Below are positions 1 through 64,000 of a stretch of DNA of 64,000 nucleotides, piece after piece (within the stretch, counting starts at the first letter, position 1; each line of letters starts with the position of its first letter). The notes below the pieces were generated by a model. The model did not search any database and was not told the origin of the DNA. It saw only the letters and a program-made list of their open reading frames with translations. The DNA is from Sphingomonas kaistensis. Its GTDB lineage: Bacteria; Pseudomonadota; Alphaproteobacteria; Sphingomonadales; Sphingomonadaceae. The translations under genes were made by a program, and so were the position numbers. The stretch is from the NCBI RefSeq assembly GCF_036884275.1, contig NZ_CP145607.1:1661001-1725000 (forward strand). The letters run 5' to 3'.

Positions 1-2
1 AG

Positions 3-362
3 CGTCTCGCTCCCGATCACGAAAGCCAGTCGGCGGACATACTGGAGCGGTTTGCCAAGTTGCCGGTAGGCGAAGCGGACGAGAACATGCCGATGGAGGC
101 CGGCAAGAGCTACGTCCTGACGCCCGACCGCTATCTTACAAGGAGGAAATGCTCGAACAAAGCATGTTCGACACCCTGCGTTTGCTTCGCAAAAAAATCC
201 CGGATGCTGCGCGCGCTTGCCGCCAAGAACGACATCAATCGCGCGATGTACCTGGTCAGCGCCGACGATTGCGATGCCGATGCCAAACGGATCAAAGAAA
301 ATGATTTTCGCACGACGAAAGGTCGCGGCGTGACAAGAATGAAGAACGTTATCTTCGTATAA
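3..362 (+). pseudogene. CheB-type methylesterase fragment fused to unrelated frame
   Basis: The first ~45 codons (from base 3, open at the left edge) read LAPDHESQSADILERF and then MPMEAGKSYVLTPDRYL. This resembles the CheB methylesterase core, where a D-H-x-S helix is followed by a G-M-x-I/V-E-x-x-x-x-Y segment, as found in CheB or in CheB/CheR-PAS hybrid sensor proteins. After about base 140 the similarity stops, and the remaining ~70 codons to the TAA at 360-362 match nothing I recognise. I read this as a truncated gene joined to other sequence by a deletion or rearrangement. The CheB assignment rests on a short stretch and is moderately sure; the origin of the tail is unknown. Confidence 0.45.
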
Positions 363-383
363 AAGGCGAAGAATACTCGCTCG

Positions 384-671
384 CTAGTCGTTTTGTAGGG
401 CCCTTACAGGAACCACTAATCGATAGGCAAAACCGCTGGCGTCATAACTCGCGCTCGGCGTGCCGGAGAGGGTAATTGTGGCGTATCGATTGAGGATGCG
501 GCTTCCGAACCCTTTCCGGGTGGGCTGAACCACCGCCGGACCACCGCTTTCGGACCAGCTGAATTCGAGCTCGTCGCCCATCAGCCGCCATTCGATGTCG
601 ACCACTCCGCTGATGACCTTCAGCGCACCGTATTTGATCGCATTGGTGGCAAGTTCGTGCGTCGCCCACGG
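384..671 (-). pseudogene. C-terminal ATPase fragment of an HWE-type histidine kinase
   Basis: The open frame on the minus strand begins just after a TGA (complement of 672-674). It encodes HELATNAIKYGAL, the N-box of the HWE histidine-kinase family, then a W-x-E-x-GGP segment (WSESGGP) and the family G-box GFGSRIL, and ends VRALQND. These are the last ~95 residues of such a sensor kinase; the phosphoacceptor H-box and all sensor domains are missing. The conserved motifs are intact, so the break looks recent. It probably belonged with the receiver gene at 780. I see no usable start codon with a ribosome-binding site, so I call it a remnant, not a small protein. Confidence 0.6.
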
Positions 672-779
672 TCATGTGGGTCCAATCGTCTCGGGGCACG
701 GTCGCGGTTGACTATTCGGAGGACGGTTTGACATGGCACCTCGACCTGCCAGCATTTGAGGATCGGGATTCCTCAACTG

Positions 780-1160
780 ATGTCTGACATCAAAGAGATT
801 TTCATCGTCGAGGACGACACCATCGTGGCGCTCGATATGGCGGACCTCTTGGAGAGGCTCGGCTTCGAGGTCGTCGGGCCGGCGGTGCATCAGGAACAGG
901 CGATCGAGATTGCCAGGACTGACAAGTTCGATGCAGCGTTCCTTGACGTCAATCTCGGGTGAAGCAAGACATCGGAACCGGTGGCCGAGATCCTCCGTCA
1001 GCGAGGCATTCCGTTCATTTTCGTCACCGCCTACGATGCTTCCGAAATCTCGTTCCGCGTGTCGGATGAGCGCGTGCTCAAGAAGCCGGTCACCGGAGAC
1101 GAAATGCTAGGGGCACTGCGAACAGTGCTTCCGCATCACGAACTCAAATCCACCGCATGA
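780..1160 (+). pseudogene. Single-domain response regulator interrupted by in-frame TGA
   Basis: A receiver domain starts MSDIKEIFIVEDD, with the acidic pair at residues 12-13 and the phospho-acceptor Asp at residue 56 (FLDVNLG). A TGA at 960-962 stops it after 60 residues. The same frame then continues as SKTSEPVAEILRQRGIPF, followed by FVTAYD (conserved Thr) and VLKKPV (conserved Lys), to a TGA at 1158-1160. Without the internal stop it would be a normal 126-residue receiver. The start ATG overlaps the end of a short upstream frame (STDV then TGA), which hints at former coupling to a lost kinase gene. The gene is probably inactivated by one point mutation; a sequencing error is the other possibility. 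Confidence 0.7.
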
Positions 1161-1354
1161 CGTGCGTCCTTGCGAACCGCGCCATCGCGTTTCGCTGAGC
1201 TCCGGCATCCGCTCGTTCGATGACAGGGTCATCTGTGAAGCGGCCAGCCATTCCGAATAGCGCCCAGCTTCGATTGGTCTAGAGCCGTCAAACCCCCGTG
1301 CTCGGCAAACAGCCAGCCCGGCGACTGCTCGTCTGAGATTCACGATAAGAGAAA

Positions 1355-1428
1355 TGGAGGCCCGAGCCGGAATCGAACCGGCGTGCAAGGATTTGCAGTC
1401 CTCTGCGTCACCACTCCGCCATCGGGCC
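1355..1428 (-). tRNA. tRNA-Cys (GCA)
   Basis: The minus strand folds as a cloverleaf. The acceptor stem is GGCCCGA/TCGGGCC with U73, the anticodon loop is CTGCAAA with anticodon GCA, and the T-loop is GGTTCGATTCC. The CCA end is encoded (complement of 1355-1357). U73 and GCA are the cysteine identity elements. Confidence 0.95.
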
Positions 1429-1469
1429 TCGATGCGGTCCGCCCCCTAAGCAGGGGCACCGCTGGCCTG

Positions 1470-4361
1470 TCAATCTTTTGCGGACGCGGTTTTGGCTGAC
1501 GCGGGCTTTGACGGTGTCTCCTTCACCACCTGAATCCGAACCGCTTTCCCGGCCAGCAGATACTGACGAGCGGCCGCCTGCAACATGGCGGGCGTAACCG
1601 CTTCGAAGTCGGAGCGCTGGGTGCGGATGCTTTCCAGCGTGAAGGGATCCTCGCCGAGGTCTTCCAGCGCCCCCATCCAATAACCGTTGCCGTCCATCGC
1701 GCGGGTGAGCGAGGCCAGGAGCGGCCGGCGCGCGCGGACCAGCTCGTCCTCGTCGATCGGGCGCGAGGCGAGGTCGTCGGCGATCTTCTGGGCTTCGCTG
1801 AAAAAGCGCGGCAGGCTGGCGGGCGGTGCTTCGACCTGCGCGGCGAGATAGCCGTAGCGGGTCCAGGTCGACGAGGCGCCGTGGGTGGCCGACGGCGCAT
1901 AGCTGACGCCTTCCTTTTCGCGCAGCTCTTGCGTCAGGCGAAGCTGGTACACCGCGCCGAGCAAGGTCAGGGTCCGCGCCAGCCGGCGGGTTTCGGGCGA
2001 ATAGCCGGTGGTCGGCCAGGCGATGAATCCCACCGCCTGATCGTCGCGCCCCTTGTGGGTGAGGGTGATGAGGCCGCCGGCGGGAGGCGGCGGGAAGGTC
2101 ATCGGGCCGGCGACGGGATTGCTGGCACCGCGCGCCGGAAGAGCGCCGAAGGTCGCCGCGGTCTCGGCAATGGCGCGCTCGGCGGTGATGTCGCCGACCA
2201 TGATGATCTCGATCCGTCCGGTCTCGGCCGCGGGGCCGACCAGCGCCCGCGCTTCGCCGATGCTGCTCGCCCGCATCGCCGCCCGGCTCGGCACCTGCCA
2301 GCGCTTGTCGCCCGAACGCAGGATCAATCCCAAGTCGCGGTTGAGGACCCCACCCGGCGAGCTTTCGAATCGATCGTGGATCGAGGCCGCCTGCGCCTTC
2401 AGCCGCTCCCATCCGAGCGGGCGCCAGCCGGCATCGCTGATGTAGGCTGTGAGAAGCTGCATCTGGGTCGAAAGGTCCGTCGGCCGGGTCACACCGGACA
2501 GCACGAAGCGGTCGTCGTCGATCCCGAAGCCCGCACCGACGAGCTTGCCGGTCAGCGCACGGCTGACGCTGTCGGCGTCGAGCTTGCCGGTGCCGCCGAA
2601 GGTGAAGGCGCCGGGCAGGGCCCATTCCGGACTTGTCCGGTCGTTCGGCATGGCGAGCCGCCCGTCGCCGAAGCGCACGCTCACCAGCACCTGCTCCTTG
2701 CGCGTCGTGCTGGGCCGCACCGTCAGCCGCACACCGTTGGTAAAGCGGACATGGGTCACGCCGATATCCTTGAACTCGCGCCGCTCGGCGACCGTGCCGG
2801 GGGTTCCGAAGCGCTCGTAAGGCCAGGCGATCCTGGCTTGCACGGCGGGCGGCGACACGGCGACCTTGCGCGAGCTCTCATAAGCCGCGAGCAGCATTTC
2901 CTTTGTGACGCCGCCCCTCGGCAGGCTGAGATAGAGCAGGGGTCCGGAGCCCGTGAACAGCCGCTTGGCCGCCGCGCTCACCCGCGCCGCCGTCATGGTC
3001 GGCGCGACCTGCTGGAAGAAGCCGAGGCGGTCGGCCGGGCTGGTCACCACCGTCTCATTACCGACCGCGGCGACCACGCTGTCGGCGAGCGAGGCATTGG
3101 CGCGGGTGGCGGCCGAGGCAACCCCCGCTTCCAGCGCCGCGCGCACGCCGACCAATTCGCGCTCGACCTCGTCGTCGGTCACGCCATGCTGGACAAGCCG
3201 CCGTTGCTCCTGGTCGATGCTATTCAACGCGCCGCGCCAGTCGCCCAGCCGCGCCTGCACCGCCAGGCTGGTGGTGTCGGCCGTCTCCTCGAGGTTCGAC
3301 ATCGAAAGCCGGGCGGCAACGAAAGGCGGTGCATTGTCCTTCTGCGCCAGTTTCTCGAGCCGACGGTTGAGGATGGTCGCTGCGATCTGTTCTTCGAGAT
3401 CGCGGGTGCGGTCGGCGAGACTGTCGGGCGTCGGATCGGCCGGGCGGACCCAGTTCATGGTCAGCGCGGCGGCAAAGGCCGGATCGATGAACAATCGCGC
3501 GTCCAGCGGCCGGACCATCGGCTTGCCCTGATCGGCCGGCGTTCCGGCAGGACCGATGCCTTTCCAGTCGCCGAACTGCGTTTGCAGGCGCCGTTCGATG
3601 TCGCCCGGATCCACGTCACCGACGATGATCATGGTCGCCCGCTCGGGCCGGTACCAGGCGCGATAATAATCGAGCAGGCGCTGGCGCGGCGCGGTTCGGA
3701 TCACCTCTGTGGTGCCGATCGGCAACCGCTCGGCCAGCCTCTGACCGGGATAAAGCCAGGCCAGTTGATCCACCAGCATGCGGTAGGACGGGGTCGCCCG
3801 TGCCCGCTCTTCCGACAGGATGATGCCGCGTTCGCGGTCGAGCGCGCCGGCATCGATGGTCGCCTTGCCGGCCACTTCGCGCAGCAGGAAAAAGGCTTCA
3901 TCCAGGGTCGCCTTGCTCGCCTGCGGAAGCTCGAGCTTGAAGACGGTCTGCCCGAAGCCGGTCGAGGCATTGGTGTCCGGCCCGAACCTGAGTCCGGCCC
4001 GTTCCAGCCGCTTGACGAAATCGCCTTCGGGGACGTTCTCGGTTCCGTTCAGGACCATATGCTCGAGAAAATGCGCCAGCCCACGCTGGTCGTTCGCTTC
4101 GTTCAGCGACCCGGTGTCGATCAGCAGCCGCAGCGAGGCTTCACCCGGCGGCGTCTTGTTGCGGCGGATGGCGTAGCGCATCCCGTTGGGCAGGGTGCCG
4201 AGCTTCAGCTCCGGATCGGCGCGAAGTCCTTCTCCCTGCATCCAGCCCGACGGCGACGCCGCAACGGTCGACCGGGCAGGAGAGGGTGGCGGGGCGGCGA
4301 GGAGGGCGGTGCCGGCCAGCAAGAGGGAAGCCGCAACGGCCACGCGGCGCTTCAAGAACAT
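1470..4361 (-). CDS. M16 family zinc metalloprotease (pitrilysin-like), exported
   Basis: This 963-residue protein is a two-repeat M16 peptidase. The zinc site is complete: H97-F-L-E100-H101, with E177 exactly 76 residues after the second His, as in pitrilysin. The second half (from ~residue 500) is the catalytically silent M16 C-terminal domain. I start it at MFLKRRVAVAASLLL because a GGAG site lies about 6 bases upstream and the N-terminus is a typical Sec signal peptide ending near AAPPP. The open frame extends 68 codons further upstream, but that part is basic and unlike the family. It probably degrades peptides in the periplasm. The gene runs towards tRNA-Cys and is divergent from pcm. 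Confidence 0.92.
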   Translation of the reverse strand: MFLKRRVAVAASLLLAGTALLAAPPPSPARSTVAASPSGWMQGEGLRADPELKLGTLPNGMRYAIRRNKTPPGEASLRLLIDTGSLNEANDQRGLAHFLEHMVLNGTENVPEGDFVKRLERAGLRFGPDTNASTGFGQTVFKLELPQASKATLDEAFFLLREVAGKATIDAGALDRERGIILSEERARATPSYRMLVDQLAWLYPGQRLAERLPIGTTEVIRTAPRQRLLDYYRAWYRPERATMIIVGDVDPGDIERRLQTQFGDWKGIGPAGTPADQGKPMVRPLDARLFIDPAFAAALTMNWVRPADPTPDSLADRTRDLEEQIAATILNRRLEKLAQKDNAPPFVAARLSMSNLEETADTTSLAVQARLGDWRGALNSIDQEQRRLVQHGVTDDEVERELVGVRAALEAGVASAATRANASLADSVVAAVGNETVVTSPADRLGFFQQVAPTMTAARVSAAAKRLFTGSGPLLYLSLPRGGVTKEMLLAAYESSRKVAVSPPAVQARIAWPYERFGTPGTVAERREFKDIGVTHVRFTNGVRLTVRPSTTRKEQVLVSVRFGDGRLAMPNDRTSPEWALPGAFTFGGTGKLDADSVSRALTGKLVGAGFGIDDDRFVLSGVTRPTDLSTQMQLLTAYISDAGWRPLGWERLKAQAASIHDRFESSPGGVLNRDLGLILRSGDKRWQVPSRAAMRASSIGEARALVGPAAETGRIEIIMVGDITAERAIAETAATFGALPARGASNPVAGPMTFPPPPAGGLITLTHKGRDDQAVGFIAWPTTGYSPETRRLARTLTLLGAVYQLRLTQELREKEGVSYAPSATHGASSTWTRYGYLAAQVEAPPASLPRFFSEAQKIADDLASRPIDEDELVRARRPLLASLTRAMDGNGYWMGALEDLGEDPFTLESIRTQRSDFEAVTPAMLQAAARQYLLAGKAVRIQVVKETPSKPASAKTASAKD

Positions 4362-4599
4362 GCCATCTCCTGCCCGAATCACAAACACTTGGGTGCCCCC
4401 GGAGTTAGAGCCGAGCAGTCCACGCCTGCCAAGCGGTTCCCGGTTACCGCTCGATCCTCTGGCGCCTCCGTTCGATAAACGGCGGCCCCGTCGCTTGGCG
4501 GGACGCGCGGCCATCGTTACATGGGCATTGCCAAAGACGGTGTCATAGTGCGATAAGACACTCAAAGCGTTTCAGCTCGAAAAGGACGACGAGGACCCG

Positions 4600-5232
4600 A
4601 TGGACTTTGCCCAGGCGCGCCGCGCAATGGTCGACAGCCAGCTTCGGCCCCAGGCGGTGACCGATCCGCTGGTGGTCGCGGCCATGGCCACCGTTCCGCG
4701 CGAGGCGTTCGTGCCGCAGGCGTCGGCCGCGATCGCCTATATCGACCGGATGGTGCCGCTCGAGGGTGGGCGTATGCTCAGCCCCGCTGCCAGCCTGGGC
4801 CGGATGCTAACAGAGATGCGCTGCCGCAAAGGCGAGCGCGCGCTCGTGGTCGGCGCCGGCACCGGCTACAGCAGTGCCGTGCTGGCCGAAATGGGCGTCG
4901 ATGTCGTCGCGGTCGAAAACGATCCCACCCTGCTCGACCAGCTTGGCACGGTGCCCGGCATCACCGTTCACGCAGGCGCGCTCGAAGAGGGCGCGCCTGC
5001 CGCGGGCCCGTTCGACCTGATCCTCGTCGACGGGCAGATCGAACAGCTCCCCGACGCCCTCGTCGAACAGCTCAAGCCCGGCGGCCGGCTCGCCGCTTGC
5101 CTCGTCGAAAAGGGCGTTCCGCGGCTGATGGTCGGGACACGTTCGGTTCATGGCTTCGGGCTCAAGGCCGTCGCCGACGCCTCGATGGCGCCGCTGCCCG
5201 GCTTTGCCCGGCCCGCCGTCTTCACCTTCTGA
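4600..5232 (+). CDS. pcm: Protein-L-isoaspartate O-methyltransferase family
   Basis: The 210-residue protein shows a class I SAM-methyltransferase core with VVGAGTGYSS (residues 83-92) and the downstream acidic strand VVAVEN. The N-terminal MVDSQLRPQAV...VPREAFVP is characteristic of the alphaproteobacterial Pcm branch. Enzymes of this family methylate isoaspartyl residues in damaged proteins, but some members of this branch have no shown repair activity. Its TGA overlaps the ATG of the TolC gene (TGATG at 5230-5234), so the two are probably co-translated. A pcm-tolC pair is a recurrent arrangement in this group. Confidence 0.88.
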   Translation: MDFAQARRAMVDSQLRPQAVTDPLVVAAMATVPREAFVPQASAAIAYIDRMVPLEGGRMLSPAASLGRMLTEMRCRKGERALVVGAGTGYSSAVLAEMGVDVVAVENDPTLLDQLGTVPGITVHAGALEEGAPAAGPFDLILVDGQIEQLPDALVEQLKPGGRLAACLVEKGVPRLMVGTRSVHGFGLKAVADASMAPLPGFARPAVFTF

Positions 5233-6731
5233 TGATCACAAGAAAGCTGCCCGTGCGCCATCTTCTCAGTTGCACCGCGCTTGTCGCGCTTGCTCTCGCC
5301 ACCCCCGCCGCGGCCGACACTTTGCGCGAGGCTCTGGTGGCGAGCTACCGGACTAACCCGACCCTGAACGGTCAGCGCGAGGCGCTGCGCGTCAATGATG
5401 CCGGGGTCGCCGTGGCCCGCGCCGCCGGCCGGCCACAGGTTGCCGCCACCGTCGGCCTCAACCGCGACCTCACCCGCTCGGGCGTGCTCAACACCGGGCG
5501 CGGCAAGGGACCGGTGGTCTCGGGCGGCGTCGATCTTAGCCTGCCGTTGTTCCAGGGCGGCCGCGTGCGCAATTCGGTCGAAGCGGCGCGCACCCGCGTC
5601 GAAGCCGGACGTGCCACCCTCCGTGCGGTGGAAGGCGACGTCTTCGTCCAGGCGGTCCAGGCTTACATGGACGTGATCCGCGACCGCGCGATCGTGGAAT
5701 TGAACCGCAATCAGGTCGATGTTCTCGGCACCAATTTGCGCGCCACCAACGACCGGTTCCAGATCGGCGATCTGACCCGCACCGACGTCGCCCAGTCCGA
5801 AGCCCGCCTGTCGCTCGCCCGCTCCAGCCTCGCGCTGGCGCAGGGCCGCCTGCTGTCGAGCGAAGCCTTTTACCGCCAGGTGGTCGGCCAGGCGCCGGGC
5901 CAGCTCGCCTCGCCCCCGCCGCTGCCGCCGCTGCCCGCCAGCGCCGACGAAGCCGTCCGCATCGCCCTGGTCGAAAACCCCGACGTGATCGCCGTGGTCC
6001 GCCAGGCCGAGGCCGCCGGGCTCGACGTGCGGGTCGCCAATGCCGATCGTCTGCCGACCGTGTCGGGGGTGGTGAGCGGCGATTACGTCAACACCGTGGG
6101 CGGCGCCACGGCGGGGATCCCGCGGTCGGGAACGCAGACCACCATTGGCCTCAACACCCGTATCCCCATCTATCAGGGCGGCTTGCCGAGCGCGCGCATC
6201 GCGCAGGCCCGCGCGGTTGAAGGCCAGCTTCTCGAGCGCACCATCGAAACCGAGCGGCTGATCGTCCAGTCGGTCCGTTCGGCCTTTGCCAGCGTCGTCG
6301 CGACGCGCCAGGCGATCGCCTCCAACGAGGTCGCGGTGTCCTCCGCCAAGCTCGCGCTCGAAGGCGCCCGCGCCGAACGCAGCGTCGGCACCCGCACCGT
6401 GCTCGACGTGCTCAACGCCGAGCAGGAATTGCTCAACGCACAGGTCCAGCTCGTCAGTGCGCGCCGTGACCAATATGTCGCCGGCTTCCAGCTGCTGAAC
6501 GCAATGGGTCAGGCCGAGGCCGACGATCTCGGATTGGACGGCGGGCCGCTGTACGATCCGACCGGCGCCTATCGCCGCACCGCGTCGCAATGGAACGACT
6601 GGAAGAGCGAAGGGCGCTATGTGCCCCGCTCGACCCGCACCGTGTCCGCGGCGGAAGAGCCACTAGCGGTGCAGCCCGCCGCGCCGGTCGCCGGGCCGCC
6701 CGCGCCGGGGGTGACAAATCCGCCGCGTTGA
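5232..6731 (+). CDS. tolC: TolC family outer-membrane efflux/secretion channel
   Basis: A 499-residue outer-membrane factor. The N-terminus MITRKLPVRHLLSCTALVAL ending ATPAAA is a signal peptide, followed directly by TLREALVASYRTNPTL, the usual TolC opening. Two long helical repeats follow, containing QAVQAYMDVIRDRAIVELN in the first half and VRSAFASVVATRQAIASNEVAV in the second. The tail from about residue 440 is proline- and alanine-rich and probably disordered in the periplasm. I chose the ATG overlapping the pcm stop; an open frame runs upstream but lies inside pcm. It should pair with inner-membrane pumps or type I secretion systems encoded elsewhere. Confidence 0.92.
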   Translation: MITRKLPVRHLLSCTALVALALATPAAADTLREALVASYRTNPTLNGQREALRVNDAGVAVARAAGRPQVAATVGLNRDLTRSGVLNTGRGKGPVVSGGVDLSLPLFQGGRVRNSVEAARTRVEAGRATLRAVEGDVFVQAVQAYMDVIRDRAIVELNRNQVDVLGTNLRATNDRFQIGDLTRTDVAQSEARLSLARSSLALAQGRLLSSEAFYRQVVGQAPGQLASPPPLPPLPASADEAVRIALVENPDVIAVVRQAEAAGLDVRVANADRLPTVSGVVSGDYVNTVGGATAGIPRSGTQTTIGLNTRIPIYQGGLPSARIAQARAVEGQLLERTIETERLIVQSVRSAFASVVATRQAIASNEVAVSSAKLALEGARAERSVGTRTVLDVLNAEQELLNAQVQLVSARRDQYVAGFQLLNAMGQAEADDLGLDGGPLYDPTGAYRRTASQWNDWKSEGRYVPRSTRTVSAAEEPLAVQPAAPVAGPPAPGVTNPPR

Positions 6732-6746
6732 TTGTAGCTAGTCGTC

Positions 6747-7187
6747 ATGGCTGGCCGCGAACCCTCGATGGAAGACATCCTCGCTTCGATCAAGAAAGTG
6801 ATCGCGGAGGAAAAGGAGCTGCGCAGCACCGTGTCGGTCGCCGCGCCGCTTCCGCCCATTGAGGCAGAGCCTGACCCCGAAGAGCCGGCCGACGAGGAAG
6901 TGCTCGAACTCGACGAGCCGGTGGTCGAGACGATGCGCCTCCCCGAGGTCGATCTCGGACCGCCGCTGGTCAGCGAGGATGCGGCGGAAGCCAGCCGGTT
7001 GCGCCTTGCCGCGCTGCAGGAAGCTGCCGCCGCTGCGCCCCCGCCGCCAGCGGTCAATCCGCTCGAGCAGATGGTTCGCGACATGCTGCGCCCGATGCTC
7101 AAGGACTGGCTTGACCAGAACTTGCCCGGCATCGTCGATGAGCATGTGAAGCGTGAGATCGGCCGGATCACCGGGCAGGGGCTGTAA
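6747..7187 (+). CDS. popZ: PopZ-like polar organizing protein (DUF2497)
   Basis: The 146-residue protein starts MAGREPSMEDILASIKKVI, the PopZ N-terminal recruitment helix. A long acidic, proline-rich linker follows (residues ~35-100), then the C-terminal oligomerisation helices LEQMVRDMLRPMLKDWL and GIVDEHVKREI. This order of helix, acidic disordered spacer and helical trimerisation region is the signature of PopZ, which forms a condensate at alphaproteobacterial cell poles and tethers ParB-parS. It lies 15 bases after tolC and upstream of valS, a common position. It is shorter than the Caulobacter protein because the linker is reduced. Confidence 0.82.
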   Translation: MAGREPSMEDILASIKKVIAEEKELRSTVSVAAPLPPIEAEPDPEEPADEEVLELDEPVVETMRLPEVDLGPPLVSEDAAEASRLRLAALQEAAAAAPPPPAVNPLEQMVRDMLRPMLKDWLDQNLPGIVDEHVKREIGRITGQGL

Positions 7188-7233
7188 CCGCCGCCACTTG
7201 CGGTTCATCGCGGCGCTGCTACCCCTCGGCGCC

Positions 7234-9297
7234 ATGATCAAGCGCTCCCTCCTGCTGGCGGCCGCTGCCGCCGTTCTCGCCCCCACGGTCGCCGCCGCCC
7301 GGCCGATGACCGCTACCGACATGCACATGATGCGCCGGATGGGCGCGCCCGAGGTGTCGCCCGATGGCAAAACCGCGGTGTTCACGCTGTCGACCACCGA
7401 TCTTGCGGCGAATAAGCGCAGCAACGTCCTCCACAGCCTCGACCTCACCCGCACCGGCGCCGCGCCGCAGCCGGTCGCCAGCGCCGAGGGCGCGCATGAT
7501 GCGGTGTTCGGGCCCGATGGCGCGCTGTATTTCCTGAAAGCCGTCGGCGAGCGCGACCAGCTTCACCGCATGGTGATGGGGCAGCCCGCGCAGGTGATGA
7601 GCGACTTCGGCGCAGACATCTCGGGCTTCAAATTGAGCCCCGACGGCAGCAAAGTCCTCGTCTGGGCCGATCAGCGCGATTGCCCCGACCTCGCCTGTGC
7701 CGCCACGACCTTCGCCGCCAAGGAGCCGGGCTCGGGCCGGGTTTACGACCAATTGTTCGTGCGCCACTGGGATACCTGGGTCGAACCCGGCACCAAAAGT
7801 CGCATCTACACCTTCGACATCGCCGACGGGAAACTGCAGGGCTTCGGCACCCGCGTCACCGGCGCGCTTGTCGGCGACACGCCGTCCAAGCCCTTCGGCG
7901 GGGGCGAGGAGATCAGCTGGTCGCGCGACGGCCGCACGGTCTTCTTCGCCCTGCGTGAAGCGGGCCGGATCGAGCCGACCTCGACCAACCTCGACGTGTT
8001 CGCAGCGCCCGCCGATGGGTCGGGCCAACCGACCAACCTGACCCCCGACAACGACGGCACCGACACGCTGCCGACCGTCTCGCCCGACGGCCGCACCCTG
8101 GCCTATGTCTCGATGGCCCGCGCCGGCTACGAAGCCGACCGCCAGGTGCTGATGCTGCGCGACCTCGCCACCGGCCGCGTCCGCGCACTGACCCAAGGCT
8201 GGGACCGCTCGGTCGGTTCGATCGAATGGGCGCCGGACAATCGCTCGATCCTGGTCACCACCGGCGACACGCTGGAGCACCCCATCTTCCGAGTGGATGT
8301 CGCCAGCGGCCGGGTCACCCGCCTGACTGGCGAAGGCAACGCCGGTAACGTCCAGGCGCTGCCGGGCGGCGCGGTGCTCTACACCTCCAACAGCATCCAG
8401 GCGCCCGACGACCTGTATCTCCTCCGCGGCCGCGGGAAGCCGGTCCAGCTGACCGCCGTCAACAAGACGCTGCTGGCCGAGCTCGACCCGATCACCGTGG
8501 ACCGCTTCAGCTTCGCCGGCGCCAACGGCGACAAGGTCTGGGGCATCAAGGTCAAGCCGGTCACCAACGCCTCGCTGCCGATCGCCTTTGTCGTCCACGG
8601 CGGCCCGCAAGGCAGCTTCGGCAACAGCTGGTCCTACCGCTGGAATCCGCGGGCTTTTGCCAATCTCGGCTCGGGCTTCGGCGTCGTCAGCATCGATTTT
8701 CACGGCTCCACCGGCTACGGCCAGGCCTTTACGGACAGCATCCGCAACGACTGGGGCGGCAAGCCGCTGCAGGACCTTCAGCTCGGCCTCGCCTACGCCA
8801 CAGCGCAGGACAAGCAGCTCCAGGCCGACAACGCCTGCGCATTGGGCGCCAGCTACGGCGGCTACATGATGAACTGGATCGCCGGCCAATGGCCCGATCG
8901 CTTCAAGTGCCTCGTCCAACACGACGGCGTGTTCGACGCCCGCGCCATGGCCTACGAGACCGAGGAGCTATGGTTCGACGAGTGGGAGCATGGCGGCAAG
9001 ACCTATTACGAAGACCCGGCCGCCTTCGAACGCTGGAACCCGGTCAACCACGTCGCCAAATGGAAGACCCCGATGCTCGTGATCACCGGCGAGAAGGATT
9101 ATCGCATCCCCTACACGCAAGGGATCGCCGCCTTCACCGCCCTCCAGCGCCGCGACATCCCGTCCAAGCTGGTCGTTTTCCCCGACGAGAACCACTGGGT
9201 GCTGAAGCCGCAGAATTCGATCCAATGGTACCGTGAGGTCGAAGGCTGGATGAAGCGCTGGACCGGCGGGCAGGGGACGGCGCCGGCCGGCAACTGA
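7234..9297 (+). CDS. S9 family prolyl oligopeptidase-type peptidase, exported
   Basis: A 687-residue exported peptidase. It starts with a signal peptide (MIKRSLLLAAAAAVLAP...AAA). A seven-bladed-propeller-like region follows (residues ~30-430) with repeated 'sPDG' strands such as VSPDGKTAVF and LSPDGSKVLV. The C-terminal alpha/beta-hydrolase domain has its triad at S540 (GASYGGYM), D622 (GEKDYRIP) and H654 (ENHWVL). It resembles dipeptidyl/acylaminoacyl peptidases, which release short peptides in the periplasm. It sits 46 bases after popZ and is not an obvious part of that operon. The downstream spacer carries a perfect palindrome (9304-9332). Confidence 0.93.
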   Translation: MIKRSLLLAAAAAVLAPTVAAARPMTATDMHMMRRMGAPEVSPDGKTAVFTLSTTDLAANKRSNVLHSLDLTRTGAAPQPVASAEGAHDAVFGPDGALYFLKAVGERDQLHRMVMGQPAQVMSDFGADISGFKLSPDGSKVLVWADQRDCPDLACAATTFAAKEPGSGRVYDQLFVRHWDTWVEPGTKSRIYTFDIADGKLQGFGTRVTGALVGDTPSKPFGGGEEISWSRDGRTVFFALREAGRIEPTSTNLDVFAAPADGSGQPTNLTPDNDGTDTLPTVSPDGRTLAYVSMARAGYEADRQVLMLRDLATGRVRALTQGWDRSVGSIEWAPDNRSILVTTGDTLEHPIFRVDVASGRVTRLTGEGNAGNVQALPGGAVLYTSNSIQAPDDLYLLRGRGKPVQLTAVNKTLLAELDPITVDRFSFAGANGDKVWGIKVKPVTNASLPIAFVVHGGPQGSFGNSWSYRWNPRAFANLGSGFGVVSIDFHGSTGYGQAFTDSIRNDWGGKPLQDLQLGLAYATAQDKQLQADNACALGASYGGYMMNWIAGQWPDRFKCLVQHDGVFDARAMAYETEELWFDEWEHGGKTYYEDPAAFERWNPVNHVAKWKTPMLVITGEKDYRIPYTQGIAAFTALQRRDIPSKLVVFPDENHWVLKPQNSIQWYREVEGWMKRWTGGQGTAPAGN

Positions 9298-9303
9298 GCC
9301 TTT

Positions 9304-9332
9304 CGTCATCCCGGGTCGAGCCCGGGATGACG
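9304..9332. repeat. Perfect palindrome, possible terminator/REP element
   Basis: Twelve-base arms CGTCATCCCGGG and CCCGGGATGACG flank a five-base loop, seven bases after the S9 peptidase stop and just before valS. There is no T-run, so it is more likely a dispersed intergenic palindrome (or RNA 3'-end stabiliser) than an intrinsic terminator. Confidence 0.7.
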
Positions 9333-9363
9333 AGACGGGCAAGGGCCGCTATCGGGTCGCCCC

Positions 9364-11994
9364 ATGACCGACCTCCCCAAGACCTTCGAACCCGGCCCGA
9401 TCGAAACCCGCTGGTATCAGCATTGGGAAGAAAGCGGCGCGTTCCGCCCGGCGCGCCCCGAGGCCGAGCCCTTCACCATCGTCATGCCGCCGCCCAACGT
9501 CACGGGCAGCCTGCATATCGGTCACGCGCTCGACAACACGCTGCAGGACATCCTCGTCCGCCGCGCCCGGATGCAGGGCAAGGATGCGTTGTGGGTGGTC
9601 GGCACCGACCACGCCGGCATCGCCACGCAGATGGTGGTCGAGCGGCAACTGAACGCTCACCAACAGAAGCGCACCGATTTCACCCGCGACCAGTTCGTCG
9701 ACAAGGTGTGGGAATGGAAGCACGAAAGCGGCGGTCAGATCACCCGCCAGCTTCGCCGCCTCGGCGCCTCGTGCGATTGGGCCAACGAGCGCTTCACCAT
9801 GGACGAAGGCTTCTCGAAGGCCGTCCTCCACACTTTTGTCGAGCTGCACAAGCGCGGCCGCATCTACCGCGACAAGCGCCTGGTGAACTGGGATCCCAAG
9901 TTCCAGACCGCCATTTCCGACCTCGAGGTCGAGACCCGCGACCAGGCCGGCAAATTCTGGACCCTGCGCTATCCGCTCGCCGACGGCAGCGGCCATATCG
10001 AGGTCGCCACCACCCGGCCCGAAACCATGCTGGCCGATATGGCGGTCGCGGTGCATCCCGAGGACGCGCGCTATACGGGGCACGTCGGGAAGCAGATCAA
10101 GCTGCCGATCACCGGCCGCCTGATCCCGATCGTCGCTGACGAACATGCCGATCCCGAGCTTGGGTCGGGCGCGGTCAAGGTGACGCCCGGCCACGATTTC
10201 AACGACTTCGAGGTCGGCAAGCGCGCCGGGTTCAAGCCGGCAGAGATGCTCAACATGCTCGATGCGGCGGCCAACATCTGCCAGACCGCCGACGGCCTGA
10301 TCCCCGCCGACCTCCTCGGCCTCGAGCGGTTCGAGGCCCGCAAGCGCGTCGTCGAATTGCTCGACGCGGCCGGCGCGCTGGTCAAGGTCGAGGACCGCAC
10401 GATCGCCACCCCGCTCGGCGACCGCTCGGGCGTGGTGATCGAGCCGTGGTTGACCGACCAATGGTATGTCGACGTGAAGCCGCTCGCCGAGCGCGTGGTC
10501 GAGGCGACCAAGAGCGGCGCGATCAAGGTCGTGCCGGAGACTTGGTCCAAGACCTGGTTCAACTGGCTCGAAGGCATCCAGCCGTGGTGCGTCTCGCGAC
10601 AATTGTGGTGGGGCCACCGTATTCCCGCCTGGTACGATGCCGACGGCAACGCCTTCGTCGCACTAAGCGCCGAGGAAGCGCAAGCTCAGGCCGGCGACGA
10701 CCGCCCGCTGACGCAGGACGAAGACGTTCTAGATACCTGGTTCAGCTCGGCGCTGTGGCCCTTCGCGACGCTCGGCTGGCCCGAGCAGACCGAGGACCTT
10801 GCCCGCCACTACCCCAACGATGTCTTGATATCCGGCTTCGACATCCTGTTCTTCTGGGATGCCCGCATGGCGATGCAGGGACTCGAGTTCATGGACGAGG
10901 TGCCGTGGCGCATCCTCTATCTCCATGGCTTGGTGCGCGACGCCCAGGGCCAGAAGATGTCCAAGTCCAAGGGCAACACCGTCGATCCGCTCGGCCTCAT
11001 CGACAAATATGGCGCCGACGCCCTCCGCTTCACCATGGCGGCGATGGAAAGCCAGGGCCGCGACATCAAATTGGAGGAGAAGCGCGTCGAGGGCTATCGC
11101 AACTTCGCGACCAAGCTGTGGAACGCCGCTCGCTTCCTGCAGATGAACGGGGTCGGCCCGTCGCAGTCGATCGCCGCGCCGCAAGCGACCAAGCCGGTCA
11201 ATCGTTGGATCATCGGCGAGGTGGTCGAGACGCTCACCCGTCTCAACCGCGCCTTCGACGAGCTTCGCTTCGACGGAATGGCCGACGCCATCTATCACTT
11301 CACCTGGGGCACTTTCTGCGACTGGTATGTCGAGCTGGTGAAGGGCGGCTTTGACGAGGAAACCCGCGCCGTCGCCGGCTGGGCGTTCGACCAGATCCTG
11401 GTCATGCTCCACCCGTTCATGCCCTTCCTCACCGAAGAATTGTGGCACGGCATGGGGGCACGCCCCTACGACCTGATCGTCGCGCAATGGCCGGCGCCGC
11501 AGGCCTCGGGCGACGCTGAGGCGAAAGCCAAGGTCGAGGCGATTATCGCCTTCATCGAGGGTATTCGGACCCTCCGCGCCGAATTGAACGTGCCGTGGAC
11601 CGCGACGCTGGTGCCGCACGTGCTGGCAGGCGAGGGGAGCAGCGCCATGCTCGACCTCATCGCACAGGAAGGCGCGACGCTGACCCGCATGGGCAAGGTC
11701 GGCCCCGCCGTAGCCGCGGATGCGCCGCCGGCCGGCTCGGCGCAGATCGTCGTCGGTGGCGCGACCGTGGCCTTCCCGCTCGGTGACGCCATCGATCTCG
11801 ACGCCGAACGCGCCCGCCTCGCCAAGGCCGCGGAAGCGGCGGAAAAGGACCGCGACAGCCTCGGTGCGCGGCTCGGCAACCCGGCCTTTGCCGAGCGCGC
11901 CAAGCCCGAAGCCGTTGCCAAGGCCCGCGCCGATCACGAGGCCCGCAGCGCCGAGGCCGAGCGGCTTCGTGCTGCCCTGGCCCGGCTCGGTTGA
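9364..11994 (+). CDS. valS: Valyl-tRNA synthetase
   Basis: An 876-residue class I aminoacyl-tRNA synthetase. The ATP-binding HIGH motif is at 51-54 ([10 protein letters not shown]) and KMSKS at 531-535. The editing (CP1) domain lies between them, with the [18 protein letters not shown] segment, and the C-terminal arm ends in the coiled coil typical of ValRS (from ~residue 810, [18 protein letters not shown]). Length and domain order are normal. It charges tRNA-Val, and a tRNA-Val gene lies at 51.6 kb. An intrinsic-terminator-like hairpin follows immediately. Confidence 0.98.
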
Positions 11995-12000
11995 TGGAAA

Positions 12001-12030
12001 AAGGGCAGGGCCGAAGGTGGTCCTGCCCTT
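12001..12030 (+). terminator. Hairpin after valS
   Basis: Arms AAGGGCAGG (12001-12009) and CCTGCCCTT (12022-12030) are perfectly complementary around a 12-base loop, a few bases after the valS stop. The T-tract is short, so its efficiency is uncertain. It may also serve the convergent gene at 12037. Confidence 0.6.
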
Positions 12031-12036
12031 CTGCTC

Positions 12037-12288
12037 CTAGGAGCGGCGAGTTCCGATCGCGGCGGCGTCGGTGGAAACGACTTCCACCGTAAACAATGTC
12101 AGCCCGCGCTCGTCGGCGGTGGTCACCCGGTAGGTTTCGGCTTCCCAATAGCGCTGGGGTGCGGTGCACAGCACCTCGGCAATCATTCGCACCGCATAAC
12201 ACCGGGCGTCTTCCAGGCTGTCGAGTTCGACGCCTTCATTATCCGGAATGTTGTGGCTTGTGCTGAGATGAAAGAAAAAACGCGACAT
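12037..12288 (-). CDS. Small DUF6894-like protein
   Basis: The 83-residue protein reads MSRFFFHLSTSHNIPDNEGVE, with a 'D..G.e..sle.Ar..A' centre (LDSLEDARCYAVRMIAEVL). This matches the short alphaproteobacterial DUF6894 family (pattern 'xYyFdl.....iPDeeG.elpdleaA...A'). No biochemical function is known. It is convergent with valS and encoded alone. The following 296 bases up to the MATE gene hold no gene I can support. Confidence 0.7.
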   Translation of the reverse strand: MSRFFFHLSTSHNIPDNEGVELDSLEDARCYAVRMIAEVLCTAPQRYWEAETYRVTTADERGLTLFTVEVVSTDAAAIGTRRS

Positions 12289-12584
12289 GGCTTGGCCCGG
12301 TTTTGAAAATGGAGAGCACCACTCAGTCTCTCAGTCGCCGGCTATCCCGGCGATGCTCATTCAACTATGTTGCCTACCCGACGTTCCGCCTCGTGAGGCT
12401 GATCGTGGCGAAAAACCCGGGGCGTCGCGCCAAAGCCGCAATCTTGACGAAAATAACCAAATGGGATAAGCGCATTTGGTGCGATTTGCCCGTCAGCGCG
12501 TTCACGATGATCTGACCCTCTCAGCCGCCTTTCCCGGCGAAGTGGACGAAGTGGACCCTATGGCTTTTTCCGCCGCGACCGGCC

Positions 12585-14027
12585 TTGATGGCTGACGCCG
12601 ACCGCCCGACCGCCTCGCCCGCTCGACCCGGCCAGCGCGACCTGACCAGTGGCCCGATCGGCACCACGCTGATCAGCTTCGCGCTACCGACGCTCGGTTC
12701 CTCGATCCTTCAGTCGCTGAACGGCTCGATCAATTCGGCCTGGGTCGGGCGGCTGATCGGCGAGGATGCGCTGGCCGCGACCGCCAATGCCAATATGGTG
12801 ATGTTCCTCGCCAGCGCCTTCACCTTCGGCTTTTCGATGGCAAGCTCGATCCTGATCGCCCAGGCCTTCGGTCGCCGCGACATCGACGCCGCCCGCCGCT
12901 CGTTCGGCACCGCGCTTGGCTTCTTCAGCCTCTTGGCCGTGGTCGTCGCAGTCGGCGGCTGGTTCCTCAGCCCGAACATCCTTTCCCTGCTCGGCACCCC
13001 GGCCGAAGCGGTGCCGCTGGCCGACGCCTACCTGCGCATCATCTTCGTCGCGCTGCCCCCGGCGATCCTGATGGTCAGCACCATGATGGCCCTGCGCGGG
13101 ACCGGCGACAGCCTGACACCTTTGTGGTTTATGGGGATGGCGGTGCTGCTCGACAGTGGGCTCAATCCCTTTTTCATTTCAGGTATCGGCCCGTTTCCGC
13201 AGATGGGTATCGCCGGATCGGCGGTGGCGACCAGCATCGCCAACTGGACCGCGCTCGCCGGGCTGTTCGCGTTTATCTATTGGAAAGACCTGCCGCTCCG
13301 CCTGCGCGGGGCCGAGCTCGCCTATCTCCGCCCGTCGGGCGAACGGCTCAAGACCATCGTGGTGAAAGGCTTCCCGATGGGCCTGCAGATGATCGTCATC
13401 TCGCTGTCCAGCCTCCTGCTCATCGGCCTCGTCAATGCCGAAGGGGTGCACACCGCTGCCGCTTATGGCGTCACCATGCAATTGTGGACCTATATCCAGA
13501 TACCCGCGATGGCCTTCGGCGCCGCGGTCAGCGCGATGACAGCGCAGAACATCGGCGCGGGCCAATGGGATCGGGTCGGCAAGATTACCGGCATCGCGAT
13601 CATACAGGTGCTGGCGATCACCGGCGCCATGATCGCTCTGTTCCTGCTGTTCGAACGGCCCGCGCTTGGCCTGTTCCTCGGGATGGACAGCCCGGCGCTG
13701 CCGATCGCCATCCACATCCAGTGGATCGCGACCTGGAGCTTCCTCCTGTTCGGGGTCACGCTCGTTATCTTCGGAACCGTCCGGGCCAATGGCGCAGTGA
13801 TCGCACCGCTGATCATTCTCGCGGTCGGCCTGCTACCGGTGCGGATCGGCTTTGCCTGGCTCGGTCGCGACTGGCTCGGGGCCGACGCCTTGTGGTGGAG
13901 CTTCCCGGCTAGCACGCTGACGAACCTCGTGCTGGCGGTGCTCTATTTCCGCTCAGGCCGGTGGAAACAGTCTCGCATGGCGGTCAACGGGGCGCCGCGA
14001 CCCATACCGCAGCCCGCGCAACCGTGA
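12585..14027 (+). CDS. MATE family multidrug/metabolite exporter
   Basis: The 480-residue protein has about twelve hydrophobic helices in two homologous halves. The first half starts LISFALPTLGSSILQSLNGSINSAWVG and the second GFPMGLQMIVISLSSLLLIG, the MATE fold. Such carriers export cationic drugs or metabolites in exchange for Na+ or H+. Two adjacent starts (12585 and 12588) are possible. The 3' end overlaps the convergent lipid kinase gene by 44 bases. Confidence 0.92.
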   Translation: MMADADRPTASPARPGQRDLTSGPIGTTLISFALPTLGSSILQSLNGSINSAWVGRLIGEDALAATANANMVMFLASAFTFGFSMASSILIAQAFGRRDIDAARRSFGTALGFFSLLAVVVAVGGWFLSPNILSLLGTPAEAVPLADAYLRIIFVALPPAILMVSTMMALRGTGDSLTPLWFMGMAVLLDSGLNPFFISGIGPFPQMGIAGSAVATSIANWTALAGLFAFIYWKDLPLRLRGAELAYLRPSGERLKTIVVKGFPMGLQMIVISLSSLLLIGLVNAEGVHTAAAYGVTMQLWTYIQIPAMAFGAAVSAMTAQNIGAGQWDRVGKITGIAIIQVLAITGAMIALFLLFERPALGLFLGMDSPALPIAIHIQWIATWSFLLFGVTLVIFGTVRANGAVIAPLIILAVGLLPVRIGFAWLGRDWLGADALWWSFPASTLTNLVLAVLYFRSGRWKQSRMAVNGAPRPIPQPAQP

Positions 14028-14874
14028 CGGTGACCGGGGTCTTGGCGCTCAGTTCCCCGTCGATCGAAATCTTCTGCCGCGGCCGCGCCTCGATACGGAT
14101 TTCCCGACCGCGATACTCGGTCACATTCTGGTCGCGCGACTTGAGCTTGAACAAGGTCGCAAGCCAGCTCCAGGCGAGGTGGACGAGGCTCTTGCCGGTC
14201 ACCGCTTGCACCACGATCTCACCCGATTGCAGGTCGGCGCTTTCGACCAGCTCGATGCCGCCGTGGTGCGTTCCGTTGGCGATCCGCGCTTCGGTCGCCC
14301 AGACCTTGTGGACCCGCCCGCCTTCGGTGATGCGAAGCCGGAAGGGCCGGAACTTGAAAGCAACCCGCACCGCCCAGATCATGTAGCCGAGCATGCCCAG
14401 CGTGCGCTTGAGCTTGTGGGGCACCGTTTCGGCGATCAGCGGCGACAGTCCCATCGCCGCAGCATTGGCGAAATAATCGCCGTCGATGGCGCCGAGATCG
14501 ATCCTTAGTTTCTTGCCGGTGGCGATGGTCTCGACCGCGGCTTCCAGATCGGTCCCGATCCCCAGCGTCTTGGCAAAGCTGTTGGCGGTGCCGAGCGGCA
14601 GCAACGCGAACACCGTGTCGGTCCCGAGGAAGTCGTCGATGGCCTTGGACAAGGATCCGTCGCCGCCTCCGACAATGATCATCGGGGCCTTGTCGGCAAG
14701 CGCCGCCACCACGGTAGGCCGCATCTGTTCGGGGTCGGTGATGGCATGGGCGCCAAGCAATTCGACACCGCGCTCCTCCAGCAGCCGCTTCGCATCCTCG
14801 AACGCATCGCCGCCGGACCGGCTCATGGCATTGACGACCAGGACGGCCTGTTTCGGAAGCGTATCGTCACTCAT
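13984..14874 (-). CDS. Diacylglycerol/lipid kinase family protein
   Basis: The 296-residue protein carries the DAGK catalytic glycine-rich loop IIVGGGDGSLSKAIDD and the following PLGTANSFAKTLGI stretch, typical of YegS/DgkB-like lipid kinases that phosphorylate lipids at the membrane face. I start it at MSDDTLPKQAVLVVNAMS, which begins with the first beta strand of the fold. The frame is open far upstream, but that part is antisense to hemB and spurious. It is divergent from hemB (48 bases between starts) and convergent with the MATE gene. Confidence 0.88.
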   Translation of the reverse strand: MSDDTLPKQAVLVVNAMSRSGGDAFEDAKRLLEERGVELLGAHAITDPEQMRPTVVAALADKAPMIIVGGGDGSLSKAIDDFLGTDTVFALLPLGTANSFAKTLGIGTDLEAAVETIATGKKLRIDLGAIDGDYFANAAAMGLSPLIAETVPHKLKRTLGMLGYMIWAVRVAFKFRPFRLRITEGGRVHKVWATEARIANGTHHGGIELVESADLQSGEIVVQAVTGKSLVHLAWSWLATLFKLKSRDQNVTEYRGREIRIEARPRQKISIDGELSAKTPVTVTVARAAVWVAAPR

Positions 14875-14922
14875 GGCGGCACAATGCTTGGAACAGCCAT
14901 AGGGTGCCGTATAGAGCAGGTC

Positions 14923-15915
14923 ATGACTGCAGCTTTTCCCGCGCTCCGCATGCGCCGCGGCCGCTCGGCCCCCTGGATTCGCGCCATGCTGGCCGAACAT
15001 CGCCTGCATCCGAGCGATTTCATCCTCCCTCTGTTCATCTGCGACGGGCAAGGCTGCGAAGAACCGATCGCGGCGCTGCCGGGCGTCAGCCGCTGGACGG
15101 TCGACAAAATCGGCGCGCGCGCCAGGGAGGCTCATGCGGCGGGCATTCCGTGCGTGGCCCTTTTCCCCAATACGCCGGGTCCTCTGCGCACCGTCGGCGC
15201 GGAAGAAGCGCTCAACCCCGATAATCTGATCTGCCGCGCGGTGAAGGCGGTGAAGGACGCCTGTCCAGAAATCGGCGTGCTGACCGATGTCGCACTCGAT
15301 CCGTATACCGAGCATGGCCATGACGGCCTGATCGACGAACGCGGCTGTGTGTTGAACGACCTGACTAGTGCGGTGCTGGTTCAACAGGCGCTGGTTCAGG
15401 CCGAAGCAGGGGCCGACATCGTGGCGCCCTCCGACATGATGGACGGCCGCGTCGGGGCGATCCGCACGGCACTGGAGCAGGCCGGCAAATGCGATACCGC
15501 CATTATGGCCTACGCCGCCAAATATGCCTCGGCCTTTTACGGCCCGTTCCGCGATGCGGTGGGATCGGGCGGCCGCCTGAAGGGCGACAAGCGCGGTTAT
15601 CAGATGGATCCGGCCAATGCCGCCGAAGCACTGCGCGAGGTCGCGCTCGACATCGCCGAGGGCGCCGACATGGTGATGGTGAAGCCCGGCATGCCGTATC
15701 TCGACGTGCTCGCCGCCGTCCGCAAACGCTTCGAAGTGCCGACCTTCGCCTACCAGGTGAGCGGCGAATATGCGATGATCGAGCATGCTGCCGCGGCCGG
15801 GGCAGGGGACCGCGACGCGCTAATCCTCGAAACCTTGCTCGCCTTTAAGCGCGCCGGCGCCAGCGGCATCCTGACCTATCATGCCCTCGACGCCGCACGG
15901 CTTATCGCGGGCTAA
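14923..15915 (+). CDS. hemB: Porphobilinogen synthase (5-aminolevulinate dehydratase)
   Basis: A 330-residue enzyme that condenses two 5-aminolevulinate molecules into porphobilinogen in tetrapyrrole synthesis. The two active-site lysines are K200 (AYAAKYASAFYGPF) and K254 (VMVKPGMPYLD). The metal loop DVALDPYTEHGHDG lacks the Cys cluster of zinc enzymes, so it is probably the Mg2+-type form. The start follows a weak purine-rich site (AGAGCAGG) and overlaps nothing. Confidence 0.97.
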   Translation: MTAAFPALRMRRGRSAPWIRAMLAEHRLHPSDFILPLFICDGQGCEEPIAALPGVSRWTVDKIGARAREAHAAGIPCVALFPNTPGPLRTVGAEEALNPDNLICRAVKAVKDACPEIGVLTDVALDPYTEHGHDGLIDERGCVLNDLTSAVLVQQALVQAEAGADIVAPSDMMDGRVGAIRTALEQAGKCDTAIMAYAAKYASAFYGPFRDAVGSGGRLKGDKRGYQMDPANAAEALREVALDIAEGADMVMVKPGMPYLDVLAAVRKRFEVPTFAYQVSGEYAMIEHAAAAGAGDRDALILETLLAFKRAGASGILTYHALDAARLIAG

Positions 15916-15969
15916 GCCGCTCGTAACCATGAGCGGCTAACGAAACGGCATCGCTCACCTGGAGAAACA

Positions 15970-18168
15970 ATGGCCAGTCTCGCTCCTCCGGCACCCGCGC
16001 CCGCCGCCTCCTTCGCGCCGCGCTGGCTGTTCACGCTTGGCATCTTCACCGGCTCGTTTCTGCTGTTCCTGGTGCAGCCCATGCTGGCCCGCATGGCACT
16101 GCCGCGGCTGGGCGGTGCACCGGCGGTGTGGAATTCGGCGATGCTGGTTTATCAGGGGCTGCTGCTAGCGGGTTATGCTTATGCGCATTTCCTCGGCCGC
16201 TTCGGGACCCGCATTCAGGTCGGCGTCCACCTTGCGGTGCTGCTGCTCGCCGGACTGACCCTTCCGCTGTCGCTCGCGGCTGGAAGTCCGCCCTCCAGCG
16301 CCGAGCCCTTTCTGTGGGTGCCGTGGCTGCTGCTGATCTCGGTCGGGCCCCTGTTCTTCGCGATCTCGGCACAAGCGCCACTGCTCCAGCGCTGGCTGGC
16401 GGTCGGCGGCCTCAATCCTTACCCGCTCTATGTCGCCTCGAACCTCGGTAGCTTCTGCGGACTTGTCGCTTATCCCTTGCTGCTCGAGCCGATGGTCGGG
16501 GTCGCCGAGAACAGCCTGTGGTGGTCGTGGGGCTATGGCATCATGCTACTGCTGGTAGCGGGCTGTGGGCTGCCGCTCCTGCGTAAGGATCATGCTCCGC
16601 CCGCCCGGTCCGACGCGCCGCGGGTCAGGGCAAGCACCTTCATCCGCTGGGCGCTGATCGCGGCCGTGCCGTCCGGCCTGATGCTGTCGACGACGCTGCA
16701 TCTCACCACCGATGTCGCGCCGATGCCGCTGCTGTGGGTCGTGCCGCTTGGCCTCTATCTTCTCAGCTTCACCATCGCCTTTTCCGAACGGCGTAGGGCC
16801 GCCAACATCTGCACTGCTGCGGCGCCCTTCGCGCTGATCCTTGCCGCAGCCATGCTCTTCGTCATGTCGGGCGCGATGCTGCCGCTGGTCGTGTTGACCG
16901 CGATCCTCGCCATGTTCCTCAGCGCCTGCGCCCTTCACGCGCGGCTGTACGACCAGCGCCCCGAGCCGCAGAACCTCACGCTCTTCTATCTCGCCATGTC
17001 GGTCGGCGGGGTTATCGGCGGATTGATCTGCGCGCTATTCGCGCCGCTGCTGTTCGACTGGACCTACGAGCATCCGCTGCTGATACTCGCCGCCGCATTC
17101 CTGCTTGGCGCGCGCCAGCCGCTGCCCGCGATCGCCGACCTGATGCGCGGCGAGCGGGCTGGGCGCGTTCTCCTGCTCCTCATTCTCATCATGCTGATCG
17201 GCTCGTTTCTTGCCGCCATGATGGGCAAATATGCCGTGCTGGCGCTGCTCTCCTCAGTCGCCGCCGGGATGGCGACCTTCGCGCTTGGCCGTGCCTGGCT
17301 GTTCGTCCTCGCACTGGCGACGGTGATGCTTGCCGGTGGCGGGCTCAAGCAACTTCACGACAGCCTGACGGGGCAGATGACCCGCAGCTATTTCGGCGTC
17401 TACCGCGTCAGCGACGATTATGTCGGGCAGCGGATGCTGATCCACGGCACGACCACGCATGGGGTCCAACTGCTCGGCACGCCCGAACGCGAAAGGACGC
17501 CGACCAGCTATTATTGGCAAGGCTCGGGCGTCGGCCGTGTCATGTCGCAGCTTCCGGCGATCGCCGGTCCGAACGCGCGGGTCGGCGTGGTGGGCGTCGG
17601 GCTCGGCACGCTTGGCTGCTATTCGCGCCCGGGCCAAAGCTGGACGTTGTTCGAGATCGATCCAACGGTGATCGATATCGCGCGTGGGCCGGGTTTCCAT
17701 TTTCTGCGCGATTGTTTGCCCACCGCGCGGGTGGTGATCGGCGACGCGCGCCTGAAGCTCGGCGAGACCGCGCCCGCCAGCTTCGACATCCTCGTCATCG
17801 ATGCTTTCTCGTCCGACGCGATCCCGATGCATCTCCTGACCAAGGAGGCCTTCGCGATCTACAAGCGTGTGCTTCGGCCGGGCGGGGTGCTGATGATCCA
17901 CATTTCGAACCGCCACCTCGAACTGCGCCCGGTGGTCCGCACCGGCGGCGAGAGCGTGGGCATGGCGGGGGTGCTCGCCTCCGCGGCCGGAGAACCCTTG
18001 CTGCGCGGCTACGAATCGACCTGGACCGCTTTGTCGAGCGACCCGGCGACCCTCGCCCGGGTGCGCGCGACCGAGCCCGGCCTGTGGGTCAACCTCCCGC
18101 TTGGCCGCCGAGTCCACTGGACCGACGACCACGCTTCGATTCTGCCGGTGGTGGCCAAGCCTTGGTGA
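15970..18168 (+). CDS. Multi-spanning membrane protein fused to spermidine synthase-like domain
   Basis: A 732-residue protein. Residues ~20-480 contain about a dozen hydrophobic helices (e.g. LFTLGIFTGSFLLFLVQPML). The C-terminal ~230 residues are a Rossmann methyltransferase/aminopropyltransferase fold: VGVVGVGLGTLGCYSRPG, then LFEIDPTVIDIAR, and the acidic strand ILVIDAFSSDAIPMHLLT that matches the spermidine-synthase gate-keeping region. Proteins of this fused MFS/spermidine synthase type are widespread but uncharacterised; polyamine synthesis is not shown. Its stop overlaps the GTG start of the next gene. Confidence 0.88.
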   Translation: MASLAPPAPAPAASFAPRWLFTLGIFTGSFLLFLVQPMLARMALPRLGGAPAVWNSAMLVYQGLLLAGYAYAHFLGRFGTRIQVGVHLAVLLLAGLTLPLSLAAGSPPSSAEPFLWVPWLLLISVGPLFFAISAQAPLLQRWLAVGGLNPYPLYVASNLGSFCGLVAYPLLLEPMVGVAENSLWWSWGYGIMLLLVAGCGLPLLRKDHAPPARSDAPRVRASTFIRWALIAAVPSGLMLSTTLHLTTDVAPMPLLWVVPLGLYLLSFTIAFSERRRAANICTAAAPFALILAAAMLFVMSGAMLPLVVLTAILAMFLSACALHARLYDQRPEPQNLTLFYLAMSVGGVIGGLICALFAPLLFDWTYEHPLLILAAAFLLGARQPLPAIADLMRGERAGRVLLLLILIMLIGSFLAAMMGKYAVLALLSSVAAGMATFALGRAWLFVLALATVMLAGGGLKQLHDSLTGQMTRSYFGVYRVSDDYVGQRMLIHGTTTHGVQLLGTPERERTPTSYYWQGSGVGRVMSQLPAIAGPNARVGVVGVGLGTLGCYSRPGQSWTLFEIDPTVIDIARGPGFHFLRDCLPTARVVIGDARLKLGETAPASFDILVIDAFSSDAIPMHLLTKEAFAIYKRVLRPGGVLMIHISNRHLELRPVVRTGGESVGMAGVLASAAGEPLLRGYESTWTALSSDPATLARVRATEPGLWVNLPLGRRVHWTDDHASILPVVAKPW

Positions 18169-18743
18169 GCGAAGTCGTCGCCCAAACCGCCCGGCTTCGC
18201 CTGCGCACGTGGGACGATCCGCGCTGGGAGGCCTTCGTCGCACTGACCAACACGCCCGCGGTGATGCGCTGGCTGGGCGGGGTGTTTTCGCCCGAGCAGA
18301 TGGCGGCGGCGCGGGCGCGGCTCGATGCTTATCAGCGCGACTATGGCTTCACCTTCTGGGCGGTGGAGCGGCACGAGGAAGACGCGCTGCTCGGCTTCTG
18401 CGGGCTGAAGCGTGCCAATGCGCCGGGTGCCGAGCCGCTCCACGGCGAGGTGGAGATCGGGTGGCGGCTGCGCGAGGATGCGTGGGGGCAAGGTTATGCC
18501 CGCGAGGCGGCAGCCACGTCGCTCGACCTGGCCTTCGATCGGTTCGGCGCGGCGCGGGTGATCGCCTTTACAGCCGCGGGGAACGCGCCGAGCCAGACGC
18601 TGATGAAGCGGCTCGGGATGCGGCACTGGCCGCAGCATGATTATATCGACGCGCGCTTCCCGGCGCACGCGCCGCCGAATCCGCAGGTGACGTTCGGCAT
18701 CACCCGCGAGGAATGGGCGGCTCAGCGCGCGAGCTTGGCCTGA
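18165..18743 (+). CDS. GNAT family N-acetyltransferase (RimJ/RimL-like)
   Basis: A 192-residue GNAT enzyme. TARLRLRTWDDPRWEAFVAL is the RimJ/L-type N-terminus, HGEVEIGWRLREDAWGQGYA is the acetyl-CoA-binding strand-loop, and NAPSQTLMKRLGM is the conserved C-terminal helix. Substrates may be protein N-termini or small amines. I use the GTG at 18165, which overlaps the previous stop (GTGA), implying translational coupling. The 3' end overlaps the convergent lipoprotein gene by 22 bases. Confidence 0.88.
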   Translation: MSEVVAQTARLRLRTWDDPRWEAFVALTNTPAVMRWLGGVFSPEQMAAARARLDAYQRDYGFTFWAVERHEEDALLGFCGLKRANAPGAEPLHGEVEIGWRLREDAWGQGYAREAAATSLDLAFDRFGAARVIAFTAAGNAPSQTLMKRLGMRHWPQHDYIDARFPAHAPPNPQVTFGITREEWAAQRASLA

Positions 18744-19225
18744 ACCGCGGCGAGCGCCGCGCGCTGGCGGCGGTCGAGAGCGGCGAGGTCGGCGGCGATG
18801 GCGCGGACCGCCGCCAAGTCCTGCGGCACGAGGCGCGCACCGGAGCGGATGCGGTCGGAGACGGCGGCGTCGAAATCGCCCATCGCGCGAGTGACGGGAG
18901 CTTGCGCGGCGACCGCGGCCGAGAGCGCCTGCTGCGCCGAAATCCAGCTTTCGCTGCCGGGTGTCCCGGCCGAGCCGGCAAGCGCGTCGGCGCGGGCGAT
19001 GGCGGCGTCGACGGCGGACGCTTGCGCGAAGGCCGGGCCGGCGACGCGGCGGAGCGCGGCGGCGAGCGCGGGATCGGCGGGGAGGGCGGCGGACACGTCG
19101 ACGATGGGCAGCCGCGGATCGATCGCTTCGGCCGGGCGGCGGGCGAGCGAAGGGGCGTCGGTGACCGAGGCGCAGCCGCCCAGCAGCAACAGCGACAAAG
19201 CGAGGGCGGGAGTGAAGCGGCGCAT
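18722..19225 (-). CDS. Small predicted lipoprotein
   Basis: The 167-residue protein starts MRRFTPALALSLLLLGGCAS, a signal peptide with lipobox LLGGC and acylated Cys18. The rest is alanine-rich and helical with no recognisable domain. No function can be assigned. It is encoded alone, ending over the GNAT gene, and its start is ~80 bases from tRNA-Arg. Confidence 0.72.
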   Translation of the reverse strand: MRRFTPALALSLLLLGGCASVTDAPSLARRPAEAIDPRLPIVDVSAALPADPALAAALRRVAGPAFAQASAVDAAIARADALAGSAGTPGSESWISAQQALSAAVAAQAPVTRAMGDFDAAVSDRIRSGARLVPQDLAAVRAIAADLAALDRRQRAALAAVQAKLAR

Positions 19226-19305
19226 CGCTTTCCTGTACCAGCGCGAAACCCTGCAACAAGGGGTTGCGCTCCAGGCGACCTGCCCCTAGATGCCGCCCTC
19301 GGCAG

Positions 19306-19382
19306 GCGCCCGTAGCTCAGCTGGATAGAGCATCAGACTACGAATCTGAGGGTCGGACGTTCGAATCGTTCCGGGCGCGCCA
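19306..19382 (+). tRNA. tRNA-Arg (ACG)
   Basis: The acceptor stem GCGCCCG pairs with CGGGCGC, with G73 and an encoded CCA (19380-19382). The D-arm is GCTCAGCTGGATAGAGC, the anticodon loop CTACGAA (anticodon ACG, normally A34 modified to inosine), and the T-loop GTTCGAATC. Confidence 0.97.
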
Positions 19383-19390
19383 TTGCCACC

Positions 19391-19420
19391 AAAGGGCTCA
19401 CCGCGAGGTGGGCCCTTTTT
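19391..19420 (+). terminator. Rho-independent terminator of tRNA-Arg
   Basis: Arms AAAGGGCTCACC and GGTGGGCCCTTT form a 12-bp stem (one G-T pair) with a GCGA loop. TTTT is completed just after, eight bases beyond the tRNA CCA end. Confidence 0.88.
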
Positions 19421-19482
19421 CGTTTGCGGCGCTATCCACAGCTTTCCGCCGCCGCATCTGTTCCCGTTACGTTCTCACCGCG

Positions 19483-20568
19483 CTACAGGTCCGACTCATG
19501 TCGGCCAAGCATATCCGGGTGATGGGGGACCTCGTGCGGTTCAGGGCGAGCATCAGGCTCGACTGCCTGGACTGCGCCTCGGCGCGGACGATGAGCGGGC
19601 CCGAGGCGGTCACCGCCTTCGGATCCTGCCCGCTGGAGGCCGCCGAGCGGCGGCTGCGCTGTTCGCGCTGCGGCGGGCGCTCGGCGCGGCTGACGGTGTT
19701 GCCGCCGGTGTGAGGGGGTGTTCGCCTGGTCTGGCGGGGGCGAGGAGGAAGAAGCGGGATCCTGGGTCGGAGTCCGGGATGAGGAAGAAGGTTCGTGGTC
19801 GGGCGTTTCCTGAACAAGGTCACAAAGGTCACCGGTGGCGGGGGTCTGCGCGGGCTCGGGAAGCGCGGGGCGGGAGGGCATTTGCGCGATCGGCTTGAGG
19901 CCGGAGCCGGCAAGCCAGCGTTCGCCTTCGCCGGGCGAAGCGTAGTTGAGCGGATCGCGCATGCGCAGGAGATGCAGGCCGAGCATGTCGTGGTGGACAG
20001 TGCGGGTGGCGACCACGTCGCCGCCGTGCATGACGGGCACCTCGTGGCCGTGGAGCGCGCGGTCGAACAGGGTGTCGGCGAGCGTCGCGGCGACCCGGCT
20101 CATCGCAGCTTCGAAGGCGGCGGCGAAGGCGGGGGCGCGGGGGAGCAGGCGATAGACCGAGCGGCGCGACATGCCGACCGCGCGGGCGGCGGCGAGGATG
20201 CTGCCGCGTTCCTCCAGCAGCTCGAGAAAGAGGATGCGGCGGTTGGCGGTCCAGCCGTCGATGCGGACGTCGGCGGGAACCTCGGCGCGGACGTGGTCGA
20301 GGGCGGGATCGTCGTCGTCCTCGAACACGTGCACCGCCTCGGCGCGGCGCTCATGCTGATCGCGCAGCCGCTGGTCGGCATCGCGCTCGGCGGCTTGGCG
20401 GCGCAGATTGGTGTGGCGATCGCGCGGCTGCGGACCGCGGTGGGCGCCGCCCTTCTTAAGCAGGTCGGCGAGCCGGCCCTGGATCGCAAAGGCGAGGGCG
20501 AACTCCTCCTCGCTTTCGCAGCTGTTGAAGGTGGGGTCGAAGAGGCGGTCGATGCAGTGCTTGTCCAT
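19483..20568 (-). CDS. Homeodomain-like HTH protein
   Basis: The product begins MDKHCIDRLFDPTFNS. It has a charged, His-rich region with an acidic run (VFEDDDD, residues 81-87) and a helix-turn-helix at about residues 110-141 (LLEERGSILAAARAVGMSRR). A conserved stretch follows, HGHEVPVMHGGDVVATRTVH. It looks like a DNA-binding protein common in sphingomonads. The frame stays open for 361 codons, but after about residue 260 (below ~19790) it is Ser/Pro-rich, passes through a REP-like palindrome and runs antisense to the CxxC gene. The native C-terminus is therefore uncertain; the first ~250 residues are well supported. Confidence 0.62.
   Translation of the reverse strand: MDKHCIDRLFDPTFNSCESEEEFALAFAIQGRLADLLKKGGAHRGPQPRDRHTNLRRQAAERDADQRLRDQHERRAEAVHVFEDDDDPALDHVRAEVPADVRIDGWTANRRILFLELLEERGSILAAARAVGMSRRSVYRLLPRAPAFAAAFEAAMSRVAATLADTLFDRALHGHEVPVMHGGDVVATRTVHHDMLGLHLLRMRDPLNYASPGEGERWLAGSGLKPIAQMPSRPALPEPAQTPATGDLCDLVQETPDHEPSSSSRTPTQDPASSSSPPPDQANTPSHRRQHRQPRRAPAAARTAQPPLGGLQRAGSEGGDRLGPAHRPRRGAVQAVEPDARPEPHEVPHHPDMLGRHESDL
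19498..19713 (+). CDS. Small CxxC zinc-ribbon-like protein
   Basis: The 71-residue protein MSAKHIRVMGDLVRFRASI has a CLDC pair (residues ~23-26) and a C-S-R-C pair (RCSRCGG), a plausible zinc ribbon, with a third lone Cys between them. It resembles short unnamed Sphingomonadales proteins; the function is unknown. It lies entirely antisense to the 3' end of the HTH gene at 19483-20568, so at most one of the two is coding across this stretch. The cysteine spacing makes this one more likely to be the real product here. Confidence 0.5.
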   Translation: MSAKHIRVMGDLVRFRASIRLDCLDCASARTMSGPEAVTAFGSCPLEAAERRLRCSRCGGRSARLTVLPPV

Positions 20569-20712
20569 CGACCAGGGTAGGGCAGTTGGGATCCTACTAG
20601 TCAAGCCGCGCAGCGCCGAGCGCAGCTGAGCGGTTGCGCGAGCAACCGGGAAGCAGTGCGAAGAGCCGCGAAGCCGGCCGGCCAGCGGGTCGGCACCGCC
20701 GAACCCGTCTGA

Positions 20713-20737
20713 CGTCACGGGATTCACTCCCGTGACG
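20713..20737. repeat. Inverted repeat between divergent genes
   Basis: Nine-base arms CGTCACGGG and CCCGTGACG flank a 7-base loop between the divergent genes starting at 20568 and 20796. It is followed on the plus strand by a C/T-rich stretch. No gene ends here, so an operator or REP-type element is more likely than a terminator. Confidence 0.55.
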
Positions 20738-20795
20738 GTCCCTTCTTCTTGCTCCCGATCAACTTTTGCATAACCTTGCCGTGGCAGGAGGGCGT

Positions 20796-21539
20796 ATGAG
20801 CAATCCCTACATGGACATGCTGGCGTCAGGTGCCGGCCAAGCCATTCCGCATCTCGTTCCGCTGGTCGTGTTTGCCGTTGTCAGTGTGGCGGCCTTTGCC
20901 GCGCTCAATCGCGCCTTCGGGACGAAGAAGCGGCGCGGTCGCGGCAAATGGCGCCCAAAGGGCGAGTGGAACCAGCGCCCGCGCAAAGGCGCGCCGCCGG
21001 GATGGCGCGGGCCGTGGCCGGGGGCGCAGGGGCTCGGATCGGCCGAGCCGGCGCCGCCGATCGCGCGGGGCGTGCCCGATGCCGCCGAGCAATTGCGGAT
21101 CGTCATGGCGTCCGAATTTCGCCCCAAGCGCCTGCTCAACAAGGGCGAGGAAAAGGTGCTGGCGGCGCTGGAACCGATCGTCGCCAAGCTGGAGCCGGGC
21201 TGGCGGGTGTGGACGCAGGTGAGCCTGGGCGAAGTTCTGGACGGCGGCACGGTCGAGGCGTTCAACACGATCAACGCCAAGCGGGTCGATTCCCTGCTGG
21301 TCGACGCCGATCAGCGCCCGCGGATGGCGATCGAATATCAGGGGCAGGGGCACCACCAGGGCGCGGCGGCCGCCCGCGACGCGGTCAAGAAGGAAGCGCT
21401 GCGGCGGGCGGGCGTCGGCTATGGCGAGGTGTTCGCGGGCGACGGCCCGGCGGAGCTTGCACAGGTGGTGGCGCGGGTGATGGCGGGGGCCGGGGTGGAG
21501 CGGACGTTTGGGGTGAGGCAGAGCGCGGGGCAGAGCTGA
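20796..21539 (+). CDS. Membrane-anchored DUF2726 domain protein
   Basis: The 247-residue protein has one N-terminal membrane helix (residues ~17-36), a basic linker, and a C-terminal region (from ~residue 100) reading RLLNKGEEKVLAAL and later MAIEYQGQGHHQG. This matches DUF2726, a predicted nuclease-like domain related to restriction endonucleases and topoisomerase-linked zinc domains. No activity is established. A strong AGGAGG lies just upstream of the ATG, which fixes the start. Confidence 0.75.
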   Translation: MSNPYMDMLASGAGQAIPHLVPLVVFAVVSVAAFAALNRAFGTKKRRGRGKWRPKGEWNQRPRKGAPPGWRGPWPGAQGLGSAEPAPPIARGVPDAAEQLRIVMASEFRPKRLLNKGEEKVLAALEPIVAKLEPGWRVWTQVSLGEVLDGGTVEAFNTINAKRVDSLLVDADQRPRMAIEYQGQGHHQGAAAARDAVKKEALRRAGVGYGEVFAGDGPAELAQVVARVMAGAGVERTFGVRQSAGQS

Positions 21540-21548
21540 GCGGGACGC

Positions 21549-21818
21549 TCAGCCCTTCGCTTCACGACTGAACGCCGCATCCCCGCCAACGCGGGCGGCG
21601 AGCTTGCCGAGCCAAACCAGCACCGCGACGGCGCTGACGGTGGCGATGATCGCATAGGTGTAGAGGCCGGCGAGGCTGTCCCCGAGGCCAAGGTAGGCGA
21701 GCGTCGCCTTGATCACCTCATTCCACTCCAGCGCCGCGACCAACCCGAGTGAGGCGGAGGCGAGGCCGAAATCTGCGTGGGGCGCGTGTATATCGACATC
21801 CCTGCGAGAGCAAAGCAA
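21549..21818 (-). CDS. DUF5654-like membrane protein, apparently 5'-truncated
   Basis: Residues from about 17 read LASASLGLVAALEWNEVIK and then two membrane helices, matching short DUF5654-type proteins whose centre is 'fGLVAALAWNeaIk'. The first ~16 residues (MLCSRRDVDIHAPHAD) do not resemble the family's amphipathic N-terminus and come from the low-GC island that begins here. I infer that the original start was lost when that island arrived. Product uncertain. Confidence 0.45.
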   Translation of the reverse strand: MLCSRRDVDIHAPHADFGLASASLGLVAALEWNEVIKATLAYLGLGDSLAGLYTYAIIATVSAVAVLVWLGKLAARVGGDAAFSREAKG

Positions 21819-21933
21819 CGAGTGACTGTGAATCCGAAGAAGCTTCTTGAGGACCCCTAACGGCTACGATAGCTTCTTGGATCCGAGTTGTCGTCGAAGA
21901 CTATCATCGGCGTATCGGGCGAGCAATTGAAGG

Positions 21934-22575
21934 TCAAGCCGCAACGTTCTTTAGGTCTTGGAGGAATATAGTGAGACTTTCAGCTTCTCCGAAATCCTCA
22001 GACAGCCTGCGCTTTTTTAAAAGACGACTTGCCTTCATGTATGATCGGGCGTCTTTGGAAAGTCGAAAGCCAGATTTCCGATTTAGTTCTCTGTTCAGCC
22101 TTTCAGCGCAACCCTTAGTGCGCCGTACGTCAAAAAGTAACAGAAGAAGCCAGCACTCCGTAGAATGTACGGCGATCGCAAAGATCAACTTGTGCGCATG
22201 TTCGGCGAGTATTGCGGGATCGATCTTGCTCCGAAGGATCGTTTTTGCGTCCTCTACCAACTCAGCAGTTGGACGATCCGCCCCACCTTCAGTAAGGGCT
22301 AACCCAAAGCGCTCATGATCGCCGCAATCGGTATCAACGTGTATGATCACATAATCATTCGTAGAAACTGCATCAAGCATCCGTAGATTACAGTACTCGA
22401 ACACTAATTCCCATCCGCCATGAGCAGCGGTATTCGTGTCAGTCGCGTCGCGAATTGGCTGAAGAAAGTTCACGCTCACATCGTCTGAATATTTATCGGC
22501 ACAAGACCCTTGTACTATCGCATCAAGGACAATTTGATCTGTTATGCCTTCACTAATTATCGCGAACGTGGGCAT
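21934..22575 (-). CDS. TOPRIM/RloB-like partner of AAA ATPase (putative defence effector)
   Basis: The 213-residue protein opens MPTFAIISEGITDQIVLDAI. The first strand with E9-G10 and the later strand DYVIIHVDTDCGDH (D81, D83) are the two metal-binding elements of a TOPRIM-like or RloB/DUF4276-like nuclease fold. Its ATG overlaps the stop of the upstream ATPase gene (TAATG at 22573-22577), so the two are translationally coupled. The AAA ATPase plus small TOPRIM arrangement recalls split OLD-family nucleases and the PARIS (AriA/AriB) and RloA/RloB pairs. Base composition is far more AT-rich than in the flanking genes. The exact family is unassigned. Confidence 0.6.
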   Translation of the reverse strand: MPTFAIISEGITDQIVLDAIVQGSCADKYSDDVSVNFLQPIRDATDTNTAAHGGWELVFEYCNLRMLDAVSTNDYVIIHVDTDCGDHERFGLALTEGGADRPTAELVEDAKTILRSKIDPAILAEHAHKLIFAIAVHSTECWLLLLLFDVRRTKGCAERLNRELNRKSGFRLSKDARSYMKASRLLKKRRLSEDFGEAESLTIFLQDLKNVAA

Positions 22576-23816
22576 TAGAAACTCTTCGGCAATCCGCCAA
22601 TTGTACCACGTAGGAATAGTTCCGACAATCGGGTTGGAAATCCCTCGGGCATCGATTTCTGAAATCTTCTTACCTTGGTCCGTCCCTTCAGATCGCGACT
22701 GACGATAAACAACCTCTGCTGAGAGTCATTCAAGTCTAAACCATCGAGTACGGCTGGATTGTGAGTGGTCAATATGACCTGCTTGCGATTACGCTTGGCT
22801 AAGGACGCGAGCTTTTTCGTCATTTGTTCACACAGTTTAGGATTAAGTGAAGCATCTATATTATCCACGGCAAACACCTTAGGCGTTAGATCAGTAGACA
22901 ACAGAGCGAAGTAGAAGGCCACATACAAGAAGCCCTCATTAGCACTCCTTTGATCAATCGAGCGAATCTGGCTATCGATAAAGCAGTCAACGATGCTCAA
23001 GTCGGCTCGGCTTCCATCATAAACGACGGTAAGATCGTCGAACCAGCTCAACATACGAAGGGCGTCGCGTATTGCCTTAAAAGACTTTGGCTGCTCGGTC
23101 TGCAAGACCTGCAGAAGCTTAAGAAGACCTTCTCCATTCACGCCGAGAGGCTCAATCTGCCCCTCTTTTTGAAACTCGCGCAAAGCCGAGTTTTCAGGCG
23201 AATAGATAACGAAATCCGCGATTGATGTAGAAGTGCTTCTCAGATCGAACCGGAAATCCTCTCTCAATGGGATACGTACGGGGGTAAAATCTTTATCAGG
23301 TTGTCTTCCGTCAGAATTCTCTAGAATTTCTACAGCTGTTCGCAATTGCTCGGAGAGCTCTTTGGCAAACGAAATCCTCTCTTCGGCGGGAAGTTTGGAC
23401 ATATAAGTCTCAAACATTCTCGAGAAACTACCAAGAACTTCCTTGGAGCGGCCCGGCGTGATATTAACGTGACTAGTCCAACTTGAGTAAGGCTTGTTGT
23501 CATTGCTAAGCGTGTATGAGAAAGTGGCGCCGTCGTGAGTCCGTAGCGTAGTGACAATGGGTCGGTTCTCGTTGGTTCCGTCAAAAGCTGATCGCATCAG
23601 CTGCGGTGACGTGACCCGAATTCCTCGTGAGGCAAGAAACTCATTATCTAACTTCCCAGCATCTGCTGCACCAGTTAGTGCCAAAGCCTCTAAGATGTTA
23701 CTCTTGCCTGCGCCGTTCTCTCCGATGAACACATTGAACCGACCAAGCTGTAAGGTCAGCTCTTCGATGGATTTGTAGTTCTTGATCCTGAATTCACGGA
23801 GCACGAGAGTTTTCAC
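22575..23816 (-). CDS. AAA15/OLD-like ATPase of a two-gene module
   Basis: The 413-residue ATPase begins MKTLVLREFRIKNYKSIEEL with Walker A GENGAGKSN (residues 32-40). The C-terminal part has a Walker-B-like strand KVFAVDNIDASLNP, where the second acidic residue is Asn-Ile-Asp instead of Asp-Glu, and the switch His VILTTHNPAVLDG. This is the SMC/RecF-like AAA15 architecture of overcoming-lysogenization (OLD) and related phage-defence ATPases. It is coupled to the TOPRIM-like gene downstream. Low GC and position between a truncated gene and uvrA indicate horizontal acquisition. Some housekeeping AAA15 proteins look similar, so defence is inference. Confidence 0.75.
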   Translation of the reverse strand: MKTLVLREFRIKNYKSIEELTLQLGRFNVFIGENGAGKSNILEALALTGAADAGKLDNEFLASRGIRVTSPQLMRSAFDGTNENRPIVTTLRTHDGATFSYTLSNDNKPYSSWTSHVNITPGRSKEVLGSFSRMFETYMSKLPAEERISFAKELSEQLRTAVEILENSDGRQPDKDFTPVRIPLREDFRFDLRSTSTSIADFVIYSPENSALREFQKEGQIEPLGVNGEGLLKLLQVLQTEQPKSFKAIRDALRMLSWFDDLTVVYDGSRADLSIVDCFIDSQIRSIDQRSANEGFLYVAFYFALLSTDLTPKVFAVDNIDASLNPKLCEQMTKKLASLAKRNRKQVILTTHNPAVLDGLDLNDSQQRLFIVSRDLKGRTKVRRFQKSMPEGFPTRLSELFLRGTIGGLPKSF

Positions 23817-24076
23817 CTGGTTATTTGTGCGGCATACCTACCCACAAGCCGCAAACTAGACTGAAATGCACAAGCTCAAAACAGGGGCAAGCGCAACGAG
23901 TCTGGGGCTAGGGAGATGCTCATAGCGTGATTAGCGTAACATAAAGTAGTGCTAACTACGAAGCCGTTTGCCAAGCACGATCTGTAGCGCATCGTCTGGC
24001 AACCAACGCGATCACCTAGGCTTGGAATCGACGATGTCGGAGCATGGTAGAAGACTCCTGGAGAAGCTCCACCTAG

Positions 24077-27076
<3,000 letters not shown>

Positions 27077-27087
27077 GGAGGAGGTTT

Positions 27088-27102
27088 GTTCCGTTTTCGT
27101 TC
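27088..27102. promoter_or_regulatory. LexA (SOS) box upstream of uvrA
   Basis: GTTCCGTTTTCGTTC on the plus strand is an exact match to the alphaproteobacterial LexA site GTTC-N7-GTTC. It sits just upstream of the uvrA ATG on the opposite strand, so relative to its gene it is inverted compared with the box at lexA. Confidence 0.8.
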
Positions 27103-27210
27103 TGGAAGCAAGCGCAAGGCGCTGGCGATAGGGCGAAATGGGAACGAGGGCCGCTCAGGGCAAGGCGGGTCGGTGTGGTTCGTATTGGCCTACAGCCTTA
27201 GATCAAATCC

Positions 27211-27369
27211 TTAATCGATCTGAGCTTTTACATCTTTGCGTTTGGCTCGCCTGACGCTGGCGGGGTCGCCAAACGGGAAACCAGGTTTCTTGCCCTGGAA
27301 GATCTCGGCGTCCGCGATTTGCGTGCGCAGGACGTTCGAATTGTCGCCGTAGAATAGCTTGCTGGTCAC
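27211..27369 (-). pseudogene. Decayed site-specific DNA methyltransferase (ends only)
   Basis: A GTG-initiated 52-codon frame reads TSKLFYGDNSNVLRTQIAD, the N-terminus of beta-class DNA methyltransferases ('klyyGDNldvLr..iad'). It passes straight into AEIFQGKKPGFPFGDPASV, which resembles the C-terminal tail of the same enzymes. Catalytic (DPPY) and SAM (FxGxG) motifs are absent, so the centre of the gene has been deleted. The open frame extends further upstream on the minus strand, but that is antisense to the PRC-barrel gene. It is a remnant, not a functional protein. Confidence 0.6.
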
Positions 27370-27433
27370 ACCCACCCCCTGGCCCGGCCCCGCCGACCCT
27401 AGCGGGGCTGGCGGGGTGGGCAAGGTGGGGGGC

Positions 27434-27997
27434 TTAGCGGCGGACGCGGCCGGCGCGGTCGAGATCGCGGCCGTGCTCGCGGTCGCGGCGGCGGTTTTCG
27501 ATGGTGTAGGCGACGTCGTCGGACGTGAAGTCGACGCGATAGCCGCCGCGGCGTTCGTCATAGCGCAGTTCTTCCCAGCGGACGGGGACCACTTCCTCGT
27601 CGAGGCCGAGGAAGCCGGTGGCATGGCTGAGGACGGCATAGCGGACCTGGCCGCGGACCTTGTCGATCATCAGTGCCTTGACGGTGCCGAGTCGGCGGTC
27701 GTCGCGGCCGTAGACGGGGGTGCCTTCGACCTTGCTCGAGGCGATGAGGTCGGGGGTTTCGTCGTAAGGGATGCCGCGGCGGGCGCGGTGGTCGTCGTCG
27801 CGGGCGATGCGCGTGTTGTCGCGGCGGCTGTCGAGGGTGTCGCGATCGTCACGGTAGCGGTCGGACGGGCCGCGGTCGTCGCGGCCGCCGCGGAAGAAGC
27901 CGCGACCCCAGCTGCGCGAGCGATCACGGTCGCGGTCGTAGCGGTCGTCGAGGGCGCGATCCTGGGAATTGTCGTCGGAAAAGCGGTCGTAGGCCAT
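27434..27997 (-). CDS. PRC-barrel domain protein with charged N-terminus
   Basis: The 187-residue protein has an Arg/Asp-rich, probably disordered N-terminal half (repeats of RDDR/RYRD), then a PRC-barrel at about residues 80-145: LIASSKVEGTPVYGRDDRRL followed by GTVKALMIDKVRGQVRYAVL. PRC barrels occur in RimM and in photosynthetic reaction-centre H subunits. Stand-alone versions in alphaproteobacteria are linked to stress or envelope roles but are not well defined. It is a single gene, transcribed away from lexA. Confidence 0.8.
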   Translation of the reverse strand: MAYDRFSDDNSQDRALDDRYDRDRDRSRSWGRGFFRGGRDDRGPSDRYRDDRDTLDSRRDNTRIARDDDHRARRGIPYDETPDLIASSKVEGTPVYGRDDRRLGTVKALMIDKVRGQVRYAVLSHATGFLGLDEEVVPVRWEELRYDERRGGYRVDFTSDDVAYTIENRRRDREHGRDLDRAGRVRR

Positions 27998-28127
27998 GGC
28001 TGGTGTCCTCCTGCGAAATGGGTACGCAGGAATAAAGCGGCACGGTGGGAAGGCGTTCCGCCGGTCAGCGGCGGATTGAGGCAGATCGGCGAAAGGAAAC
28101 CGATGAGGCCAGCGCGTTAGGACTGAG

Positions 28128-28147
28128 GTCCCGGCCTGCGCCGGGAC
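28128..28147. repeat. Dispersed GTCCCGGC hairpin (copy 1)
   Basis: GTCCCGGC-CTGC-GCCGGGAC between the PRC-barrel gene and the lexA stop. Flanking bases (GAG before, GAC after) match the copies near pyrG. It is one of five copies seen in this window. Confidence 0.75.
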
Positions 28148-28153
28148 GACGGC

Positions 28154-28813
28154 TTAATGGTAACGGCGGATGAGGCCGGCGAGCTTGCCCTGGATCTTGA
28201 CCCGGCGCGGGTCGTAGCGCTGCGGTTCGTGGGCGCGGTTGGCGGGGTCGAGGCGGACCATCTGGCCTTCGCGGCGGAAGGTCTTGAGCGTGGCTTCGGC
28301 GTCGTCGATCAGGGCGACGATGATCTCCCCCTCGCGCGCGGTGTCGGACTTGCGGATCAGGACATAGTCGCCATCGAGGATGCCCTCGTCGACCATCGAG
28401 TCCCCCGACACTTCCAGCGCATAATGTTCGCCCGGGCCGAGCAGGGCGGCGGGGACGGGAAAGCTGTCCTGGCCCTGCAGCGCCTCGATCGGGGTGCCGG
28501 CGGCGATACAGCCGGCGAGCGGCAGGTCGATGGTATCGTTGGCGGGAACCACGGCGCGCGGCTGCGGCGCGGCGGTCGGGGCGGGGGCCGACCCTTGGGT
28601 GTCGGGCAGGCGCACCACTTCCAGCGCGCGGGCGCGGTTGGGGAGGCGGCGGATGAACTGGCGTTCTTCGAGCGCGGAGATCAGGCGGTGGACCCCCGAC
28701 TTGCTCTTGAGGTCGAGCGCTTCACGCATTTCGTCGAAACTGGGGCTGATGCCCGACGCCTTGAGCTGCTGGTCGATGTAGGTGAGCAGTTCGCGTTGTT
28801 TGACGGTGAGCAT
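28154..28813 (-). CDS. lexA: SOS repressor LexA
   Basis: A 219-residue repressor with an N-terminal winged HTH (residues ~1-65; [20 protein letters not shown]). The self-cleavage site is A105-G106 in [11 protein letters not shown], and the protease dyad is S139 (SGDSM) and K177 (EATLKTF). RecA filaments trigger its cleavage, derepressing repair genes. An upstream GTTC-N7-GTTC box indicates autoregulation. It follows trpG on the same strand with a 59-base gap. Confidence 0.97.
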
Positions 28814-28844
28814 GGTTCACGAGGCCCTGTAGTGAACAGACGGG

Positions 28845-28859
28845 GAACGAGTAAGGAAC
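28845..28859 (-). promoter_or_regulatory. LexA (SOS) box of lexA
   Basis: On the minus strand this reads GTTCCTTACTCGTTC, a perfect GTTC-N7-GTTC repeat. It is centred about 40 bases upstream of the lexA ATG, as expected for autorepression. Confidence 0.88.
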
Positions 28860-28872
28860 GGATGCGGGGGTG

Positions 28873-29463
28873 TCAAGCGGGGGCGTGAGCGAGGCGCAGG
28901 AAGTTCGCCAGAAGCGCAAGGCCGTGCTCGCTGGCGATGCTTTCGGGGTGGAACTGGATGCCGTGAAGAGGGGCGGTACGGTGGGCGAGGGCCTGGACGG
29001 TGCCGTCACTGCCGTGGGCGGTCACGTGGAGGCTGTCGGGCACGTCGTTCGCCACGAGGCTGTGATAGCGGGCCATGGTGAGCGGAGAGGGGAGGCCCTC
29101 GAACAAACCGCTGCCGTCGTGCGTGATGCGGTCGGTCTTGCCGTGCATCGGCTCGGCCCGGGCAATCGCTGCGCCGGCGGCGAGTGCGATCGCTTGGTGG
29201 CCGAGGCAGACGCCGAGCAGGGGCTTTGCGGTCTCGATGCAAGCGGCGGCGAGCGCGACCGAGATGCCGGCGTCGGCGGGGTGGCCGGGACCGGGGCTGA
29301 TCAGCAGCGGGCCGTCGTGGGCGAGCGCTTGCGTGACGGTGAGCGTGTCGGCCTGCGCCACCGTCACGGTCGCTCCTAGCTGGCGAAGGTAGTCGACCAG
29401 CGTGAAGGTGAAGCTGTCGTGATTGTCGACGACAAGGAGGTGCACGTCACTCCGGCGCCCCAT
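28873..29463 (-). CDS. trpG: Anthranilate/aminodeoxychorismate synthase glutaminase subunit
   Basis: A 196-residue class I glutamine amidotransferase: VVDNHDSFTFTLVDYL at the N-terminus, nucleophile C86 in GVCLGHQ, and the His-Glu pair in GIQFHPESI. It supplies ammonia to TrpE (tryptophan) or PabB (folate); TrpG and PabA cannot be told apart by sequence alone. Its ATG overlaps the stop of the upstream ppiD-like gene (TAATG), so they form an operon. A later GTG (VHLLVVDN, 29445) is an alternative start. No trpE, trpD or trpC is adjacent. Confidence 0.88.
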   Translation of the reverse strand: MGRRSDVHLLVVDNHDSFTFTLVDYLRQLGATVTVAQADTLTVTQALAHDGPLLISPGPGHPADAGISVALAAACIETAKPLLGVCLGHQAIALAAGAAIARAEPMHGKTDRITHDGSGLFEGLPSPLTMARYHSLVANDVPDSLHVTAHGSDGTVQALAHRTAPLHGIQFHPESIASEHGLALLANFLRLAHAPA

Positions 29464-31412
29464 TACTCCGCTTGGGCGCCGCCGCCGAGGATGCGGCTGC
29501 GGGCGGCGCGGATCGCGTCCTCATTACGGGAGACCCCAAGCTCCTTCTGCGCGGCGGCGAGCCATTGCAGCGCCAGTTCCTCGCCCGCGCTGCGCTGGAG
29601 GTTGGTGACTTCACCGGCGATCAGCTGCGGGTTGGAGGCGGCGTTGCCCGGCACCACCCGGTCGAGTTTGACGAGGTAAATGCCCGAGGGGCCCGCGGCG
29701 CGCTGCGCCTTGCCCGGCGCAAGGGTGAACAGGATGCGAAGCGGCGGGGGGACGTCCTGGCCCTGTTGCGCAAACTGGGCGAGAGCGCCGCGGCGCAGCT
29801 CGACCGCTTCGGGGGGCTTGACCCCGGAGACACCGGCGGCCGCGACCGCTTCGGCCAGCGAGCGGCCCTGGGCGACCTGCTGGAGGATGGCGGATGCGGC
29901 CGCATTGGCGCGGTCCTGCGCGCGCTTGGCGATGAAGTCGGTGCGGACCTGGTCCTGGATGCGGGCCAGCGGGGCCGGGGCGGCGGGGATCACTTCGGCG
30001 ACGTCGACCAGCACATAGCCGCCGTCGTTGGGGAGCGGTTCGACCACCGGCTCGTCATCCGCGCCGATGTCGAAGCTGGCGCCCGGAACGGCGGCATATT
30101 CGGGCGGAAGCTTGAAGTCGGGCTGGTCGAAGGCAGCACCGGCGCGGGTCAGCGCGGGGGTGACGAGCACCGGCAGCCGGTTCGCAGTCGCGACCTCTTC
30201 GAAGGTGCGGCCGTCGGCGAGGCTGTCCTCGATCTTGCCGACAAGGTCGGCGATGGCGTTCTTGCGCTTTTCGGCGGTCAGCTGGGCGGCGATTTCGGCG
30301 CGGGCATCGGCGAGGCTGCGGCCGGCGGCGGTCTGGATGCTTTCGACCTTGATCACGTCGAAGCCGGTCGAGGACTGGACCGGGCCGACCACGGTTCCGG
30401 CGGGCGCGGAGAAGACCTGCGCGGCGACGGCTTCACCGGCGCGGGTGACGAGTTCGGCGCGGGTCACCGGGCCGACACTGACGTCGGCGGCGGAGAAACC
30501 GGCGGGCGCGGCGGCGGCGGCAAAAGTTCCGCCAGCCTTGGCGCGCTGGGCGATGGCGGCGACCGCCGCCTGGTCGGGCAGGGTCGCGCGGCTGATCACG
30601 CGCTTCTCGGCCCCGCCGAAGGTCGCCTGGTTCTGCTGGTAATAAGCCGCGATTTCCCCATCGGTCGCGGCGACATTGCCAAGCTGATCGTTGGTGATGC
30701 GGGCGAGGCGGAAGGTGCGGCGTTCGGGCACCGTGTAGCGCGCGACGTTCTGGCGGTAGAAGGTCTGGAGCTCGGCCGTGGTCGGTGCGGCGCCGCCGGT
30801 GAAGGCCGCGAAGGGCAGCAGCGCGAGGCTGCCGCTGCGCTGTTCGAGCGAGGCGTCGGCATAGGGCCGCGCGATGCCCGGCGCGATGCGGACGCTGGCG
30901 GCGACGGGGGTGATGATGAGGCGCTGGAGAAGGCTGGTTTCAATCTCGCGGCGGACCTGCGCGTCGGTCAGGCGCTCCTGCGCGAGAAAGGCGCGATAGG
31001 CTTGTTCACTGAAGCGGCCGTCGAGCCCGCGTACGCCCGGGATCTTCACGATCTCGGCGTCAACCAGCTTCTTGGACACGGTGAAGCCATGCTTGCGGGC
31101 GTAGGCCCACAAGGTGCGTTCCTGGATCAGCGCGTTGACGATGGCGTCGAAGTCGCCGGCGAGATCGGCATAGGTCGCCTGCGGGTTCTGCTGGCGGACC
31201 TGCGCCAGCCGGCGCTGCATGGCCGTGTCGAGATCCGCCGCAGTCAGTTCCGCATCGCCGACCTTGGCCAGCGTGTTCTGCGGCAGGGAGCCGCCGCCCT
31301 GACTGAGGTTGGAAATGTCCGCAATCGCGAAGCTCGCCAGGATCAGCAGCAGGAACAGGACAAGGATGCCGGTCCCGACTTTGGACTTCGACAGGCGGCG
31401 GAAGGTCTTCAT
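29463..31412 (-). CDS. ppiD: PpiD-like membrane-anchored periplasmic peptidyl-prolyl isomerase
   Basis: A 649-residue protein starting MKTFRRLSKSKVGTGILVLF, a cytoplasmic tail plus one membrane helix (residues ~13-33) that anchors it facing the periplasm. A SurA-N-type chaperone region follows (LDTAMQRRLAQVRQQNPQAT; FSEQAYRAFLAQERLTDAQV), and a degenerate parvulin domain lies around residues 250-370. PpiD assists newly exported proteins at the SecYEG exit, which fits secG nearby. I use the internal Met because the 11 residues before it precede the conserved tail. Translationally coupled to trpG. Confidence 0.85.
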   Translation of the reverse strand: MKTFRRLSKSKVGTGILVLFLLLILASFAIADISNLSQGGGSLPQNTLAKVGDAELTAADLDTAMQRRLAQVRQQNPQATYADLAGDFDAIVNALIQERTLWAYARKHGFTVSKKLVDAEIVKIPGVRGLDGRFSEQAYRAFLAQERLTDAQVRREIETSLLQRLIITPVAASVRIAPGIARPYADASLEQRSGSLALLPFAAFTGGAAPTTAELQTFYRQNVARYTVPERRTFRLARITNDQLGNVAATDGEIAAYYQQNQATFGGAEKRVISRATLPDQAAVAAIAQRAKAGGTFAAAAAPAGFSAADVSVGPVTRAELVTRAGEAVAAQVFSAPAGTVVGPVQSSTGFDVIKVESIQTAAGRSLADARAEIAAQLTAEKRKNAIADLVGKIEDSLADGRTFEEVATANRLPVLVTPALTRAGAAFDQPDFKLPPEYAAVPGASFDIGADDEPVVEPLPNDGGYVLVDVAEVIPAAPAPLARIQDQVRTDFIAKRAQDRANAAASAILQQVAQGRSLAEAVAAAGVSGVKPPEAVELRRGALAQFAQQGQDVPPPLRILFTLAPGKAQRAAGPSGIYLVKLDRVVPGNAASNPQLIAGEVTNLQRSAGEELALQWLAAAQKELGVSRNEDAIRAARSRILGGGAQAE

Positions 31413-31528
31413 GGGTCGGCTGTGATCCTGTGGAACGGGTTGCACGGCGCTTTAGGGGCGGCGCCGCCTTCCTTCAAGCAGACGGCCTTGCTAGGCGCGC
31501 GGTTGAGCGAAACTGAACGGGAACGGGC

Positions 31529-32272
31529 ATGATCAAGCTGATCGCGGGCAATTGGAAGATGCATGGCACGGCCGACAGCCTGGCCGAGATCGAGGCGGTG
31601 GCCACCTTTGCCGAGAAATATGCCGGGGCGGTGGATGTCGCCTTGTGTGTGCCGGCGACGCTGATCCACCGGGCGGCGGACACGGTGCCGGGCTTCGCAA
31701 TCGGGGCGCAGGACATGCATCATAACGACAAGGGCGCGCACACCGGCGATATCTCGGCGGCGATGCTGCACGACGCCGGGGCGAGCCTGGTGATCGTCGG
31801 GCACAGCGAGCGGCGCGAGGCCCATCGCGAAGAAGATGCCGCGGTGCGGGCCAAGGCCGAGGCGGGGCTCGCCGCCGGGCTTCAGGTGATCCTGTGCGTC
31901 GGTGAAAGCCTCGAGGTGCGCGAGGCCGGACGCGAGATCGAGGTCGTGGCGGCGCAGGTCGATGCGTCGTTGCCGCAGGGCGAGGTCGATCCGGCTCGGC
32001 TGGCGGTGGCGTATGAGCCGATTTGGGCGATCGGCACGGGCAAGGTCGCGAGCACCGGCGATATCGAAGCGATGCACGCGGCCATCCGGCAGCGGCTGGT
32101 CGCGGCTTACGGCGAGGCGGGGGCGGCCGTGCGTATCCTGTATGGCGGGTCGGTCAAGGCGGACAATGCGGCCGAGATCTTCGCGGTGCCGGAGGTCGGC
32201 GGCGCGCTCGTCGGGGGGGCGAGCCTCAAGGCCGCGGACTTCCTGCCGATCGTCGAGGCGGGGGCTGCTTAG
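31529..32272 (+). CDS. tpiA: Triose-phosphate isomerase
   Basis: A 247-residue TIM barrel. N8 and K10 (AGNWKMHG) bind substrate, the electrophile His lies in VGHSERR, and the catalytic Glu lies in AYEPIWAIGTG, followed by the phosphate loop YGGSVKADN. It interconverts dihydroxyacetone phosphate and glyceraldehyde-3-phosphate in central carbon metabolism. It is divergent from ppiD and followed by secG. Confidence 0.98.
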   Translation: MIKLIAGNWKMHGTADSLAEIEAVATFAEKYAGAVDVALCVPATLIHRAADTVPGFAIGAQDMHHNDKGAHTGDISAAMLHDAGASLVIVGHSERREAHREEDAAVRAKAEAGLAAGLQVILCVGESLEVREAGREIEVVAAQVDASLPQGEVDPARLAVAYEPIWAIGTGKVASTGDIEAMHAAIRQRLVAAYGEAGAAVRILYGGSVKADNAAEIFAVPEVGGALVGGASLKAADFLPIVEAGAA

Positions 32273-32288
32273 CCTTTCTCCGTTTGCC

Positions 32289-32338
32289 CTGAGCGAAGTC
32301 AAAGAGCGCCCGCGCGAGCGTGCTTCGACTTCGCTCAG
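32289..32338. repeat. Imperfect inverted repeat between tpiA and secG
   Basis: CTGAGCGAAGTCAAAG and CTTCGACTTCGCTCAG form a 16-base stem (one mismatch) with an 18-base loop. This resembles the 'ctgagcgaagtcgaag' dispersed repeats I know from sphingomonad intergenic regions. It could act as a terminator for tpiA. Confidence 0.65.
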
Positions 32339-32404
32339 CACGAACGAGCCTGTGGATTCCGTGCCGCATTGAAGTCTGGCAGCAGCGCCGCTAAGTGGCC
32401 GCCC

Positions 32405-32767
32405 ATGTTCACCTTCCTGCTTATTGTCGAGGCGATCGTTGCGATCGCGCTGTGCACCGTCATCCTGCTGCAGCGCTCCGAGGGCGGCGGGCTGGGCGTC
32501 GGCGGGTCGTCGGCGGGGTTCATGACCGCGCGCGGCGCGGCCGATTTCCTGAGCCGCGCGACGGCCTGGCTGGGCGGGGCGTTCATCATCCTGTGCATCG
32601 CACTGGCGGCGCTGGCCGGAACGCGCAGCGACGGCGTGTCGGTCGATGCCGCGATCGCCAATGCCCCGATCCAGGCTCCGGTGCAGCAGGCCCCGGGTAC
32701 GGCGCCGGCCACCAATCCGGCTGTTCCGGCTCCGGCCGACAACGGCGCGGTGCCGCTGGCTCAGTAA
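32405..32767 (+). CDS. secG: Protein translocase subunit SecG
   Basis: The 120-residue protein has two membrane helices (FTFLLIVEAIVAIALCTVI and LGGAFIILCIALAALAG) linked by the conserved cytoplasmic loop LLQRSEGGGLGVGG with an FMTARGAADFLSRAT continuation, diagnostic of SecG. The tail after residue ~80 is a Pro/Ala-rich extension common in alphaproteobacteria. It is an accessory subunit of the SecYEG channel. The tpiA-secG-pyrG order is typical of the group. Confidence 0.92.
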   Translation: MFTFLLIVEAIVAIALCTVILLQRSEGGGLGVGGSSAGFMTARGAADFLSRATAWLGGAFIILCIALAALAGTRSDGVSVDAAIANAPIQAPVQQAPGTAPATNPAVPAPADNGAVPLAQ

Positions 32768-32777
32768 GAATTGCGTC

Positions 32778-32797
32778 GTCCCGGCGAAGGCCGGGAC
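32778..32797. repeat. Dispersed GTCCCGGC hairpin (copy 2)
   Basis: GTCCCGGC-GAAG-GCCGGGAC, preceded by CGTC and followed by CT, eleven bases after the secG stop. It is inverted relative to copy 3. Confidence 0.75.
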
Positions 32798-32827
32798 CTC
32801 GTTCGATCAAGTGCTTTTCCGCCTAAG

Positions 32828-32847
32828 GTCCCGGCCTGCGCCGGGAC
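32828..32847. repeat. Dispersed GTCCCGGC hairpin (copy 3)
   Basis: GTCCCGGC-CTGC-GCCGGGAC with AG before and GACG after, in opposite orientation to copy 2. The pair sits upstream of pyrG. Confidence 0.75.
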
Positions 32848-32893
32848 GACGGACACGTTTTTGCGCTTGCTTCCTCCCCACTCTCATCCCTAA

Positions 32894-34537
<1,644 letters not shown>

Positions 34538-34547
34538 TTGGTGCGTC

Positions 34548-34567
34548 GTCCCGGCGGAGGCCGGGAC
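34548..34567. repeat. Dispersed GTCCCGGC hairpin (copy 4)
   Basis: GTCCCGGC-GGAG-GCCGGGAC, preceded by GCGTC, eleven bases after the pyrG stop, in the same orientation as copy 2. Confidence 0.75.
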
Positions 34568-34597
34568 CTGTGGGGTCTGGCGCCTTTGCCGCCTGAG

Positions 34598-34617
34598 GTC
34601 CCGGCCTTCGCCGGGAC
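34598..34617. repeat. Dispersed GTCCCGGC hairpin (copy 5)
   Basis: GTCCCGGC-CTTC-GCCGGGAC followed by GACG, in the same orientation as copy 3. With copy 4 it forms an inverted pair just before the glutaredoxin-fusion gene. Confidence 0.75.
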
Positions 34618-34632
34618 GACGGGGCACACTAT

Positions 34633-35391
34633 ATGAGGCGCATGAACGCCCCCGCCTCGACGAAACGCCGCGCAACGCTGGTTCGGATGGTCATGCCCGA
34701 GCATGTCTGCCCGTTCGGACTGAAAGCGCTGCATCTCTTGAAAAGCCGCGGCTACGAGGTCGAGGACCGGCATCTCACCACCCGCGAGGAGACCGACGCC
34801 TTCAAAGCCGAAACGGGCGTGAAGACCACCCCGCAGGTGTTCATCGATGGACAGCGGATCGGCGGGCACGACGATCTGCGGCGGTTCCTCGGGCTTCGCG
34901 TCGCCGAACCGGGCGAGACCAGCTATCGCCCGGTTGCCGCCCTGTTCGGGATGACCGCCGCGATGGCGTTGGCACTGAGTTTCGCGATGTTCGGCACGCC
35001 GCTGACGGTGATGGCCGGCGAATGGTTCATCGCCTTGTCGATGTGTGTGCTGGCGCTGCTGAAGCTGCAGGACATCTCCAAATTCTCCTCCATGTTCCTG
35101 AATTACGACCTGCTGGCGCGGCGGTGGGTGCCTTATGCGAGCCTGTATCCATGGCTGGAGGGGCTGGCGGGCGTGCTGATGCTGTCGGGGGCGGCGATGT
35201 GGCTGTCGGTGCCGATCGCGCTCGTCATCGGCGGGATCGGTGCGGTGTCGGTGTTCAAGGCGGTGTATGTCGACAAGCGTGAGCTAAAATGCGCCTGCGT
35301 CGGCGGGTCGTCCAACGTGCCCCTGGGCTTCGTGTCGCTGACCGAGAATGTGATGATGGTGGCGATGGCGGTGTGGATGCTGGCCAAGTGA
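34633..35391 (+). CDS. Glutaredoxin domain fused to MauE/DoxX-like membrane domain
   Basis: The 252-residue protein has an N-terminal thioredoxin fold (to ~residue 95) with a single-Cys glutaredoxin motif CPFG and the cis-Pro segment TPQVFIDGQRIGGHDDL. It is followed by four hydrophobic helices (residues ~100-250) resembling MauE-type redox membrane proteins, with a C-A-C pair near the end (ELKCACVGG). The combination suggests membrane-linked thiol exchange, possibly passing reductant across the inner membrane. Start may be 34633 or the Met at 34642. Function is inferred from domains only. Confidence 0.78.
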   Translation: MRRMNAPASTKRRATLVRMVMPEHVCPFGLKALHLLKSRGYEVEDRHLTTREETDAFKAETGVKTTPQVFIDGQRIGGHDDLRRFLGLRVAEPGETSYRPVAALFGMTAAMALALSFAMFGTPLTVMAGEWFIALSMCVLALLKLQDISKFSSMFLNYDLLARRWVPYASLYPWLEGLAGVLMLSGAAMWLSVPIALVIGGIGAVSVFKAVYVDKRELKCACVGGSSNVPLGFVSLTENVMMVAMAVWMLAK

Positions 35392-35469
35392 GCGCTCGCG
35401 TCGGCCTGCGCGCGATCGGCCGCCCCTGATCCGCTTTCGCAGGGGCGCGGCCCCTGCTAGTGGCGGGGC

Positions 35470-35706
35470 ATGATTCACCTCATTCTCGCCGCTGCGCTGG
35501 CCGCCGCTCCCGCGCCTGTTTCCGCTCCTGCCCAAGGCCATTCCGGCCATCACGAAGGCATGAAGCACGAGGGGCCCTGCTGCCCCAAGGACGGCAAGCC
35601 GATGGATTGCTGCAAGGACAAGCCGATGCCCTGCTGCGAGAAAAAGGCCGAGGCGCAGGCGCCGGCCGCCGCCGAGGGGCATGGCGCTCACGAGCATGAT
35701 CACTAA
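35470..35706 (+). CDS. Small exported Cys/His-rich, probably metal-binding protein
   Basis: The 78-residue protein starts with a hydrophobic signal-like segment (MIHLILAAALAAAPAP). The remainder holds three Cys-Cys pairs (PCCPK, DCCKD, PCCEK) and His/Met clusters at both ends (GHSGHHEGMKHE, HGAHEHDH). Such composition suggests copper or zinc binding in the periplasm. I know no named family. It lies 10 bases before trxB on the same strand, so the two may be co-transcribed. Confidence 0.65.
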   Translation: MIHLILAAALAAAPAPVSAPAQGHSGHHEGMKHEGPCCPKDGKPMDCCKDKPMPCCEKKAEAQAPAAAEGHGAHEHDH

Positions 35707-35716
35707 GTAGACGGCC

Positions 35717-36685
35717 ATGAGCGAGACCATTCACAGCCGCCTGATCGTACTGGGCTCGGGCCCGGCCGGCCTGACCGCCGCGATCTATGCCGCCCGCGCC
35801 GGGCTGCAGCCGATCGTCATTCAGGGCATCCAGCCCGGCGGCCAGCTGACGACGACCACCGATGTCGAGAATTATCCCGGCTTCCGCGACGTGGTGCAGG
35901 GCCCGTGGCTGATGGAAGAGATGCAGGCGCAAGCCGAGCATGTCGGCACGCGGATGGTGTGGGATCATATCGACAAGGTCGAGCTGAATGGCCGCCCGTT
36001 CCGGTTGCACGGTGACGGTGGCACGACCTATCTCGCCGAGACGCTGGTGATCGCGACCGGGGCTCAGGCCAAGTGGCTCGGCTTGCCGAGTGAGGAGCGG
36101 ATGAAGGGCAAGGGCGCGAGCGCCTGCGCGACCTGCGATGGCTTCTTTTATCGCGGGAAGAAGGTGGCGGTGATCGGCGGCGGCAATACCGCGGTCGAGG
36201 AAGCGCTCTACCTCACCAACCATAGCGACGACGTGACCCTGATCCACCGCCGCGACAGCTTCCGCGCGGAAAAGATCCTTCAGGACCGGCTATTTGCGCA
36301 CAAGTCGGTGAAGGTGATCTGGAACAGCGAAGTCGATGAATTCCTGTCGGGCGGCGAGCCCGAGGCGCTGACCGGGCTTCGGCTCAAGAACCGGGTGACT
36401 GGTGAACTGAGCGAGATCGCTGTCGACGGTGCGTTCGTGGCGATCGGCCACAAGCCGGCGACCGAGTTGTTCGACGGCCAGCTCGACCTCGACGAGGATG
36501 GCTATCTGGCGGTGGAGACGGGATCGACCCGGACCAACATCCCGGGCGTGTTCGCCTGCGGCGACGTGATGGACAAGACCTATCGTCAGGCGGTGACGGC
36601 GGCGGGAACGGGCTGCATGGCGGCGCTCGATGCCGAGCGGTTCCTGGCGGCCGAGGAATTTGCGGAGTTGCAGGCGGCCGAGTGA
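35717..36685 (+). CDS. trxB: Thioredoxin-disulfide reductase
   Basis: A 322-residue FAD/NADPH flavoenzyme. The FAD motif [18 protein letters not shown] is near residue 13, the redox-active C137-A-T-C140 lies in [12 protein letters not shown], the NADPH motif is [13 protein letters not shown], and the C-terminal FAD segment is [10 protein letters not shown]. It reduces thioredoxin in the cytoplasm. It sits next to the Cys/His-rich and glutaredoxin-fusion genes, a small redox neighbourhood. Confidence 0.97.
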
Positions 36686-36695
36686 TCGCCCGGGC

Positions 36696-36974
36696 TTAGG
36701 GGGCCAGCCGCTCCACGAAGGCCTTGAGCGAGCCGAAGCTGGCGAAATCCTCCGCTTCGACGTCGCTGTCCTCGATCAGGACCGAGAAGGTTTCCTCGAT
36801 CCCGGTGAGGAGATTGGCGACCGCCATCGAATCGAATTCGGGCAGCGCGCCGAATAGTTCGGTGTTGTCGTCGAAGGCGGCGACGCGGGCCTCGGAGAGG
36901 CCAAGGGTCTCGGCCAGAAGCTGGCGAAGCGCGGTGTCGACGTTCGCCGACTGGGGCTGAGGCTGGGCGGCCAT
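36696..36974 (-). CDS. Acyl carrier protein, exosortase-A cluster type
   Basis: The 92-residue protein carries a phosphopantetheine attachment motif with Ser in PEFDSMAVANLL, within a four-helix acidic domain; the first ~12 residues are a Gln-rich extension. It is divergent from the acyl-CoA ligase and decarboxylase genes, which are both of the exosortase-A-associated type, so it probably serves the same pathway and not general fatty-acid synthesis. Confidence 0.82.
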   Translation of the reverse strand: MAAQPQPQSANVDTALRQLLAETLGLSEARVAAFDDNTELFGALPEFDSMAVANLLTGIEETFSVLIEDSDVEAEDFASFGSLKAFVERLAP

Positions 36975-37036
36975 GGTGGCGCGCCTCTAGGGGAGGGCTG
37001 GCCAAGGCGCAAGTTAGGCGGCATTCCGCGCTGGCG

Positions 37037-38497
37037 ATGAGCCCCGACCCGACGCCTTTTCCGCTCGATCATCTGACCCTGCGCGGGGAGCGGGGCGCGC
37101 CCGCGCTGACGGTGGGCGGTGCGACGCTGAGTTATGCGGCTCTGGACGAGGCGGTCGGGCGGATGGCGGATCGGTTGCTGGCGCTGGGGATGCGGCCGGG
37201 CGACCGGGTCGCGACATGGATGGGCAAGGCGCGGCTTGCCTGCGTGGCACCGCTGGCCTGCGCGCGGGCGGGGCTGGTGCATGTTCCGATCAACCCGGTG
37301 CTGCGGCGGGCGCAGGCCGAGCATATTCTTGCCGATAGCGGGACGCGGCTGCTGGTGGCCAATCGGGCGCGGGCGGGGACGCTGGAAGCGCGGCCGGAGC
37401 TGGTGGTCGCGCTGGAGGAGTGGGTCGAGGGCGACCGGGCGCTGCCCGCCGGTTCTGCAGCGCCGGACGATCTGGCGGCATTGCTCTACACCTCCGGCTC
37501 GACCGGACGGCCCAAGGGGGTGATGCTGAGCCATGCCAACCTGTGGCTCGGCGCGGTTAGCGTAGCGCATTATCTCGGGCTGTCGGCGAGCGATCGCACC
37601 TTGTGCGTGCTGCCGCTGGCCTTCGATTATGGACAGAACCAGCTCTTCTCGACCTGGTGCGCTGGCGGCGAGGCGATCGCGTTCGACTATCTCCTGCCGC
37701 GCGATGTGGTGCGGGCGGTCGAGCGGACGGGGGCGACGGTGCTCGCCGGGGTGCCGCCCTTGTGGGTGCAGCTGGCCGAGCAGGATTGGGGCGGGGCGGG
37801 GGCTAGCCTGCGCACCTTGACCAATTCTGGCGGGCATATGCCCGAACCGTTGGTGCGGCGGCTGCGGTCGCTGTTTCCGGAGGCGCGGTTGCACCTGATG
37901 TATGGCCTGACCGAAGCCTTCCGCTCGGCCAGCCTCGATCCCGCGCTGGTCGACAAGAAGCCGGATGCGGTGGGTGCCGCCATTCCCTTCGCCGAGCTGT
38001 CGGTGCGCCGCGCGGACGGGAGCGAGGCGGCGTGCGGGGAAGAGGGCGAGCTGGTCCACGCCGGGCCATTGGTGGCGCAAGGCTATTGGAACGATCCGAC
38101 ACGCACCGCGCAGCGCTTTCGCGATGGGGCGGTCTGGTCGGGGGACCGGGCGGTGGTCGGCGCGGACGGGCTGCTGCGGATCCGGGGCCGCGACGATGCG
38201 ATGATCAAGGTGTCGGGGCACCGTGTGTCCCCCAGCGAGATCGAGGAAGCGGCGATGGCCAGCGGCGCCATCGAAGATTGCGCGGCGTTCGGGGCGAAGG
38301 ACGAGCGGCTGGGCCAGCGGATCGTGCTGGTCGCGGTGGCGAAGGGTGAGGGGGCTGACGAACGCTTGCAGCGCTGGTTCGCCGCCGAGCTTCCCGCGCA
38401 TCTGCGGCCGAGCGAGGTGCGATGGGTCGATGCCCTGCCGCTCTCGCCCAACGGCAAGATCAATCGGTGGGCATTGGCGGCGGAGCTGTCGCGATGA
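37037..38497 (+). CDS. AMP-forming acyl-CoA ligase, exosortase A system-associated
   Basis: The 486-residue ANL-superfamily enzyme has the P-loop LLYTSGSTGRPKGVMLSHAN (residues ~152-171), the A5-like YGLTEAFRSASL and the C-terminal hinge RGRDDAMIKVSGHRVSP with the catalytic Lys region SPNGKINRW. It activates a carboxylic acid for transfer to CoA or to the neighbouring acyl carrier protein. Both the size and the adjoining decarboxylase match the ligase/decarboxylase pair that accompanies exosortase A exopolysaccharide loci. Its stop overlaps the next start (ATGA). Confidence 0.88.
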   Translation: MSPDPTPFPLDHLTLRGERGAPALTVGGATLSYAALDEAVGRMADRLLALGMRPGDRVATWMGKARLACVAPLACARAGLVHVPINPVLRRAQAEHILADSGTRLLVANRARAGTLEARPELVVALEEWVEGDRALPAGSAAPDDLAALLYTSGSTGRPKGVMLSHANLWLGAVSVAHYLGLSASDRTLCVLPLAFDYGQNQLFSTWCAGGEAIAFDYLLPRDVVRAVERTGATVLAGVPPLWVQLAEQDWGGAGASLRTLTNSGGHMPEPLVRRLRSLFPEARLHLMYGLTEAFRSASLDPALVDKKPDAVGAAIPFAELSVRRADGSEAACGEEGELVHAGPLVAQGYWNDPTRTAQRFRDGAVWSGDRAVVGADGLLRIRGRDDAMIKVSGHRVSPSEIEEAAMASGAIEDCAAFGAKDERLGQRIVLVAVAKGEGADERLQRWFAAELPAHLRPSEVRWVDALPLSPNGKINRWALAAELSR

Positions 38498-39708
38498 AGG
38501 CGATGGGGCCGATTCCGGCAGGCTTTCGGGCGTCCGATGACGGCTCGCTCATGGTCGGCGACTGGCGCGCTCCGGACTTGGTCGCGGCGCAGGGCGGCAC
38601 GCCGCTGTTTGCTTACGACCGGGCGATCGTCAAAGCCCAGGCGGCGCGCTTTCGGGCAGCGATGCCGCCGGAGGTCGCCTTGCACTATGCGGTCAAGGCC
38701 AATCCCTATGCGCCGCTGGTCAAGGCGCTGGCGCCGCTGGTCGACGGGTTCGACCTCGCCTCCTGGCGGGAACTCGAATTGGTTCGCGAGGTGGCTGGCT
38801 GGACACTACCGGTCAGCTTCGCCGGCCCGGGCAAGCCTGATTTTAAGCCCGATTTGCAGGCTGCGCGCGACCTCACCGTCAATCTCGAGAGCGAGGGTGA
38901 GTTCGACCGCTTCGTGCATGGCGGGTCGGACCGCTTCGCAGTGAGGGTGAATCCGCCGTTCGGGCTCAAGGGCTCGGGAATGAAAATGGGCGGGCTGGCG
39001 AGCCAGTTCGGGGTCGATCACGATCGCGTGCCTGCGCTGGTGCGACGGATCGTCGAGGCCGGGGCCGAGTGGCGCGGGCTGCATGTCTATGCCGGCTCGC
39101 AATCGCTGAGGGCCGAGGCGGTGATCGAGATGCAGCGGGCGACGGTCGCCTTGGCCGGCGAGATTGCGGCCGAGGTCGGGCTGACGCCGCCCGAGGTGAA
39201 CCTGGGTGGTGGTTTCGGTATTCCCTATTTCGCTGGCGACAAGCCACTCGACATTGGGGCTGTAAGCGCGGCGCTCACAGAGACGCTGTCGGCGCGGCCG
39301 GTGATCTTGCGGGATACTAAATTCGTGATCGAGCTTGGCCGCTGGCTGGTTGGGGAGTGCGGGGTCTATCTGACCCGGGTGATCGATCGGAAGGTCAGTC
39401 GGGGCAAGACCTTTCTGGTGGTCGATGGCGGGCTTCATCACATGCTCGCCGCGTCCGGCAATTTCGGGCAGCTGCTGCGGCGCAATTATCCGGTAGCGGT
39501 GGCGCATCGCTTCGGCGCTGAACCGGAAGAAGAGGTCAGCGTGGTTGGCTGCCTGTGTACCCCGCTCGACCTGCTGGCTGACGAGGTGATGCTCCCGCGC
39601 GCAGAGGTGGGCGACGCGATCGCCATCTTCTGCGCCGGGGCTTACGGCCTCACCGCGAGCCCCCAGACCTTCTTGAGCCAGGGGGCTGCGCGGGAGGTTC
39701 TGGTTTAG
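38494..39708 (+). CDS. PLP-dependent decarboxylase, exosortase A system-associated
   Basis: The 404-residue protein belongs to the fold-III (alanine racemase-like) ornithine/diaminopimelate decarboxylase group. The PLP lysine is in LHYAVKANPY, the glycine-rich phosphate loop is VNLGGGFGIPYF, and the C-terminal catalytic Cys region is VVGCLCTPLDLL. Such genes pair with the preceding ligase in exosortase-A clusters; the substrate is unknown. The start ATG overlaps the ligase stop, and the 3' end overlaps the convergent hydrolase by four bases. Confidence 0.88.
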   Translation: MKAMGPIPAGFRASDDGSLMVGDWRAPDLVAAQGGTPLFAYDRAIVKAQAARFRAAMPPEVALHYAVKANPYAPLVKALAPLVDGFDLASWRELELVREVAGWTLPVSFAGPGKPDFKPDLQAARDLTVNLESEGEFDRFVHGGSDRFAVRVNPPFGLKGSGMKMGGLASQFGVDHDRVPALVRRIVEAGAEWRGLHVYAGSQSLRAEAVIEMQRATVALAGEIAAEVGLTPPEVNLGGGFGIPYFAGDKPLDIGAVSAALTETLSARPVILRDTKFVIELGRWLVGECGVYLTRVIDRKVSRGKTFLVVDGGLHHMLAASGNFGQLLRRNYPVAVAHRFGAEPEEEVSVVGCLCTPLDLLADEVMLPRAEVGDAIAIFCAGAYGLTASPQTFLSQGAAREVLV

Positions 39709-40586
39709 TTGCTCAGCGGAATGGCGCTGGCGCTGGTGTCGGCGCTGGTGCCACGGCTTTCGCGGGTCAGGAACTCGGTCACGTCCTTGCAGAACCGCTC
39801 CTTGTCGGTTTCGAAGATGCCGTGCGGGCTGCCGTCATATTCGATCAGCGTCGCATGCGGGATCAGCTCCTTGGTCTTGCGGCCAGTGCCTTCGATCGGA
39901 ACATTGGCGTCGCTGGTGCCATGCAGGATCAGCGTCGGCACGCCGTCGAAGGCCTGCAGATCGGGACGGAAATCGGTGCTCGCCCAGGCGGCAGCCGCCG
40001 CATAGGTCGGGCGGGCGCCGGCCATCATCGCCTGCTGGAAGCCCGAATCGAGCACCGCTTCGCTGACCGGACGCGAAAGCACGCCCCAGCCGTAGAATTG
40101 CTGCAGGAAGGTCTTCATGAAGCCCGCGCGGTCTTCGGTCATCTGCTTGGTAATGTCGTCGAGCTTGGACTGCGGCACGCCGTCGGGCCAATCGTCGCTC
40201 TGCACCACCTGCGGCACGACCGAGCTGGCGAATACCGCCGCGCTGACGCGGTTCTTGCCCTGCTTGGAGGTGAAGCGCGCGACTTCGCCGCCGCCCATCG
40301 AGAAGCCGACCAGCGCGACCGGCTGGTTGATTCCGGCATCTTCGAGGATCGCCGCGACGTCGTCGGCGAAGGTATCGTAGTCATAGCCGTTCCACGGCTG
40401 GTCCGAGCGTCCGAACCCGCGGCGGTCGGGGATGATGCAGCGCTTGCCGGCTTCGACCAGCTTGATCGCGAGATCGTCGAAGGTATCGCCGGTCAGCGGC
40501 CAGCCGTGCATCAGGACGACGGGATCGCCCTGGCCCCAATCTTTGTAATACAGCATCGTGCCATCTTTGGCCTTGGCGTACGGCAT
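39705..40586 (-). CDS. Alpha/beta hydrolase (non-heme chloroperoxidase/esterase-like)
   Basis: A 293-residue hydrolase with the oxyanion motif LMHGWPL, nucleophile Ser in VGFSMGGGE, Asp in HGTSDANVPI and His in GSPHGIFE, a complete triad. It resembles the family of aryl esterases with incidental perhydrolase/chloroperoxidase activity. The last ~15 residues are Ser/Ala-rich. Natural substrate unknown. Single gene, convergent with the decarboxylase. Confidence 0.9.
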   Translation of the reverse strand: MPYAKAKDGTMLYYKDWGQGDPVVLMHGWPLTGDTFDDLAIKLVEAGKRCIIPDRRGFGRSDQPWNGYDYDTFADDVAAILEDAGINQPVALVGFSMGGGEVARFTSKQGKNRVSAAVFASSVVPQVVQSDDWPDGVPQSKLDDITKQMTEDRAGFMKTFLQQFYGWGVLSRPVSEAVLDSGFQQAMMAGARPTYAAAAAWASTDFRPDLQAFDGVPTLILHGTSDANVPIEGTGRKTKELIPHATLIEYDGSPHGIFETDKERFCKDVTEFLTRESRGTSADTSASAIPLSN

Positions 40587-40673
40587 TCAGATTCTCCATT
40601 TGAGTTGCGGATGGTTAACGGATGAACCCGCTTCCCGTTGCCGCGCGTCGAAGGGATCTTTACGTCGCTGCCG

Positions 40674-42032
40674 ATGGCCAAGCTCAAAGCCCGATATGTC
40701 TGCCAGGCCTGTGGGTCAGTTCATTCCCGCTGGCAGGGGCAGTGCCCCGATTGCGCCGAGTGGAACACGCTGTTGCAGGAGAGCGCGGCACCGACGGTGT
40801 TCAGCCAGAAGCATGACCTGTCGACCGGCGGACGGGCGATCGAGCTGGTCGGGCTGGACGCCGAAGTCGCGCTTCCGGTGCGGGTGTCGACGGGGATCGC
40901 CGAATTCGACCGGGCGGTGGGCGGCGGAATCGTGCCGGGATCGGCGATGCTGCTGGCGGGCGATCCCGGCATCGGCAAATCGACCTTGCTGCTGCAGGTC
41001 GCGGCGGCGGTCGCGAGCGCGGGAAAGGGCGCGGTCTATGTCTCGGGCGAGGAAGCGGTGGACCAGGTCCGCCTGCGCGCGCTTCGCCTGGGGCTGGGCG
41101 GGGCGCCGGTCAAGCTGGCGAGCGTCACCAGCGTGCGCGATATTCTGACGACTTTGCAAAGCGAAAATCCGGCGCTGCTGGTGATCGACAGCGTTCAGAC
41201 CATGCATTCGGACCTGATCGAGGGCGCGCCGGGCACGGTCAGCCAGGTCCGGGCGAGCGCGCAGGAACTGATCCGCTTTGCCAAGGAGCGCGGCACGGCG
41301 CTGATCCTGGTCGGGCACGTCACCAAGGATGGCAGCATCGCGGGGCCGCGCGTGCTCGAGCATATGGTTGATGCGGTATTGGGCTTCGAGGGCGAGCGCA
41401 GTCATCAGTATCGGATCCTGCGCGCGGTCAAGAACCGGTTCGGGGGAACCGACGAGATCGGGGTGTTCGCGATGGAAGGCGCGGGCCTCGCCGAAGTGCC
41501 GAACCCGAGCGCCCTGTTCCTCACCCGCCGCGACGATCCGGTGAGTGGAACGGCAATCTTCCCCGCGCTCGAAGGCACGCGCCCGGTGCTGGTCGAGATC
41601 CAGGCGCTGACCGTGCGGCTGGCGAGCGGGGCGACCCCGCGGCGGTCGGCGGTCGGGTGGGATAGCTCGCGCCTGGCGATGCTGCTGGCGGTGCTGGAGG
41701 CGCGCTGCGGCGTGAGCTTCGCGACGGCGGAGGTCTATCTGAACGTCGCGGGCGGGTACAAATTGCAGGACCCGGCGGCCGATTTGGCGGTGGCGGCGGC
41801 GCTGGTCTCGGCGCTTTCCGAACGGCCGGTCCCGGCCGAAGCGGTGGTGATGGGCGAGGTGGCGCTGTCGGGCGAGGTTCGGCAGGCGGCGCATACTCAG
41901 TTGCGGCTCAAGGAAGCGGCCAAGCTCGGGTTCGAGGAAGCATGGGTCCCGGGCGGGGTCGAGGCCAAGGGGATCAAGGTCGCCCGGTTTTCTCAATTGC
42001 GCGGGCTGGTCGAGAAGGTCACGGGGCGGTGA
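40674..42032 (+). CDS. radA: DNA repair protein RadA
   Basis: A 452-residue branch-migration ATPase. The N-terminal zinc finger uses C10, C13, C24 and C27. Walker A is GDPGIGKSTLLLQV, the RadA-specific motif is VKNRFGGTDEIGVF, and the C-terminus is a Lon-like domain. It processes recombination intermediates with RecA. I use the ATG giving MAKLKARYVCQACG because RadA proteins begin this way; the frame is open 12 codons earlier. It is followed by cvpA. Confidence 0.96.
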   Translation: MAKLKARYVCQACGSVHSRWQGQCPDCAEWNTLLQESAAPTVFSQKHDLSTGGRAIELVGLDAEVALPVRVSTGIAEFDRAVGGGIVPGSAMLLAGDPGIGKSTLLLQVAAAVASAGKGAVYVSGEEAVDQVRLRALRLGLGGAPVKLASVTSVRDILTTLQSENPALLVIDSVQTMHSDLIEGAPGTVSQVRASAQELIRFAKERGTALILVGHVTKDGSIAGPRVLEHMVDAVLGFEGERSHQYRILRAVKNRFGGTDEIGVFAMEGAGLAEVPNPSALFLTRRDDPVSGTAIFPALEGTRPVLVEIQALTVRLASGATPRRSAVGWDSSRLAMLLAVLEARCGVSFATAEVYLNVAGGYKLQDPAADLAVAAALVSALSERPVPAEAVVMGEVALSGEVRQAAHTQLRLKEAAKLGFEEAWVPGGVEAKGIKVARFSQLRGLVEKVTGR

Positions 42033-42080
42033 CGCGCCTCTAGCGCCGCTGCCCGCTCTCCCTTATCGCTGCGCTGCACC

Positions 42081-42593
42081 ATGACTGCGCTCGATATCTT
42101 TGTTCTCCTGGCGCTCGGCGGCGGCGCACTGGTCGGGTTCGTGCGCGGGTTCGTGCAGGAAACGCTGGTGCTGGCCGCCTGGCTTGCGGGAATCGTCGCG
42201 CTGATCCTGTTTCATGCGCCGACCGCCGCCGCGGTCAGTCATCTGACGAACGGTCCGACCGGTGCCTCGGCGCTGGCGTTCGTGATCCTGTTCCTGCCGG
42301 CCTATGTCTTGATGCGCCTGCTCGCCCACCGCCTCGGCCGGCAGGCCCGCGCCTCGCGGTTGATGCCGCTCGACCGATTGCTCGGGGGCGGATTCGGGAT
42401 GCTGAAGGGCCTGATCGGCGCGACCCTGTTCTTCCTGCTCGCCAACCTCGGCACCGATCTCGTCTACGGCGCGCGGGCCGAACGACCCGAATGGATGCGG
42501 ACAAGCCGTACCTATCCCCTGCTCGATGCCAGCGGGCGGGCGCTGCTCGCCACCTGGAACGAGACCCGTCTCAAGCGAATGAACCAGCAATGA
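42081..42593 (+). CDS. cvpA: CvpA family membrane protein
   Basis: The 170-residue protein has four membrane helices, with the family start [21 protein letters not shown] and the second helix ending in GIVALILFH. CvpA-family proteins were named for colicin V production and are implicated in envelope homeostasis. Its stop overlaps the cysS ATG (ATGA at 42590-42593). Confidence 0.9.
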
Positions 42594-43909
42594 TCCGCCT
42601 TTACGACACCGCCGCCCGCGAAAAGCGCGCCTTCGAGCCTGCCGATCCCAATCGCATCACCATGTATGTGTGCGGGCCGACGGTCTATGGCCGCGCGCAC
42701 ATCGGCAACGCGCGGCCGGCGGTGGTGTTCGACACGCTCGCGCGGCTGCTGCGGCATACTTATGGCGAAGATAGCCTCGTCTATGCCCGCAACATCACCG
42801 ACGTCGACGACAAGATCATCGAGGCAGCGGCGGCCGAGGGGGTCGACACCTCGGTCATCACCGAGCGCTTCGAGCAACATTATCTGAACGACATGCGCGC
42901 GCTGGGCGTGCGCGATCCCGACATCGCGCCGCACGCCACCGCAGAAATCGCCCCGATGGTGGCGATGATCGCGACGCTGATCGAGCGCGGCCATGCTTAT
43001 GCAGCGGAAGGCCATGTGCTGTTCGATGTCGCGTCAGACCCTGATTACGGCGCGCTGTCGAAGCGCGACCGCGAGGCGATGCTTGCCGGTGCGCGGGTCG
43101 AGGTGGCGCCATACAAGCGGGCGCCGGGCGATTTCGTGTTGTGGAAGCCGAGCGCGGAAGGTGTGATCGGCTGGGACAGCCCGTGGGGCCGGGGTCGGCC
43201 GGGCTGGCACATCGAATGCTCGGCAATGATCCGCCGCCACCTCGGCGAGACGATCGATATTCATGCCGGCGGCATCGACCTGGTTTTCCCGCACCACGAG
43301 AACGAGGCTGCGCAATCGCGTTGCGCGCATGGCGGCGCGCCGCTGGCCCGCTTCTGGCTGCACAACGGCTTTGTCGATTTCGGCGCCGAGAAGATGAGCA
43401 AGAGCCTCGGCAATGTGGTGACGCCGGAAGACTTGTTCGTGGCCGGGCACAAGGGCGAAGTGCTTCGGCTGGCGCTGCTGAGCGCGCATTACCGTTCGCC
43501 GCTGCCGTGGACCGAGGCGCTGATCGCGCAGAGCCGGGCGACGCTGGACGGGCTGTATCGCCGCGTCGGTGATGCCGAACCGGGCGAGGTCGATGCGGGC
43601 GTGCTGGACGCGCTTGGCGACGATCTCAACACGCCGCTGGCGATCTCGCGGCTCGGTCAAATCGAGGATCCGGCGACCCTCAAGGCGAGCGCGAACCTGC
43701 TCGGATTGATGGGGGAAAGCGGCACGCGCTGGTTCAAGGGCGATGCGGCGAGCGACGACGCAGCGTCGATCGAGGAACGCGTCGAAGCGCGCAACGCCGC
43801 CAAGAAAGCGCGCGATTTCGCGGAAGCCGACCGCATCCGCGACAAATTGAAGGCCGACGGCATCCTGCTCGAAGACGGGCCGCAGGGCACGAGTTGGCGG
43901 AGGGCGTGA
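42590..43909 (+). CDS. cysS: Cysteinyl-tRNA synthetase
   Basis: A 439-residue class I synthetase. The zinc-ligand Cys is C28 (YVCGPTVYG), the HIGH-like motif is HIGN at 37-40, the conserved W/H region is [14 protein letters not shown], and the KMSKS motif is in EKMSKSLGN. It is slightly short at the C-terminus but complete. The start chosen is the ATG overlapping the cvpA stop; the upstream open frame belongs to cvpA sequence. Confidence 0.97.
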
Positions 43910-44334
43910 CGCGCGAGCCGCCTTACACGCTGGATATCCTGCGGCTGGCGGCGTCCTTGCCGATCGAGACCTCGGTGCCTGCCGCGACCCATGTCGCAGA
44001 AGCGCGATCGGCGACGTGCGGTTCGACCATCCGTAGCGAACTGCGGACCGATAACGGACGGATCGCCGCCATCGCACAAAAAGTCACGGCCTGCGCTTAC
44101 GGACAGGCCAGTGCCGCGCTGGTGCAAGGGTGGGCGCCGGGCCGGCTCAAGGCCGAGGTGATCGTGATGCGGGCCGCGGTGAAGGCATGGCTCGACGGGC
44201 GCGGCGAGGTGCCGGAGGGATTCGCGGTGTTGAGGCCGGTGCAGGGCCGGGCAGGGCGGCACGGGGCGGTGTTGCTGCCCTTCGACGCCTTGCTCAAGGC
44301 GTTCGAGGAACCGGCGCCGGGGGGCCAAAAGTGA
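43906..44334 (+). CDS. IscU/NifU-like Fe-S cluster assembly scaffold protein
   Basis: The 142-residue product (GTG start overlapping the cysS stop) reads [13 protein letters not shown], then a Cys in [12 protein letters not shown] and another in [14 protein letters not shown]. These correspond to the first two cluster-binding cysteines of IscU-type scaffolds. The third Cys expected near 'lhC' is replaced around [16 protein letters not shown]. Thus it is an alphaproteobacterial scaffold variant of uncertain activity. It is coupled to the antiporter gene by a GTGA overlap. Confidence 0.72.
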
Positions 44335-46070
44335 CCGATTATCTGACCTGGCTGACAGTTTTGCTCGGCGCGGCGTTGCTGTTCGTGATGCTGTTCCGCC
44401 GCCTCGGGCTCGGCGCGACGCTTGGTTATATCGTCGGCGGGATCGTGGTTGGGCCGTCGGTTCTCAATCTGTCGGGCGACGCGGAAGCGATCAACCGGGT
44501 CAGCGAAATCGGCATCGCGCTGCTGCTGTTCATCGTCGGGCTCGAGCTTCAGCCCTCGCGACTGTGGCGGATGAAGCGTGACATCTTCGGGCTCGGCCTC
44601 GCGCAGCTACTGGCGTCTGGCGCGCTGCTGGCGGTGCTAGTGAAGCTGGTGCTCGGCCTCGGTTGGGGGCCGGCAATTGCCATCGGGCTTGCGCTTGGCC
44701 TGTCATCGACCGCGCAGGTGCTGCCCATGCTGAAATCGACCGGGGAGCTCAACAGCCCGCATGGCGAGCGCGCTTTCTCGATCCTCCTGCTGCAGGACCT
44801 GGCGCTGATCCCGCTGATCACTCTGGTCGCGGCGTTGAGCGTTGCCGGCGATCCCGACACGCCGTCGGGCTTGGCGATGACCGGACTGACGATCGGCGCG
44901 GTGGTCGGGCTGGTGCTTGCCGGCCGGTTCGTCGTCGCACCCTTCTTTGCGCTGATCGGGCGACTCGGCGAGCGCGAACTGTTCATCGTGGCCGGGCTGA
45001 CCGTGGTGATCGGCGCGGCGGCGCTGATGCACGCGCTTCATCTGTCGGTTGCGCTCGGCGCCTTTGTCGCGGGCGTGATGCTGGCGGAAAGCCCCTATCG
45101 GCACGAGCTCGAAAGCGACATCGAGCCGTTCCGCTCGATCCTGCTCGGCCTTTTCTTCATGTCGGTGGGCATGCTGCTCGACCTCCGGGTGATTGCCGGG
45201 CAACCGTTGTTGGTGATCGGCCTGGCGCTGGCCGTGATCGTCCTCAAGGCAGCAGCCTTGTATCCGATCGCGCGGGCGTTCGGCACGCGGCCCGGCCGGT
45301 CGGCGACGCTGTCGCTGCTGCTCAGCCAGGCGGGCGAGTTCGGGTTCGTCCTGTTTGCCAGCGCGGCGGTCGGCGGGCTGATTACGCGCGACCAGGCGAG
45401 CCTGCTGGGCGCGGTGGTCACCGCCTCGATGGCCGCGACACCGTTCTTGATGCGCTTCATCGGCTGGCTTCAGGCCAATCAACCGGAAAAGCACGTCGAT
45501 CTGCCGGGACCCGAATTCAGCCCCGCGACCAATGCCATCGTGGTCGGCTATGGCCGGTTTGGGCAGACGGTGGCGCAGATGCTGATGGCCAAGCGCATTC
45601 CGGTGACGCTGATCGATATCACTCCCGCCCAGATCGAACTGGCCGGGCAATTCGATACCAAGGTCTATTATGGCGACGGCACGCGGATCGACCTGCTGCG
45701 CACCGCGGGCGCCGAGGAAGCGGAAGGGATTTTCTTCTGCATCGACGATGCCGAGCTTGGGCCCGACCGGCTGGGCCCGATCGTGGAAGCCTTTCCCAAG
45801 GCCAAGATCATGGTCCGCACCTTTGATCGCCGCCAGATGCTGGCGTTGAAGGGGCTGGGCCTGTCGTGGATGCAGCGCGAGGTGTTCGACAGCGCGGTGT
45901 TGATGGGTCGCCAGGCGCTGGCGGCGCTGGGCATCGCCGTTCGCGAGGTCGACCGGGTCGAGCAGGAATATCGCAGCCGCGACCGCGAGCGGCTGATGGC
46001 GCAGCATGCGAGCGGGGATTTGCGCAGCGGGCTGGAGCGCAGCTTCGCCAAGGCCCCGCTGGAAGACTAG
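44331..46070 (+). CDS. CPA2 monovalent cation:proton antiporter with RCK domain
   Basis: The 579-residue protein has 12-13 membrane helices (residues ~1-385), with the CPA2 pattern GLELQPSRLWRMKRDIFGLG and the LSSTAQVLPML and LGAFVAGVMLAESPYRHELE segments. A cytosolic TrkA-N/RCK domain starts at NAIVVGYGRFGQTVAQML (residues ~400-520). It resembles KefB/KefC/YbaL K+ efflux carriers, but no glutathione site can be verified by eye. The GTG start overlaps the previous stop. The 3' end is convergent with aroB, overlapping by four bases. Confidence 0.92.
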   Translation: MTDYLTWLTVLLGAALLFVMLFRRLGLGATLGYIVGGIVVGPSVLNLSGDAEAINRVSEIGIALLLFIVGLELQPSRLWRMKRDIFGLGLAQLLASGALLAVLVKLVLGLGWGPAIAIGLALGLSSTAQVLPMLKSTGELNSPHGERAFSILLLQDLALIPLITLVAALSVAGDPDTPSGLAMTGLTIGAVVGLVLAGRFVVAPFFALIGRLGERELFIVAGLTVVIGAAALMHALHLSVALGAFVAGVMLAESPYRHELESDIEPFRSILLGLFFMSVGMLLDLRVIAGQPLLVIGLALAVIVLKAAALYPIARAFGTRPGRSATLSLLLSQAGEFGFVLFASAAVGGLITRDQASLLGAVVTASMAATPFLMRFIGWLQANQPEKHVDLPGPEFSPATNAIVVGYGRFGQTVAQMLMAKRIPVTLIDITPAQIELAGQFDTKVYYGDGTRIDLLRTAGAEEAEGIFFCIDDAELGPDRLGPIVEAFPKAKIMVRTFDRRQMLALKGLGLSWMQREVFDSAVLMGRQALAALGIAVREVDRVEQEYRSRDRERLMAQHASGDLRSGLERSFAKAPLED

Positions 46071-47137
46071 GCCGCGCGCTCGAGGAAGTCGGCGAGGACC
46101 GCTTCGTCCACGCCTTCGCTGAGGAAGGCGTCGCCGATCCCGCGGGTCAGCACCAGCTTTACCGCCCCGCCGGCATTCTTCTTGTCGGTGCGCATTAGCG
46201 GCAGAAGGTCGGCGCGCCTGACCCCGCTTTCGGCAATCGAGACCGGCAGGCCGGCCGCCGTGAGATGCGCGCGCACCCGCTCGGCATCGTCATGGGCGCA
46301 CAGGCCGAGCGCCGCAGACAGGTCGAAGGCCTGGACCATGCCGATCGCTACTGCTTCGCCGTGAAGCAGGGTGCCGAGCCCAGCCGCGCTTTCGATCGCA
46401 TGGGCGAAGGTATGGCCGAAATTGAGCAGCGCCCGCGCGCCGTTGCGGTCGGTGACGTCGGCCTCTACCGAGCGGGCCTTGGCGGCGATGCTCTGCCACA
46501 CCGCTTCCTCGCGATATTCGCGCTGACCGGCGAGAAGGGCGGCGCCGTGGCCTTCGAGCCATTCGAACAGGGCTTCGTGGCGGATGAGGCCATATTTCAC
46601 GATCTCGGCATAGCCGGCGCGAAGCTGGCGCTCGTCGAGCGTGTCGAGAAGCGAGATGTCGGCGATGACCAGCCGGGGCTGGTGGAACATGCCGACGAGG
46701 TTCTTCTGGCCAAAGGCATCGATCGCGGTCTTGCCGCCGACCGCGCTGTCCGCCTGCGCAAGGAGGGTAGTGGGTAGCTGAACGATCGGAATGCCGCGCT
46801 TGAACAGGCCGGCGGCAAGGCCTGCGAGATCGCCGACCGACCCGCCGCCGAACGCCGCGATCGCCGCCGAGCGGTCGAGGTTGCGCTGCGTGTAGGCATC
46901 GAGGAGCCCTTGAAGGTGCGGCCAATCCTTGGCGGCCTCGCCTTCGGGCACCAGGATGGGATCGCAGGGAAGGAGCGCCTCCAGCCGCGCGCCGTGGAGG
47001 CCCCACACCTTGGGCTCGGTCACCACCACCAGCGGCTTGCCCCCGGCGAGCGGGATCAGGCGGCTGCGGCAATCCTCCAGCCGACCGACCAGCACGTCAT
47101 AGCGATCATCGCCGGCGTCGACGGTCAGGCTTTTCAC
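46067..47137 (-). CDS. aroB: 3-dehydroquinate synthase
   Basis: The 356-residue enzyme has the NAD-binding GGGSVGDLAGLAAGLFKRGI, the metal-ligand Glu/His sites in AGYAEIVKYGLI and NFGHTFAHAIE, and the usual C-terminus. It cyclises DAHP in the shikimate pathway. The GTG start overlaps the aroK stop (GTGA), so aroK-aroB form a coupled operon. Confidence 0.96.
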   Translation of the reverse strand: MKSLTVDAGDDRYDVLVGRLEDCRSRLIPLAGGKPLVVVTEPKVWGLHGARLEALLPCDPILVPEGEAAKDWPHLQGLLDAYTQRNLDRSAAIAAFGGGSVGDLAGLAAGLFKRGIPIVQLPTTLLAQADSAVGGKTAIDAFGQKNLVGMFHQPRLVIADISLLDTLDERQLRAGYAEIVKYGLIRHEALFEWLEGHGAALLAGQREYREEAVWQSIAAKARSVEADVTDRNGARALLNFGHTFAHAIESAAGLGTLLHGEAVAIGMVQAFDLSAALGLCAHDDAERVRAHLTAAGLPVSIAESGVRRADLLPLMRTDKKNAGGAVKLVLTRGIGDAFLSEGVDEAVLADFLERAA

Positions 47138-47694
47138 GATTTCTCCTCGAGGTGACGATCGATGGCGGCGACGATCCGCTCTACCACCTGATGATGGGCA
47201 CCCGCTTCGCTGGTGACCCGGATATGCGCTTCGGCATAGGCCGGGCGGCGTTCGGCGTTCAACCGGGCGAGGGTTTCGGCGCGGTCGGCGTCTGTCAGCA
47301 TCGGCCGGGTCTCGGGCCGGCGCGCGGTGCGTTCGGTCAGAAGCTCAACCGGCGCGTCGAGCCAGACGGTGATGCATTTCTCGTTGAGCAGCGCCCGGGT
47401 GCCGTCGTTGACGAAGGCGCCGCCGCCGGTGGCGATCACCCGCACCGGGCCATTGGCGAGGCGCGCGACGACCCGCCGCTCGCCATCGCGAAAGTCGCGT
47501 TCGCCGAAGCGCTTGAAGACTTCGCCCGCGGTCAGGCCGGCGGCATCCTCGATTTCGCTGTCGCTGTCGACGAAGGGAAGGCCGAGGCGGCGGGCCAACC
47601 GGCGGCCGACGGTGGACTTGCCCGCGCCCATCAACCCGACCAGCACCACGGGGCGGTCGAGCTTGCCATTGAAGGGGAGAGGACGGCGGGACAT
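47134..47694 (-). CDS. aroK: Shikimate kinase
   Basis: The 186-residue kinase has the P-loop GLMGAGKSTVGRRLA, the shikimate-binding Asp in VDSDSEIEDAAG, the lid region RETRPML, and the GGGAFVN element of its shikimate site. I start it at MSRRPLPFNGKLDRP; the frame is open further upstream but that part is atypical. It phosphorylates shikimate and is coupled to aroB. Confidence 0.95.
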   Translation of the reverse strand: MSRRPLPFNGKLDRPVVLVGLMGAGKSTVGRRLARRLGLPFVDSDSEIEDAAGLTAGEVFKRFGERDFRDGERRVVARLANGPVRVIATGGGAFVNDGTRALLNEKCITVWLDAPVELLTERTARRPETRPMLTDADRAETLARLNAERRPAYAEAHIRVTSEAGAHHQVVERIVAAIDRHLEEKS

Positions 47695-47743
47695 GTTCGC
47701 CGGGGCTATACAGCGTGGGCCCAAGTCGGCAAAAGCCCGCGTC

Positions 47744-47899
47744 ATGGCAATCCGACGCAAGCCTCCGCATCCCGCGCGCGGGCTCATCATCTGGCTGATC
47801 ATCCTGGCAATATTGGTGGCGTTCGCCGTGTGGCTGGCCGGCAGCGTCGAGGAAGTTCCGACCCGGCCGATCGAGGTGGACGTTGCCCGCCCGGCCTAA
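47744..47899 (+). CDS. Small single-helix membrane protein
   Basis: The 51-residue protein MAIRRKPPHPARGLIIWLII has a basic cytosolic tail and one membrane helix (residues ~14-33), then a short acidic tail. No family is recognised. It is divergent from aroK and overlaps the TTG start of the next gene by 17 bases, so the two are likely co-expressed. Confidence 0.6.
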   Translation: MAIRRKPPHPARGLIIWLIILAILVAFAVWLAGSVEEVPTRPIEVDVARPA

Positions 47900-49703
47900 C
47901 CGCCTGTTGCTGGGCGCGGCCTTCGGGCTGGTGGCGATCCCGGCGCTTGCGCTGGCGCAGCAGAGCCTGCTTCCGCCGGTCTTCAACGATCCTGCCCCCG
48001 CGCCCGAGCAGACCAATAGCCAGAGCAATGCGCAGGCGCCCGACAGCAGCGCCGCCGAAGCGAGCCGGCCGCAGCGACGCGCCGCCGCCGAAGGCTCGAC
48101 CGTGGTGGAAAGCGAAAGCCTGACCCCGGAGGAACTGGCGGAGCTTCCCGCCCCGCCGCCGCCGGTCGAGATTCCCGACGCGTCGCGGCGCGATCCGCGG
48201 CGGGTGGGCGCAATCGATCCGCTCAACTGGGGCCTCGGCGATGCGCCGTGGGGCCGCGCCAACGGCAGCTTCCTTTCGGGGCTGATGCGCCGGCTCGACA
48301 CACCGTTGCCGAGCCGCTGGCTGCATATCGCGCTGCGCAACGCCTTGCTGGCGCGCAGCGATGCGCCGCCCGAGGTCCATCCCGTCGACTGGGTCGCCGA
48401 ACGGGCCTGGCTGCTGCTGCGGATGGGCGAGGCGGATGCCGCCGCCATGCTGGTCGCGGGCGTGGATGTGTCGGACTTTACCCCCAAGATGACCCAGGTC
48501 GCGGTGCAGAGCGCGCTGGCGTCGGCCGACCCCGGTGCCTTGTGCCCGCTGCGCGAGAATATGGCCAAGGTCGAAAAGCGCGTTCTTCCGCTGACCGACG
48601 CCATGTGTTCGGCGCTGACCGGCGAAGCGACCACGGCCGCCTCGCGGATCGAGCAGGCTCGGCGTCGCGGTCCGATCGTGGGCATCGATCATGTGCTGGC
48701 CGACAAGGTGGTCGGCGCAGGGGCCGATACGGGTCGCGCGGCGACGGTCGAATGGGATAATGTCGAGGCGCTGACCGCCTGGCGCTTCGGCCTGTCGGCG
48801 GCGACCGGCATGATGCCGCCCGCCAATCTCCTTAACCGGGCGCCGGCGCGGGTCCGGGCCTGGCAAGCGCGTGTCCCGATGCTGAGCGCCGAGCAACGGC
48901 TTCCCTCGGCGCGCATCGCGGCCGGGCTGGGCGTGTTCTCCTCCTCCGCGCTCGGCGACCTGTATTCGACCGTGTATGACGCCACCGATCCGTCCGATCT
49001 GGCCGGCACCGATGCGTGGCAACTGCGCCTCGCCTTTGCCGCGCGCGATCCGGCCGAGCGGCTGGCCGCGATGCGCCGTTTGTGGGGAACGGGCGACGAT
49101 CAACTTCAGCGGCTGGCGGGCGAGGCCTTGCTGTCGCTCGCCGCGAGCCGGGTGCGGCCGTCGGCGGCGGTCGAGGCGGATGCCCCCAAGCTGATCGCCT
49201 CGCTGCTGGCAGGGGGCAACGATGCGGCTGCCGCGCGCTGGGCGCCCGTGCTGGGCGAGATCGAGAATGAAGCGGCGGCGGATCAGGCCTGGGCGCTGCT
49301 TGCGCTCGGCACCACTGCGCAAGTCGACGTTTCGGCGAGCCGGATCGAGGATTTCATCGACGCCGACACGAGCAAGGACAAGAGCCGGTCCAAGCTGCTG
49401 GTGGCGGGGCTGGCCGGGCTCGGGAAGATCGATTCGGAGACGGCAACCGCGCTCAACCGCAGCTATGGCCTCGGCCTTGGCAGGTCGAGCAGCTGGACGC
49501 GCTTCATGGTCGAGGCCGGAACGCGACGGCAGCCGGGCAGCGCCTTGCTGTTCGCCGCGGTCGGCATGCAAGCCACAACACCCGAGCGTATTCCGTCGGC
49601 CCACCTTTTCCAGGCGCTGAAGGCGATGCGGTCGGCGGGCCTCGAGAGCCAAGCCCGGCTGATCGCGGCAGAGATGTTGGCGCGGACCGCGCGAGGGCAG
49701 TGA
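47883..49703 (+). CDS. Exported alanine-rich helical-repeat protein of unknown function
   Basis: A 606-residue protein. A signal peptide (LLLGAAFGLVAIPALALAQQ) precedes a Pro/Gln/Ser-rich segment, followed from about residue 100 by alpha-helical repeats resembling TPR/SEL1-like solenoids (for example WVAERAWLLLRMGEADAAAML and ADQAWALLALGTTAQ). It sits between the small membrane protein and xerD, in an order conserved in sphingomonads as I recall, yet has no assigned function. It begins with TTG; a scaffold or envelope role is only an inference. Its stop overlaps the xerD GTG. Confidence 0.75.
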   Translation: MPARPNRLLLGAAFGLVAIPALALAQQSLLPPVFNDPAPAPEQTNSQSNAQAPDSSAAEASRPQRRAAAEGSTVVESESLTPEELAELPAPPPPVEIPDASRRDPRRVGAIDPLNWGLGDAPWGRANGSFLSGLMRRLDTPLPSRWLHIALRNALLARSDAPPEVHPVDWVAERAWLLLRMGEADAAAMLVAGVDVSDFTPKMTQVAVQSALASADPGALCPLRENMAKVEKRVLPLTDAMCSALTGEATTAASRIEQARRRGPIVGIDHVLADKVVGAGADTGRAATVEWDNVEALTAWRFGLSAATGMMPPANLLNRAPARVRAWQARVPMLSAEQRLPSARIAAGLGVFSSSALGDLYSTVYDATDPSDLAGTDAWQLRLAFAARDPAERLAAMRRLWGTGDDQLQRLAGEALLSLAASRVRPSAAVEADAPKLIASLLAGGNDAAAARWAPVLGEIENEAAADQAWALLALGTTAQVDVSASRIEDFIDADTSKDKSRSKLLVAGLAGLGKIDSETATALNRSYGLGLGRSSSWTRFMVEAGTRRQPGSALLFAAVGMQATTPERIPSAHLFQALKAMRSAGLESQARLIAAEMLARTARGQ

Positions 49704-50605
49704 CCCCCGACGACCGCGCGCTGGTCGACCGTTTCGCCGATGCGCTGGCCGCCGAACGCGGGGCAGCGCGCAATACCTTGCTCGCCTATCGAAGCGACCT
49801 CGCCGCCGCGGCTGAGGTCATGGGTTGCCTCGGCGAGGCCGGCGCGGACGAGATCGGGTTGCTGGCCGAGGCATGGGCCGATTTGAGCGCCGCGACGCTT
49901 GCCCGGCGCTCGGCCGCGCTGCGCCGATTCTACGGATTTCTCGTCGAAGAGGGGTTGCGCGGAGACGACCCGTCGGCCGCCTTGCCGCGGCCGCGCACCG
50001 TGCGCCCCTTGCCGCGCATCCTTGAGCGGCACGAGGTCGACGCGATGTTCGCCGAGGCCGAAGCCCGCGCCGCCAGCGACGAACCGCTGCGGCTGCGCAA
50101 TCTCGCGCTGCTGGAATTGCTCTACGGCTCGGGGCTGCGCGCGACCGAGCTGGTCAGCCTGCCCGCCGCCGCATTGGCCCGGCCCGAGCCCTTCTTGATC
50201 CTCGCCGGCAAGGGAGGCAAGGAACGGCTGGTGCCCATTTCGGAGCGGGCGCGCGTCGCCGTGGCCCGCTGGCGCGCGGTGATGCCGCCGGGCAAAGCGT
50301 GGCTGTTCCCGGGCGGGACCAGGCACATCAGCCGCGTGAGGCTGTTCCAGCTGGTCCGCGCGATGGCCGCCGACGCGGGGATCGCGCCCGACCGAGTCAG
50401 CCCGCACGTCCTGCGCCACGCCTTTGCCACACACCTGCTGGCCGGCGGCGCCGACCTGCGGGTGCTGCAAGCACTACTCGGCCACGCCGACATCGCGACC
50501 ACGCAGATTTACACGCACGTCGATGCCGGGCGGCTGGTCGAGCTGGTCAACCGGGTGCATCCCCTGGCGCGGGCGACGCTTGCCAAGAATGGCAGTCCGG
50601 CCTAG
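49700..50605 (+). CDS. xerD: Tyrosine recombinase XerD/XerC
   Basis: A 301-residue recombinase with the full catalytic set: Arg in [13 protein letters not shown], Lys in [11 protein letters not shown], His and Arg in [14 protein letters not shown], His in LGHADIATT, and Tyr in [11 protein letters not shown]. Size and the SAM-like N-terminal core match chromosomal dimer-resolution recombinases. The GTG start overlaps the preceding stop, and accA follows 13 bases later, a typical xerD-accA pairing. XerC cannot be excluded. Confidence 0.9.
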
Positions 50606-50618
50606 CCCCGCGCCCGCT

Positions 50619-51560
50619 ATGCTGACCTTTCTAGACTTCGAAAAGCCGATCGCCGAACTCGATTCCCGCGTGGCGGAACTGAAGGACACCGCGCGCGGCG
50701 GCGACCTCGATATCGACCATGAGATCGAACGGCTCGAAGCCAAGAGCGCGCGGATGCTCAAGGACACTTATTCGCATCTGACCCCGTGGCAGAAGACGCA
50801 GGTCGCGCGGCATCCCGAGCGGCCGCATTTTCGCGATTACGTCGCCGGTCTGGCAGACGAATTCGTGCCGCTGGCGGGTGACCGCGCTTTCGCCGACGAT
50901 CAGGCGATCCTGGGCGGGTTGGCCCGGATCGACGGGCGCAAGGTGATGCTGATCGGGCATGAGAAAGGGTCGGACACCACCAGCCGACTCAAGCATAATT
51001 TCGGCATGGCCAAGCCCGAAGGCTATCGCAAGGCGATCCGGCTGATGGATCTTGCCGATCGCTTCGGCCTGCCGGTGATCAGCCTGGTCGACACGCCGGG
51101 CGCCTTTCCGGGGGTGCAAGCCGAAGAACGCGGGCAGGCCGAAGCGATTGCTCGTTCGACCGAGCGCGGGCTGGCGCTGGGCGTGCCCTCGATTGCCGCG
51201 GTGGTGGGCGAGGGCGGCTCGGGCGGCGCGATCGCGATCGCCGCCGCGAGCCGGGTACTGATGCTCGAGCATGCGGTATATTCAGTGATCAGCCCCGAAG
51301 GCTGCGCCTCGATCCTGTGGCGTACCGCCGACAAGGCCGCCGACGCCGCCGAGGCGATGCGCATCACCGCGGCGGATTTGCTGTCGCTCAAGGTGATCGA
51401 TCGGATCGTCCCCGAGCCCTTGGGCGGCGCGCATCGGGCGCCGGCGGAGGCGATCGCCAATCTCAAGGTGGCGATCGTCGAAGAGCTGGACCTTCTCGCG
51501 GGCAAGAGCCCCGATCAGCTGCGCACGGCCCGCCGCGAGAAATTCCTCGCCATCGCATGA
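50619..51560 (+). CDS. accA: Acetyl-CoA carboxylase carboxyltransferase subunit alpha
   Basis: The 313-residue protein begins [21 protein letters not shown], the AccA signature, and carries the crotonase-fold carboxyltransferase core with [20 protein letters not shown] and [14 protein letters not shown]. With AccD it moves carboxyl from biotin to acetyl-CoA, the first step of fatty-acid synthesis. The start chosen follows the xerD stop. It is the last core gene before tRNA-Val and the accessory region. Confidence 0.97.
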
Positions 51561-51611
51561 CGTGACGCCTTGCGCGGTGCCCAAGGCCCCGCTAGAGGCC
51601 CGTCCCAGAGT

Positions 51612-51686
51612 GGGCGTGTAGCTCAGTGGTAGAGCACTGTGTTGACATCGCAGGGGTCGCAAGTTCAATCCTTGCCACGCCCACCA
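51612..51686 (+). tRNA. tRNA-Val (GAC)
   Basis: The acceptor stem GGGCGTG pairs with CACGCCC, with A73 and encoded CCA (51684-51686). The D-arm is AGCTCAGTGGTAGAGC, the anticodon loop TTGACAT (anticodon GAC), and the T-arm GTTCAATCC. It is the last core gene before the accessory DNA and hence a candidate integration site. Confidence 0.95.
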
Positions 51687-52090
51687 GTTTTTCCGTCAAT
51701 CTCAGCAAGTTAAGGCCGGTCCGCTTGGCCGGCTGACTTCATCTGTCCGGTGCAACTCCGGTGAAGGTCTCCGCGCGGGCAATGGTAGAGGTGGTGGTCT
51801 CCTCGTGCCCGCGTTCGGGTAGGAGAGCGAAGAAGTTGACGGGCGAGTGGCTGGAGGTCTGGCACGCGTTGAGCAGGAGCTTACGTTTGAAACGACGCAC
51901 CTGCTGACATTCGCGGCGACTTGCGCCCTTGCTGAAAGTGCCCGTCAGCACGACAAGAACGCGGCCAGTCTGATGGCCAGGAGAGTTCGAGCAACACTTC
52001 TCAACCGCTGAGAAGCAAACGCTTGCTCGATCGCGGTCCCTCTTTTGAGCAGGCTCGTGCGCGACAGCGCCGGTCATTGCGAAGGACGAT
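51687..52090. other. No supported gene
   Basis: About 400 bases downstream of tRNA-Val. A 112-codon frame on the minus strand (51739-52077) is open but Cys/His-poor, Ser/Thr-rich and unlike any protein I know. No second copy of the tRNA 3' end was seen here. Confidence 0.5.
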
Positions 52091-52723
52091 TCAGCTGACT
52101 GCCGTCACCTTCTTCGCCTTTGGCTTCGACGCAGGCTTGGACGCAAGCACCTCTAGCGTCGCCTGTATGTTGCCTGGTTCGTTTTCGTCCGGCGGCAGCA
52201 AGGCCCCGTGTTCATCGATGTCGTCAGTGTCAAAGGCGCTGATCTCATTCGCCCGAATGGTTAGCGCCTGCCACTTTCGATCCTGCACCTGACCAGCCAA
52301 GGCCTTACGCTTGATCACATGGTAAGGGTTGTAAACGACGACGTACGAAAGGTCGCCAAGTGGTCCGCCTTTCGCGCCGATGAAGCCGAGGTTCGCGAGC
52401 CTTTGGACGCGGTCTTTCCAAGTTCTCAGGGCCCGCTGCCCTTCGAAGCCAGCGTGGAATGCCATCTCTTCCGGTCTGTTTAGGGTTACGAACCCTTCCT
52501 CGATCCGCATCCGAGACCACAGCTCAAGGTACGTTGATCCTACGGGAAAGCCCTTCCCAGATAGATCGTCCATGATGCTCATCATAAGAGGCATAAGCCG
52601 AGGCATTGCTACCCAGCCGCCACTGCTGGCGGACCAGAGCATCCTTGGGTCAAGGTCAGGCCAGAGCTGCTTTCTGGCATCCAATTGCCTTTGGAGGATG
52701 TCCCTCTTTTTTCTGCGAACCAT
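52091..52723 (-). CDS. Unknown accessory protein with winged-helix-like pattern
   Basis: The 210-residue product starts MVRRKKRDILQRQLDARKQ and contains PRLMPLMMSIMDDLS, FHAGFEGQRALRTWKDRV and LSYVVVYNPYHVIKRKAL. The helical pattern suggests a DNA-binding protein similar to unnamed proteins on alphaproteobacterial plasmids and islands. I recognise no catalytic motif. The last ~15 residues are Lys/Ser-rich. The frame is open 72 codons further upstream, but that part looks non-coding. A GGGCCCGG hairpin (52748-52772) lies just before the chosen start. Confidence 0.5.
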   Translation of the reverse strand: MVRRKKRDILQRQLDARKQLWPDLDPRMLWSASSGGWVAMPRLMPLMMSIMDDLSGKGFPVGSTYLELWSRMRIEEGFVTLNRPEEMAFHAGFEGQRALRTWKDRVQRLANLGFIGAKGGPLGDLSYVVVYNPYHVIKRKALAGQVQDRKWQALTIRANEISAFDTDDIDEHGALLPPDENEPGNIQATLEVLASKPASKPKAKKVTAVS

Positions 52724-53387
52724 GCAATTTCTCACTGATGGAGTGGCGGGCCCGGGTTTGGACGCCGGGCCCTTCGCTACTTGACCAAACCCCAGGAACC
52801 GCGAAGACCGGGGGTTAAGTTTGCATCCGAGTTTGGAGCTCGGAAGCTCGCTAAATGGCTTCAGCGATGGAGCATGAATACGCTTCCTCCCTGATCGAGT
52901 CGAATGCAGAGTATTGGTATCTGCGAATGAGCGCGCCACAAACGCCGTTAAGCCAAGACTTGAACTTGACTGATTCAGGCCAAGTCGGATTCCGAGTCAG
53001 CTCATTTGAGCCGCAGACCGATCGATAGGTGGCTGAATTTATTGAGGTCTTCGGCCACCTGCGGGTATCGCGGTTTCCTAGTCTCCGCTGTCTCGCTGTT
53101 TCACCCGTCTCGTGGTCTGCGGGGGAGCCCAGAGGGGGGCTGAGACACCACTGAGTGGTCACTTGCGAACTCTCGCTCGGTAGCCGGTTCTACCGAAGTA
53201 ATCGGCATGATTGTCGGAACCTGACGTACGAGTGTGGCATCCTCGTGCTTAAATCCCAGCGATCTGCCGGGATCGGCAGATCCCGCCGACGTCCACAAGA
53301 ATTAGGGATGGCCTAGTCCGCGAGACCGGCTAGTCTGCGCCCGGGCAAAGGGGGCGGACCGGCTTCGGGAAAGCGGTTCGGGCAGGC
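52724..53387. other. Intergenic region with hairpin; no supported gene
   Basis: 660 bases between divergent genes. It contains the inverted repeat GGGCCCGG/CCGGGCCC (52748-52772, 9-base loop), which could be an operator for the gene starting at 52723. Short open frames on both strands resemble nothing. Confidence 0.5.
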
Positions 53388-56006
53388 ATGAGATCGGACG
53401 CGCCGAAATCAGCATATGAAATGATCCTGGCGTGGGCTCCGAGCCGGCCCTTGTGGCAGCAGGATGCGCTAAAGCGGATCGTGGCCAACGGTAAGCTGGA
53501 CCCCTGCGACATCGACGCGCTGGTTCAGTTGTGCTTGCGAGGCCAAGGCAAGAAGGACGTGGCGCTTGAGCCGGTGCCGCTTTCGTCGGCCGACCGCCTG
53601 GTACGCGTAACCGCAGGCGGTGCGCTTTCCCTTCGCTCGATCAGCAACGTGACTCGGGCCAACCGCCTGGCTCCTGAACAGACGCTGCCCTTCGAGCCGG
53701 CGGGCCTCACCGTAATCTATGGCGACAACGGGGTCGGGAAGTCAGGTTACGCACGAATTCTGAAGCGTGCCTGTCGCGCCCGCTTCAGCGCGGCCATCCT
53801 GCCGGACGCATTCGCTCCGGCAGAAGCCGGGCCCGCGAGTGCGACAATCTGTTGGGCAGATGAGGGCGTCGAGTGTCCGCCGATCGAGTGGAGCGATGAG
53901 GGTGCGCCTCACCCCGTTCTTTGTGCGATCAGCGTGTTCGATCGAGATTCTGCCGCCGTCCACGTCCGTGATCAGAATGAGGTCGCGTTCCGGCCGTTCG
54001 GCCTGGACATCCCGGATGAGCTCGCGGCGGCATGTCAGGCCGTGAAGGAGAAGCTCTCTCAGGAGCAGGAGCGCCTATCGAGAGCGCAAGATCAAATCTT
54101 CACGCGACCGCCGTATAGCACTCAGTCGTGCGTCGGGCGCATTATGAGCTCGCTGACCGCCGACTCTGATCTCGAGGCCCTGAGAGTTCTGGCAACGATG
54201 TCCGCCCAGGAGCTCGAACGACTTGAGCGACTCTCTGAGGACCTTGCTGGAGACCCCCTCAAGGCCGCTACGGCGGAGCGGACTTGGGCAAGCTCGCTGG
54301 AGCGCTTCGCGACAGAGCTTGATGTGACCTTGGCCAGGACGAGCGAGGTCGCCGTAAGCGCTTTGATGGAGGCGGTTGTCGATGCTCAAGACAAGCGGAA
54401 GGCCGCCCAATTGGCTGCTGGCGCCGCATTCGGTGCAGCCGTTGTCCGAGGTGTTGGGGAAGCGCCATGGCGGGCCCTGTGGGATGCGGCCCGGCGATAC
54501 TCACAGGAGAGCGCCTATCCAGACAAAGCCTTCCCTGTCGTAGACGCAGATGCCGCATGCCTGCTGTGTCAGCAGCCGATTGATCCGGCAACACGCATCC
54601 GTCTCACTTCGTTCGAGGCATTCGTCACAGACGACATCGAAAGGCAGGCGCAGCAGGCGGAGAAGCGGCGTGATACCTTGGTTGGCGCGCTAGCGGCGTC
54701 ACCTGTTCGGCTCACGGCTTTCCCACTGGTCGGGCAACTGGCCATTCGAGTTCCCGACGTCTGGAAGACGGTTTTGCGTAGCCTTGCTGCCTCCCGCGTC
54801 AGGAGATCGCGGGCGCTTACACTGTTGTCGGATCAGGACATCGCGAAGCTGCCGCATCCGACTTCTTCGCCCGTCGATGTCCTGCGTGGGCTTGCCGCCA
54901 GGGCTCGGCATTACGCTGACGAACTCACGCGAGCTGCAGATCCCCAGGAGCGCGCAAGGCTGGAGAGTGCGAGGGACGAACTCCGTGACCGGAAGTCGCT
55001 GCGGGATCTCCTTCCAAAAGCCGAAGCCGAGATCGCCCGCCTGAGGGAGCTTGCCTGCATCCACAGGTCTCTCGCGGAGACCGACACGAAGTCGGTAACG
55101 AGGCTCGGCAATGCCATCGCCGATGAGGTCATTACGCCGCGCGTGAGAGATCGCTTCCAAGAGGAGATCCAGAAGCTCGCTGCAGGCAGGGTTCGGGTCG
55201 ACATCGTGCGATCCGGCGGGCGGTTCGGCTCACCTCAATATCAGGTTCGGCTGTTCGCCAACGAGAAGGCGAAAGTTCACTCCATCCTCAGCGAAGGGGA
55301 GCAGACCTGCGTAGCGCTCGCAGCGTTCCTCACCGAGCTCACCACCGCCGACCGACCCTCCGCGCTTGTTTTTGACGATCCCGTCTCCTCACTCGACCAT
55401 CGCTGGCGCCAGAAGGTCGCGGAGCGCCTCATCGAAGAGGCTCGGACGAGGCAGATCATCGTCTTCACCCACGACCTCGTCTTCCTGAGCGATCTTCAGA
55501 CGCTGGCCTCTCGCGGGGGCATTCCTCACAAGGAAGTCTCGCTCAGTCAGTCGGCCCGTGGGGCCGGCGTCGTGCGGGAAGGCCTGCCTTGGGTTGGACA
55601 GCGGATCCCTGAACGCTTGGACAATCTCGAGAAGGAAGCGCGAGCCGCTCGCATTCTGTACGAGAACCATGACGAGGATGGTTACGCGGCTGCAGTCGCC
55701 ACATTCTATAATCATCTGCGCAGCACGTGGGAGCGCGCCCTTGAAGACGTGGCGTTCTGCAACGTGGTCCACCGACACCGGGACTACATCAACCCAAAGG
55801 ACCTGAAGAAGGTGGTCGTGTTGGAGGGCGCAGACATCGCCGGATGGGAGCGCGGATACAAGGTTTGCTGCGACATCACGGATGCCCACGATCCGTCGCG
55901 AGGGCGCAACGCCGCATGCCCGCCACCGGACGATCTCCTAGCCCACGTGGCGGATCTTACGGAATGGACCCGCTCGCTTCGAGACCGTCAAAAGTTGGTC
56001 GCATGA
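53388..56006 (+). CDS. SMC/RloC-like ATPase with zinc hook, putative anticodon-nuclease-type defence protein
   Basis: The 872-residue protein has Walker A GDNGVGKSG (residues 112-120), a long coiled-coil centre with C391-L-L-C394 as a zinc-hook candidate, the ABC signature LSEGEQT (634-640), and Walker B ALVFDDPVSSLDH (659-671) followed by the switch IVFTHDLVFL. The C-terminal ~200 residues carry R778-S-T-W-E782, the R-x3-E spacing of the PrrC/RloC anticodon-nuclease site, with candidate histidines at 795, 797 and 834. Sequence and layout fit RloC-type DNA-damage-responsive tRNA nucleases, but other zinc-hook AAA proteins share them. It lies in the accessory region without obvious partner genes. 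Confidence 0.68.
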   Translation: MRSDAPKSAYEMILAWAPSRPLWQQDALKRIVANGKLDPCDIDALVQLCLRGQGKKDVALEPVPLSSADRLVRVTAGGALSLRSISNVTRANRLAPEQTLPFEPAGLTVIYGDNGVGKSGYARILKRACRARFSAAILPDAFAPAEAGPASATICWADEGVECPPIEWSDEGAPHPVLCAISVFDRDSAAVHVRDQNEVAFRPFGLDIPDELAAACQAVKEKLSQEQERLSRAQDQIFTRPPYSTQSCVGRIMSSLTADSDLEALRVLATMSAQELERLERLSEDLAGDPLKAATAERTWASSLERFATELDVTLARTSEVAVSALMEAVVDAQDKRKAAQLAAGAAFGAAVVRGVGEAPWRALWDAARRYSQESAYPDKAFPVVDADAACLLCQQPIDPATRIRLTSFEAFVTDDIERQAQQAEKRRDTLVGALAASPVRLTAFPLVGQLAIRVPDVWKTVLRSLAASRVRRSRALTLLSDQDIAKLPHPTSSPVDVLRGLAARARHYADELTRAADPQERARLESARDELRDRKSLRDLLPKAEAEIARLRELACIHRSLAETDTKSVTRLGNAIADEVITPRVRDRFQEEIQKLAAGRVRVDIVRSGGRFGSPQYQVRLFANEKAKVHSILSEGEQTCVALAAFLTELTTADRPSALVFDDPVSSLDHRWRQKVAERLIEEARTRQIIVFTHDLVFLSDLQTLASRGGIPHKEVSLSQSARGAGVVREGLPWVGQRIPERLDNLEKEARAARILYENHDEDGYAAAVATFYNHLRSTWERALEDVAFCNVVHRHRDYINPKDLKKVVVLEGADIAGWERGYKVCCDITDAHDPSRGRNAACPPPDDLLAHVADLTEWTRSLRDRQKLVA

Positions 56007-56093
56007 TGCTCGACTTGCATAAGGGAGGCATGGCGGTACCGCAGGGAATGCGCTCTCTAGGCGGCTAATCCGCGTCCGCCGATCGCCTCCAGA

Positions 56094-57155
56094 TCACTCC
56101 AGCCGAGCGGTCGCAAGCTTGGCAATCCGCGCCTCCTGGAGCTTGACCAAGGCCTCACTCTCCTTCGGGGTCCAGTCGGCCACACTGGCATTGAGGTTGA
56201 ACCAGGGAAGTCGCTCACAGCGTCGGCGGAATTGTACGGGCAAGCGCCGTTCGCACCAGGGGTTTTCCAGCAAGAAGCTTCCACCATCCGTCGCAACGAT
56301 TACGGCCGTCACACGGCTCTTGCGTTCGCCACGCTGCCGAAAGCGGCCATCGTGCCCCATGAGAACCTTGCGAGGGCTGCCTTCTTCCAAGATCGGGGCG
56401 CCCTTCCAGCCATAGAAAGCGTACCAGATCGCTCCCGAGGTCAGCCCCATGTGCCCAGAGATCAGCGGATGCGCTTGCTCAAGCAGCGTGTGGGTCATGG
56501 CGCCGAAGTGGCAAAGGTCGAGCCAGAGAACGAAGGGCAAGTCTCGTTGCTGCTGGTGCTCGCTTGATTTCACCGCGCACAGCTTGCTGATCACGTTGGC
56601 CTGAACGGAGTCATGTGGCTTTGCAGGATCCGGTGAACCACCGGGATGGGAGACCGAGGTGGTTGAAGTGATGACCCGGTCTCCGAATCGGGTTGACCTA
56701 CGCTCCACCCCTGCTGGTGTCTCGCCTGCCGCGATCGCACGACGGCGCGCAGTCTGATCACCATCCTCATGCTTGGCATGCACTTCGACAATCACCGGTC
56801 CGTCACCAGCATCGACCTCGAAATCGGCCGTAGCACCGCGTCCCTTGCCGGCAACGATGGGCCGAACAGCCATACCAGCTTCCATCAGCCCTCCGAGTGC
56901 ACGCAACTCGGCCAGTGCTGCAGCAGCATCAGTGTAATCGCTGATGGCGACGGCTCGGTCGATCATCGTCTGCACTGACGCGCGCGGCTGCGGTTCGGTC
57001 GCAATCACGCGCGCCATCTGATCGACGAGGTGGTGCATCGGCCGTTTGTCGGTGCCGAAAAGGATGGGCCAGGCTGGGTGGCGTTGATCGCCATCAAGAT
57101 CAGCGTTGCGAATTGCAACGATCTGAGTGTCGGAGAGGAGGGAAGAAAAGTTCAT
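56094..57155 (-). CDS. Unknown protein, possible PD-(D/E)XK-type nuclease
   Basis: The 353-residue product starts MNFSSLLSDTQIVAIRNADL. Around residues 115-140 it reads GATADFEVDAGDG and then VIVEVHAKHEDG. The pattern D-x(~10)-E-x-H-A-K, in two strands, is compatible with a restriction-endonuclease-like core, but it is a weak match. The C-terminal half is Trp/Arg-rich (PWCERRLPVQFRRRCERLPW). It is convergent with the ATPase gene. The frame is open 15 codons upstream of the chosen Met. I know no family for it. Confidence 0.45.
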   Translation of the reverse strand: MNFSSLLSDTQIVAIRNADLDGDQRHPAWPILFGTDKRPMHHLVDQMARVIATEPQPRASVQTMIDRAVAISDYTDAAAALAELRALGGLMEAGMAVRPIVAGKGRGATADFEVDAGDGPVIVEVHAKHEDGDQTARRRAIAAGETPAGVERRSTRFGDRVITSTTSVSHPGGSPDPAKPHDSVQANVISKLCAVKSSEHQQQRDLPFVLWLDLCHFGAMTHTLLEQAHPLISGHMGLTSGAIWYAFYGWKGAPILEEGSPRKVLMGHDGRFRQRGERKSRVTAVIVATDGGSFLLENPWCERRLPVQFRRRCERLPWFNLNASVADWTPKESEALVKLQEARIAKLATARLE

Positions 57156-57347
57156 AGCGCAGCAGCCTACAGGTGAGGGAGGCGGGTCCATGGCTATCAA
57201 TTAGGACAGCTGGGTGAACTCCCGGGGAGCGCGCAAAGATGGCTCGGCCCAGCGCTGGGGGTTGGTCACTGCTGCGCTGTCCGCGGCAGTTGCGGCATCG
57301 AACCACCAACAAGGTGAGATTGGTGGGTCCAACGAGTTGCGGGGGGC

Positions 57348-57596
57348 TCAGGCGTGCTCAATGCCGCGTTCGTCAAGAAGCGCCCTTAGTTTGTCCTGGG
57401 CGGTGCCGCGCCCACTCCCAAGGAACTCATTCACAGACCGAATGAACGGCTTACCAACTTCCATGTCGCCGCGACCAGGGCCAGCCGAAAACTCGGTCTC
57501 TACGTGCACCTCGCCGTCCTTGCCCAAGCAAAGGAAGTGCCACGTCTCATCGTGGTTTCCCTTCTCATGATAATAGAAGCGGATCCGCTCAGCCAT
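57348..57596 (-). CDS. Small unknown protein
   Basis: The 82-residue product MAERIRFYYHEKGNHDETWHF begins with a GGAGG site six bases upstream of the ATG. It contains alternating acidic and aromatic residues and ends LRALLDERGIEHA. I recognise no domain. Divergent by 156 bases from the tandem-nitrilase gene, it may share a control region with it. Confidence 0.5.
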   Translation of the reverse strand: MAERIRFYYHEKGNHDETWHFLCLGKDGEVHVETEFSAGPGRGDMEVGKPFIRSVNEFLGSGRGTAQDKLRALLDERGIEHA

Positions 57597-57752
57597 TCGA
57601 TAACCTCCGTGCTCAGCACTTGGTACATAGTCGGCGTGGGCGCAACTGCGACACGTCGCCGCTCGGTTTGCCTGAACCAGGTGATCAATTCGACGAGATC
57701 CAACCAACGCTCCCGATCTTGCTCACTGCGCCCACATGCCCGACTAGAGCCG

Positions 57753-59582
57753 ATGCTTGAGATCAAACTCGAAGAATCAGCGTTGCGACCGCTCGACGGA
57801 ACCCTGCAAGTAAGAGTTTTCCAGGACCGAGCGGAGCGGGACGTTCTCGGTGATCGGGACGCTCTGCGTCGCGCGCAGCAAGTCGACGATGTCACCGAGT
57901 CCGAAGTGCAGACATTTGAGGAACGATTGAGGCTCACTCGCGAAGGCGAGTTGGCGGTGATGTCATTTCACCGCGGCGTGCAACGCAATCGCGAAGCCTT
58001 GAAACGGGCGGCTTCAGACCGGTCGATCGTGACGCTCGGAGGCATCAGCCCGGAGGCTCACAATCTGACGATCATCGCAAGCGGCGGAAGGGTCTACGAG
58101 CAGGCTAAGACGTCGCTTTCGTCGGAAGACGGCGACGACGGCGTTATCGCTGGTCGCGTCCTCCACGTCTTTCACAACGAGGACGAACCGGAGGCGGTGC
58201 GCTGGGCCGTGGTGAACTGCCACGAATACACGCACGCTGACATAATGAAGATCCTGCTGGAGCGGCGGATCGAACTTCTTGTCGTCGTGACTTTCAACGC
58301 TGCTACCCAACTCTATTGGGAGTACGCCATTGCCGACGTCCACCGCCTGTTTTGCTTCATAATCGTCGTAAACGTCGCCGAACTGGGCGGGTCAGCCGCG
58401 TTTGCGCCTTTCCGACACTTGGGGAACCAACGCAACGCTACGTTGCGGACCGCCGGGCAGCTATTCTCCACCCGGGGACCATTCGAAACCACGGCCACGG
58501 TCAATCTGGACATCGCCGAGCTCCGCCGCCTTCGTCAGCTATACGGCGATGAGGGCTTGTCAGGTCCGAAGGCGATGCGCAGCGCCAAATACTTGCCGCT
58601 AGCGCCGTCCGAACACTTCATGCACACCTACGATCGTGAAGCAGGATCACCAGCCGTCGACGAGGTGGTGGACGTTTCGCTTGAATGGAACGGTGACGAT
58701 CCGACCGTGGCAATTGTCCAGCTCAATTCCGTTCCAGCCGACCAATACGTTGCCTGCCGTTACCGGCTGGACCAGCTCGCGGATACCTACAAGCTGGCGC
58801 GTTTCGAGGAAGGCTTGAAGCTTCATCTTTCATTCCTCGAGCAGCGTTTACCGGTTGGAGCGAACGGCCGGAAGGTGTTGGATTTCCTGGTACTGCCGGA
58901 GGTCTTCGTCTCGCGCAGGTTCGCAGAGCAGGAGCTAGTATCCTTCTGTGAGAGGACGAACGCAGTGGCCATCTGCGGAGTAGACTATCCGGGGAGTACG
59001 GACGAGGAAAACCGCAACTCGGCCTGGATCATGACAGGCCGGGGAAGGATCGCCGAATACGACAAAGTCACGCGGTCGCAGTACGATGCGCTCGCCGATG
59101 AGGTCGGCGGACGCATGCCCTTGATGCGAGGAAGGAAGCTCTACCGATTCACGAACTCAAACGCCGATGCCTTCGGCGTGCTGATTTGTTACGACTTCAG
59201 CCACTTCGATCTTGTCCATCGGATCAACATGGAAGGGCGCGAAACTCCATTAGACGCGCTGTTCGTTATCGCCCACAATCCGTTCGGCGAACTATACAGG
59301 ACGTGCTGCATTGCCGACTCCCACCGCTTCTACCAGCACGTGATTCTCAGCAACGTCGCCCCGTTCGGTGGTAGCGGCATCCTTGCGCCGATCCGCACTG
59401 AGGGCGCTAGGCAGACGCTGGTGAACTTAGGAATCCGCAACGAGACGATCTCGCTGACCCGTCTCGAACTGAGCGAGCAGCGTGCCGCGCGCGCCATGGA
59501 CGATACAGCGATTCACGAGCAGGCGAAGACGTCCGGCATCATGATGCGTCGGCCGGGCATCTATTCGCGCCGACTCTGTTGA
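57753..59582 (+). CDS. Tandem nitrilase-superfamily protein, first domain catalytically degenerate
   Basis: A 609-residue protein with two carbon-nitrogen hydrolase-like halves. The second half (~residues 317-575) has the full triad: E383 (LVLPEVF), K438 (EYDKVTRS) and C479 (LICYDFSHFD). The first (~65-230) aligns with it over IADVHRLFCFIIVVNVAELGG versus IADSHRFYQHVILSNVAPFGG. It retains K119 and C156 (VVNCHEYTHAD), but the Glu position reads MSFHRGV, so no nucleophile activator remains. The upstream frame is open, and the start at 57753 is a choice, not a certainty. Single nitrilase domains occur in some phage-defence reverse transcriptases (DRT type 1 and relatives); here there is no RT domain. 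Confidence 0.72.
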   Translation: MLEIKLEESALRPLDGTLQVRVFQDRAERDVLGDRDALRRAQQVDDVTESEVQTFEERLRLTREGELAVMSFHRGVQRNREALKRAASDRSIVTLGGISPEAHNLTIIASGGRVYEQAKTSLSSEDGDDGVIAGRVLHVFHNEDEPEAVRWAVVNCHEYTHADIMKILLERRIELLVVVTFNAATQLYWEYAIADVHRLFCFIIVVNVAELGGSAAFAPFRHLGNQRNATLRTAGQLFSTRGPFETTATVNLDIAELRRLRQLYGDEGLSGPKAMRSAKYLPLAPSEHFMHTYDREAGSPAVDEVVDVSLEWNGDDPTVAIVQLNSVPADQYVACRYRLDQLADTYKLARFEEGLKLHLSFLEQRLPVGANGRKVLDFLVLPEVFVSRRFAEQELVSFCERTNAVAICGVDYPGSTDEENRNSAWIMTGRGRIAEYDKVTRSQYDALADEVGGRMPLMRGRKLYRFTNSNADAFGVLICYDFSHFDLVHRINMEGRETPLDALFVIAHNPFGELYRTCCIADSHRFYQHVILSNVAPFGGSGILAPIRTEGARQTLVNLGIRNETISLTRLELSEQRAARAMDDTAIHEQAKTSGIMMRRPGIYSRRLC

Positions 59583-59694
59583 CGACCGCGCAGAGCGCTG
59601 CGCAAGGATCACCAGTTCCGTTCAAGGCTTCCGCTGACCCGCCCTTTAAGAAAGAGTATGGTGGTGAGCCTAGCTGATCGCCCCGCCTATGCGT

Positions 59695-60936
59695 TCAGAT
59701 GTTTTGTGATGCCGTATTCTCCTTCTTGCTTGGTTCGAAACTGAACGCTCCAGGCACGACTGCCTCGATTTCGTCGATGATCTTCTCGATCTCCGCCTTG
59801 GCAGCCGCGCAGTAGGAAGGGTCGGATGGGGCGTAGATGTCCGACACCGAGTCGAACTTGCTGTGGCCCAAGACCAGTTCCACATCGACCCAATTCTCCT
59901 TCGGCAGGCGATCGCGGAGGAGCTTGGCCATGGATCGGCGAATGAGTTTCATGCCGCTCTCTCCATCTTTGGGTAACGTCAACTCGGCCGCCATATTGCG
60001 CCAAGCTGCGCGCACGCTTGCGACGGGGACGAAGAAGCCCTTGGTGGCATCGAGCCAAGGTGCCACCTGCTTTGCGATGGGCAGGGTGGGGCGGTACTTC
60101 TTCGTCTGGCGGCGCCCTTTGGGATTGAGGTTCAGCACGCGAAGGTTCGAATGCCATTGCCCACGCTCCGGCGCCGTGGAGACGTCGAGCGCGGCGTCTG
60201 GGCGGGCGAGCGTGGCAACGGAGATGATGAGGAAACGATGAAGCGGCTTACGGCGCTCCTTGCGATCAGGGTTCGTGGCGTAAGCAAACATCTCGGCCAG
60301 CTGCGCCACGCTGGAGCGATGGGTAGGCGTCCGATTGACTTCCTTCGTCGGAATGGGGCGGAACAGCGCTCCCTTGCCCGTGCGCCGAAAATCGTAGGCG
60401 TGGTTAATTACCGCAGCAAGCTGTAGGACGCTGTTCTCTACCGTGGAGAGTGACCTCTCCTTCTGCTTGCCCGTAGGTGTGACGATCGGCTGCTTCGCGG
60501 CCCACTGCCGAAAGCCCTCGACCCAGTCATCGTCCACGTCACTACACCGAACGTCACCCGGCAAGGTGGAGAGATAGTTGACGACATGAGCGAGACGGGC
60601 CTTGATTGCGGAAGCCGAGGCCTTCTTGTCGAGTTCCGTCGTGAGGTAATTCGCGATCGCGTCTGCGAGGAAGAGAGCCTCCGCCGCTCTGGGCATGTGC
60701 TGACCGCATGTCGGGCAGACAATCTCGCCGCGAGTTACCTTCAGATAGTGTGCATCAAGCTTCAGCTTCCCTGCTTCAATGTCGCTTGTGCCCGTTGAAG
60801 TGCTGACAGTCCGGCGTCGCTTCGGGTCGTAGGTGACGATGGCCAGGTAGGGGGAGCGGAGCGTACCATCCGTCTTTCGGTCCCAACGGAGGACGAATTC
60901 GCCTCTGCGATAGATATCTGTTTTGTTACTCGGCAC
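59695..60936 (-). CDS. Tyrosine-type integrase of a mobile element
   Basis: The 413-residue protein (GTG start) has an N-terminal DNA-binding part, a C74-P-T-C77 pair and a C-terminal tyrosine-recombinase catalytic region: R245 (ATLARPDAAL), H358 (VLGHSKFD) and the nucleophile Y368 (DIYAPSDP). The second-arginine box, normally HxxR, reads LIRRSMA (R333/R334) with no His. It is distinct from xerD and marks the region as an integrative element. A small overlapping gene lies upstream. Confidence 0.85.
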   Translation of the reverse strand: MPSNKTDIYRRGEFVLRWDRKTDGTLRSPYLAIVTYDPKRRRTVSTSTGTSDIEAGKLKLDAHYLKVTRGEIVCPTCGQHMPRAAEALFLADAIANYLTTELDKKASASAIKARLAHVVNYLSTLPGDVRCSDVDDDWVEGFRQWAAKQPIVTPTGKQKERSLSTVENSVLQLAAVINHAYDFRRTGKGALFRPIPTKEVNRTPTHRSSVAQLAEMFAYATNPDRKERRKPLHRFLIISVATLARPDAALDVSTAPERGQWHSNLRVLNLNPKGRRQTKKYRPTLPIAKQVAPWLDATKGFFVPVASVRAAWRNMAAELTLPKDGESGMKLIRRSMAKLLRDRLPKENWVDVELVLGHSKFDSVSDIYAPSDPSYCAAAKAEIEKIIDEIEAVVPGAFSFEPSKKENTASQNI

Positions 60937-61130
60937 CGCGCCTGTTCCTCTAGAATCTTTCCAGCCGCTGCGCGGAGCGTGCCGTAGGCACCAGTGGCCG
61001 CGAGAACGGCCATTTCTTCACCACTCAGCTTCATCCCGCGCTGCTGGTCCAGTGCGCGCGCCATGCGCCGGTCGAGGTCGATGATGGCCGCTTCGGGAGT
61101 GGGCGGCGCGATGGGGGTCATCTCGCTCAT
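60762..61130 (-). CDS. Small protein preceding integrase, possible accessory/excisionase role
   Basis: The 122-codon frame starts MSEMTPIAPPTPEAAIIDLD, with a helical middle MKLSGEEMAVLAATGAYGTL and KILEEQARCR. After about residue 65 it overlaps the integrase 5' end by 175 bases, so its true C-terminus may lie earlier. Short helical proteins of this look commonly precede integrases on alphaproteobacterial islands; the role is unknown. Confidence 0.5.
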   Translation of the reverse strand: MSEMTPIAPPTPEAAIIDLDRRMARALDQQRGMKLSGEEMAVLAATGAYGTLRAAAGKILEEQARCRVTKQISIAEANSSSVGTERRMVRSAPPTWPSSPTTRSDAGLSALQRAQATLKQGS

Positions 61131-61223
61131 GGGGCATCTTCTTGCTTGATCTGGATGAGCCCGCCGGGCTGTAGGCCGCCGGGTCTCGTTAGCGGCTATG
61201 TGGCAGTCGCAGCGTAGGACTGC

Positions 61224-61838
61224 TTACGCGGCGTTGGACTTGCTCTTCATGTGCTTGCGGAGGGAGGCGCTAAGTTCACCCTTCCACAGCCGGTGGGCTT
61301 CAACGAGGTCATCCCGCACACTGGGATCGAGTGCGGTTTTCAAGGCGGTGTCTGCCTTAGCGATCACCGCAGTTGCATTGATCGCCGCAAAATGCGGACC
61401 GAGGGCCACCTTCTCCTCGAGGGATTCACCCGGCCCGAGACCATAGACGTTGAACGTTCCGTTCGAGACGGACTCATCTCCAGGCAGAGCTTCGTCGGGC
61501 TGAAAGACCCAATAGAAGGTCAACTGCAACTGGTCCGACGCGTTCTGGAACGCGATGTCGATCGGGGCGCAAGCGAGCGCCCAATGAGCCTGGACGACCT
61601 TGATGGCCGAGCCGAGCGACAGGCCGATCCGCTGCAGATGCAGCAGCATGAAGATCTGACAGAACTGCTCGTACGTGTACCCGCCACGGTATCCCCGACC
61701 GGCATTGATCCCGGCCGGGAACCCAGTCCGGCCGATGAATGCCAGACGAGCCTCAAGCTTCTTCCGTTCGGCAGGCGCGAGACCCAGCGACGCCAGCAGA
61801 GCCGTCACCGTGGCCGCCTTACTAACCCGTAACGCCAT
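61224..61838 (-). CDS. Predicted DNA-binding accessory protein
   Basis: The 204-residue protein contains FPAGINAGRGYRGGYTYEQF followed by a helical QIFMLLHLQRIGLSLGSAIK. This pattern resembles MerR-like or related winged-helix proteins common on islands near integrases. The C-terminal half has no recognisable domain. It is divergent from the gene at 61904 (65-base spacer), so it may regulate that promoter. Confidence 0.5.
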   Translation of the reverse strand: MALRVSKAATVTALLASLGLAPAERKKLEARLAFIGRTGFPAGINAGRGYRGGYTYEQFCQIFMLLHLQRIGLSLGSAIKVVQAHWALACAPIDIAFQNASDQLQLTFYWVFQPDEALPGDESVSNGTFNVYGLGPGESLEEKVALGPHFAAINATAVIAKADTALKTALDPSVRDDLVEAHRLWKGELSASLRKHMKSKSNAA

Positions 61839-61903
61839 TTCATTCTCCCCTTGATCACATCTAACTTATGAGCGATGTCATATGTTGTAAAGAGGAGAGC
61901 GTC

Positions 61904-62455
61904 ATGAAGATTTGGTTCAATAGCGAAGGGGAAGATTTGGAATCCGCATTGGATCTTCCCGCAGATGCGGTAGCGGACATCCTCATCGCCTTGGCTGCCC
62001 AGCAGCACGGGGCAGAACTGACCAAGCTCGTTGCACGTGTGCGGACGCTCCAGGAACAGGTTGCCGGCTTGCGGCGGGGGCCAACATCGGACGACGGCCG
62101 CCGGCGGCTGCAGCACCCGGCGCTAAAGACCACCTACCCGGAGCTGGCTGTCCGCGCTCTTCAAGCCGCCGCGATGAAGGGACGCGAAGAACTAGAGCAT
62201 CTCTTGATCAACGCGATCCGTGTCAGCTTGAAGTTGAAGACGAATGAGGAGGAACTGGCGGAGCACCGGGCCTTGCAGGAGCAGGCGCTGCTGAAGCATT
62301 CCACCAAGGCAGACGTCGGCCTTTATCCGGCTGCTGCAGCTGCGGTGAACCGGCTCTACAGCGATCACGGGATTACGCACCATCATTGGGCAGCAGTATC
62401 GCCCGAGCGACTTCGCCGGATTGCGGGCATCCTCGTAGAGCTTGACGGTCAGTAA
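61904..62455 (+). CDS. Unknown helical accessory protein
   Basis: The 183-residue product MKIWFNSEGEDLESALDLPA follows a strong AGAGGAGAG site. It is helical and contains YPELAVRALQAAAMKGREEL and a His-rich turn GITHHHWAAVSPERLRRIAG. The frame is open 12 codons upstream without a better ribosome site. I recognise no family. Confidence 0.5.
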   Translation: MKIWFNSEGEDLESALDLPADAVADILIALAAQQHGAELTKLVARVRTLQEQVAGLRRGPTSDDGRRRLQHPALKTTYPELAVRALQAAAMKGREELEHLLINAIRVSLKLKTNEEELAEHRALQEQALLKHSTKADVGLYPAAAAAVNRLYSDHGITHHHWAAVSPERLRRIAGILVELDGQ

Positions 62456-62523
62456 GCTCGATGCTCGTGACTTGGTCCCAAGCAAACTGCCGTAGCAGCC
62501 GTCGAACGCGGCTGCAGAGGCCC

Positions 62524-62540
62524 CGGCGGCAAAGCCGCCG
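62524..62540. repeat. GC hairpin
   Basis: CGGCGGC-AAA-GCCGCCG, downstream of the gene ending at 62455. It could be part of its terminator, though no T-run follows. Confidence 0.5.
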
Positions 62541-62542
62541 AC

Positions 62543-62559
62543 GGGCAGCCCCGCTGCCC
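62543..62559. repeat. GC hairpin
   Basis: GGGCAGC-CCC-GCTGCCC, three bases after the previous hairpin, followed by an AT-rich inverted repeat (62566-62589). Confidence 0.5.
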
Positions 62560-62565
62560 CGCAAA

Positions 62566-62589
62566 GTAAAATTGGCCCGGAAATTTTAC
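62566..62589. repeat. AT-rich inverted repeat
   Basis: GTAAAATT and AATTTTAC (8-base arms, 8-base loop) stand out in GC-rich surroundings, just upstream of the three GTGTCAC repeats. It may be an operator or promoter-associated structure. Confidence 0.5.
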
Positions 62590-62614
62590 GGTATTGCGCC
62601 CGTTCCGGGTAGCT

Positions 62615-62681
62615 GTGTCACGGCTTACCACGAGCATGCAGTGTCACCGCATACCACCGAAGATGTGTCACGCCATACCAC
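62615..62681. repeat. Three direct repeats GTGTCAC-N4-TACCAC
   Basis: GTGTCAC occurs at 62615, 62641 and 62665, each followed four bases later by TACCAC (62626, 62652 and 62676). Spacing is 26 and 24 bases. They lie 27-93 bases upstream of the ATG at 62708. The pattern fits repressor or iteron sites, or the multiple terminal repeats of an IS21-family element remnant. Confidence 0.7.
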
Positions 62682-62707
62682 TCGCGTTGCTGCTGGAGGG
62701 GCAAGCG

Positions 62708-64000
62708 ATGCAGCGAGTTGATCTCAATCACGAATGTTGGGGCGTACGCGGCCGCGTTGACGATTACGCGATCTGCGCCGCAGCATTCCTGGCAGCGCAG
62801 CAACTTCTTGGTCGTCACGCCCGCACGGAAGCCCCGTTTGCGGCTCTGACTGCCCTAGGCTCCGCCCTGCCGCAGGGTGAGGACTTCGACGGAGGTGCTC
62901 TGGCCCGGGCTTGGTTGCTCAACCCGCCCATTCGGCGTCTCGACGAGGCTCTGCTCCGGCAGATCTCCAGTGCGATCTCCCGGGGAGTGGATCCGGACTA
63001 TGGACCAGCATGCCTGTCGGTGGCGAGCCATATCCTCACCATCTTGAATCTGCATCTTGGTACGGGTGGGGTTCTGTCGCCGACTTTGGCCGAGCTGATG
63101 ATTGCCGGCTCACCAGTAGAGCGAGGACAGTCGGTTGCGTGCGCTTTCCCGCAAGCGTCGCATTTGGCCTTGCGGCTTGCGGTATCGAATCCAGTCAGGT
63201 TCTTCGCTGGCAACGAGATCGTGGCGATAACGTCAGCCTTGCTGGGCATAGGAACTCGGAGTGGCTTGTCGGTCGATGTCAGAGACCCTCTCTCGCGCAG
63301 CGCGTTCGGCAGTAGGCGTTCAGAACTGTCATGCTGGTCTTCTTCCGAAGTCGAACACCTTTTTTCTCTGCCACCTCTGGGGAAGCGGTACGACCTGGGA
63401 GACGGGGGTGGGCCCAAACGTGCTGAGGTCCTGCAGTTCGAGGAACTGGACGATCTTTGGTCCAAGACCATGATAACGGTCGTAACGGATGGCTTTCTTC
63501 ATCGAAGTTCAGGCCAGGAACGACGTATCCGAGAGATGATCCTGCGCCGGTCAAACGCTGTGGTTACATCACTTCCCGCAGGTGTTTGCGGTGCTGGTCG
63601 CGAAACGAACTCTACCCTGTTGATCTTCGGGCGGGACGAGCCCGGAGAAGTCGTTTTCCACGATGGACGGCGTTTAGCGGAGAGTGTGGCTCGGCCAACT
63701 CAGCAGCACTTGCTTGCGCATCTCGCGGCCTTACCGGCGATGCTAGGTGAGAGCCCGGAGAGACACAGGAGTGTTCCTACTGCTGAGATCGAGGCCGAAG
63801 CCTTCAATCTCTCCGTTGAGCGTTACCTAGGGGCCAGCCCTCCAGGTCCCAGCACACGGCCGCGACGTTCGATTCCGATGAGGCTCGACATCGTCGCTGA
63901 AGTCATAAGGCCGCAGGCCGCGAAAACGCTACCCGCCGAAGTCGAAGAGTCCTTCGAGGCGCACGAACTCACTACCGCCGACATCGTTGATGGGGGGGTG
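62708..64000 (+). CDS. N6-adenine methylase-like protein with degenerate motifs (runs off window)
   Basis: An open frame of 431 codons from an ATG preceded by GGAGGGG reaches the window edge without a stop. It matches the later part of type I/N-6 DNA methylases: FFAGNEIVAITSALLG, LFSLPPLGKRYDLGD (residues 218-232), VVTDGFLHRSSG, VTSLPAGVCGAG and NSTLLIFGRDEP. The expected SAM motif I (DPACGSG) appears as ACAFPQAS (144-151), and NPPF as SLPP (220-223), so methylation is doubtful. An N-terminal helical part (residues 1-115) is unfamiliar. It may be a non-catalytic homologue working with a specificity or defence partner beyond 64,000. Confidence 0.62.
   Translation, partial: MQRVDLNHECWGVRGRVDDYAICAAAFLAAQQLLGRHARTEAPFAALTALGSALPQGEDFDGGALARAWLLNPPIRRLDEALLRQISSAISRGVDPDYGPACLSVASHILTILNLHLGTGGVLSPTLAELMIAGSPVERGQSVACAFPQASHLALRLAVSNPVRFFAGNEIVAITSALLGIGTRSGLSVDVRDPLSRSAFGSRRSELSCWSSSEVEHLFSLPPLGKRYDLGDGGGPKRAEVLQFEELDDLWSKTMITVVTDGFLHRSSGQERRIREMILRRSNAVVTSLPAGVCGAGRETNSTLLIFGRDEPGEVVFHDGRRLAESVARPTQQHLLAHLAALPAMLGESPERHRSVPTAEIEAEAFNLSVERYLGASPPGPSTRPRRSIPMRLDIVAEVIRPQAAKTLPAEVEESFEAHELTTADIVDGGV

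Follow-up and report, generated by a model that had tools for sequence, protein, structure and literature searches.

What is gained when an enzyme carries a crippled copy of itself in the same chain? The question is raised by one gene, encoding a 609-aa protein (P0001), in a 64,000-nucleotide stretch of Sphingomonas kaistensis DNA, hereafter the window. A sequence-only reading had described the product as a tandem nitrilase with an internal duplication, active in its second half and dead in its first, lying in a mobile region and akin to the nitrilases of defense reverse transcriptases (RTs), and had proposed that it may work as an RT-free, nucleotide- or amide-acting effector controlled by its own dead copy.

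Two Nitrilase Domains, One with a Crippled Active Site

The internal duplication was confirmed, as was the claim on which the earlier reading had staked its case, namely that the first half is nitrilase-like: in the predicted two-domain model (pTM 0.94) both D1 and D2 adopt a nitrilase fold (Table 1). The catalytic residues also fall where they had been placed. D2 carries the triad E383-K438-C479, found in all 127 rows of the family alignment described below, and D1 has K119 and C156 with F72 at the Glu position. We assign F72 to the Glu site because it follows strand 67-70 as E383 follows strand 378-380; most family members with a Glu at this site read S-E-H-P there. D1 of the window's protein is thus a nitrilase fold that has lost its general base and kept the nucleophilic Cys and the Lys, and D2, judged by its invariant triad and predicted fold, is a working C-N hydrolase. 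Both domains contain an Asp seven residues after the Lys (D126 in 84/85 rows, D445 in 85/85 rows), which from its spacing and from nitrilase chemistry we take to be the other acidic residue of the catalytic tetrad. A P-S-E-H-[FY]-like motif is conserved at the end of D1, and the motif at the C-terminus of the protein is conserved at R599 (76/85 rows), P601 (77/85), and G602 (79/85).

A housekeeping amidase was not retained as the leading idea, since PF00795 has four matches in the genome, all of them at other places, and P0001 itself scores under the Pfam cut-off (15.3 bits for CN_hydrolase on D2, against 23.2). The larger ORFs nearest the tandem gene (57348-57707 and 59695-60936) are both on the opposite strand, and the gene is therefore probably transcribed alone.

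Table 1. Features of the tandem nitrilase gene and its surroundings (window coordinates)
Feature	Position	Strand	Basis
Tandem nitrilase gene, 609 aa (P0001)	57753..59582	+	ORF, homologues, predicted model
D1, first nitrilase-fold domain, residues 1-295 (about), catalytic Glu replaced	57753..58637	+	predicted fold and residue alignment
D2, second nitrilase domain, residues 313-609 (about), E-K-C intact	58689..59579	+	structure/profile matches, 127-row alignment
D1 Phe72, site of the missing catalytic Glu	57966..57968	+	family alignment
D1 Lys119	58107..58109	+	family alignment
D1 Cys156, invariant in 127/127 rows	58218..58220	+	family alignment
D2 catalytic Glu383	58899..58901	+	127-row alignment
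D2 catalytic Lys438	59064..59066	+	127-row alignment
D2 catalytic Cys479	59187..59189	+	127-row alignment
R-R-P-G-I/V-F-like motif at the C-terminus (residues 599-604), where the DRT1 active-site lid would lie	59547..59564	+	conservation
tRNA-Val(gac), island integration site	51612..51686	+	
Left copy of 49-bp perfect direct repeat (tRNA 3' end)	51638..51686	+	
AAA_13-type ATPase, PADLOC candidate defense family PDC-S06	53388..56006	+	E 1.6e-185
Tyrosine recombinase/integrase-like gene of the island	59695..60936	-	

Loss of Glu or Lys, but Not Cys, in the First Domain

A first protein search gave at least 91 homologues besides the query (7995 candidates scored), and a second search, seeded with distant members, brought the total to at least 134 proteins (7998 candidates scored). 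The alignment of 127 rows contains the 123 of 134 proteins that are 540-950 aa long (11 fell outside this range) together with four translated loci; a few of its rows are probably close kin from one cluster. Named members among the matches listed include Sphingobium, Sphingomonas, Bradyrhizobium, Variovorax, Stenotrophomonas, and Herbaspirillum, and further Acidobacteria, Gimesia, Paenibacillus, and Syntrophomonadaceae.

Every row has E-K-C in D2 and the Cys in D1. The D1 Lys is present in 102/127 rows. The D1 Glu is replaced in 87 rows overall, by F, Y, W, or H with the Lys present in 78 and by another residue with the Lys present in 9, and a further 25 rows have the Glu and lack the Lys (Gln in 21, Glu in 3, Gly in 1). 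Exactly one of Glu and Lys is missing in 112/127 rows, both are missing in none, and the full E-K-C occurs in 15. Given the E-K-C triad of the superfamily, we infer that an absent Glu or Lys is a loss and not a gain. Parsimony assigns 2 changes to the Glu state and 2 to the Lys state on both the 86-row and the 127-row trees, which were built with the Glu and Lys site columns included. The alignment thus suggests that D1 was disabled via two routes, loss of the Glu or loss of the Lys, with the nucleophile kept. In the Syntrophomonas-type loci L008, L009, L011, and L012, the D1 Glu is kept and the Lys is changed to Gln, the mirror of the proteobacterial state.

These counts modify the picture of a dead first copy. 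One catalytic residue has indeed gone, but the Cys is never lost, and with one of Glu and Lys missing D1 looks crippled rather than decayed. The sequence-only reading had also taken housekeeping homologues with both triads intact as a sign against itself, and this sign is half there: the 15 rows with an intact D1 triad, which are without a name or annotated "predicted amidohydrolase", mean that a disabled D1 is not required family-wide, and the remaining 112 have a disabled one. It is quite unlikely, to our mind, that D1 is still catalytic through a different Cys chemistry, for instance a half reaction or one that uses a stand-in base, which would make the protein a two-step enzyme. The ubiquitous Cys, the frequent Lys (102/127), and Asp126 at K+7, where by spacing the second acid would sit (84/85 rows), would fit such chemistry, yet 78/127 rows have F, Y, W, or H in place of the Glu and 25 lack the Lys instead, which leaves no common D1 catalytic set beyond Cys and Asp.

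D2 is the more conserved domain, with a mean pairwise identity of 0.507 versus 0.435 for D1 and a higher value in 3207/3570 pairs; measured against P0001 alone, the difference is less clear (0.477 versus 0.455, D2 higher in 60/84). In a 55-row domain tree, which includes three of the four genomic nitrilases (L003 was left out, its motif having been missed), a branch with SH-aLRT 99 separates the 23 D1 domains from all other rows. For the 23 D2 domains two changes are needed, with one not excluded. A duplication or fusion that happened once, long ago, would fit this arrangement. The position of the RT-linked nitrilases in the tree is unsure because of long branches. In one homologue, P0092, the D1-like half switches abruptly into unrelated sequence, as after a deletion. 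Another, P0017, has an N-terminal DUF4238 fusion, a name that in the passages cited is listed among antiphage systems (PMC10855318) and mentioned alongside CBASS (PMC12629846).

Kinship with the Nitrilases of Defense Reverse Transcriptases

The suspected kinship with defense-RT nitrilases is borne out by two kinds of match. By sequence, the closest solved relative of the family profile is DRT1 (PDB 9yfd, E 8.2e-13), with profile positions 358-595 aligned to 989-1227 of the 9yfd chain; 9yfd is absent from the VIA list, but that list re-aligns only Foldseek's best chains, and the absence therefore carries no weight. The PADLOC models, which are broad, gave RTasNitrilase (best, E 1e-30), UG5 RT-nitrilase, CARF_m7-nitrilase, and Drt1a, the matches running through the later, nitrilase parts of these models.

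A match was found in nine of 397 genomes from the bacterial family of the window, a set taken out of a larger group: the window's full-length tandem and eight with one domain or less. Six of these eight were examined, the other two (G094 and G207) being weak, and in all six the one-domain relative is fused to or beside an RT. PADLOC identifies DRT1 at L028 and a UG5 RT-nitrilase at L029. At L024-L027, a one-domain nitrilase gene adjoins an RT of 1061-1081 aa; the nitrilases are 302 (L024), 303 (L025), and 308 aa (L027) long, and 425 aa as the longest frame at L026. PADLOC matched RT_UG6, RTasDnaG-like, RTasNitrilase, and DEDDh in the L024 set and RTasNitrilase for the L027 nitrilase, and the RTs are 60-61% (L024 and L026) and 39% (L027) identical to that of L025. 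L024-L027 are four UG6-type sets of RT and nitrilase genes from the window's bacterial family.

DRT1 is a class 3 UG/Abi RT with a C-terminal nitrilase domain (9yfd, PMC13275509). D2 matches that domain, and the C-terminal motif of the tandem protein, which from its position we infer to be a homologue of the DRT1 lid, would lie in its place. Unlike DRT1, the tandem protein has no RT or alpha-repeat part; it has a second nitrilase domain instead and is single-gene and RT-free. RTasNitrilase is the best PADLOC family both of D2 and of the nitrilases beside UG6 RTs (L024 and L027 tested), but the latter are one-domain proteins next to an RT and not tandems. The UG5 RT-nitrilase, which together with a membrane partner protects against phage according to the cited portion of PMC9122126, has a nitrilase part that is matched by D2 and weakly by D1, whereas it is fused to an RT and has one nitrilase domain. 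CARF_m7-nitrilase (PADLOC PDLC01989) also joins a nitrilase to a second domain and is RT-free by its name, and its later part is matched by both D1 and D2; judging by the name, its nitrilase is joined to a ligand sensor of the CARF type, and that of the tandem to a crippled nitrilase. No CARF domain was found in the tandem protein, the PDLC01989 matches covering 305-388 (D1) and 232-417 (D2) of 457 positions and not the model start; D1, moreover, has a predicted nitrilase fold.

The sections of the DRT1 study drawn on here (PMC13275509) state that the nitrilase Cys is required for defense, which is of the abortive kind; that the nitrilase domains pair via two faces, with the effector switched by assembly; that the active site is completed by a neighbor's C-terminal lid; and that nitrilases work as oligomers, with subunit pairing needed for activity. 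The substrate of the DRT1 nitrilase is an open question to those authors in the same sections.

No Reverse Transcriptase near the Tandem Loci Examined

The claim that the protein is RT-free also stood. Two nitrilase domains occupy its 609 aa, and neither Pfam nor PADLOC matched an RT part in it. A six-RT profile, which in a leave-one-out trial recovers 6/6 known RTs (E 0 to 2e-4), had no match at E<=10 anywhere in the window or along nine tandem-locus stretches (L005-L012 and L023), and no adjacent RT gene of the UG6 type was found at the tandem loci examined. Since PF00078 (RVT_1) is weak alone, recovering 3/6 RT-nitrilase-linked RTs, one of them under the cut-off, this profile and DRT1, UG5, and UG6 queries were added to it. 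Nine tandem-bearing genomes or records were searched: the genome of the window, the genomes of L005-L011, and the plasmid with L014. For L012, the profile search covered a 5.6-kb stretch. The DRT1 and UG5 protein queries returned the tandem's own D2 region or nothing in these nine, and the UG6 RT query had no match. With PF00078, the window's genome gave no match; in the other eight, the matches of this family lie on a different contig from the tandem in seven and at least 204 kb from it on the circular Bradyrhizobium plasmid (L014).

These results bear on whether the tandem protein could be the nitrilase arm of an RT system, acting in trans with a distant RT. Its best PADLOC family, RTasNitrilase (E 1e-30), speaks for such an arm, but we regard it as very improbable: the window's genome has neither an RVT_1 nor a UG6 RT match, the DRT1 and UG5 queries match there only the tandem's own nitrilase region, and the RVT_1 matches of the other tandem genomes are on other contigs or, on the Bradyrhizobium plasmid, at least 204 kb off.

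Distribution and Genomic Neighbors

The tandem family is rare and sparsely distributed. It occurs in 1/71 genomes of the genus and, as a full-length tandem, in one of 397 genomes of the bacterial family, both times the window's own; one pattern-limited scan of GTDB contigs gave eight loci, and one plasmid record of 72,556 has a tandem. No tandem copy was found in phage records or in two viral-contig scans, within the limits of their peptide patterns, and a phage-borne gene was rejected on this ground.

The mobile setting that had been noticed proved to be a tRNA-Val island of about 31 kb with an integrase-like gene. The island (~30.9 kb) is bracketed by the perfect 49-bp repeat at both ends, the right copy lying at window-equivalent 82517-82565, 18.5 kb beyond the window; the window and the next 7 kb contain no right att copy. 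GC content is 0.66-0.72 ahead of the tRNA-Val, drops to 0.57-0.63 behind it, and climbs back to 0.64-0.70 from about 65.3 kb, a step which suggests that the island may be composite. Rfam matched only tRNA near the tandem gene.

Over ten tandem loci, neighbors up to 5 kb away were shared by independent lineages in only four pairs at E<=1e-3 (a receiver-domain pair at 2.8e-10 and three borderline pairs at 7.5e-4 to 9.3e-4), and a conserved operon partner was rejected. PADLOC was applied to chosen neighbors (8 in the window, 6 at L005, 2 at L006, 10 at L007, 10 at L008, and 9 at L023) with E limits that differed between loci, from 0.1 to 1e-10, and gave matches beyond a bare HNH nuclease near 4/6 loci probed: the window, L005, L014/L023, and L008. 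SspC lies 7.5 kb from the tandem at L005, Dsr1-like and E1-E2-like proteins lie 17-25 kb from it on the L014 plasmid (2/9 proteins), and L008 has PDC-S03 twice, 3-5 kb from the tandem, and an RtcR-like AAA protein (3/10 proteins in all), whose match spans only the later part of the model, taken to be the widespread AAA part. At L006, an HNH nuclease beside the tandem is the only match (1/2 proteins), and at L007 none of the 10 flanking proteins has a match at 1e-10. The neighbors at Syntrophomonas-type loci are mixed and partly housekeeping-like (labels by eye).

A Proposed Role for the Crippled Domain

We tentatively propose, at somewhat less than an even chance, that the tandem protein is an RT-free conflict effector encoded by a single gene, with D2 hydrolysing an amide and D1 serving as the crippled, Cys-bearing regulatory half. 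D1 and D2 of one chain would probably make up a fixed pseudo-dimer, in a pairing mode that we presume. The D1 pocket would bind a ligand without turnover, perhaps covalently via Cys156, and the bound ligand would alter the packing of D1 on D2, or of chain on chain, such that the D2 active site opens. The open D2 would then hydrolyse an essential amide metabolite, and growth would stop in phage infection or in a conflict between elements. A D1 that switches D2 seems the most likely working because nitrilases need subunit pairing and assembly is what switches the effector of DRT1. By analogy, chemical precedent for an adduct trapped on a Glu-less nitrilase fold may be seen in an amidase whose Glu41 we take to be the general base and whose Cys is presumably the adduct site. 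The titles of PDB entries 4izw (E41L) and 4izt (E41Q) name covalent adducts in this amidase with Glu41 replaced.

In favor of the effector reading are the D2 triad and the D1 Cys, each in 127/127 rows, with one of Glu and Lys missing in 112 and both in none; the two changes that suffice for the Glu state and for the Lys state on the trees; the higher conservation of D2; DRT1 as the closest solved relative; the RT linkage of 6/6 one-domain relatives, with tandem loci that have no such RT and no shared neighbor; the island with its integrase-like gene and PDC-S06; the sparse distribution; the PADLOC matches beyond a bare HNH nuclease near 4/6 loci probed; the one DUF4238 fusion (P0017); and the adduct titles of 4izw and 4izt. 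Against it are L007 without a PADLOC match, L006 with HNH only, and the partly housekeeping-like context of the Syntrophomonas type; the distance of the L014 matches (17-25 kb), the partial RtcR-like match at L008, and the breadth of the PADLOC models; and the lack of copies in phage records and viral-contig scans and the 15/127 intact D1 triads.

Alternatively, D1 may be a structural scaffold, a hard-wired dimer partner that would make D2 active within a single chain and whose conserved residues would serve folding and packing, with D2 a constitutive amidase, perhaps metabolic cargo of mobile elements with a role in detoxification or salvage. This is a real possibility, though on the unlikely side. 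The two-domain model (pTM 0.94), the 15/127 rows with both triads intact, the absence of a PADLOC match among the 10 neighbors of L007, and the oligomeric working of nitrilases, as put in the cited sections of PMC13275509, would all suit a scaffold, which nevertheless leaves unexplained why the D1 Cys is kept in 127/127 rows despite loss of the Glu or the Lys, never both; the relatives examined, moreover, are RT-linked effectors.

A bolder version of the effector reading, and one that we consider unlikely, makes the protein a one-gene immune protein in which D1 is a non-turnover Cys trap, arisen more than once (through loss of the Glu on some branches and of the Lys on others), that senses an infection-made ligand and activates D2. 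The ligand would be a metabolite, a nucleotide derivative, or an electrophile produced in phage infection, and a pseudoenzyme would do the job of the protein-primed DNA synthesis of DRT1 and what CARF-nitrilases presumably do with cyclic oligonucleotides.

We found no description of a tandem half-disabled nitrilase among the titles and abstracts listed from the openly licensed PMC literature. With an RT-free, single-gene member that has a crippled twin, work on substrate, trigger, and regulation could dispense with the RT. Should D1 be a ligand trap, the trigger could be captured through its Cys. The two routes by which D1 was disabled while its nucleophile stayed may offer a clear natural series for the passage from enzyme to sensor.

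Other Features of the Island

Next to the PDC-S06 ATPase lies a minus-strand gene (56094-57200, 368 aa) for which Pfam, PADLOC, NCBIfam, and PHROG gave no match within the limits applied. Three operator-like 21-nt direct repeats with 24-26 nt spacing (62611-62681) lie near the likely start of the ORF from 62594. Farther along the same island, at 2177-10913 of L045 (window-equivalent about 66177-74913), three genes in a row on one strand encode a ClpA-like AAA+ protein, a radical-SAM-like protein, and a 2090-aa zinc-ribbon protein (labels by eye); this row looks like an undescribed multi-gene system. In some genomes of the same genus, partial copies of the tRNA-Val 3' end lie tens of kb off the intact site (for example, about 20 kb in G059 and about 29 kb in G013), which suggests that this tRNA-Val is a shared island hotspot.
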